NCBI GenBank assembly: GCA_026982355.1
Contig: JALSHG010000008.1
Location: forward strand, 1-32,329
DNA length: 32,329 nt
Source: Thermodesulfovibrio sp.
GTDB taxonomy: Bacteria > Nitrospirota > Thermodesulfovibrionia > UBA6902
Reading direction: 5' to 3'
Shown: piece after piece, positions 1 through 32,329 of the stretch
Numbering within the stretch: position 1 is the stretch's first letter
How the letters are laid out: each line of letters begins with the position of its first letter
Notes under the pieces: model-generated
Database searches by the model: none
What the model was told of the DNA's origin: nothing
Seen by the model: the letters and a program-made list of their open reading frames with translations, nothing else
Program-made: the position numbers and the translations under genes

Positions 1-234
1 ACATCCCTCCACATTGCATAATAATCCAGATACAATCTGTAATTTTCCCTTTTTAGCATCCCTCGAATGCCCGAATTTTGCCAACGGACAAGGTGTACCC
101 TTCAAAATATGTGGAAGTTACATCGTAAAGAACCAAACTGCCCTGAGTTACTGCAAAACATCCCCTACATTCCCCTCCTGAATGAAATCTCACCCGTTGC
201 CTCAAAATAAAATCTTGATGAAATGGTAATCGTT
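1..234 (-). pseudogene. IS1634-like transposase remnant, truncated and frameshifted
   Basis: Reading the minus strand leftward from about 234, an open stretch leads into LVLYDVTSTYFEG, the hallmark core around the first catalytic Asp of IS1634/IS4-like DDE transposases. About eight codons later the frame must shift by one base, near 80-86, to recover AKFGHSRDAKKGK followed by LQIVSGLLCNVEGC, the conserved continuation. Without the shift a stop appears just before KGK. The coding sense runs off the left edge. Its 5' end is missing because a TAA lies at about 233-235 and mlaD's stop is at 238-240. I read it as a decayed insertion fragment lying just downstream of mlaD. The family call rests on motif recall, not a search. 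Confidence 0.62.
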
Positions 235-237
235 ACC
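225..237. repeat. Short inverted repeat next to the mlaD stop
   Basis: GGTAA-TCG-TTACC forms a 5-bp inverted repeat with a 3-base centre directly after the mlaD stop codon. It could be chance, a weak hairpin, or a leftover of the insertion-sequence boundary. No T-tract makes it a convincing terminator. Confidence 0.3.
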
Positions 238-1713
238 TTAAGGCAGTGAAAGGCCCGGCAGTTTGCCTATGAGGTACTTGAAATCCCTGTCCTCAAAGCT
301 TACGCCTCCGCCTACGTATATCCCCCTCCGGCTGGAATTCAGGAGGTTGTCGACGCCGCTGCTTATAAAGACGTACTTGAAAAGACCGTAGTCAAGCCCC
401 ACCCTTGCATGCGCCCTATCCGCCCCGGCTTCTTTTGCGCTTAAATCCCAGATGTCGAATTTCAGCCTGCCGCGGTCACTGTAGAAAAAGTAATCCGCGC
501 CGAATCCGAAGGTGTTCTCCATAAGGCCGATCCTGAGGGCGAAGTCTTCAAACCTCTTTGCAAACTGGGCGCTGAATTCGACCTGGTCCTTTATCTCCTC
601 CTCGGTTGTGGTGACACCGTCTATGGTGGTGTATGTGGTCTGCACCGAACCATTGGGGTCGGAGACGATTCCGAGTATGTAATATTTGTCCCTCCCGGGC
701 CGCAGCGTCAGGTCAAAGTATCCCTTCCACACGGATTCGTCCGTGTTGTATTCAGTACGGAACTCCATGAATGTCTTCAACCTGCCGAGGACTTCAAGGG
801 ACTTGCGCGCCTCCTCGGAAACGCTGCTCAGCGACTCGTAGAGCTTCTTGTCCGTAACGAGTTTCCCCATCGTCCCCTCTCCCCGCTCTATCCCCCGGGC
901 GATATTCCCTATTGACCGCGAAACCTCCCTGAAATTCTCCACGCCTTCCCTGAGCGTCTCCCGGTTTTCCTCGAGCACTTCGCGGAGTTCATTGGATGCG
1001 CGGCTCAGATTGTCCATGAGCGCCGGCCCCTTGTCGTTTATATTGCTTACTATCCTGTCCATGTTGTCCAGAAGCCTGGGGCCCTTGCTGCCGAGAGACT
1101 TCGTGAACTCGTCCAGTTGGGCGATTATCCTGTTCAGGGGCTCCCTGTTGTCTGTTGAAATGTTCCTGAGATTCCTTGTGAGAACCGTGAGGTTGTGTAT
1201 GGACTCCCTGATCTCTTCCCTCTGGGTCTCTCCGAATACATTGTTGATGCTTGCGGTCAGTTCACTCACATGCGAGGCCGCTGCGGAGAGCTGGTTTGCA
1301 AGCCTGTCGATATTGGCCGCGGGCACGGCATGTGCTATCGTATCGCCCGACCTCAGTGGAGGCTCATCCGGGGTGCCGGTGGAGAGCGCGACATATTTGT
1401 CGCCCAGCAGGCCGGTCATCCTCAGGTATGCCGTTGCATTCCTGTATATCTTTATGTCCGGGTTTATCAGGAGCGTAAGCCTCGCCTTGCCGTCAACAAG
1501 CGTGACGCTGTCGACTATTCCGGCCTCAACCCCCGCGATCTTGACGCGTGACTTTTCGTCAAGACCGCTTATGTCGTCAAACACCACATACAGCCTGTAG
1601 CCCTTTTCCCACAGAAAGGGCAGGCTGCCGACCTTGAAGGTCATGTAGGAAAGCACGAGGATCACTATGATGGCAAAGATTCCGACTTTCAGCTCCGTTG
1701 AGAATTCTTTCAT
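238..1713 (-). CDS. mlaD: MlaD-family MCE protein with C-terminal beta-rich domain
   Basis: Membrane-anchored MCE-domain subunit of a lipid-transport ABC system (Mla/Mce type), expected to carry phospholipid between inner and outer membranes. One N-terminal membrane helix (about 11-29) precedes the MCE domain (about 38-116, with the GLLGDKYVAL stretch). A long helical, coiled-coil-prone region (about 130-300) follows. Residues 310-491 are then rich in alternating aromatic strands and resemble an outer-membrane beta-barrel or sheet domain. At 491 residues it is far longer than the E. coli protein (about 180), so the tail is extra. Its ATG overlaps the mlaF stop by 4 bp (ATGA), indicating translational coupling. 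It is the last gene of the operon. The family call is firm; the function of the tail is inference. Confidence 0.9.
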   Translation of the reverse strand: MKEFSTELKVGIFAIIVILVLSYMTFKVGSLPFLWEKGYRLYVVFDDISGLDEKSRVKIAGVEAGIVDSVTLVDGKARLTLLINPDIKIYRNATAYLRMTGLLGDKYVALSTGTPDEPPLRSGDTIAHAVPAANIDRLANQLSAAASHVSELTASINNVFGETQREEIRESIHNLTVLTRNLRNISTDNREPLNRIIAQLDEFTKSLGSKGPRLLDNMDRIVSNINDKGPALMDNLSRASNELREVLEENRETLREGVENFREVSRSIGNIARGIERGEGTMGKLVTDKKLYESLSSVSEEARKSLEVLGRLKTFMEFRTEYNTDESVWKGYFDLTLRPGRDKYYILGIVSDPNGSVQTTYTTIDGVTTTEEEIKDQVEFSAQFAKRFEDFALRIGLMENTFGFGADYFFYSDRGRLKFDIWDLSAKEAGADRAHARVGLDYGLFKYVFISSGVDNLLNSSRRGIYVGGGVSFEDRDFKYLIGKLPGLSLP

Positions 1714-2468
1714 CTGATTATTCCCTCTAACACTATAGGGCCCTCCGCGCGCCCTTCGATAAACTGCCTGACGACAGGGTCCGGGGTATTCCTGATCTCA
1801 CCGGGCGGGCCGGATGCAACAATTACACCATTATAAAGCATGGCGATTGTATCCGCAATTTTGTATGCGCTCTTCATGTCATGCGTAATGGTCACGGATG
1901 TCACGTGCAGTGTCTCTCGCATTTTTATGATAAGGTCATTGACGGCATCCGCCATTATGGGGTCAAGGCCTGTTGTGGGCTCGTCGTAAAGGAGTATCTC
2001 CGGCTCCATGGCAATGGCCCTTGCAAGCCCCACCCTCTTGCGCATCCCCCCTGAAAGCTCTGACGGCATCAGGTCCTCAACGCCCACAAGCCCGACCATC
2101 CCGAGCTTCTGAATCGCGATTTTCTTTATCTCGGAATCCGACAGGCGCGTATGGCGTTTCAGGCCGAAGCCCACATTCTCCCATACCGTCATTGAATCGA
2201 ACAGGGCCGATGACTGGAAAAGCATCCCGAATCTCTTCCTGATCTCGTTCAATCCCTCCTCGTCAAGCTGCGACAGGTCTGTTGAGCCGACGATCACGCT
2301 CCCCCTGTCCGGCTTTAAAAGCCCGATGATGTGCTTCAGGAGCACGCTCTTTCCCGAGCCGCTGCCGCCGATAACCACAACGCTCTCCCCTTTACGGACT
2401 TTCAGGTTGACTCCGCGGAGCACGTGGTTTTCCCCGAAAGATTTATGTACATCCCTCAGTTCAATCAT
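1710..2468 (-). CDS. mlaF: MlaF, ABC transporter ATP-binding subunit
   Basis: ATPase of the Mla/Mce lipid transporter, acting on the cytoplasmic face with the MlaE permease. Walker A is GGSGSGKS (34-41), Q-loop Gln85, signature LSGGM (138-142), and Walker B ILLYDEP (158-164), followed by the D-loop. The length of 252 residues is typical. I start at MIELRDVHKSFG because this ATG overlaps the mlaE stop by one base (TAATG). Extending upstream would read only out-of-frame mlaE sequence. The stop overlaps mlaD by 4 bp. The order mlaE-F-D with overlaps shows a single translationally coupled unit. Confidence 0.95.
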   Translation of the reverse strand: MIELRDVHKSFGENHVLRGVNLKVRKGESVVVIGGSGSGKSVLLKHIIGLLKPDRGSVIVGSTDLSQLDEEGLNEIRKRFGMLFQSSALFDSMTVWENVGFGLKRHTRLSDSEIKKIAIQKLGMVGLVGVEDLMPSELSGGMRKRVGLARAIAMEPEILLYDEPTTGLDPIMADAVNDLIIKMRETLHVTSVTITHDMKSAYKIADTIAMLYNGVIVASGPPGEIRNTPDPVVRQFIEGRAEGPIVLEGIIR

Positions 2469-3241
2469 TAAAACAGCCACGCTGACAGGAAATAATCCGA
2501 GATAAGTATGGTCATTGACGAAAAGACAACCGCGCCTGTCGTCGCCCTGCCCACACCCTCGGCCCCGCCCCTTGTGTAAAATCCCTTGTAACAACTTATA
2601 AGGGTGAACGCGGCCCCGAAAAAGCATGCCTTGGTAAGCCCTACATATATGTCCTGCACCTGCAGGAAATTCCACGTTGCCCTGAGGTAGGACTTTGAAC
2701 TTGTGCCCAGCAGGGTCACGGTGACGAAATATCCGCCGAGTATGCCTATTATGTCGGTCACCACCGTAAGCGCCGGAAGCATCACCATGCCGGAGAGAAA
2801 CCGGGGGACAATGAGGTATTTCACGGGGTTGGTGGCCAGGGTCTCCAGGGCGTCGATCTGTTCGGTAACCCTCATGGTCCCCAGCTCGGCGGCCATGGCA
2901 GCGCCTGCGCGGCCCGTGACTATCAGGGCGGAGAGCACGGGGCCCAGCTCCCTTGTCATTGACAGCGCCACAACAGAGCCAACAAGCCCCTCGGCGCCGA
3001 AGCGTTTGAATCCCGTATAGCCCTGAAGCGCAAGAACCATACCCGTGAACACGGCCGTTATCAGTACCACGGGCAGGGAGTTGACGCCTATCTCGAGCAT
3101 CTGCCTTATGATATTTCTTGCTTCAAAGGGCGGCCTTGCCATGCCCTTCAGAACGGCACAGAACAACAGGATGAACCGGCCGAGCCCCTCGGCCGGCTTT
3201 TCCATGACCGCACCTATAAATTCAATAAACCTTATGATCAT
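2468..3241 (-). CDS. mlaE: MlaE, ABC transporter permease
   Basis: Permease of the MlaE/DUF140 family, the inner-membrane channel of the Mla lipid transport complex. It has the family's diagnostic block TRELGPVLSALIVTGRAGAA, then MAAELGTMRVTEQIDAL and NPVKYLIVPR, several hydrophobic helices, and the usual length (257 residues). It starts at ATG 3239-3241 and is separated from rodA by 73 bp holding the half-element E1. The stop codon overlaps the mlaF start. No separate mlaB or mlaC gene lies in the window, so a soluble carrier and STAS subunit, if used, are encoded elsewhere. Confidence 0.95.
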   Translation of the reverse strand: MIIRFIEFIGAVMEKPAEGLGRFILLFCAVLKGMARPPFEARNIIRQMLEIGVNSLPVVLITAVFTGMVLALQGYTGFKRFGAEGLVGSVVALSMTRELGPVLSALIVTGRAGAAMAAELGTMRVTEQIDALETLATNPVKYLIVPRFLSGMVMLPALTVVTDIIGILGGYFVTVTLLGTSSKSYLRATWNFLQVQDIYVGLTKACFFGAAFTLISCYKGFYTRGGAEGVGRATTGAVVFSSMTILISDYFLSAWLF

Positions 3242-3271
3242 TTTTCACTAAACACAATTATACGACATTTC

Positions 3272-3318
3272 GGTTTTACGGCGGACTACTCTGCCCGTTC
3301 ATGCAACATTAAGGTTAA
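3272..3318 (-). repeat. Element E1, half copy (A arm)
   Basis: Only the inner-stem half and the A end (ATGCAACATTAAGGTTAA on the plus strand) remain; the B half is missing. The terminal TTA at 3315-3317 is the rodA stop codon on the minus strand. Orientation is along rodA-to-mlaE transcription. Confidence 0.8.
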
Positions 3319-4439
3319 TAATAGAGCGCAAACCTGCGCATCCTTACATTCTCGATGATGCTGAGCGCCATGAAATTTGAAAGCAGCGCCGTCCCGCCGT
3401 AACTCATCAGGGGCAACGGAACCCCCACAACAGGCATCATGCCGAGTGTCATGCCGATGTTGATGAAAAAATAAAATGAGAACATATAAGTTACGCCAAG
3501 CACGAGAAAACAGCCCTCGGTGTCCCGCGCCTTCTTTGCAGTGTCAAAGCCCCTCCATATAATGAAGAAATACAGCATGAACAGGACGGCGCTGCCCAGG
3601 AAGCCCCTTTCCTCGGCAAAGATCGAAAAGATAAAATCAGTATGATTCTCCGGAAGAAACCTGTAGGGGCCCTGGGTGCCTTTCATATATCCCTTGCCCA
3701 GGAATCCCCCGGAGCCTATGGACACCTTTGACTGGGTGATATGGTAGCCTATGCCCCGGGGGTCGGCCTGCGGGTCTATGAATGCTATTATTCTCTGTTT
3801 CTGGTATTCCTTCAACCCATTCCATATGATGTTGCCTGCAAAGGGCAGTGACACAACCATTGCGATCACCATTATCAGTATTATCTTTTTCCTGATCCCC
3901 GCGGTCAGGACCATCGCCGTGAATATGAACAGCAGTATCACGGTTGTCCCGAGGTCGGGCTGTTTAAGGATGAGAACCGCGGGGATTACAAAAAACGCCG
4001 CGGTAATCTTCACCAGCTCACTCATTCCGAGCATCGTTGCCTGCCCGGCGCCGGACAGGTAACGCGACAGGGCGAGGATAAAGAAAATCTTGAAAAACTC
4101 CGCGGGCTGAAAGGACAGGAAACCGAGGTTTATCCACCGCTGTGCACCCATGCCCTTTTTCCCGGCAACAAGCACAATGACGAGAAGGAGAATACCGGAT
4201 ATGAATACAGGATATGCAAACCTGATAAACCACTTGTAGTCAATGCTCACGACAACAAAAAACACGAACAGGCTCAAAATTATCCAGTAAAACTGTCTCA
4301 GGTAAAAAGACTCCTGCTCGGCATCCAGCACAGGCCTTGTTGCGCTGTATATCGTCATCACCCCTATCAGTGACACGATAATGGGCACTATCAGTATGCT
4401 CCAGTCGAAGTTATTCAGCAGCCGCCGGTCTATCATCAA
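3315..4439 (-). CDS. rodA: RodA, SEDS peptidoglycan polymerase
   Basis: SEDS-family glycosyltransferase that polymerises lipid II during cell elongation, partnered with the class B PBP2 encoded just upstream. It is 374 residues with about ten membrane helices. Visible signatures are QPAEFFKI (111-118), QPDLGTT (160-166), SKVSIGSGG (238-246) and PENHTDFIFSIFAEERGF (263-280). In the last, Asp268 corresponds to the essential Asp of E. coli RodA. It starts at the first of two adjacent ATGs, with a GGGAGAGG ribosome site upstream. The stop codon lies in the A end of element E1. It is 24 bp downstream of mrdA, in the same operon. Confidence 0.96.
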   Translation of the reverse strand: MMIDRRLLNNFDWSILIVPIIVSLIGVMTIYSATRPVLDAEQESFYLRQFYWIILSLFVFFVVVSIDYKWFIRFAYPVFISGILLLVIVLVAGKKGMGAQRWINLGFLSFQPAEFFKIFFILALSRYLSGAGQATMLGMSELVKITAAFFVIPAVLILKQPDLGTTVILLFIFTAMVLTAGIRKKIILIMVIAMVVSLPFAGNIIWNGLKEYQKQRIIAFIDPQADPRGIGYHITQSKVSIGSGGFLGKGYMKGTQGPYRFLPENHTDFIFSIFAEERGFLGSAVLFMLYFFIIWRGFDTAKKARDTEGCFLVLGVTYMFSFYFFINIGMTLGMMPVVGVPLPLMSYGGTALLSNFMALSIIENVRMRRFALYY

Positions 4440-4463
4440 AAAAACCTCTCCCTTTCCGTAACC

Positions 4464-6203
4464 TCATCCCTGCCTGTAGTATGCCTCGATAATCCTCTTG
4501 GCTATGGGCGCAGCGCTCGTGCTTCCATGGCCGCCGTGCTCGACAAATACGGCCACGGCGATGCGGGGGTTTTCCCCCGGGGCGAACGCCACAAACCACG
4601 CATGATCTTTATATTTGTCAGAGATTTCCCCCATGCTCGCATCTCCGGCGACAACCTGGGTTGTGCCGGTCTTGCCGCCGATGCTGACCACTTCCGACCG
4701 CGCCAGCCGCCCCGTGCCGTCCCTGTCGGCCACGACACCCATGAGCGCATTCCTGACCAGCCTGATGTTTTCGGCTTTTGTTTCCACTATGCTTTCAGGC
4801 CTTATATCTATCTCACCGTACTTTAAAAGATGGGGTTTGAACAGCCTGCCTCCGTTGACGACGGCGGCCGTGAGCTTTGCCATCTGTATGGGGGTCGCCG
4901 AGAGATAACCCTGTCCTATCACTGTATTTAGTGTTTCGCCCTTGTACCATTTTTCATACCTTTTCTCGATCTTCCAGGCGGAAGTGGGAACAAACCCGGG
5001 GACTTCACCGCCCAGTTCTATCCCGGTACGCCTGCCGAGACCGAAGCCGAAGGCATATTGCGCGAGCGTGTCTATACCGAGCTTTTTGGCTATTTCATAA
5101 AAATAAACATCGCAGGACTCAACCATGGCCTTGTAAAGGCGCACCCTGCCGTGTCCGGCCGCCTTCCAGCACCTGAACACCCTGCCGAAATATATCGACC
5201 CCCTGCACGTATAGGCTGTATCGCCTGTGACGATCCCCTCTTCAAGTGCGGCTATTGCGGTTATTATCTTGAATGTGGAGCCGGGAGCATACTGGCTCTG
5301 GATGGCCCTGTTTAAAAACGGTTTCCGCGGATCATTGACAAGCCGGCTCCAGTCCCTGTAATTAATACCCCTGACAAAAAGATTCGGATCAAAGGAGGGT
5401 GCGCTGGCGAGGGCAAGTATCTCTCCTGTATCCGGGTCAAGCGCCACCACGGCGCCGGCCTTGCCCCGGAGGCTTTCTTCAGCCTCAACCTGAAGGTCTA
5501 TGTTGATAGTAAGGTCTATATCCCTGCCCTTGACAGGCCGCTGGATCCTTACAACCCTGATTATGCTTCCGACAGCGTCCACCTCTATGATCTTCTTGCC
5601 GGCAATGCCCCGCAGTGCCGCATCATAGACCTTCTCGATCCCGAACTGCCCGATGAATGATTCGCGCGGCACATTGCGGTATTCGGGGGCGTTCAACTGT
5701 TCGATGCCGAGCCGGCCGAGATAGCCCACGACGTGACTGGCCGAATTGCCGTAGATGTACTGCCGCGCGCCCACGACATTCACCTGCAGGCCGGGGAAAT
5801 CGATCTTCCTTGCCTCCACCTTTGCGACTTCTTCAAATGAGACATTCTGTTTCAGCTTTACAGGCTGAAACGGCTTTGCCGTGGCCCTTGAAAGCCTCTT
5901 CCTGATATCATCCGCGCTGAGGCCGATGAGCCTGCCGAGGGACGACAGCGTCGCCTCGTCTTCAGGCAGGTCTTCCCTGACAACGGCTATGTCAAAGGTG
6001 GGAATGTTCCTGACAAGAGGCCTTTTTTTCGTGTCATAGATTATACCCCTCGGTGCAGGAATATCTATCACCCTCAGGCGGTTGCGCTCATCTATTTTCC
6101 TGTATTCATTTCCTTTTATTATCTGCAGGTCCCAGAGCCTGAGGAAAAAGACAAGAAATGCAAAGACCACGATGTACACGGCTGTTGTTATCCTTTTCTC
6201 CAT
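4464..6203 (-). CDS. mrdA: PBP2, peptidoglycan transpeptidase MrdA
   Basis: Class B penicillin-binding protein that cross-links peptidoglycan in the elongasome. A short cytoplasmic N-terminus and one membrane anchor (about 7-25) precede the dimerisation/pedestal region. The transpeptidase domain carries SxxK as STFK (Ser309), an SxN-equivalent Ser-Cys-Asp (363-365) and KTGTT (511-515). The SCD in place of SxN also occurs in PBP2-type enzymes. Length 579 is usual. It starts 3 bp after the mreD stop and sits directly upstream of rodA, the canonical pairing. Confidence 0.96.
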   Translation of the reverse strand: MEKRITTAVYIVVFAFLVFFLRLWDLQIIKGNEYRKIDERNRLRVIDIPAPRGIIYDTKKRPLVRNIPTFDIAVVREDLPEDEATLSSLGRLIGLSADDIRKRLSRATAKPFQPVKLKQNVSFEEVAKVEARKIDFPGLQVNVVGARQYIYGNSASHVVGYLGRLGIEQLNAPEYRNVPRESFIGQFGIEKVYDAALRGIAGKKIIEVDAVGSIIRVVRIQRPVKGRDIDLTINIDLQVEAEESLRGKAGAVVALDPDTGEILALASAPSFDPNLFVRGINYRDWSRLVNDPRKPFLNRAIQSQYAPGSTFKIITAIAALEEGIVTGDTAYTCRGSIYFGRVFRCWKAAGHGRVRLYKAMVESCDVYFYEIAKKLGIDTLAQYAFGFGLGRRTGIELGGEVPGFVPTSAWKIEKRYEKWYKGETLNTVIGQGYLSATPIQMAKLTAAVVNGGRLFKPHLLKYGEIDIRPESIVETKAENIRLVRNALMGVVADRDGTGRLARSEVVSIGGKTGTTQVVAGDASMGEISDKYKDHAWFVAFAPGENPRIAVAVFVEHGGHGSTSAAPIAKRIIEAYYRQG

Positions 6204-6206
6204 GAA

Positions 6207-6686
6207 TCACCCCTGGATCATCGACCCGTTTTCCCGTTCCGGCCTGAAAAAGGCATACAGCGCCAGGGAAGCCGCAATCGTATAGACGACCTCCCTCGCC
6301 GAAACCGACCACGGCCTGTTGACGAATGAGATCTTTGCAAAGGTCTCAAGGCATATATAGACAATAAAAATATTGACAACCGACAGCACCGTAACCGCCA
6401 GGGTATTTATGACTATGTTCCACTGGAAGATGTTTTCCCTGACCGCCCTTACAAGAAAGGCGGCAAGGGACTTGCCGAGAATATGGGGGCCGAGGACAAA
6501 ACCGTTTACGGTGTCGATAAGCAGCCCCGTCAGCGCTCCGTAACCGGCCCCTTTCAGCCCGCCGTGTTTCAGCGAGTAGAAGCAGACGAGAACAAGCACG
6601 AAATCGGGCTTCACCCCCCTGAAAAACACGGCCTGTACCGACACGGCAAGATAGGCAACCGCCAGGTAAAGCAGGAACTTCTTCAT
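6207..6686 (-). CDS. mreD: MreD, rod-shape-determining membrane protein
   Basis: Small integral membrane protein of the Mre complex (159 residues, 5-6 hydrophobic helices). The N-terminal pattern KPDFVLVLVCFYSLKHG and then GAGYGALTGLLIDTVNG is typical of MreD. Its ATG overlaps the mreC stop by 4 bp and it ends 3 bp before mrdA. Position between mreC and mrdA supports the assignment even though MreD sequences diverge. Confidence 0.93.
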   Translation of the reverse strand: MKKFLLYLAVAYLAVSVQAVFFRGVKPDFVLVLVCFYSLKHGGLKGAGYGALTGLLIDTVNGFVLGPHILGKSLAAFLVRAVRENIFQWNIVINTLAVTVLSVVNIFIVYICLETFAKISFVNRPWSVSAREVVYTIAASLALYAFFRPERENGSMIQG

Positions 6687-7474
6687 CTCCTGAATATCGC
6701 AACCTCTTCCACTTTATTGAGATCCTGCGCCGGCGCCACCTCGATCAACTGAAACATCTCTCCCCCCTCCCTGTTCACTTGTGTGACATAACCTATGAGA
6801 AGCCCTTCGGGATATATACCTTCAAGTCCTGAGGTCACGACACGCTCCCCGACCTTTACGTCCACATCCTTTGATACATATTTGAGAAAACACCGGTTGT
6901 CCCCCCCGCCCTCGAGGATGCCGGCCACTCTTGAAGACTGCAGCCTTACGGCCACGGAAGAATTGACATCGGTTATGAGAATGACATTTGCCGTGTCCCC
7001 GAAGACCCTCTGAACCTTTCCCGCCGGGCCGGCAGAGGCGATTGCAACCATATCCTTGGCAATACCGTCGTCACTGCCCTTGTCTATCCATAACATCTGA
7101 AACCAGTTCGTGGGATCTCTTGCAAAGACATCGGCGGTTGTGACATAATCCGGCCTCTCGCTCTTCAACTGCAGGATTTTCCTCAGCCGCCTGTTCTCAA
7201 GTTCCGTCTCGATATACCTGTTCTTCTCCTGTTCAAACCTGTTCAACCTTTCACGCAGAAGCCTGTTTTCTTCCTCTTTCCCTATAATCAGGATATATGT
7301 GTTGAAGATGTCCTTGACGCCTCCGGCAACGGCGCTGCCCGCGCGTTCAAGGAGTTTCAGTGGGTAGAGCGGCAGGTCGATGAACCGGCCCCCGCCCTTG
7401 ATGCTCTGGTAGGTAAGCAGGGCAAATACCAGGAGAATAAAGGAGATGAAGATAGAGAACTTTTTTTTTAACAT
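6683..7474 (-). CDS. mreC: MreC, rod-shape-determining protein
   Basis: Periplasmic scaffold of the elongasome. It has an N-terminal membrane helix (about 7-24), a coiled coil (about 68-112, charged Glu/Arg/Leu-rich), then the two-lobed beta domain with RDPTNWFQMLWIDKGSDDGI and the VITDVNSSVAVRLQSSRVAGI segment typical of MreC. Length 263 is normal. It lies 13 bp after mreB and overlaps mreD by 4 bp. Confidence 0.95.
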   Translation of the reverse strand: MLKKKFSIFISFILLVFALLTYQSIKGGGRFIDLPLYPLKLLERAGSAVAGGVKDIFNTYILIIGKEEENRLLRERLNRFEQEKNRYIETELENRRLRKILQLKSERPDYVTTADVFARDPTNWFQMLWIDKGSDDGIAKDMVAIASAGPAGKVQRVFGDTANVILITDVNSSVAVRLQSSRVAGILEGGGDNRCFLKYVSKDVDVKVGERVVTSGLEGIYPEGLLIGYVTQVNREGGEMFQLIEVAPAQDLNKVEEVAIFRR

Positions 7475-7487
7475 TCCCTGTCGGTTG

Positions 7488-8994
<1,507 letters not shown>

Positions 8995-9038
8995 CGTCAA
9001 GTTTCATCCATACTAACAAATAGCCTCTTTTATTTCAA

Positions 9039-9065
9039 TTGACATATCATTCCATTAAGTATAAT
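9039..9065 (+). promoter_or_regulatory. Candidate sigma70 promoter for the radical SAM gene
   Basis: A perfect TTGACA (9039-9044) and a perfect TATAAT (9060-9065) are separated by 15 bp, a little short of optimal. The box faces the radical SAM gene about 300 bp downstream, with elements E2 and E3 in the predicted leader. Its -10 overlaps the opposing promoter. Confidence 0.5.
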
Positions 9066-9087
9066 TTGAAAACATAAAAATTATCAA
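9058..9087 (-). promoter_or_regulatory. Candidate sigma70 promoter of the RDD-mre-mrdA-rodA-mla operon
   Basis: On the minus strand TTGATA (9082-9087) and TATACT (9058-9063) are 18 bp apart, giving a start near 9051 and a leader of about 55 bases before the RDD gene. The -10 interlocks with that of the divergent promoter, so the two probably compete. Confidence 0.55.
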
Positions 9088-9184
9088 TTATCCCTGAATG
9101 TTGCATAAACAGGCAGGGAAGTCCGCCGCAAAACCTCCGGCTTGCCCTGTCGGCTGCGGGTATTTTCATGCCGCTGCACGGTTG
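9088..9184 (+). repeat. Element E2, diverged full copy
   Basis: The A end is TTATCCCTGAATGTTGCATA. The inner stem pairs GGCAGGGAAGTCCG with its diverged partner, and the B end reads CATGCCGCTGCACGGTTG. It lies just after the -10 of the plus-strand promoter. A further 7-bp stem (GGCAACG-CC-CGTTGCC, 9210-9225) follows it. Confidence 0.75.
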
Positions 9185-9258
9185 CATGAAGGCCGGCAAG
9201 GGTCCTGCGGGCAACGCCCGTTGCCTTCAGAGCATACTTTTGCTAATATCAATAAATC

Positions 9259-9333
9259 TCAACCTTAATGTTGCATAAACGGGCAGACTCCTCTGCTCCG
9301 CCGCCGTTGTTTTTTATGCCACTGTAAGGTTAA
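9259..9333 (+). repeat. Element E3, shortened copy
   Basis: The A end TCAACCTTAATGTTGCATAA and the B end TTATGCCACTGTAAGGTTAA are intact. The inner stem is shortened to about 35 bp, and a six-T run follows the GC-rich part. It ends 7 bp before an ATG at 9341 in the radical SAM leader. Confidence 0.85.
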
Positions 9334-9340
9334 CATCGCA

Positions 9341-9376
9341 ATGAACGCTGAACAAGCTGAGGAAATTGACGGATAA
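9341..9376 (+). CDS. Possible 11-codon leader peptide before the radical SAM gene
   Basis: An ATG 7 bp after element E3 opens an 11-residue frame (MNAEQAEEIDG) that ends inside the radical SAM coding region, overlapping its TTG by one frame. It could simply be chance, or a coupling leader that explains the otherwise poorly placed TTG start. Confidence 0.2.
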   Translation: MNAEQAEEIDG

Positions 9377-10277
9377 GCAATTCACAGCCGCATATCTCAG
9401 ACTCTCCGGCAGGGAGCTGAAAGAGAAAATACGTCTTGCCGGGGAAATCCTGAAACGCTGCACCCTGTGCCCGCGCAGGTGCGGGGTCGACAGGACAGCG
9501 GGCGAGACCGGCTTTTGCAGGACAGGCGACAGGCCCGTGGTCTCAAGCTGGAATCCCCATTTCGGGGAAGAGCCGCCCCTTGTCGGCCGGCACGGCTCGG
9601 GCACGATCTTTTTTACCCACTGCAATCTCGGGTGCCTGTTCTGCCAGAACTGGACAATCAGCCATCAGGGCGAAGGCCGCGAAATATCCTTTGAAGCGCT
9701 GGCGGACATAATGCTTGCCCTTCAGAAACAGGGCTGTCACAATATCAACCTTGTCACACCCACCCACCAGGTCCCGATGATTTTAAGGTCCCTTGAGATC
9801 GCCGCAGACAGGGGCCTGAGGGTCCCCATTGTTTACAACTGCGGCGGATACGAGGCGGTTGAGACATTAAGAATCCTTGACGGGGTGATAGACATCTACA
9901 TGCCGGATTTCAAGTACGCCGCCCCAGGCCCTGCTGAAAAATATTCAAAGGCGCGCGACTATCCCTCTGCGGCAAAGGCCGCGATAAGGGAAATGCACCG
10001 GCAGGTCGGTGACCTGGTCACGGACGGAAACGGCATAGCCCTCAGGGGCCTGATTGTCAGGCATCTCGTCCTGCCGGGAGGACTGGCGGGCACGGAAGAG
10101 GTCGCAGGATTCATTGCAGGGGAAATCTCCCCGGATACCTACACGAATATCATGGCCCAGTACCACCCCTGCTACAGGGCTCACGGGCAACCTCCCCTTG
10201 ACAGGAGGATTACGGACCGCGAATACCGGGAGGCTGTCAGGGCGGCAAGAGAGGCCGGACTGAAAAGGCTGGATTGA
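9366..10277 (+). CDS. Radical SAM protein, PflX/COG1313 type
   Basis: The radical SAM motif CxxxCxxC is Cys86-Cys90-Cys93 (THCNLGCLFCQNW). A second cysteine group, Cys32, Cys35, Cys39 and Cys51 (CTLCPRRCG...GFC), matches the PflX-like, pyruvate formate-lyase-activase-related family. The substrate is unknown. The 303-residue frame begins at TTG 9366-9368; AGGA sits only 2 bases upstream and no in-frame ATG precedes the conserved start. An 11-codon ATG frame (9341-9376) overlaps the start and could couple translation. It is transcribed alone and is divergent from the cell-shape operon. Confidence 0.85.
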   Translation: MTDKQFTAAYLRLSGRELKEKIRLAGEILKRCTLCPRRCGVDRTAGETGFCRTGDRPVVSSWNPHFGEEPPLVGRHGSGTIFFTHCNLGCLFCQNWTISHQGEGREISFEALADIMLALQKQGCHNINLVTPTHQVPMILRSLEIAADRGLRVPIVYNCGGYEAVETLRILDGVIDIYMPDFKYAAPGPAEKYSKARDYPSAAKAAIREMHRQVGDLVTDGNGIALRGLIVRHLVLPGGLAGTEEVAGFIAGEISPDTYTNIMAQYHPCYRAHGQPPLDRRITDREYREAVRAAREAGLKRLD

Positions 10278-10375
10278 AGGGGAAAAATCTTTCGGTATCG
10301 ACGAGGTATAAGACATCTCTCTTCGCTGGAGGTGACAGACGGAAGACTTTTGCAAGAGCATCTCCACCGAAAGAG

Positions 10376-10432
10376 TTAACCTTAATGTTGCATAAGCGGG
10401 CAGGCGATGTTTTTATGCAGCATTAAGGTTAA
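10376..10432. repeat. Element E4, symmetric A-A palindrome
   Basis: A 57-bp copy with two A ends: TTAACCTTAATGTTGCATAA at left and the inverse of TTAACCTTAATGCTGCATAA at right, matching 19 of 20. The GC-rich inner stem is almost gone. It lies between two convergent genes, so an A end faces each gene 3' end. Confidence 0.88.
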
Positions 10433-10437
10433 TTCTC

Positions 10438-11592
10438 TCAAAAACCCGTGGTTAACCTCATCACTGTCGAAAGGCCGGAGAAGTCGCGTGCATCGCGGGT
10501 CTCGGGGAAGTTGGTCTCTTCATCATGCATGACAAACCCTTTGACATTCACTTCATACCGAAGGTTCCGGCATATCCTCCTGCCGACGCCGAGGCCGAGC
10601 TCTGTCTTTCCCCTGGCTCCTGTGAAGCGGGATGAATCCGCGGGATAGTCATTGTCCGTGATATACAACCCCCTCACAGACGCATTCAGCGCGGTTTTGT
10701 CGTTTAAACGATATGTCAGCATGAGGTCGCCCGTAAACTCCCGGCCGCGGCCGTTGCTGTCTTCCGTGAAGAGTCCGCCGCTCGTCTCCTGAAATTTGCT
10801 CTTGTCCCTCAGGACGGTCCTGACCGTAAGGACCGCATCCCATCTTGTCCGGTTATAATAGAGCCCGGCCCCCAAAAGGTAATGCCTCCCCGGCTGGGCG
10901 AAGTCTTCCCCTTCCACCGTGTCCTTGCCGTACCACGCGTAACCGCCGAAAAAACGGCTGTTCCATACCGGTGAGAAATAGTACCGGACCTCCGCGGTTG
11001 CGTTGACAATGTCGCCCGGGTCGTAATCCTGCACGTTCCTGCTGAAATCATATTCGCCCCGCCAGAGATAACCGAGACCCAGGCCGGCCGTCCATGCGCC
11101 GCGGTCCCAGGCCACGGAGACCGTGGGATTGACGTTGAATCCCTCCCCGAATGTGGTGATTGAAACAAGATCAGGATCCATAATCAGTGCCAGTTCCTCC
11201 TGCACGAAATCGGTCTTGCCTGTCGGCAGGTTAAGATCAAGGCCTATGAGCATGTCCACGGGCAGCCTGTCCGTTACCGTATAGGAAAAGTTGACCTTTG
11301 TGTCGAGGAGATGCGACAACGTCCGGTTTTCGCCCGCGGACGGCTCGACATGCGTGCTGGCATAGCCGGCCAGCAGGCTCAATGAGTAGTCCCCCTGCCT
11401 GGCCTCGATTTCAACGGGGATATGCGCCTGCACGGCCTTGCCGTCCTTGTCGTCTTTCCACCAGTCAACCTGGAAACCCGTCTGGACGCTCAGGTCGTAT
11501 GCCGCAGCCGTCTCAAGATTAAAGAGAATATATACGGCGCCTAAGAGCAGTATCAATATGCCTGTTATTGTCTTTTGTTTCATGATAATCAT
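10438..11592 (-). CDS. Putative outer-membrane beta-barrel protein
   Basis: Exported protein of about 384 residues. A basic N-terminus (MIIMKQK) and hydrophobic core end at an Ala-Ala-Ala-Tyr signal-peptidase site, followed by alternating polar/hydrophobic strands with many Tyr, Trp and Asp turns (e.g. GYLWRGEYDFSRN, EVRYYFSPVWNSRFFGGYAWYG). It ends in Phe, the usual BAM-recognition residue (MRLTTGF). No specific family was recognised. I start at ATG 11590-11592, 10 bp after the lipoprotein stop; the next ATG (11583) is equally possible. Co-transcription with the beta-helix lipoprotein suggests a shared surface function. Confidence 0.72.
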   Translation of the reverse strand: MIIMKQKTITGILILLLGAVYILFNLETAAAYDLSVQTGFQVDWWKDDKDGKAVQAHIPVEIEARQGDYSLSLLAGYASTHVEPSAGENRTLSHLLDTKVNFSYTVTDRLPVDMLIGLDLNLPTGKTDFVQEELALIMDPDLVSITTFGEGFNVNPTVSVAWDRGAWTAGLGLGYLWRGEYDFSRNVQDYDPGDIVNATAEVRYYFSPVWNSRFFGGYAWYGKDTVEGEDFAQPGRHYLLGAGLYYNRTRWDAVLTVRTVLRDKSKFQETSGGLFTEDSNGRGREFTGDLMLTYRLNDKTALNASVRGLYITDNDYPADSSRFTGARGKTELGLGVGRRICRNLRYEVNVKGFVMHDEETNFPETRDARDFSGLSTVMRLTTGF

Positions 11593-11602
11593 ATTTCCCC
11601 GC

Positions 11603-12844
11603 TTAAGGGCACGGAGATGCCGCCCGGGTGCTGCCTGCAGAGTCGACACTGCCGAGATTGGAATTGCAGATATCCTCTCCCGAGAAACTGCATGTGCCCG
11701 ATATCACGGAAGGCTTACTGTTGTCCCACCGGTTGCTGCGCGCATTGATATTGCCCGCCGTGGTATTCAACAAGTCGACGCTGATGTTGCAGCTTAGCGT
11801 ATTGTTGTTTATCACGGGCGCACCGTTGTTCAGGACATATATGCCGTACTGATTCCCGGTTACTGTATTGCCTGTCACGGACGGGGTGCCGCTGTTCAGC
11901 ACGTATATGCCGTATGTGTTTCCCGTGATCGTATTGCCTGTGATGGAGGGGCTGCCGCTGCTGACGGTTATTCCCCTGCCCCCGACCTCTCCCTGCTGGA
12001 AGTTCCTGATGGTCGAGTTGCTCACCGTGGAATCAGCCGACAGCGATATTCCTCCGGTGCCGTAGCCAGCGCTCTCTATCAGGCAGTCGTTGACCGTGAT
12101 TGCCGCTCCGTTGTCATATATTGCAGCAGTGGCGGTGCCGACACTGAGCATGCATCCCTCAACAGAGGCGCCTGCCGCTCCCACTATCGTGTTCGTAAGC
12201 CCTCCGCTGATTACCGTGGAGTAATCATCCCCGCGGCATTTGAGCGATGTGCCCTGTTTCAGGGTCAGGGGGAATGTCTCCCCTGCAGAGCTGTCATAGG
12301 TCCCCGCGTCTATGCATATCTCCTCATTGCCCTCTGTCTGCTTAAGGGCATAGGTAATGGTCCTGCACGGGGTGTCGGGATTGGAACAATCCGTATCATC
12401 CGCCCCTGCATTCACATCCACGTAGAGGCGGCAGGTGGTTGTTGCTGAGAGGTTGATCGTGATTGTGAGGGGCTTTCCGTCAAGGTCAACCCACGTCCCC
12501 CCCCTGTAAAGCACGGTGCCTGCTGCTGTCACGGCCTCCAGCACTATATGCCTGTCAGGCCCGTTCAGTATATCGAGTGTCACGGTTATTGAGCTCTCCC
12601 CCGCAATCTGTACAATCTTCTCCGCAGTAGCCATGTCATCGGCTGAAACCGTTATCCTGATACGGGCAACGGCTGGCGGTATGGCGGATGTTGTGCTCAC
12701 TGCGCCTGTGGCGACTGCAGGGCCTGTCTTTCCGAGGGTTATCGTCACGGCGGTTGTGCCGGACGTACCGCCTGACGGGCCGCCACCGCAGCCGGCTGTC
12801 ACTAAAAATATTGCAAGAGCAGGTATCATCAATATCTTTCTCAT
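11603..12844 (-). CDS. Lipoprotein with right-handed parallel beta-helix repeats
   Basis: The start MRKILMIPALAIFLVTAGC is supported by an AGAGGG ribosome site six bases upstream. The longer frame to 12955 only translates element E5. The lipobox is LVTAGC (Cys at about 19). A Ser/Gly/Thr-rich linker and a beta-sandwich-like region precede a DUF1565-like segment (LYVDVNAGADDTDCSNPDTPCRTI) and PbH1 repeats, seen as NTITGNTYGIYVLNSG and NTVTGNQYGIYVLNNG. Such folds bind or cleave polysaccharide or act as surface adhesins; no catalytic residues can be assigned. At 413 residues it is probably an outer-membrane lipoprotein. The upstream gene is CsgG-like and the downstream gene is a beta-barrel. 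Confidence 0.8.
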   Translation of the reverse strand: MRKILMIPALAIFLVTAGCGGGPSGGTSGTTAVTITLGKTGPAVATGAVSTTSAIPPAVARIRITVSADDMATAEKIVQIAGESSITVTLDILNGPDRHIVLEAVTAAGTVLYRGGTWVDLDGKPLTITINLSATTTCRLYVDVNAGADDTDCSNPDTPCRTITYALKQTEGNEEICIDAGTYDSSAGETFPLTLKQGTSLKCRGDDYSTVISGGLTNTIVGAAGASVEGCMLSVGTATAAIYDNGAAITVNDCLIESAGYGTGGISLSADSTVSNSTIRNFQQGEVGGRGITVSSGSPSITGNTITGNTYGIYVLNSGTPSVTGNTVTGNQYGIYVLNNGAPVINNNTLSCNISVDLLNTTAGNINARSNRWDNSKPSVISGTCSFSGEDICNSNLGSVDSAGSTRAASPCP

Positions 12845-12866
12845 AAAATCCCTCTTGTGAAACAGG

Positions 12867-12964
12867 TCAACCTTACAGTTGCATAAGAACAACCGCCTGG
12901 GGGCAGGGGAGTCGGCAGATTTTACGGCGGACTCTCCTGCCGGCTTATGCAACATTAAGGTTCA
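12867..12964 (-). repeat. Element E5, full copy
   Basis: The B end TCAACCTTACAGTTGCATAA lies 22 bp upstream of the lipoprotein start, and the A end (CTTATGCAACATTAAGG on plus) lies 6 bp from the stop of the upstream CsgG-like gene. The central stem pairs GGCAGGGGAGTC with GACTCTCCTGCC (minus strand), with one mismatch. Confidence 0.9.
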
Positions 12965-12970
12965 TTCTGC

Positions 12971-13921
12971 TTACTGCTCCGGAAAGGTAATATCGATTCC
13001 CACCGGAACCGGCGTATCCTCAGGGCCGCCCGCCCCCTTGACCGGAGACTCCGGTGTCAACCGGTCCGTGAGGGAAGTGCTGTCCCTCAGCGACTGCAGG
13101 AGCCTGCTGCTCCTCTTTGCGGCGGCAACGAGGCCGAGCGTCTTCAGTTCCCTCAGCGCGTCCCCGGCCATGCAGATATCCAGGTCGTCCTTCAGAGCGT
13201 TTTCATACAGCCGGGCCGCCTCTTCATAGTCCCCGCGGTCGCTGGCGTCGATACCCCTGAAAAAAGCAAGAAGCGCCGTACTGCTCGTTGAGCAGGGCTT
13301 TTTCAGCGCCGCCCTCCGTCCGGGGGTAAGCTCAATCTTCAGGAGTTCAACGATCCTGAAGAGGATGTCTTTTTCCATCCTGAACAGTTCATCGAGGCTG
13401 CCGCCGGCTGCGGCCCCGCCGAGCATCTCCGCCGCCGGCACATCTATAAGGTTTGACTCGATCCCGAGAGGCCCCCCTTTCTCCTTTTCGAGGATGTCGC
13501 CGCCCACCAGCCACCTGGCGCCCAGCAGCCTCCCCACGCGCGGCGCGGTCTCAAGATCGACCAGTCCCGAGACGGCAAGGCCCGTCTCATCGGCCAGGGC
13601 CTGAATCCTCGCCCTTTCAACCACCTGTATGCCCTCAATGGTGGAGAGATCGGTTATGAGCATGAGGGCCATGCCCTTTTGCACGGGGTCCAGTTCCGGC
13701 CGTCCGGTTTTATTGGTGAAATACAGCACGGCCGCCGTGTTGCGCCCCTGAAGCGCCTGGAGCGCCTTTTCTTCTTTCACCGCTTCCCTGGCCCACTGTC
13801 TCAGTTCCTTTGTAATCACCTGGCCTCCCGAGGCGCGGGCTGAAAAAGATACGGAAAGTAAAAAGACGAATACAAAGAGACTGCTGAGACAGTATTTTTT
13901 CATTTCAAGCACGTGAAGCAT
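12971..13921 (-). CDS. Exported CsgG/FlgO-like protein with C-terminal TPR-like segment
   Basis: A signal peptide (about 7-30, ending SFSARA) is followed by an alpha/beta domain (about 60-150) with AAVLYFTNKTG, VVERARIQALADETGLAVSG and RLGR/GARWLVGGDIL-type blocks shared by CsgG, FlgO and LpoB-type proteins. Residues 205-260 (ALLAFFRGIDASDRGDYEEAARLYENAL) look like one TPR. The start MLHVLEMKKY is favoured because AGGGGA lies seven bases before this ATG; the second Met (residue 7) has no site. Two related domains occur at 24030-24539 and 24536-26476. It is first in the operon with the lipoprotein and beta-barrel; the role is unknown. Confidence 0.72.
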   Translation of the reverse strand: MLHVLEMKKYCLSSLFVFVFLLSVSFSARASGGQVITKELRQWAREAVKEEKALQALQGRNTAAVLYFTNKTGRPELDPVQKGMALMLITDLSTIEGIQVVERARIQALADETGLAVSGLVDLETAPRVGRLLGARWLVGGDILEKEKGGPLGIESNLIDVPAAEMLGGAAAGGSLDELFRMEKDILFRIVELLKIELTPGRRAALKKPCSTSSTALLAFFRGIDASDRGDYEEAARLYENALKDDLDICMAGDALRELKTLGLVAAAKRSSRLLQSLRDSTSLTDRLTPESPVKGAGGPEDTPVPVGIDITFPEQ

Positions 13922-13936
13922 TCAAAATCCCCTGTA

Positions 13937-14008
13937 TTAACCTTATAACGGTTGCATGAAAACACCGCCCGCTGACTCCAGTGTCCGTTTATGCAACGCT
14001 AAGGGCAA
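13937..14008 (-). repeat. Element E6, shortened copy
   Basis: The B end is TTAACCTTATAACGGTTGCA, then AAAACACCGCCC; a reduced stem follows, then the A end TTTATGCAACGCTAAGGGCAA inverted. It ends 16 bp upstream of the CsgG-like gene start. Confidence 0.82.
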
Positions 14009-14136
14009 CCCTCTGCACAGAGAGGCTCAACATAACGGGATTCAGGGCCGAAACACCTACGGCTGTCTATAACTTATTAAAAACAACGGATAATTTCCGC
14101 GCAGAACGATTGCCCGCAACAATCTGATAAAGTTAC

Positions 14137-14166
14137 ATTTAATCATCTTTTTTCCGGTATTGTCAA
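14137..14166 (-). promoter_or_regulatory. Candidate promoter for the CsgG-lipoprotein-barrel operon
   Basis: On the minus strand TTGACA (14161-14166) is followed after 18 bp by TTAAAT (14137-14142) within an AT-rich stretch between ksgA and element E6. The remainder of 14009-14198 shows only a small CCTCT/AGAGG hairpin at 14011-14026. Confidence 0.35.
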
Positions 14167-14198
14167 ATAAGAAATTGTTATAGGATGTACGATCTTCA

Positions 14199-15038
14199 TT
14201 AATACGGCTCCCGGCGTTTCCTGCGACCGCTCACAGGTTTTCGGGGGCCTGCAACTGATCGTCCTTTCCGCCGGGCCTCCGCCGCCAGGGCGTTTGCCAG
14301 TCTTACATAGTCGGCTACGCTCAGGTTTTCCGGCCTGAGGACGGGGTTGATGCCGCTTTCCCTCAGGGCCTCTTTTATCCCTTCAAACGTCCTCAGGCTG
14401 TTTGCTATCATTTTCCTCCTGCCCGAGAAGGCGGTCTTCACGAGTTTCAGCAGGAGCGCCTCATCCCTTACTTCAAAAACCGGTGCGGAATGCACGGTGA
14501 AATGCACGAGGGCCGAATCCACTTCAGGCGGCGGGGAAAATGCCTTTCTTGATACCTGAAACTTCAGGGCCGGCTCTGTATAGAGCTGCACGGATATCGA
14601 GAGCGCCCCGTATTCCTTTGTGCCGGCAGAGGCGACGATTCTCTTTGCAACCTCTTTCTGGAGCAGCAGCGTCATGGAAGGGATTTCCCCCCTGTATTGA
14701 AGCAGCCTGAAGATAAGAGGGGTGGTTATGTTGTAAGGTATATTGGCGACAACCCTGAACCTGTCCCCTATCGTCTCATAGGGAAATGAAAGGGCGTCCG
14801 CCGTTATAATCTCGACGTTTTCCCGTGCGGAAAGTTCCTCCTCCAATCTTTCCGTAAGCCTTTTGTCTATCTCAATGGCTATAACCCTGCCGGCGCGTTC
14901 AGCAAGAAGCACCGTCAGGCTCCCAAGCCCCGGGCCTATCTCCACGACCGTGTCCACCGGTGTTATGCCGCTGCTGTCGATTATCCTGCCGAGTATATTG
15001 GTGTCGAAAAGGAAGTGCTGGCCGAACGGTCTTTTCAT
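14199..15038 (-). CDS. rsmA: RsmA/KsgA, 16S rRNA adenine dimethyltransferase
   Basis: Dimethylates the two adjacent adenines near the 3' end of 16S rRNA. The N-terminal KRPFGQHFLFD, SAM motif I VEIGPGLGSLT, acidic motif EIDK, catalytic NIPYN motif and C-terminal SGRRKMIANSLR segment are all present. At 279 residues it is near the normal length; the last 20 residues are a basic tail. It is the last gene of the minus-strand run that follows the AddA-like helicase, 37 bp after that gene's stop. Confidence 0.95.
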   Translation of the reverse strand: MKRPFGQHFLFDTNILGRIIDSSGITPVDTVVEIGPGLGSLTVLLAERAGRVIAIEIDKRLTERLEEELSARENVEIITADALSFPYETIGDRFRVVANIPYNITTPLIFRLLQYRGEIPSMTLLLQKEVAKRIVASAGTKEYGALSISVQLYTEPALKFQVSRKAFSPPPEVDSALVHFTVHSAPVFEVRDEALLLKLVKTAFSGRRKMIANSLRTFEGIKEALRESGINPVLRPENLSVADYVRLANALAAEARRKGRSVAGPRKPVSGRRKRREPY

Positions 15039-15075
15039 TCATCCACGCCCCGGGTGTTGCCGCCGTACAGGGCGT

Positions 15076-18000
15076 TTACACCTCATGTATCTCACCTGTA
15101 TGTGTAAAGACGATAAAGGATTTTACGTGTCTCGAGCCGAATAACCGCGCGGCGGCCTTTTTGTATATGTCAAGCTGCGCCGCATACCGCCCCAGGAGAT
15201 AGGGCAGTTCCTTACCCGCCGCGGGAAAAGTCTTGTAATCGTATATCCTGCATGTGTCGCCGTCCATTATTATCCGGTCGATCCTTCCGGTATAGACGGT
15301 GCCTCCGTGCTCCAGTATGAACGGAAGCTCGGTGAATGCATTTTCACGGGGCATGATGACCTCCCGCCATATGCCCCTGTGTTTCAGGGTCGATATGTCC
15401 CTCATGATCATCCCCGCCGTCTCTTCCGCCTGTTTCTGCCGGATCCCCCTGGATGAGAGGAGTTTTTCTATCCTTCTTTCCATGTCATCCTCCCGGATTA
15501 TCCCCTTTGACACGCCCTCGAAAACTGCATGCATCACATCCCCGATGACGAGGCGGTCCCTGCCGTGCCGCCGCCTGATCTCCACGGCCTCCGTGACCGC
15601 CTTCCACTGAGCCTGCCTCTGAAATGTCAGCGGGACAACCTCCGCAGGGGGCGGCTCCGGCTCCGTGGGCTTTATTGCATGGGCGCGCTCGAAGAGCAGC
15701 TTCACGTCCTCCTCTGTGAGTATTGAAAGCCCCCGGATATCGGACCCGGTGACGTATGCCGGGTCTCTTTTCTCAAGGCCGAGCCCCCTTTTGAGATATG
15801 ACAGGAAGTTTCCGTCCCTGCCGCTCCAGTGGCCCATGAGAAAGAGCGCCTCCTCGGCCCTTGTGACCGCTACATAGAACAGCCTTTTCTGCTCTTCCTC
15901 CTCCTTTGCCCGGTGAACGAGGAAGTCCTCATCCTGCCTCCGTATGGAGGGCTCGGGTATGGATTTGAACAGGAACCTCCCGTCTTTTTCATACACCAGG
16001 CAGTCGCCGCTTCCGGACGCAAACGGCTCCTCGATCCCCGGTATGAATACAATGGGGAACTCCAGCCCCTTGGCTGCGTGGATCGTCATTATCCTGACCG
16101 CGTCCATTACTTCCGTATTTACATTAGCCTTGGGCTCTTCTTCCTGTGTGGAGGTCCTCTCGAGGAAGTCCCTTATCCTCAGGAGAGACCTGCCTTTTGC
16201 CTCCTGTTCTTCGATTATCCGTATGAATTTCCTGATATTCGCCGCTCTCTGCGCCTCGTGGAAATGCCTCCATGCCTTTGTGGCGACAAGGGCATTGCCG
16301 GTTAATTCCGCAACCGGGGTGCAGGGCACCAGGGAGAGCCATTCCCGGAGGAGATCGGCCGCCCCCTTCCACGGCCCGTTTCCGAGCTTTGAAAACAGGC
16401 AGTCCCCTTCGAGACCCACAAGGTTGATGATATCGCTTTCCCCGAGATTAAACAGCGGGCTTTTAAGGAGCACATAGAGGCTGTAGTCGTCCCGCGGATT
16501 CGACAGGAAAAAAATAAGCGCCCTGAGCATGGCGACCTCGGGCTCCTGGTAAAAACCGATCCCTTTCACCGCCACATACGGTATGCCGAACCTTCTCAAC
16601 GCCTCTTCATATATCTCAAGATGGGTCCTCTTCCTCAACAGCACGGCCATGTCCCTGTATCTGCACGGCCTCTGCTGCGGTGTGTCCCTGTCCGCAACGG
16701 CGAAACTGCCTGCAAGTCCCCGTATTCTCATGGCAAGGAGTTCAGCCTCCCTCTGTTTTGCCTCCCTGACGGTTTCCGCCTCCCTGTCAGGGAGGATTAT
16801 CTCAATATGTCCCCGGTGAGGCATGCCCGTCCTGTATGCCCTGAACGGGCTGTATGCCGTCCTCCAGGGATAACCGCCGCCGGGCTTCATGATCTCCGAG
16901 AAGACCCGGTTTGTGAATTCAACGATTGCCGGGCGGCTGCGGAAATTGTCTTTGACCTCCTCGAAGCTGAACTCCTCACCGAGCCATGCGCTTAATTTCC
17001 GCCGTGCGCCGTGGAAAATCTCCACGTTCGCACCCCTGAAAAAGTAAATGGACTGTTTCTCATCACCGACAAAGAACATGGTGGGCCTTGTCCCCCCCTC
17101 CCTCTTGGCCCCCATGCCCGAGCGCCACTCTTCCGTTAACTTGTTGATTATCTCCCACTGGAATGTGTTGGTGTCCTGGAATTCGTCCACAAGTATGTGG
17201 TCCGTCTTTTCATCAAATGCATAGAGTATATTGGCCCACTCCGGGTTTCCGGTCAGCATCCTGTATGCAAGATGCTCGAGGTCGCTGAAATCAAGGACCC
17301 CCCTGTTCCTCTTCCACTCGGTGTACTTTTCCACGCACCTGTTGAATATCTCCCTTATCCTCGCGGTTCTTTCCGCGTATTCTTCAAGCTTCCGGTCCTT
17401 CCAGAATGCATACATCCCTTCCGCCCATCCGCGGTAATCGGGCATGTTCCTTAGCCGGGCAACCGGTCTTTTGCGCGGCTCCTTTCTGTCCGTCAGAAAG
17501 AGCCTTTCCACGGAAACCGTCACGTCAGCCGCATGTTTCTCAAAGAACAGGTCATAATCCTCCACCGCCTCCCTTGCGCCCGGCCATTCTCTGAGTTCCT
17601 CCGTCAATGCCCCGCCGGCAGAGGGAACATGGGGGGAAATGTCCGCCTCCAGGGAAAACGGATTCTTCCGGTAGAGGTAATCGAGTGTTCTTTTCAGGTA
17701 CTCAAGACCGCCGAAACCCTTTTCCCCCAGGGTCTGCAGGAGAAATTCATGCCCCTTATCGCCGGCTCCGGCCTCCATCAGGACTTCATAGAGTATCTCC
17801 TCCCACGCCATGCGGGAATCCATGGCGTCTTCGACCCTGTAGGCGGGATCGATTCCGGCCTCAAAGGAAAACCGCCTGAGGAGAGTTCCGCAGAAGGAAT
17901 GAATCGTGGAGACACGCATCAGGGGCATCCTGTCAAGAAGGGTTGCATATAACCGCCGGTCCTCCCCCTCCAGTATCCTCAATATGCGCTGCTTCATTTC

Positions 18001-18159
18001 AGCGGCGGCCTTGTCGGTGAATGTAATGGCGAGGATTCTCTCTACATCCACGCCTTTCTGAAGGAGGGCGATATATCTCCTTGCAAGCTTTTCCGTCTTG
18101 CCGGAGCCTGCCGGCGCGGAGATGATGATACTCTTATCTGTATCGAGATAGCTGTCCAT
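15076..18159 (-). CDS. AddA/RecB-like UvrD-family helicase-nuclease
   Basis: Superfamily 1A DNA helicase fused to a RecB-type nuclease, for double-strand break end processing. Walker A is APAGSGKT (15-22). Further motifs include TFTDKAAAEMK, ILVDEFQDTN (Walker B), GDEKQSIYFFRGA, RVMTIHAAKGLEF-type motif V and FYVAVTRAEEALFL (motif VI). The C-terminal PD-(D/E)XK nuclease is GRIDRI...RIYDYKTF with the upstream GDVMHAVFEGV. Length 1027 fits AddA. No addB-like partner is adjacent; the neighbours are trpD (31 bp upstream) and rsmA. It may act with a distant AddB or alone. Confidence 0.88.
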   Translation of the reverse strand: MDSYLDTDKSIIISAPAGSGKTEKLARRYIALLQKGVDVERILAITFTDKAAAEMKQRILRILEGEDRRLYATLLDRMPLMRVSTIHSFCGTLLRRFSFEAGIDPAYRVEDAMDSRMAWEEILYEVLMEAGAGDKGHEFLLQTLGEKGFGGLEYLKRTLDYLYRKNPFSLEADISPHVPSAGGALTEELREWPGAREAVEDYDLFFEKHAADVTVSVERLFLTDRKEPRKRPVARLRNMPDYRGWAEGMYAFWKDRKLEEYAERTARIREIFNRCVEKYTEWKRNRGVLDFSDLEHLAYRMLTGNPEWANILYAFDEKTDHILVDEFQDTNTFQWEIINKLTEEWRSGMGAKREGGTRPTMFFVGDEKQSIYFFRGANVEIFHGARRKLSAWLGEEFSFEEVKDNFRSRPAIVEFTNRVFSEIMKPGGGYPWRTAYSPFRAYRTGMPHRGHIEIILPDREAETVREAKQREAELLAMRIRGLAGSFAVADRDTPQQRPCRYRDMAVLLRKRTHLEIYEEALRRFGIPYVAVKGIGFYQEPEVAMLRALIFFLSNPRDDYSLYVLLKSPLFNLGESDIINLVGLEGDCLFSKLGNGPWKGAADLLREWLSLVPCTPVAELTGNALVATKAWRHFHEAQRAANIRKFIRIIEEQEAKGRSLLRIRDFLERTSTQEEEPKANVNTEVMDAVRIMTIHAAKGLEFPIVFIPGIEEPFASGSGDCLVYEKDGRFLFKSIPEPSIRRQDEDFLVHRAKEEEEQKRLFYVAVTRAEEALFLMGHWSGRDGNFLSYLKRGLGLEKRDPAYVTGSDIRGLSILTEEDVKLLFERAHAIKPTEPEPPPAEVVPLTFQRQAQWKAVTEAVEIRRRHGRDRLVIGDVMHAVFEGVSKGIIREDDMERRIEKLLSSRGIRQKQAEETAGMIMRDISTLKHRGIWREVIMPRENAFTELPFILEHGGTVYTGRIDRIIMDGDTCRIYDYKTFPAAGKELPYLLGRYAAQLDIYKKAAARLFGSRHVKSFIVFTHTGEIHEV

Positions 18160-18190
18160 TGCAGCGGGGCATGTGCTTTATTATTCCGCC

Positions 18191-19201
18191 TTACAACCTG
18201 TTGCTGACTTCCCTGATCTCACCGAGCTTTTCAAGCGCCGCCCCTGTGTCTATGGCCGCCGCGGCCTTCTCAGCGGCTTCTTTCATATCACCGGCGCGGC
18301 CCCCGGCTATCAGCGCGGCCGCCGCATTCATGATGACTATGTCCCTCTTCGGGCCTTTTTCGCCTTCAAGTATAGCCGTCGTTATTTTTGCGTTCTCCGC
18401 GGCATCGCCGCCTGCAAGGTCTTCTCTGCGGGCCTTACGGAGGCCTATGTCCTCAGGGCTTATGTAATAGGTGTCGATCGAGCCGTCTTTCAGCTCGGAT
18501 ATCTTCGTTCTGTCCGTATTGGTTATCTCGTCAAGGCCGTCTTCCCCGTGCACAATGAATGCATGCACGACGCCAAGGTTGGCGAGCACCTCTGCCATTT
18601 GCACCGTGAGTTCATCACTGAAGACCCCCATGACCTGCCTTTCCGCCCCAGCAGGGTTTGTCAGCGGGCCGAGCACGTTGAATACGGTCCTTATGCCCAT
18701 TTCTTTCCTGGGGCCTATGGCGTATTTCATGGCGGGATGAAACAGCGGCGCAAACATGAACCCGAACCCGGTCTCTTCAAGGCACTTCTCGACCTTCGGG
18801 GGTTCGAGGTCTATCTTTATCCCGAGCGCCTCCAGCACGTCAGCGCTGCCGCAACCGCTTGACACGGAACGGTTGCCGTGCTTTGCAACCGGCACCCCGC
18901 AGGCCGCCACGACTATGGCGGACGTGGTGGATATGTTGAATGTGCGGGACATGTCACCGCCTGTGCCGCAGGTGTCAACAGTATCCGCCGGAGCCTTTAT
19001 CCGCGTCACCTTCTCTCTCATCACCCTGGCGGCGCCGGTGATTTCCCCGGCGGTTTCCCCCTTCATTCTCAGGGCGGTGAGGAAACAGGCGATCCGGGCG
19101 TCCGTTGCCCGGCCCTCCATTATATCCCTCATGGCTTCGGCCATCTGTTCCTCTGTGAGATTTCTCTTTTCTGTCAGGAGATTCAGAGCCTCTTTAATCA
19201 T
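18191..19201 (-). CDS. trpD: Anthranilate phosphoribosyltransferase TrpD
   Basis: Transfers phosphoribosyl from PRPP to anthranilate in tryptophan synthesis. It shows the PRPP motif DTCGTGGD, the anthranilate-site block KHGNRSVSS, GPLTNPAGAERQVMGVF and VVHGEDGLDEIT, in a normal length of 336 residues. These features favour true TrpD over TrpD2-like paralogues. It stands apart from other trp genes, between a membrane protein and the AddA-like helicase, so it is probably read from a general housekeeping transcript. Confidence 0.95.
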   Translation of the reverse strand: MIKEALNLLTEKRNLTEEQMAEAMRDIMEGRATDARIACFLTALRMKGETAGEITGAARVMREKVTRIKAPADTVDTCGTGGDMSRTFNISTTSAIVVAACGVPVAKHGNRSVSSGCGSADVLEALGIKIDLEPPKVEKCLEETGFGFMFAPLFHPAMKYAIGPRKEMGIRTVFNVLGPLTNPAGAERQVMGVFSDELTVQMAEVLANLGVVHAFIVHGEDGLDEITNTDRTKISELKDGSIDTYYISPEDIGLRKARREDLAGGDAAENAKITTAILEGEKGPKRDIVIMNAAAALIAGGRAGDMKEAAEKAAAAIDTGAALEKLGEIREVSNRL

Positions 19202-19263
19202 TACCCCTCCATGTCCGCCTGCCCGGTCAGGCCGGCATCGTCGCGGGACTGCCGGGGAAACGT

Positions 19264-19282
19264 TCCGCCCTTGCCGGGCGGA
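19264..19282. other. Hairpin between the membrane gene and trpD
   Basis: TCCGCCC-TTGCC-GGGCGGA makes a 7-bp perfect stem in the 101-bp gap upstream of trpD, one of the few gaps without a dispersed element. There is no good T-tract on either side, so it is more likely an RNA-processing or weak pausing site than an intrinsic terminator. Confidence 0.4.
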
Positions 19283-19302
19283 GCCGCATTCCGGACGGAA
19301 GA

Positions 19303-19761
19303 CTACTTGATGTACCTGTATTTAATGTTTTTCATTTTGGGAAAGAGTGTATCAAAGTCAAAATCCTTTTTCCATCTCCATATCAGGGAATAGCTGCGCA
19401 GACTCTTTAAATCCGGAATGCTGTTGATTGCATCAAGGAGCAAGTGCTGCGTGATGCCTATGAGCATGCCCGTGATCCACGGATTCCAGCCTGTAAGCCA
19501 TGCCGCTGCACCCAGCAGGACAATCCATTCCCATCCGTGCCATATCAGTATGACCTTGTTGAACTGGCACTGGTGGCATATGCGGAAAAAGTTTTTTATT
19601 TTAAACGGCCTGCCGTTTTCCCTCAGGTAGTCGATAATATGGTCCAGGTCAATGAATATGCCCGCGACAAACGACGATACGGCCAGCCCCCATGATTTGA
19701 ATACCATGTACAGCACGCCGGAAATCGTTATTGTCGCAACCGCGTGGTATGGAAGTTTCAT
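19303..19761 (-). CDS. Membrane-bound metal-dependent hydrolase-like protein (YdjM/DUF457 type)
   Basis: 152 residues with three to four hydrophobic helices. The IDLDHIIDYL motif (about 37-46) and a later GITQHLLLDA (about 102-111) match the conserved Asp/His pattern of the YdjM-like membrane 'hydrolase' group. Cys/His residues (RICHQCQF) lie in the loop. No substrate is known for this family. It is first of the minus-strand run leading to trpD; the B end of element E7 lies 26 bp upstream of its ATG. Confidence 0.62.
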   Translation of the reverse strand: MKLPYHAVATITISGVLYMVFKSWGLAVSSFVAGIFIDLDHIIDYLRENGRPFKIKNFFRICHQCQFNKVILIWHGWEWIVLLGAAAWLTGWNPWITGMLIGITQHLLLDAINSIPDLKSLRSYSLIWRWKKDFDFDTLFPKMKNIKYRYIK

Positions 19762-19786
19762 ACTGTTGTTCCCTCCAGGGCGGAGA

Positions 19787-19844
19787 TTACCTTAACAGCG
19801 GCATGGAAACACCGCCCCGCCTTTTTACGCAACATCAGGGTTTA
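19787..19844 (-). repeat. Element E7, shortened copy
   Basis: The B end TTACCTTAACAGCGGCATGG with AAACACCGCCCC and the A end TTTTTACGCAACATCAGGG remain; the central stem is lost. It lies between divergent genes, nearer the minus-strand one. Confidence 0.75.
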
Positions 19845-20040
19845 CATGACGCATTCAAACTCCCTATTTTAACATAATTCACCGCAGGTTGGACCGGCGC
19901 CCCGTCATGCGCTTCCATACGTTCCCGCGGCATTCCCGGTGAACCTCCCCTTATCCGCCAAAACACCCGCAATATACGAAGCTCGCATTTTCCGCCGTTG
20001 TACGGATTGCAATCATTTTTTGTTGACAAAAACAGCGGAA

Positions 20041-20193
20041 ATGGTAACAGATTATCAGGAAAAGATTACTCAGCAACAGGAGTTGGAGACAGATGCCCTC
20101 CGGGCACTGCTCAACTGCCTCGTTAGCCGGAGGAAGGAAATGATGAATCGAGACAGAGCATCAAGGATGATTGAGAATTATACCCTTTTTTGA
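20041..20193 (+). CDS. Candidate 50-residue charged protein
   Basis: ATG at 20041 (AGCGGA three bases upstream) opens MVTDYQEKITQQQELETDAL and continues to ENYTLF, a hydrophilic helix-prone peptide. The surrounding DNA (about 20000-20220) is more AT-rich than the neighbouring genes. The frame stays open upstream to 19939 but that part is unconvincing. No homologue is recognised. It may be a small protein, an old gene fragment, or chance. The gap 19845-20040 holds nothing else I can support. Confidence 0.25.
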   Translation: MVTDYQEKITQQQELETDALRALLNCLVSRRKEMMNRDRASRMIENYTLF

Positions 20194-20237
20194 TTTTGCA
20201 GAAAACATGTTACACTATCGTTGTTCACCCCGGGTGA
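20189..20237 (+). promoter_or_regulatory. Candidate tsaC promoter with operator-like palindrome
   Basis: A TACACT -10 box (20211-20216) has only a weak TTGATT/TTTGAT -35 upstream. The palindrome TCACCC-C-GGGTGA (20225-20237) covers the predicted start site, as a repressor operator might. A second 14-bp palindrome, AAGGGCCGGCCCTT, lies at 20254-20267 in the leader. Confidence 0.33.
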
Positions 20238-20290
20238 GATGCAGGGGGGGCGGAAGGGCCGGCCCTTTCTTTGAAGGTTTGACATCGAAC

Positions 20291-20899
20291 ATGCAGATAC
20301 TGTCTTTTGAAAAAAACACTTCTGAACAGATCAGGTCCGAAGCGCTGAAGGTGCTTGAAAAAGGCGGCATTGTGGCGTATGCCACGGAGAGCTTTTACGC
20401 CCTCGGCGTGCCGGCAACAGATGAAGAGGCGGTTAAGCGGCTCTTCGAACTCAAGAAAAGACCCCCGGAAAAGCCGCTGCCCGTAATCATCGGCGATGTG
20501 GCCATGCTTAAATCCATAGTAAAAGACATTCCGCGCAGTGCGCGGGGATTGATGGAGAAATACTGGCCCGGCCCCCTGACGATCGTATTTCATGCCGCGG
20601 ACAATATCCCGGCACTGCTTACCGGCGGCACGGGCAGGGTGGCGGCAAGGATCCCCGGCGAAAGCACAGCGCTTTTTCTGGCCGGGGAACTCAGACTGCC
20701 CCTGACAGCCACGAGCGCCAATCCCTCATCGCAGCCGCCTGCCGAAACCCCGGGACAGGTCATGGATTATTTCGGGGATAAAGCGGGCCTGATTATCGAC
20801 ACGGGGAGATCACCGGGCGGCATGCCGTCCACGATCATAGACGTCACCGTTACGCCGCCGCGGATTTTAAGGGCGGGAAGCGTCCGCCCGGATTATTAA
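20291..20899 (+). CDS. tsaC: TsaC/YrdC threonylcarbamoyl-AMP synthase
   Basis: Makes threonylcarbamoyl-AMP from threonine, bicarbonate and ATP for tRNA t6A37. The YrdC fold shows GGIVAYATESFYALG, KKRPPEKPLPVIIGD, KYWPGPLTIVF, ARIPGES and the TATSANPSSQPP nucleotide-binding stretch. 202 residues, with no Sua5 C-terminal domain. I start at MQILSFEKN; the frame is open to 20171, but that 40-residue extension lacks YrdC features and overlaps the promoter. No strong ribosome site is seen. The TAA stop (20897-20899) is the first part of element E8. Confidence 0.92.
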   Translation: MQILSFEKNTSEQIRSEALKVLEKGGIVAYATESFYALGVPATDEEAVKRLFELKKRPPEKPLPVIIGDVAMLKSIVKDIPRSARGLMEKYWPGPLTIVFHAADNIPALLTGGTGRVAARIPGESTALFLAGELRLPLTATSANPSSQPPAETPGQVMDYFGDKAGLIIDTGRSPGGMPSTIIDVTVTPPRILRAGSVRPDY

Positions 20900-20991
20900 C
20901 CTTAATGTTGCACAAGCCGGCAGGGGAGCCCGCCGTAAAACCTCCGTACCCCCCTGCCCTGGGGCGGTGTTTTATGCCGCTGTAAGGTTGA
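20896..20991 (+). repeat. Element E8, full copy
   Basis: Its A end TTAACCTTAATGTTGCACAA includes the tsaC stop. The stem GGCAGGGGAGCCCGCCG has a diverged partner ending CCCCCCTGCC, then GGGGCGGTGTTTTATGCC and the B end GCTGTAAGGTTGA. The TAAGGT of the B end sits 8 bases before the next ATG, where a Shine-Dalgarno site should be. Confidence 0.92.
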
Positions 20992-20995
20992 TACC

Positions 20996-23854
20996 ATGAA
21001 AAAGGCGTTGCTCATTTTACTGCTTGCCGGTGTTGTCTTTGTTGTCTCGCTTTTTCTCTTCATGAAAAGCCGCGCATTTCTGAACCTTGCCGGAGATATC
21101 GCCGGCAGGCGCACGGGCGGAACCGTGGAGATAGGTTCATTGTCTCTTGAGGGCGTGCACGGGATTGTCATGAGGGACGTGACAATAAGCGTCGGCGCCA
21201 ACGGGGATTTCAACCTCAGGCTGCCATACATTGAAGTCGGTTTCAGTCCCCTTGGCCTTCTCCGAAAGAGGCTCGGTGATATCACGGTAAAAGGTCCTGT
21301 GCTGTCCTTCACTGCCGGGGCCCGGGACAAACTGCCTGTTGCCGGAGCCCGCGGCACGGAGGCGACCGTGCCTTTTACATTCAGGAAGCTGTCTGTAACC
21401 GGCGCGGAGATACTGCTCCGGCCCGATGAGCTGACGGAGATGAAAGGCCTGCTGGATATCGATATGTACACATCGAGGCAGGACGACGCCACTGCGGACA
21501 GGATCAACTGGCGGACGGCGGCGTCCGTCCGCAGGCTCTCGTTTCATTCGGGGGACCTGAGCATCAATTTCAGAGACAGGCTTCTTAAACTGAATTCCGG
21601 CGGCGCCTATGACTTCAGGGCCGGCCGCATGGCCGTAGAACTGCTTGATCTGCAGCTTGAGGACACGGGAGAATTGACGCTCAGCGGTGTCCTGGAAAAT
21701 GTATTTTCCGCCGCTCCGGGGATTGATATGAAAGTGAAAGCCGCTGGGATTTCGTTGAACGGGCTGAGACGGCTTGTCTCCGGCCCTGCGGTTGAATGGC
21801 TTGATGAGACGGAGACCGATGGTTATCTTGAGGCGGACATTGCCGTAGCAGGCAATATCGAATCACCTGCACTAAACGGACTTGTTTCCGTGCATGGCGG
21901 AAGCCTCGAGACGGGAGATATCGGGCTTGCATCATTTGACATGAGGATCCCGTTTGCGTACAAAGACTTGTTGATCCGGTCCGATGCCTTTCATATCACG
22001 GCTGAAAGGGCCGCCTTTCCCGGCAAAGGCGGGACCCCGTACACCTTGAAGGGTGTATCAATAACAGGCGTGCTGGAGGGCGATCCGGCCGGCCGGTTGT
22101 TCCGGCTTGAACCGGTCACGCTTGAGGCCGAAGGGATAAGAGGCATAAAAGGGAATATGCTGTTGAACCTCCATAAGCCCGCTGTGATTCACGCGTCTTT
22201 TGATTACACGGATGATAATATCCGGGGCCTGGTGCATAAGTTCAGTCCGGCTCCGGGATTCAACGTGAGGGGGAGGGTCTCCGTAAAGACCACTGTGACT
22301 GTGACGATACCCGGGGAGACCGCTCCGCGGGCGGCCGGCTCGGTTTCCCTGAGTCTCCGCGATGCCGGGTTTTCGTCGGCTGATGAGAGCATGGTCGCCG
22401 AAGGCGTCTCAATGAATGCATCCGCAGGCTTCCGGTTTCAGCTTCCGCCGGAACGGATAGACGTTGCGGTTTCCTCGGAGGCCGGGGGCTTTGAAATGCT
22501 GGCCGGCAGGTTTTACGGTGACTTTTCCGATAAAAAGGTGCGTCTTTCGGCAAAGCTCGGATATGCACCGGACACCGACACGCTGAAAATATCCCGCGCG
22601 GAATTAAGCCTCACAGGCGCGGGCAGCGTCCTTGCCGCAGGGAAGATATCCGGCATCACGACCTCTCCTGCCTTTGATGCCGATGTCCGGCTTGCAGACA
22701 TATCCATTAAGGATGTGTACGATTTCTTTATCCGCGAAACCTTTCAGGAGCAGATGCCGGCCCTTTCACGGATCACGGTCAACGGCACAGCCTCCGCAGA
22801 CATGCATCTCAGCGGCCGGGTCAACGGCTTTGCCGCACGCGGGGAAGTCGCCATTGATGACATGAATATCCATGACAGCGGGGCCGGTGTCCGTTTAACG
22901 GGCGTGAATCTGCACCTGCCGGTGGACATATCCCACGCCGGGGCTGCTTCCCCCGCCGGCGGGGCGGAAGATTCCGGATCCCTCGTAATTGATGGCCTTT
23001 CGTGGGCAGGGCTGCGACTCGGAAACCTCCGCGCCTTCCCCGCGGTGCGGCGGAACGCCCTTGTGTTCAAAGACGATATAAGGCTTCCCGTGTTCGGCGG
23101 AAGCATAACGCTCAGGAATATCGCCTGGAGGAATATCTTAAGCCCTGAAAGGGAACTGAGCCTTTCAGCCGATATCAGGGACATCGATCTCCGCAGGGCG
23201 GGAGCCGTCTTCGGCGCGCCGGAATTTGAGGGAACCATGTCCGGCTCGATTCCAATGGTGAGTTTCAAGGGAAACAGGCTGCTCACAGAGGGAGAGATCG
23301 TCATTGATGTGTTCAACGGAAGGATAAAGGCGACCGGCCTGTCCGTGGATAATGTCTTCAGTCCCGTAACCTCCCTCGGGGTCAGCCTTGAGCTGGATGA
23401 GATCGATCTCGAAAAACTGACCGGCACCCTTGATTTCGGCCATGTCTCGGGCATCCTCCGTGGTTATATAAGGGACCTGGTGATCGTCAACGGGCAGGCA
23501 GAGAGTTTCACGGCATCGATAGAGACCGTAAAGAGAAAGGGGGTGAGCCGGAAGATCAACGTGGAGGCCCTCAGGAAAATATCCATTCTCGGGACAGGCT
23601 CATCGTCTTCTATCCTGGACAGGGGGATATACCGGTTATTCAAGGAATACAGGTATGAAAAGCTCGGATTCAGGGCATCCCTGAAAAATGACAGGCTCCG
23701 TCTCCTCGGGATTGAAAACAGGGGCAATACCGGATACCTTGTAAAGGGCGGGCTCTTTCCTCCCAAGGTGGATGTGATCAGCTACAATCAGGATATATCG
23801 TTCAAGGAGATGGTCGGCAGGCTGAAACGGGCGATGAGTGCGCAGATGTTTTAA
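20996..23854 (+). CDS. AsmA-like/TamB-superfamily envelope protein
   Basis: 952 residues: an N-terminal signal anchor (about 4-23) followed almost wholly by repeating beta-strand segments of the AsmA/YdbH/TamB type (e.g. TGGTVEIGSLSLEGVHGIVM, FSPLGLLRKRLGDITVKGP). The C-terminal region (about 770-950: GHVSGILRGYIRDLVIVNG, YEKLGFRASLKNDRLRLLG) resembles the AsmA-like C-terminal domain. Such proteins form grooves or bridges for phospholipid movement across the periplasm. That role is by family analogy and complements the Mla genes in the same window. The only ribosome-binding match, AAGG eight bases upstream, comes from element E8. Confidence 0.78.
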   Translation: MKKALLILLLAGVVFVVSLFLFMKSRAFLNLAGDIAGRRTGGTVEIGSLSLEGVHGIVMRDVTISVGANGDFNLRLPYIEVGFSPLGLLRKRLGDITVKGPVLSFTAGARDKLPVAGARGTEATVPFTFRKLSVTGAEILLRPDELTEMKGLLDIDMYTSRQDDATADRINWRTAASVRRLSFHSGDLSINFRDRLLKLNSGGAYDFRAGRMAVELLDLQLEDTGELTLSGVLENVFSAAPGIDMKVKAAGISLNGLRRLVSGPAVEWLDETETDGYLEADIAVAGNIESPALNGLVSVHGGSLETGDIGLASFDMRIPFAYKDLLIRSDAFHITAERAAFPGKGGTPYTLKGVSITGVLEGDPAGRLFRLEPVTLEAEGIRGIKGNMLLNLHKPAVIHASFDYTDDNIRGLVHKFSPAPGFNVRGRVSVKTTVTVTIPGETAPRAAGSVSLSLRDAGFSSADESMVAEGVSMNASAGFRFQLPPERIDVAVSSEAGGFEMLAGRFYGDFSDKKVRLSAKLGYAPDTDTLKISRAELSLTGAGSVLAAGKISGITTSPAFDADVRLADISIKDVYDFFIRETFQEQMPALSRITVNGTASADMHLSGRVNGFAARGEVAIDDMNIHDSGAGVRLTGVNLHLPVDISHAGAASPAGGAEDSGSLVIDGLSWAGLRLGNLRAFPAVRRNALVFKDDIRLPVFGGSITLRNIAWRNILSPERELSLSADIRDIDLRRAGAVFGAPEFEGTMSGSIPMVSFKGNRLLTEGEIVIDVFNGRIKATGLSVDNVFSPVTSLGVSLELDEIDLEKLTGTLDFGHVSGILRGYIRDLVIVNGQAESFTASIETVKRKGVSRKINVEALRKISILGTGSSSSILDRGIYRLFKEYRYEKLGFRASLKNDRLRLLGIENRGNTGYLVKGGLFPPKVDVISYNQDISFKEMVGRLKRAMSAQMF

Positions 23855-23907
23855 GAACGAGGCCCCCGCAAAAGCAGGCTGAAATTTCCAATGACCTTCT
23901 GAAGGAA

Positions 23908-24007
23908 CAACCCCCGTATTAAAGCCGGCAGGGGAGCGCGGCGTAGAGCCTGCCGCGCACACTCCCCTGCCCACAGGCGGTATTTTTACGCCACTGTAAA
24001 AGGTTGA
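23908..24007 (+). repeat. Element E9, copy with degraded A end
   Basis: The A end is barely recognisable before AAGCCGGCAGGGGAG. The stem is present with a diverged loop, then CCACAGGCGGTATTTTTACG and the B end CCACTGTAAAAGGTTGA. It lies between convergent genes and is oriented with the plus-strand asmA-like gene. The remainder of 23855-24029 holds nothing else. Confidence 0.82.
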
Positions 24008-24029
24008 CTTTCGCGGCAGAAGAAATCGG

Positions 24030-24539
24030 TTAATCCTTTAACAGCTCCTCCGCAGCATCCCGCGCGATTTCAAGCCATGCCGGCAGGTCCTCTGCCGCCG
24101 CGGTCTTATGAACCGCCTTTTTTATCCTGCCCGTCTCCACATCCACAAGCCTCAGGTCAAGCCGCATCCGGCCGCCTATGACCTGATAGCCTCCGAATAC
24201 CATCAGGCGCGCCCCGGATATCCTGCCGAGCCTGAGACGCGTGCCCTCATCAGCAAGCGATGCGGAGCCGAGACGGAGTTCCTCGAGGGCAAGCAGCAGC
24301 CGCTCTCTCTCAACAACCGTGTAGCCGGCCTTCTCCTGGATCGCCTTTATAATCCCGGCTGAAAGAAGCTCTCCAAGGTCCGGACGGCCGGAGGCCCGGG
24401 GGGTCAGATTATCAATGTCCCACACTGCGACGGCGACTTTTCCCCGGCCCGGGACCGGACCGGAGGCGCAGGAGGCCATCATGACAATAACGGCAAGTAA
24501 AAGTATATTGTGGTACGGTCTGAACAAATTACAAATCAC
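24030..24539 (-). CDS. CsgG/LpoB-like lipoprotein
   Basis: A 169-residue lipoprotein. The start is GTG, overlapping the stop of the upstream gene by 4 bp (GTGA). The signal ends in lipobox VMMASC (Cys24). The domain (about 33-165) has VAVAVWDIDNLTP, VVERERLLLALEELRLGSAS, RLGRISGARLMVFGG and RLDLRLVDVETG, the CsgG/LpoB-like pattern seen in outer-membrane lipoproteins that assemble secretion channels or activate penicillin-binding proteins. It closely resembles the CsgG part of its upstream neighbour, so it probably arose by duplication and may form mixed complexes with it. Confidence 0.75.
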   Translation of the reverse strand: MICNLFRPYHNILLLAVIVMMASCASGPVPGRGKVAVAVWDIDNLTPRASGRPDLGELLSAGIIKAIQEKAGYTVVERERLLLALEELRLGSASLADEGTRLRLGRISGARLMVFGGYQVIGGRMRLDLRLVDVETGRIKKAVHKTAAAEDLPAWLEIARDAAEELLKD

Positions 24540-26476
24540 AGGGCCGCTTCCTCTATTTTCTCCTGAACCTTGTCGTCAGCCCTGACCGGCCTTTCACTGC
24601 TTATAACGCGGACAAAGCACAGGTCGGGCTCAACGTCCACCACTTCAAGCAGGGCAACTGGCCTGGGTGCGCTCCGGAGCATTCTGCCTTTATACTTTAC
24701 CGGCTCCTGTTCTTCGAGGACATTGAATTTTGTCCCGGGCACAACGCCCTGCCCTGAGCCCAGGTTAACTATGAAACGGCCACTGCCGGCGTCCCTGACG
24801 ATGTAGCCGCGCAGGGGGTATTTCGATATGACGGTCCTGAGTATCTCGCGGTTGATGCGGAACAGCTCCTTTTCCAGGGAGGCCCCCGTATCTATCCGCC
24901 TCGTGATAACCTGCGGGATCGCAGATGTCTCGGTGTCTATAAGCCTGAGGTTGAGCAGCGTGGTCTGCGGCAGATAAAATATCGAGCCTGTCCCGATAAG
25001 CCTGGCGGCCAGTATCCTGCCGAGCCTCAGCGCCGTGTCGGGGTCGGCCAGATCGGAGGAGCCGAGATTAAGCTCATCGAGAAGGCGGTCCATAACAACG
25101 CGTTCAACCACCCTCACCCTGCCGGAGGCATTAAGGTAATCCGCAAGCTGTGTCATGAGCACGGTGGAAAACCCGTCTCTTTCAGCCAGCCCCCCCGCCT
25201 CCCTGAAGTCCACAAAAGAAATGACCATGGGAGGGGATGTCCATCCGTCCCCGCTCCCGGCCACTGCCTTTTTGCGGTTGCGGAACCTCTCCGCCAGGTC
25301 GCTGACCAGTTTGTCGATCCGCTTTCTGCGTTCAGCATCCTTCTGAAGGCTCAGCATTTCGGCGGCCTTTTTTGCCAGCGCAGCGGCAAAGGTGTCTTTC
25401 CCGTCAAGGGCCAGGGCCTTCCGGTAGGTTTCGAGGGCCTTGTCCCACCTGCCTTCTTTTGCATATGTCAGGCCCTTGTTCGTCGTGCCTTCGATATAAT
25501 ACGGGTCAATGCTCACCGCGCGGTCGTACAGCTCGCGGGCCTTCAGGTAGTCGCCGGAGTTTGCATATATCCGGCCGAGCTGGTTATACCTTACGGCGTC
25601 ATGGTAGGGGGCCGCCGACTTTTTCCGCACGGCCTGCCGGTATTCCTCCTCCGCCTCCTTCTTTTTGTTCCTGGCATAGAGTATGTCCCCCTTTATAACA
25701 TGCGGGAATGCCCTCTCCGGGGCCTTTTGTTCCACTTCCTCAATCAGCCGGAGCGCCTTTTCCGACTCCTGCTTTCTGGCATACACCGCGGCCAGGCCCT
25801 CTTTGCCGGTGATTTCCCCATCGCCCCCTGCCGTGGCGAGCGCTTTGAAGACCCTCTCAGCCTCCCGGAGATTATTCTCCTTCAGGGCTGCATACCCCTT
25901 GACGGCCTTTGCCCCTGTATTGCCGGGATTCCTTTTGATAATCTCTTCACTGATGGCCTTTGCGACCGCTGTGTTTTTCTGCTGCAGTTCCCTTTCGGCC
26001 ACCCTGAGGAGCATCATCTCGGCGGCCTTTCCGCCTCCTTCGAAATGGTCAAGGATTTCAAGCCCCGGGCCGATGACATATACCACTGGCAGGACCACCC
26101 GGGCATTGTAACGGCCGCTCACATCCGAATCATCAAGAAGCACGGGAAAGGCTATTCCCGTTTTTTTCACAAAGTCCGCCACCCTATCCCGCGGTGAACG
26201 TGTAACCGCCCATACGGTCAGACCGGCATCCACGTATTTTTTTGCCAGTTGGTCGAGGTTCAGCAGGCCTTCCTGGCTCGGCGCCGAGTCCACGTCGAAG
26301 AAATACAGGATGAGCATGCGATTCTGTTTCATGCCGGAGAGGTCGTATTTTCCCCCGCGGATATCTTTAAGGGAAAAGACCCGCGCCTCCTCCTTTGCGT
26401 AAGAGACGGCGCTTAAAAGCATAAGCCCTGTGACTGCGATCAGCAGAACAACATGTCTTGCGGCCATTGTCTTCAT
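24536..26476 (-). CDS. Exported redoxin-like/TPR/CsgG-like fusion protein
   Basis: 646 residues. A signal peptide (1-27, VSYA) is followed by a thioredoxin/AhpC-TSA-like domain (about 30-150) in which the usual CxxC is replaced (FFDVDSAPSQEG), so it cannot do thiol chemistry. Then come TPR repeats (about 155-365), a CsgG-like domain (about 415-530, VVERVVMDRLLDELNLGSS and RLGRILAARLIGTG) and a C-terminal beta domain (about 555-640) like the tail of FlgT-type proteins. AAGGAG lies nine bases before the ATG; an overlapping two-codon frame (ATG AAA TGA) precedes it. It is likely a periplasmic scaffold or sensor; coupled to the CsgG-like lipoprotein. Confidence 0.75.
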   Translation of the reverse strand: MKTMAARHVVLLIAVTGLMLLSAVSYAKEEARVFSLKDIRGGKYDLSGMKQNRMLILYFFDVDSAPSQEGLLNLDQLAKKYVDAGLTVWAVTRSPRDRVADFVKKTGIAFPVLLDDSDVSGRYNARVVLPVVYVIGPGLEILDHFEGGGKAAEMMLLRVAERELQQKNTAVAKAISEEIIKRNPGNTGAKAVKGYAALKENNLREAERVFKALATAGGDGEITGKEGLAAVYARKQESEKALRLIEEVEQKAPERAFPHVIKGDILYARNKKKEAEEEYRQAVRKKSAAPYHDAVRYNQLGRIYANSGDYLKARELYDRAVSIDPYYIEGTTNKGLTYAKEGRWDKALETYRKALALDGKDTFAAALAKKAAEMLSLQKDAERRKRIDKLVSDLAERFRNRKKAVAGSGDGWTSPPMVISFVDFREAGGLAERDGFSTVLMTQLADYLNASGRVRVVERVVMDRLLDELNLGSSDLADPDTALRLGRILAARLIGTGSIFYLPQTTLLNLRLIDTETSAIPQVITRRIDTGASLEKELFRINREILRTVISKYPLRGYIVRDAGSGRFIVNLGSGQGVVPGTKFNVLEEQEPVKYKGRMLRSAPRPVALLEVVDVEPDLCFVRVISSERPVRADDKVQEKIEEAAL

Positions 26477-26522
26477 TTCATGGTTCTCCTTTTCTGAAAT
26501 TTTTTAGTCTTCCCGTATGAAT

Positions 26523-26590
26523 TTCACTTTACAGCGGCATAAAAATACCGGCGGCGGGGCAGATTCCTGTGCCCGTTTATGCAACATTAA
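26523..26590 (-). repeat. Element E10, shortened copy, tandem with E11
   Basis: B end TTCACTTTACAGCGGCATAA, shortened stem, then the A end TTTATGCAACATTAA, where the final TTAA is also the first TTAA of E11. Together E10 and E11 fill the gap upstream of the redoxin-TPR-CsgG gene. Confidence 0.85.
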
Positions 26591-26682
26591 CCTTACAGTG
26601 GCATAAAAGTGCCGCCCGCGGGCAGGGAGTCCGGAGGTTTTACGCCGGACTCCCCTGCCGGCTTGTGCAACATTAAGGTTAA
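26587..26682 (-). repeat. Element E11, full near-consensus copy
   Basis: B end TTAACCTTACAGTGGCATAA; stem GGCAGGGAGTCCGG pairing with CCGGACTCCCCTGCC around a GTTTTACG-type loop; A end TTGTGCAACATTAAGGTTAA. The last TTA (26679-26681) is the kinase stop codon. A second AAGGTT follows immediately, so the end is duplicated. Confidence 0.93.
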
Positions 26683-27866
26683 GGTTGACTCGGTATGAGC
26701 CGGACACTCAGGGGAGTCTCCCCCTCGTCCTGCAACTGCACCTGTGCCTCCCACTCATAGTAATCCGTCAGGCTCAGCCGCACATCGTGTTTGCCGCGCA
26801 GAAGCTCCAGCCTCAGGGGGGTCTCCCCCCTGAACATCCCGTCCACAAAGACCCGGGCACCTGCCGGCGCGCTGTCTATCTTGAGAAAGGCCTTCGCGGC
26901 CTCTTCCGCGGCCGGCGGTGAATCCGTGCCGCTCTTTACTGATATGAAATAGTACGAAACCGCTCCCGCAATCACGAATATCAGCGCCGCGGCAATGGAA
27001 ACGACAATATTTTTCCGTGTCTTTCCACCGGCCTGTGCGGCTGCAGCCGCCTCTTCCTTTTTGCCGGAGCAGGCCTTCAAAGCCGCGGACAACTCCCTCC
27101 CGGAACTGTAACGCTCATCCGGATTTTTCCGCAGGCACCTCCGGATAACCCCGGACAATTCCTGCGGGACGGCCGGATTAATCGCTGTAACGGGAGGCGG
27201 CTCCTCCTGCGTGATTGCATTAAACACGGCAGCGAGGCTGTCGCCCCTGAAGGGCCTGGCGCCTGTGCACAATTCATACAATACAATCCCCAGCGAGAAA
27301 ATATCGGAGCGGCCGTCAACCGGCCGGCTCATCACCTGCTCCGGGGACATGTACGCGGGCGTGCCCAGTATCTCCCCGGCCTGTGTCTGCACTGCAGCGG
27401 AAGGGTCTTCAACGTGCGCGATCCCGAAATCCGTTATCTTAAGCCTTCCGTCTGTGCGGATGAGGATGTTGCCGGGTTTTATATCCCTGTGGACAATGCC
27501 TTTCTGATGGGCGTAATCGAGGGTTTCAGCCACCACGGCGCATGTTTCAATGATTTCAGCGGTTGTTGCCGTGCCCCTCCGCACAACTTCGTTCAGGGAT
27601 TCTCCCTCAATGAATTCCATTGCAATGTAGACGGTTCCCTCGTGTTCGTCCACATTATAGACACGCACTATGTTCGGGTGGTCAAGGCGGCCGAGCGCCC
27701 TGGCCTCGGCCAGGAACCTCTTCACAAAGGCGTCGCTCACGAGCCTGTCCCGGCGCAGGACCTTTAATGCCACGGTTAAATCGAGATTGGGGTCATGGGC
27801 CTCGTAAACCACGCCCATCGAGCCCCTCCCGATTTCCCTTTTCACCTCGTAACGGCCGTAATTCAC
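26679..27866 (-). CDS. Membrane Ser/Thr protein kinase with PEGA domain
   Basis: Hanks-type kinase of 395 residues. Gly-loop GRGSMGVVY (13-21), catalytic Lys35 (VALKVL), HRDIKPGN (126-133, Asp128), DFG (146-148) and the GTPAYMSPEQ activation segment are all intact, so it should be active. One membrane helix (about 286-308) leads to an extracytoplasmic PEGA domain (about 327-392, DSAPAGARVFVDG...GETPLRLELLRGKH), which may sense envelope components. The ATG overlaps the protease stop by 4 bp. The TAA stop is supplied by E11. Likely opposed by the PP2C gene and read by the FHA protein nearby. Confidence 0.93.
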   Translation of the reverse strand: MNYGRYEVKREIGRGSMGVVYEAHDPNLDLTVALKVLRRDRLVSDAFVKRFLAEARALGRLDHPNIVRVYNVDEHEGTVYIAMEFIEGESLNEVVRRGTATTAEIIETCAVVAETLDYAHQKGIVHRDIKPGNILIRTDGRLKITDFGIAHVEDPSAAVQTQAGEILGTPAYMSPEQVMSRPVDGRSDIFSLGIVLYELCTGARPFRGDSLAAVFNAITQEEPPPVTAINPAVPQELSGVIRRCLRKNPDERYSSGRELSAALKACSGKKEEAAAAAQAGGKTRKNIVVSIAAALIFVIAGAVSYYFISVKSGTDSPPAAEEAAKAFLKIDSAPAGARVFVDGMFRGETPLRLELLRGKHDVRLSLTDYYEWEAQVQLQDEGETPLSVRLIPSQP

Positions 27867-28819
27867 TGTAAATCCTTTAAAAATCCTATCAGCGTCTCCA
27901 TGGTGATAAAGAACCCCCTTGACTCGGTACCCCTGTACCGGCCCTTGACGATCCCGACGAGGTTGCCCTGTGCATCAAAGACCGGGCTTCCGCTGCCCCC
28001 GGGCAGGGTCTCCATGTCCACCTGCCACAGGGGATGATTGTTCACCCGCCGCAGCGGGCCGCTGACAGTGCCCGGCACTATCCTTCCCCGGTGATTATAG
28101 GGGCAGCCTACGGAATACACCGTCTCCCCCTCGTTCAGGACATTACGCGCGCCGGCGAGGGAGATGGAGGAATCAAGCCTCGTGCCGGTGTCGATAAGGC
28201 TGAGGTCGCGTCCGGCATCCCTCTTCACAAGACGACCCTTCAGTTCCCTGCCGGTGTCAAGGACAACGACAACCTCCCGGACGCCGGCGAGGTCATGGGC
28301 GGTTGAGATAACCAGCCCTTCCTTCCCCACAATGAATCCTGAAAACTGTATGGCCCTGTTGTTTATCGCCGCGCGGATGCATACAACGTTTGCAGTGCGC
28401 GACATGACCACCTCCGGGATATCCCCCTCCCGCCCTTTTCCCGCCGGATAACGCCCCTTTACATAGTTGTCGATAACATCCCGCAGGTCCATGTTCTTAT
28501 CCTCCACGGGCAGGCCGTTCAGGATGTGTTCAGCGTATAACGCGGATGCCAGGGGGGAGCGGGGATTTATGATTATCCGCCACCTTTCAGCCCCCCTGAC
28601 GGCATCGAGCCTCACACCGCCTGCCTCTGAAGCGGTCTGCCTGACCGTGAAGCCGGAGCCGGCAAGCCAGCGTGCAAGGAGGAGACTGGTCTCCGCAACG
28701 GGCAGGGGGGAGATCAGCGGCGCCGCCTGCACGCCGGCGGAAACGGGCCGGGATGCCAGCAGGGCCAGAAAAAAAATCACGATCAGCAACCTGATGAATC
28801 CGCCGGTATCAATCCGCAT
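27863..28819 (-). CDS. Secreted trypsin-like serine protease
   Basis: From MRIDTGGFIR the protein has a signal peptide (1-28, RPVSA) and 318 residues. A domain of unknown fold (about 40-140) precedes a chymotrypsin/HtrA-like protease: His175 in STAHD, Asp205 in GRDLSLI, and Ser276 in GGSGSP. No PDZ domain follows. The start is uncertain (Met two codons earlier, or GTG at about 28849); the frame to 28993 only translates element E12. It overlaps the kinase start by 4 bp, so the two are translated together. A periplasmic protease coupled to a PEGA kinase suggests a proteolytic signal-sensing step, but that is inference. Confidence 0.8.
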   Translation of the reverse strand: MRIDTGGFIRLLIVIFFLALLASRPVSAGVQAAPLISPLPVAETSLLLARWLAGSGFTVRQTASEAGGVRLDAVRGAERWRIIINPRSPLASALYAEHILNGLPVEDKNMDLRDVIDNYVKGRYPAGKGREGDIPEVVMSRTANVVCIRAAINNRAIQFSGFIVGKEGLVISTAHDLAGVREVVVVLDTGRELKGRLVKRDAGRDLSLIDTGTRLDSSISLAGARNVLNEGETVYSVGCPYNHRGRIVPGTVSGPLRRVNNHPLWQVDMETLPGGSGSPVFDAQGNLVGIVKGRYRGTESRGFFITMETLIGFLKDLQ

Positions 28820-28878
28820 GCACATGGCAATTGCACAGGCATGCCTCACGCAGGGGCCGCGGCCTGATTTTGCGTCTA

Positions 28879-28984
28879 TATACCTTACGGCGGCATAAAA
28901 ACATCGCCCGCGGGCAGGGGAGTCCGAAGGTTTTACGCCGGACCCCACAGCCGGATTATGCAACATTAAGAACATTAAGGGATA
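28879..28984 (-). repeat. Element E12, full copy with duplicated A tip
   Basis: B end TATACCTTACGGCGGCATAA; stem GGCAGGGGAGTCCG with a diverged partner; A end TTATGCAACATTAAG, immediately repeated as AACATTAAGG. The TTA at 28975-28977 in the repeated tip is the PP2C stop codon. Confidence 0.88.
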
Positions 28985-29706
28985 ATCTCGCACAGTACCG
29001 CTGTAATATTATCATATCCACCGGCCGACAGCGCCAGGCTTATCAGCCTGTCCACTTTCCGCTGCAGACCTCCGGGAATGGAAAGGGCGTCCCTGATCGC
29101 GCCGTCTTCCACCATGTCCGTAAGGCCGTCCGAACACAGCAGGAAAATATCGCCGGGCATGGTCTTCCCCCTGATAAGGTCGACGGCCAGTTCCTCCCTG
29201 GTGCCCACCGCCCTTGAAAGTACATGCCGGAGGGAATGCGTCCTGGCCTCAGCCGGTGTTATGAGCCCCTGGTCGACCTGCTCCTGGACGAGCGAGTGAT
29301 CCAGGGTGATCTGCCTGAGTTCGCCGGCCCTGAAAAGGTAAGTCCTGCTGTCCCCCACATGGCCGAGCACATAACCGCCGCTGAAGAAGGCCGCCACCTC
29401 CCCGGTACAGCCCATGCCCCGCTGTTGAGGATTCTCTGCCGCGGCGCTGACAATCCTCTCATTGGACAGCCGGAAGGCATCCCGGACCAGTTGCAGGTAT
29501 TCCTCTTCAGAGACCGGCCGGGCATCTGAAAAAACATCCGTCACGGTTTCTATGAAAATCCGGCTTGCCACTTCACCGGCGGCCTGCCCGCCCATTCCGT
29601 CCGCCACCGAGGCATAACCGCGGTCAGGGTCAACGACAAAGGCGTCTTCGTTGTTGGAGCGCCTGAGTCCTGTGTCCGACTTGCCAAAAGAGTTTATTTC
29701 AGACAT
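28975..29706 (-). CDS. PP2C-family protein phosphatase
   Basis: Metal-dependent Ser/Thr phosphatase of the Stp/PppA type, 243 residues, cytoplasmic. The metal-binding motifs are intact: SDTGLRRSNNEDA (Asp21), VADGMGGQAAGE (Asp36), VGDSRTYL, LCSDGLTDMV and GGYDNITAVL. It is a classic partner of Hanks-type kinases and lies upstream of the protease-kinase pair, separated by E12. The gene is divergent from the FHA protein. The stop lies inside E12. Confidence 0.95.
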   Translation of the reverse strand: MSEINSFGKSDTGLRRSNNEDAFVVDPDRGYASVADGMGGQAAGEVASRIFIETVTDVFSDARPVSEEEYLQLVRDAFRLSNERIVSAAAENPQQRGMGCTGEVAAFFSGGYVLGHVGDSRTYLFRAGELRQITLDHSLVQEQVDQGLITPAEARTHSLRHVLSRAVGTREELAVDLIRGKTMPGDIFLLCSDGLTDMVEDGAIRDALSIPGGLQRKVDRLISLALSAGGYDNITAVLCEIIP

Positions 29707-29755
29707 AATTTAATATACACGAACAGACAAAGATTGGAAACAACTTTTTCCGGGG

Positions 29756-29772
29756 CCGTATGAAAATTACGG
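29756..29772. other. Inverted repeat in the PP2C-FHA divergent region
   Basis: CCGTA-TGAAAAT-TACGG makes a 5-bp stem 50 bp upstream of the PP2C start. It could be an operator half-site pair or chance; no clear promoter boxes adjoin it. Confidence 0.25.
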
Positions 29773-29807
29773 TGAATGTTTCCCTTTACCGCTTAATCTT
29801 CTGACTG

Positions 29808-29906
29808 TAAACCTTAATGTTGCGCAAGCCGGCACGGGGGGTCCGCCGTAACACATCCGGCGCCCCCTGCCCGCGGGGCGGTGTCTTTCTGCCGCTGTAA
29901 GGTAAA
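29808..29906 (+). repeat. Element E13, full copy
   Basis: A end TAAACCTTAATGTTGCGCAA; stem GGCACGGGGGGTCCGCCG with CGGCGCCCCCTGCC; GGGGCGGTGTCTTTCTGCC; B end GCTGTAAGGTAA. It ends 17 bp before the FHA start. Confidence 0.9.
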
Positions 29907-29923
29907 GAACAATTGAGGAAAAT

Positions 29924-30892
29924 GTGAAATCCGTACCCGTCATAGTCGTACAGCTCGTCCACATACTGGGTCCCATGAAGGGGGAGATACAGGAATTCAC
30001 CCGAACGCCGATCCTCATAGGCCGCGACCCCTCGTGCAACCTGCGCTTTCCTCCCGGGTTGAACACCATTTCCAGGAAACATGCCCGGATCACAAGAGAA
30101 GGCAACCAGTTCCGCCTGATCGACCAGAGCGCCAACGGCACCTTTGTAAACGGAAAGAGGATCGGGGAGACCGTTCTCAGAAACGGCGATGTGCTGGAGT
30201 TTACCGAGGGCGGGCCGAAGGTGAGCTTCCTGTTTGAGATGAGGGAAGGGACGGTCGGGAATGAACCCCCCGGGCCTGCCGAGACGGAAGAATCAGCCGC
30301 ACCCGTGACACCTCGGGCACAGGAGCCGCCTGTGAAGGAGCAGAAGCGGCAGGAAATTCCTGCTGTGGCTGCTGCCGGGCAGGAGACCGTTCAGCCGGAG
30401 TCATCAGCGGTTAAACCGCCCCCTCAGCCGTCCGCTGAGAGGGTCAGTGCGCCGCTTATCATCCAGTACGGCCCCACCCTCCGTTCCTACAGGGAGCTTC
30501 CTGTAACTATCGGCAGGGACACAACCTGCGATTTTATTATCGATCATCCCATGATACACGACCGGCACGCCCGGATATTTTTCAGCCGGAACCAGTACTG
30601 GATAAAAGACCTCACCGGTAAGCAGACCCTGCAGATAAACGGCCGGCCGGTTGCGATACAGTCCCCCCTGAATGTCAATGATGAATTGTCCCTGAGCCAG
30701 GGGGGACCGGTCTTCCGCTTTCTCGGGGAGGGCCGTCTGGCCGAGATTGAAGAGGCCCCTGCCGTAGCCGGGGCTCAGCCTCCCCAGGAAGAAGAGACAA
30801 AAGAAGAAAAGCCGGACTCCCGCGGAATACCCGGATACAGCGCCCCGAAGAAAATCCTCTCCAGGTTGAAGAAATACTGGGAACACAGGTAG
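29924..30892 (+). CDS. Protein with two FHA domains
   Basis: 322 residues, no membrane segment. The first FHA domain (about 22-105) has the full phosphothreonine-binding set: GRD (Arg34), SRKH (50-53), and NGTFVNGK. The second (about 185-268) keeps GRD and a final NG but has His in place of the Ser of SxxH (IHDRH, 212-215), so its binding may be weak. A Pro/Glu-rich linker (about 110-180) separates them and a basic C-terminus follows. The start is GTG with GAGGA five bases upstream; ATG two bases earlier hits TGA at once. Likely reader of the neighbouring kinase. Confidence 0.9.
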   Translation: MKSVPVIVVQLVHILGPMKGEIQEFTRTPILIGRDPSCNLRFPPGLNTISRKHARITREGNQFRLIDQSANGTFVNGKRIGETVLRNGDVLEFTEGGPKVSFLFEMREGTVGNEPPGPAETEESAAPVTPRAQEPPVKEQKRQEIPAVAAAGQETVQPESSAVKPPPQPSAERVSAPLIIQYGPTLRSYRELPVTIGRDTTCDFIIDHPMIHDRHARIFFSRNQYWIKDLTGKQTLQINGRPVAIQSPLNVNDELSLSQGGPVFRFLGEGRLAEIEEAPAVAGAQPPQEEETKEEKPDSRGIPGYSAPKKILSRLKKYWEHR

Positions 30893-30901
30893 AAAACAGG
30901 G

Positions 30902-30956
30902 TAACCGCCGGACTCTCCTGCCCGCAGGCGGTGTTTTTATGCAACCGTAAGGTTAA
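30902..30956 (+). repeat. Element E14, half copy (B arm)
   Basis: Only the distal stem half and the B end remain: GCCGGACTCTCCTGCCCGCA, GGCGGTGTTTTTATGC, CGTAAGGTTAA. It starts 10 bp after the FHA stop, as a terminator would. Confidence 0.85.
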
Positions 30957-31006
30957 TATCACCTTTGCGGGATAGGCGGCGGATTATCCGGCCTGAAAGC
31001 AGCAGC

Positions 31007-31186
31007 TTATAAAATAAAATACAGGCCGGCACCCACCGCGACGAAAATAATACCCATCCGCAGGCGGATTTTACAGGCAACGGACATCTTCCCGCCCGAC
31101 CTGAAATACTCCCGCAATGCGAGGGCAAGAAATACAAGCCCGACGAAAAGAAATATGAATTCCACCGGCGGTATTACTATGTTCAT
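31007..31186 (-). CDS. Small 59-residue membrane protein
   Basis: ATG at 31184-31186 opens a frame with MNIVIPPVEFIFLFVGLVFL as a first hydrophobic helix, a basic loop (LREYFRSGGK, CKIRLR) and a second helix (MGIIFVAVGAGLYFIL), ending at TAA. A two-helix hairpin with a positive loop is a plausible inner-membrane topology. AAGAG lies five bases upstream. It starts 39 bp after pyrE ends on the same strand, so it is likely co-transcribed. No family recognised. Confidence 0.6.
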   Translation of the reverse strand: MNIVIPPVEFIFLFVGLVFLALALREYFRSGGKMSVACKIRLRMGIIFVAVGAGLYFIL

Positions 31187-31225
31187 GAAACTCTTATGCA
31201 GGTTTTTTCCGGCCCTGCCGGCCGC

Positions 31226-31801
31226 TTAATTCCGGACAGGGATGAAATCGTGCACGTCCAGGATGCAGTAAACCGGACAGCCTGTCTTTTCTATATTCCG
31301 CCTGCCGTTCTGTTCGCAGCGGTCCAGGAGGATAATCACCGCATCGACTATCAGGCCGTTTTCCCTTGCGGTATTTATTGCCCTGATTGTGGAGCCGCCC
31401 GTGGTTACGACATCATCCACTATGACAACATGGTCTCCTGCCTTTATATCCCCCTCTATCGGCAATCTGAGGCCGTGTTCCTTGGGTTCCTTCCTTACAA
31501 CAAACGCGTTTACCGGGTCTTTGACAATCTGGGAGTACATGGCCACGGCATAGGCTATGGGATCCGCCCCCATGGTAAGGCCGCCCACGGCAGCCGGGTG
31601 GAGGCCGAGTCGGCGGATTTTTTCAAAAACGATCTTTCCCACAATATACATGCCTTCAGCGGACTGGGTCGTCTTTTTCATGTTGAAATAGAAGTTGCTG
31701 ACAGCGCCGGATGTAAGCCTGAATTCCGGCACAGGGCTGTACCGGAAAGACCGCTGCCGGACTATCTGAATAAGGCGTTCCTTAAGGTTATCCATAGCCA
31801 T
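31226..31801 (-). CDS. pyrE: Orotate phosphoribosyltransferase PyrE
   Basis: Converts orotate and PRPP to OMP in pyrimidine synthesis. The 191-residue protein has the N-terminal FRLTSGAVSNFYFNMKKTTQ, the GGLTMGADPIAYAVA block, and the PRPP loop VVIVDDVVTTGGSTIRAI. The start is MAMDN; the second Met is possible. No ribosome site is obvious. It stands alone apart from the small membrane protein downstream. Confidence 0.94.
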   Translation of the reverse strand: MAMDNLKERLIQIVRQRSFRYSPVPEFRLTSGAVSNFYFNMKKTTQSAEGMYIVGKIVFEKIRRLGLHPAAVGGLTMGADPIAYAVAMYSQIVKDPVNAFVVRKEPKEHGLRLPIEGDIKAGDHVVIVDDVVTTGGSTIRAINTARENGLIVDAVIILLDRCEQNGRRNIEKTGCPVYCILDVHDFIPVRN

Positions 31802-31908
31802 GCACTATAACAGATAACAAAACGATTTATCAATTATCGTGACCCGGTGAGCATTTCCGGCGGAAGCCGGGCGCACGGATTTCAAAGATTATTTCATTGC
31901 TATAAAGC

Positions 31909-31965
31909 TTTTCCGCCGGACTCCCCCGCCCGCAGGCGGTGTTTTTTATGCGCCTGTAAGCTGAG
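31909..31965 (+). repeat. Element E15, half copy (B arm)
   Basis: Distal stem CCGCCGGACTCCCCCGCCC, GCAGGCGGTGTTTTTTATGC, B end CCTGTAAGC. It lies in the 412-bp divergent gap between pyrE and the Fe-S protein gene, oriented towards the latter. The A half is missing. Confidence 0.8.
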
Positions 31966-32049
31966 GGCGTCCTTTTGATGTGCTGCTTGGCTCCGGAGCA
32001 TTTCAACCGCTGTATTTTGATAAAGTCTCAATATCTCAATACTGACCGC

Positions 32050-32078
32050 TTGCCCGCTCCGGGATAATACATTATAAT
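32050..32078 (+). promoter_or_regulatory. Strong candidate sigma70 promoter of the Fe-S protein gene
   Basis: TTGCCC (32050-32055) and a perfect TATAAT (32073-32078) are 17 bp apart, predicting a start near 32085. The 5' leader of about 130 bases would contain all of element E16. Confidence 0.62.
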
Positions 32079-32102
32079 ACCTTTCTTCCGGTTGCATAAA
32101 CG

Positions 32103-32164
32103 TTAATGCGGCATAAACGTGCAGAGGAGCCGCCGCCGACATCTTTATGCCACTGGAAGGATAA
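32103..32164 (+). repeat. Element E16, shortened copy in a predicted 5' leader
   Basis: A end TTAATGCGGCATAAACG, preceded by a second GGTTGCATAAACG as if the tip were duplicated; short GC-rich stem; B end ATGCCACTGGAAGGATAA. Confidence 0.75.
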
Positions 32165-32213
32165 GACTGTCAAAATACTTTATGCAGGGAATCCGACAAT
32201 TACCGCGTGTTAA

Positions 32214-32329
32214 ATGACACCTATTGACGTCTATAAAAAACTGCCCCGCACCAACTGCGGAAAATGCCCGGCCGGCACCTGCATGGCCTTTGCGGTGCAA
32301 TTCCTCCGGGGAGCCGTCTCCCTGTCCGA
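32214..32329 (+). CDS. [4Fe-4S]-domain protein, partial (AcsC/CdhE-type N-terminus)
   Basis: ATG at 32214 opens a frame running off the right edge (38 complete codons). YKKLPRTNCGKCPAGTCMAF has the Cys15-x2-Cys18-x4-Cys23 spacing of the (Fe-S) domain found at the N-terminus of the corrinoid/iron-sulfur protein large subunit of CO dehydrogenase/acetyl-CoA synthase (AcsC/CdhE) and in shorter relatives. The fourth Cys would fall just beyond the edge. Only the domain can be named, not the full protein. No good ribosome site precedes it. Confidence 0.62.
   Translation, partial: MTPIDVYKKLPRTNCGKCPAGTCMAFAVQFLRGAVSLS

What the first reader, a model, noticed from the sequence alone, without database searches (positions are those of the whole stretch)
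24030..30892. Candidate transmembrane phospho-signalling locus: kinase, phosphatase, FHA reader, protease and CsgG-like proteins
Six neighbouring genes encode a PEGA-domain Hanks kinase, a secreted trypsin-like protease translationally coupled to it, a PP2C phosphatase, a two-FHA protein, a redoxin-TPR-CsgG fusion and a CsgG-like lipoprotein. No type VI secretion genes are present, although kinase/phosphatase/FHA trios are best known there. The predicted layout puts the kinase sensor, protease and CsgG proteins outside and the phosphatase and FHA protein inside. Together they could sense envelope damage and signal by phosphothreonine. I know no described system with this exact set.
Basis: partly seen in the sequence, partly recalled or inferred. 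Interest (0 to 1): 0.72.

Follow-up and report, generated by a model that had tools for sequence, protein, structure and literature searches.

The report
T6SS phosphothreonine switch with envelope arm
Six neighbouring genes encode a membrane kinase, its phosphatase, a phospho-reader and three envelope proteins; comparison across two phyla indicates that they are a detached control unit for the bacterium's type VI "molecular harpoon", with an input arm not described before.

Summary
The six genes are real, at the stated coordinates, and form a conserved cassette: FHA-FHA (divergent) | PP2C, trypsin-like protease, kinase-TM-PEGA, degenerate thioredoxin-TPR-CsgG/FlgT-like protein, CsgG-like lipoprotein. 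The order recurs in Nitrospirota and Desulfobacterota/"Deltaproteobacteria" (47 loci). The same genome has a T6SS cluster on another contig, including TagF but no kinase, PP2C or FHA gene; the genome's only FHA protein and only PP2C are in this cassette. In an unselected sample of 297 Desulfobacterota-type genomes, 16 of 17 with the fusion protein carry a T6SS sheath gene, against 18 of 280 without it. In several relatives the cassette lies near T6SS genes. Best reading: a T6SS threonine-phosphorylation pathway (PpkA-PppA-Fha logic) with a new periplasmic/outer-membrane input arm. Some T6SS-less relatives keep kinase and envelope parts but replace the FHA reader with FHA-sigma54 proteins, so the envelope part may be a switchable sensor. 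The "redoxin" lacks its cysteines in all 42 relatives. What is sensed, and whether the protease cleaves anything, are unknown. New variant of a known kind.

The parts
24030..24539 (-). CsgG-like lipoprotein (169 aa); Ser-Cys lipobox at residues 23-24 invariant in 8 relatives; covers only the first half of the CsgG profile, so no pore hairpins
24536..26476 (-). Fusion protein (646 aa): signal peptide, ResA-like thioredoxin fold with SxPS instead of CxPC, TPR superhelix, CsgG/FlgT-like C-terminal region; marker gene of the cassette
26679..27866 (-). PknB-like Ser/Thr kinase (active-site HRDIKPGN, DFG and APE-region residues conserved), one transmembrane helix, periplasmic PEGA domain
27863..28993 (-). 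Exported trypsin-like (Trypsin_2) protease; triad H233, D263, S334 invariant in 32 relatives; likely true start near 28825 or 28819; 4-nt overlap with the kinase
28975..29706 (-). PP2C Ser/Thr phosphatase, Stp1 family; the only PP2C in the genome
29924..30892 (+). Two-FHA cytoplasmic reader with proline-rich linker; first FHA canonical, second degenerate; the only FHA protein in the genome
10438..11649 (-). Associated gene: predicted outer-membrane beta-barrel (no Pfam family); lies next to the cassette in 13 of 27 relatives with enough sequence
11603..12955 (-). Associated gene: exported beta-helix (DUF1565/NosD-like) protein, next to the cassette in 4 of 27 relatives
12971..13921 (-). Associated gene: second CsgG-like periplasmic protein, next to the cassette in 12 of 27 relatives
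28882..28970 (-). Copy of a dispersed ~100-nt palindromic repeat between PP2C and protease; breaks the PP2C-protease overlap seen in orthologues

Best explanation
The cassette is a threonine-phosphorylation pathway that controls the cell's type VI secretion system, encoded away from the T6SS cluster in this genome. Inferred mechanism: an envelope complex (outer-membrane CsgG-like lipoprotein, periplasmic thioredoxin-like/TPR/FlgT-like scaffold, trypsin-like protease, and probably the outer-membrane barrel and second CsgG protein) reports envelope state or a contact site to the periplasmic PEGA domain of the kinase. The kinase then phosphorylates threonines on itself, the FHA protein or a T6SS membrane component such as TssL. 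The first FHA domain binds that phosphothreonine, relieves TagF inhibition and licenses T6SS assembly at that place; PP2C resets the switch. Shown here: gene content, order, intact catalytic residues, topology signals, co-occurrence and linkage with T6SS, absence of any other FHA or PP2C gene in the genome. Inferred: the phosphorylation target, the direction of regulation, the sensed signal and the protease's role.
For: Own genome: T6SS cluster with TssK, L, M, TagF, ImpE, TssA, B, C, Hcp, TssE, F, G, ClpV on C105; whole-genome family searches find one FHA protein and one PP2C, both in the cassette; in G001, G018 and G030 too, FHA and PP2C hits lie only on the cassette contig. Co-occurrence: 16/17 fusion-positive vs 18/280 fusion-negative genomes carry VipB, Fisher p = 3e-16; 38/43 cassette genomes carry VipB; all 16 genomes with the two-FHA gene beside the cassette carry VipB. 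Five distant TPR-CsgG hits in the same sample have 0/5 VipB. Linkage: T6SS cluster and cassette contiguous in G065, within one 20-kb stretch in G329, sheath gene within about 17-33 kb in G079, G066, G270, G098 and G368. On the fusion-protein tree the T6SS subtype changes at least 8-10 times (rough subtype labels), so co-occurrence is not one inherited event. Literature: PpkA-PppA-Fha control T6SS, TagF binds Fha (PMC5995506), and the periplasmic input differs by species: TagQRST (PMC10482370), RtkS (PMC6082577), TssW (PMC12607579).
Against: Cassette and T6SS are on different contigs in this genome. G013, G014 (single contig), G021 and G028 have the fusion but no VipB; G002 (88% complete, 410 contigs) has kinase, protease, PP2C and FHA but no VipB. 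Some Desulfobacterota loci (L141, L143, L147) have protease-fusion-CsgG without a kinase in place. In 5 of the 38 VipB-positive genomes only a divergent or partial sheath gene was seen. The co-occurrence test is not phylogeny-corrected. The FHA protein scores below the cut-off of the T6SS TagH model (72.5 vs 120.25 bits), and the kinase is nearer PknB than any named PpkA. TssJ and VgrG were not identified on C105. No experiment exists.
Confidence: 0.74

Rival explanations
1. A general envelope-stress phosphothreonine system independent of T6SS: the envelope complex reports damage to the kinase, and the FHA reader acts on cell-envelope synthesis or transcription.
For: Genus g13, including a genome in a single contig (G014), keeps kinase, fusion and CsgG lipoprotein (protease seen in G021 and G028) without VipB, with FHA-sigma54, FHA-HisKA and other PP2C genes beside them. 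Kinase-free protease-fusion-CsgG loci exist. The window also carries mreBCD, PBP2 and rodA.
Against: T6SS is rare in the sampled groups (34/297, 7/61) but present in 16/17 of the unselected fusion carriers. The two-FHA reader is absent beside the cassette in g13. The mre/pbp genes do not recur beside the cassette.
Confidence: 0.17
2. The cassette is tied not to the canonical T6SS but to the divergent fused TssB-TssC-like protein, i.e. to a separate sheath-like assembly.
For: Among T6SS-positive genomes of the sample the fused TssBC type is found in 15/16 with the fusion protein and 7/18 without (p = 0.001); it is directly beside the FHA gene in L135, L138, L153, L160 and L175.
Against: The window's own genome and G001 have the cassette and a canonical TssC but no fused TssBC. 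TssBC lacks the sheath C-terminal domain.
Confidence: 0.05
3. An anti-phage defence locus built around a Hanks kinase.
For: The kinase matches PADLOC kinase models such as PD-T4-6.
Against: A generic Hanks kinase domain is expected to match these models; FHA, fusion and CsgG proteins match none, PP2C and protease only weakly; conserved order and periplasmic parts do not fit.
Confidence: 0.02

Closest known systems
T6SS threonine phosphorylation pathway, PpkA-PppA-Fha with TagF (P. aeruginosa H1, S. marcescens, A. tumefaciens, A. citrulli)
   Same: Inner-membrane Ser/Thr kinase with a periplasmic domain, PP2C phosphatase, FHA reader, TagF in the T6SS cluster, exported partner proteins encoded beside the kinase, T6SS in the genome
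   Different: Encoded as a stand-alone cassette outside the T6SS cluster here; PEGA periplasmic domain; two-FHA protein under the TagH model's cut-off; input arm of protease, degenerate thioredoxin-TPR-FlgT/CsgG protein and CsgG lipoprotein instead of TagQRST, RtkS or TssW
PknB-PstP-FhaA/FhaB locus of Actinobacteria (from own knowledge)
   Same: PknB-like kinase, Stp1-type PP2C and FHA readers side by side; best PDB matches of the kinase are PknB/PknA
   Different: No PASTA domains; no conserved cell-division or wall genes beside it; exported protease and CsgG-like proteins present
FlgT / LpoB / CsgG-type outer-membrane-associated proteins
   Same: Fold or domain matches for the C-terminal part of the fusion and for the lipoprotein
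   Different: No flagellar or curli genes linked; the lipoprotein covers only profile positions 7-97 of 210, so it is not a CsgG channel

Membership tests
T6SS threonine phosphorylation pathway | Transmembrane Hanks kinase with periplasmic C-terminal domain and intact active site | tested here: met
T6SS threonine phosphorylation pathway | Cognate PP2C phosphatase encoded alongside | tested here: met
T6SS threonine phosphorylation pathway | FHA protein with canonical phosphothreonine-binding residues | tested here: met
   First FHA domain: GR, SRxH and NGTxxNG invariant or nearly so in 17 sequences
T6SS threonine phosphorylation pathway | FHA protein of the T6SS-associated TagH/Fha1 family by curated model | tested here: not met
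   TIGR03354: 72.5 bits against a cut-off of 120.25
T6SS threonine phosphorylation pathway | T6SS present in the same genome | tested here: met
T6SS threonine phosphorylation pathway | Encoded inside or beside the T6SS cluster | tested here: inconclusive
   Not in the own genome (different contigs); yes in G065 and G329 and, within about 17-33 kb, in G079, G066, G270, G098, G368
T6SS threonine phosphorylation pathway | Kinase phosphorylates Fha or TssL and controls Hcp secretion | not testable with these tools
   needs experiment
TagQRST input module | TagQ lipoprotein, TagR, TagS/TagT ABC transporter beside the kinase | tested here: not met
   No ABC transporter or TagR-type domain among the six genes; a lipoprotein is present but CsgG-like
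CsgG secretion channel | Full CsgG domain including the transmembrane hairpins | tested here: not met
   Lipoprotein matches profile 7-97 of 210, fusion 35-99 of 210
Thiol-disulfide oxidoreductase (ResA/TlpA) | CxxC active site | tested here: not met
   S64 and S67 invariant in 42 of 42
PASTA kinase (PknB/StkP) | Extracellular PASTA repeats | tested here: not met
   PEGA instead

The most novel reading that the evidence does not exclude
The protease / dead-thioredoxin-TPR-FlgT-like / CsgG-lipoprotein set with the barrel and second CsgG protein is a previously undescribed trans-envelope sensor or site marker with interchangeable outputs: it licenses T6SS assembly through the two-FHA reader where a T6SS is present, and drives transcription through FHA-sigma54 or FHA-histidine-kinase proteins where it is not.
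Probability: 0.35. Interest if true: 0.76.

Novelty: new variant of a known kind. Interest (0 to 1): 0.62.

Why it matters
Known T6SS phosphorylation pathways differ mainly in how the kinase is told when and where to act; three periplasmic inputs are described in the papers read, all in Proteobacteria. This would be a further, unrelated input arm, conserved in Nitrospirota and Desulfobacterota, and it would show that T6SS control can be encoded away from the T6SS cluster, where cluster-based surveys miss it. It makes a concrete question testable: do a periplasmic protease and a non-catalytic thioredoxin fold set T6SS firing?

Tried and rejected
T6SS-independent signalling as the main reading: rejected as leading after the genome and co-occurrence searches. 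Thiol-redox sensing through a CxxC: rejected, SxxS in all 42 orthologues. CsgG secretion pore: rejected, only the first half of the domain is present. Anti-phage kinase: only generic kinase-model hits. Link to the mre/pbp genes of the window: not conserved beside the cassette in G001 or other relatives. PDB sequence search with the CsgG lipoprotein alignment found nothing. Paper searches for CsgG + FHA domain + threonine kinase + type VI and PEGA + FHA + type VI + kinase found nothing; a search for TssB-TssC fusions in Desulfo- taxa found nothing on point.
Full report
Observation. The six genes are present as described and their domains are confirmed. The order FHA (divergent) | PP2C - protease - kinase - fusion - CsgG lipoprotein recurs in relatives. 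Among loci with at least 5.5 kb upstream of the fusion, 25 of 31 have the kinase, 25 of 31 the protease, 16 of 31 the PP2C and 13 of 31 the two-FHA gene; among loci with at least 4 kb downstream, 20 of 27 have the CsgG lipoprotein. PP2C-protease and protease-kinase genes mostly overlap or are a few bases apart, as in one transcript. In the window a ~100-nt dispersed repeat lies between PP2C and protease, and the protease start is probably 28825 or 28819 rather than 28993.

Anatomy. Kinase: PknB-like domain with conserved active-site residues, one transmembrane helix, periplasmic PEGA. Phosphatase: Stp1-family PP2C with metal-site aspartates invariant. FHA protein: first domain canonical, second degenerate in most orthologues, proline-rich linker, basic C-terminus. 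Protease: H233/D263/S334 invariant in 32 sequences, plus an invariant cysteine pair. Fusion: a predicted structure of good quality (mean pLDDT 86.6) matches ResA (including Cys-to-Ala variants), TPR superhelices and FlgT; the two cysteine positions are serine in all 42 orthologues, so it should be a binding fold, not a redox enzyme. Lipoprotein: invariant Ser-Cys at the lipobox, half a CsgG domain. The window also carries, 10 kb away, homologues of genes that lie directly downstream of the cassette in relatives: a predicted outer-membrane barrel, a beta-helix protein and a second CsgG-like protein (13/27, 4/27 and 12/27 loci).

The type VI link. The own genome (2.62 Mb, 119 contigs) has a T6SS cluster on C105 with TssK, L, M, TagF, ImpE, TssA, B, C, Hcp, TssE, F, G and ClpV. 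No kinase, FHA or PP2C gene lies there; genome-wide there is one FHA protein and one PP2C, both in the cassette, and one other clear protein kinase, an AAA/GAF/histidine-kinase hybrid on C116. In G001, G018 and G030, relatives with T6SS, FHA and PP2C hits also lie only on the cassette contig. TagF is known to act by binding Fha (PMC5995506), so a cluster with TagF but no Fha suggests a partner elsewhere (inference).

Co-occurrence. Forty-three genomes carrying the fusion protein were searched: 38 have a VipB/TssC match, although in five of them (G063, G067, G070, G088, G092) only a divergent or partial one. To avoid selection bias, 297 genomes of the phylum of Desulfosarcina widdelii (at least 85% complete) were searched for VipB and for the fusion: 34 have VipB, 17 have a true fusion orthologue (E below 1e-140), 16 of these 17 have VipB (one of them, G304, only a divergent copy), against 18 of 280 others (Fisher p = 3e-16). 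The test is not corrected for phylogeny. However, on the fusion-protein tree the T6SS subtype label changes at least 8-10 times, about as often as for shuffled labels (subtype assigned roughly from the VipB match pattern), so one inherited pairing does not explain it.

Linkage. In G065 the T6SS cluster (ClpV to TssK) is followed by four small genes and then protease-kinase-fusion-CsgG-barrel-CsgG2; in G329 ClpV, a TssB-TssC fusion, VgrG and the whole cassette lie within 20 kb; in G079, G066, G270, G098 and G368 the T6SS sheath gene is about 17-33 kb away.

Natural contrast. Genus g13 (G014, a single contig; G021; G028) keeps kinase, fusion and CsgG lipoprotein but lacks VipB; there the two-FHA gene and the PP2C are replaced by another PP2C and by FHA-sigma54, FHA-TPR and FHA-GAF-HisKA proteins. 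All 16 genomes with the two-FHA gene beside the cassette in the genome contigs set have VipB; an exception outside that set is G002 (88% complete, fragmented). This suggests that the reader protein sets the output.

Comparison with the literature. In the papers read, PpkA phosphorylates Fha or TssL, PppA reverses it, TagF inhibits, and the periplasmic input varies: TagQRST senses membrane damage in P. aeruginosa (PMC10482370), RtkS binds and stabilises PpkA in S. marcescens (PMC6082577), TssW is an outer-membrane activator in A. citrulli (PMC12607579). No paper found in the held library joins T6SS, an FHA domain, a threonine kinase and CsgG, or PEGA, FHA and T6SS; the library lacks most subscription papers.

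Verdict. The locus most likely works like the T6SS threonine phosphorylation pathway and meets most of its defining features; the curated TagH model is not met and biochemical criteria are untested, so it is filed as a new variant rather than as a plain member. The input arm and its possible output switching are the novel part. The sensed signal, the phosphorylation target and the protease's substrate are inference or unknown.

Noticed in passing
L135:4176-5741, L115:10048-11580, L226, L113, L114: A ~510-525 aa protein joins a VipA/TssB-like and a VipB/TssC-like part and lacks the sheath C-terminal domain; found beside the FHA gene, beside ClpV or beside the cassette PP2C, and commoner in T6SS genomes that have the fusion protein (15/16 vs 7/18). 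Role unknown.
   Followed up: partly
window 3272-3322, 9093-9184, 10376-10407, 12867-12965, 20891-20992, 23922-24007, 26586-26682, 28882-28970, 29810-29903, 30903-30957, 31913-31960: A dispersed palindromic repeat of about 100 nt, at least 11 full or partial copies in 32 kb, also on the T6SS contig and in a same-genus genome; MITE- or REP-like.
   Followed up: partly
L034:998-7361, L035:13507-16908, L031:1058-2605: FHA-sigma54 activator, FHA-TPR and FHA-GAF-HisKA proteins encoded beside the cassette in relatives; the FHA-HisKA gene is present in G001 but no such FHA gene exists in the window's genome.
   Followed up: partly
G000:C116, L038:3-5573: 1856-aa hybrid of Ser/Thr kinase, AAA_16, GAF and histidine kinase, the genome's other clear protein kinase.
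   Followed up: no
window 20996-23854: 952-aa AsmA/TamB/GspN-like protein with no Pfam match, flanked by repeat copies.
   Followed up: no
L115:11597-12067, L113, L114: A 156-aa GNAT-like acetyltransferase is encoded next to the fused TssBC in genus g6.
   Followed up: no
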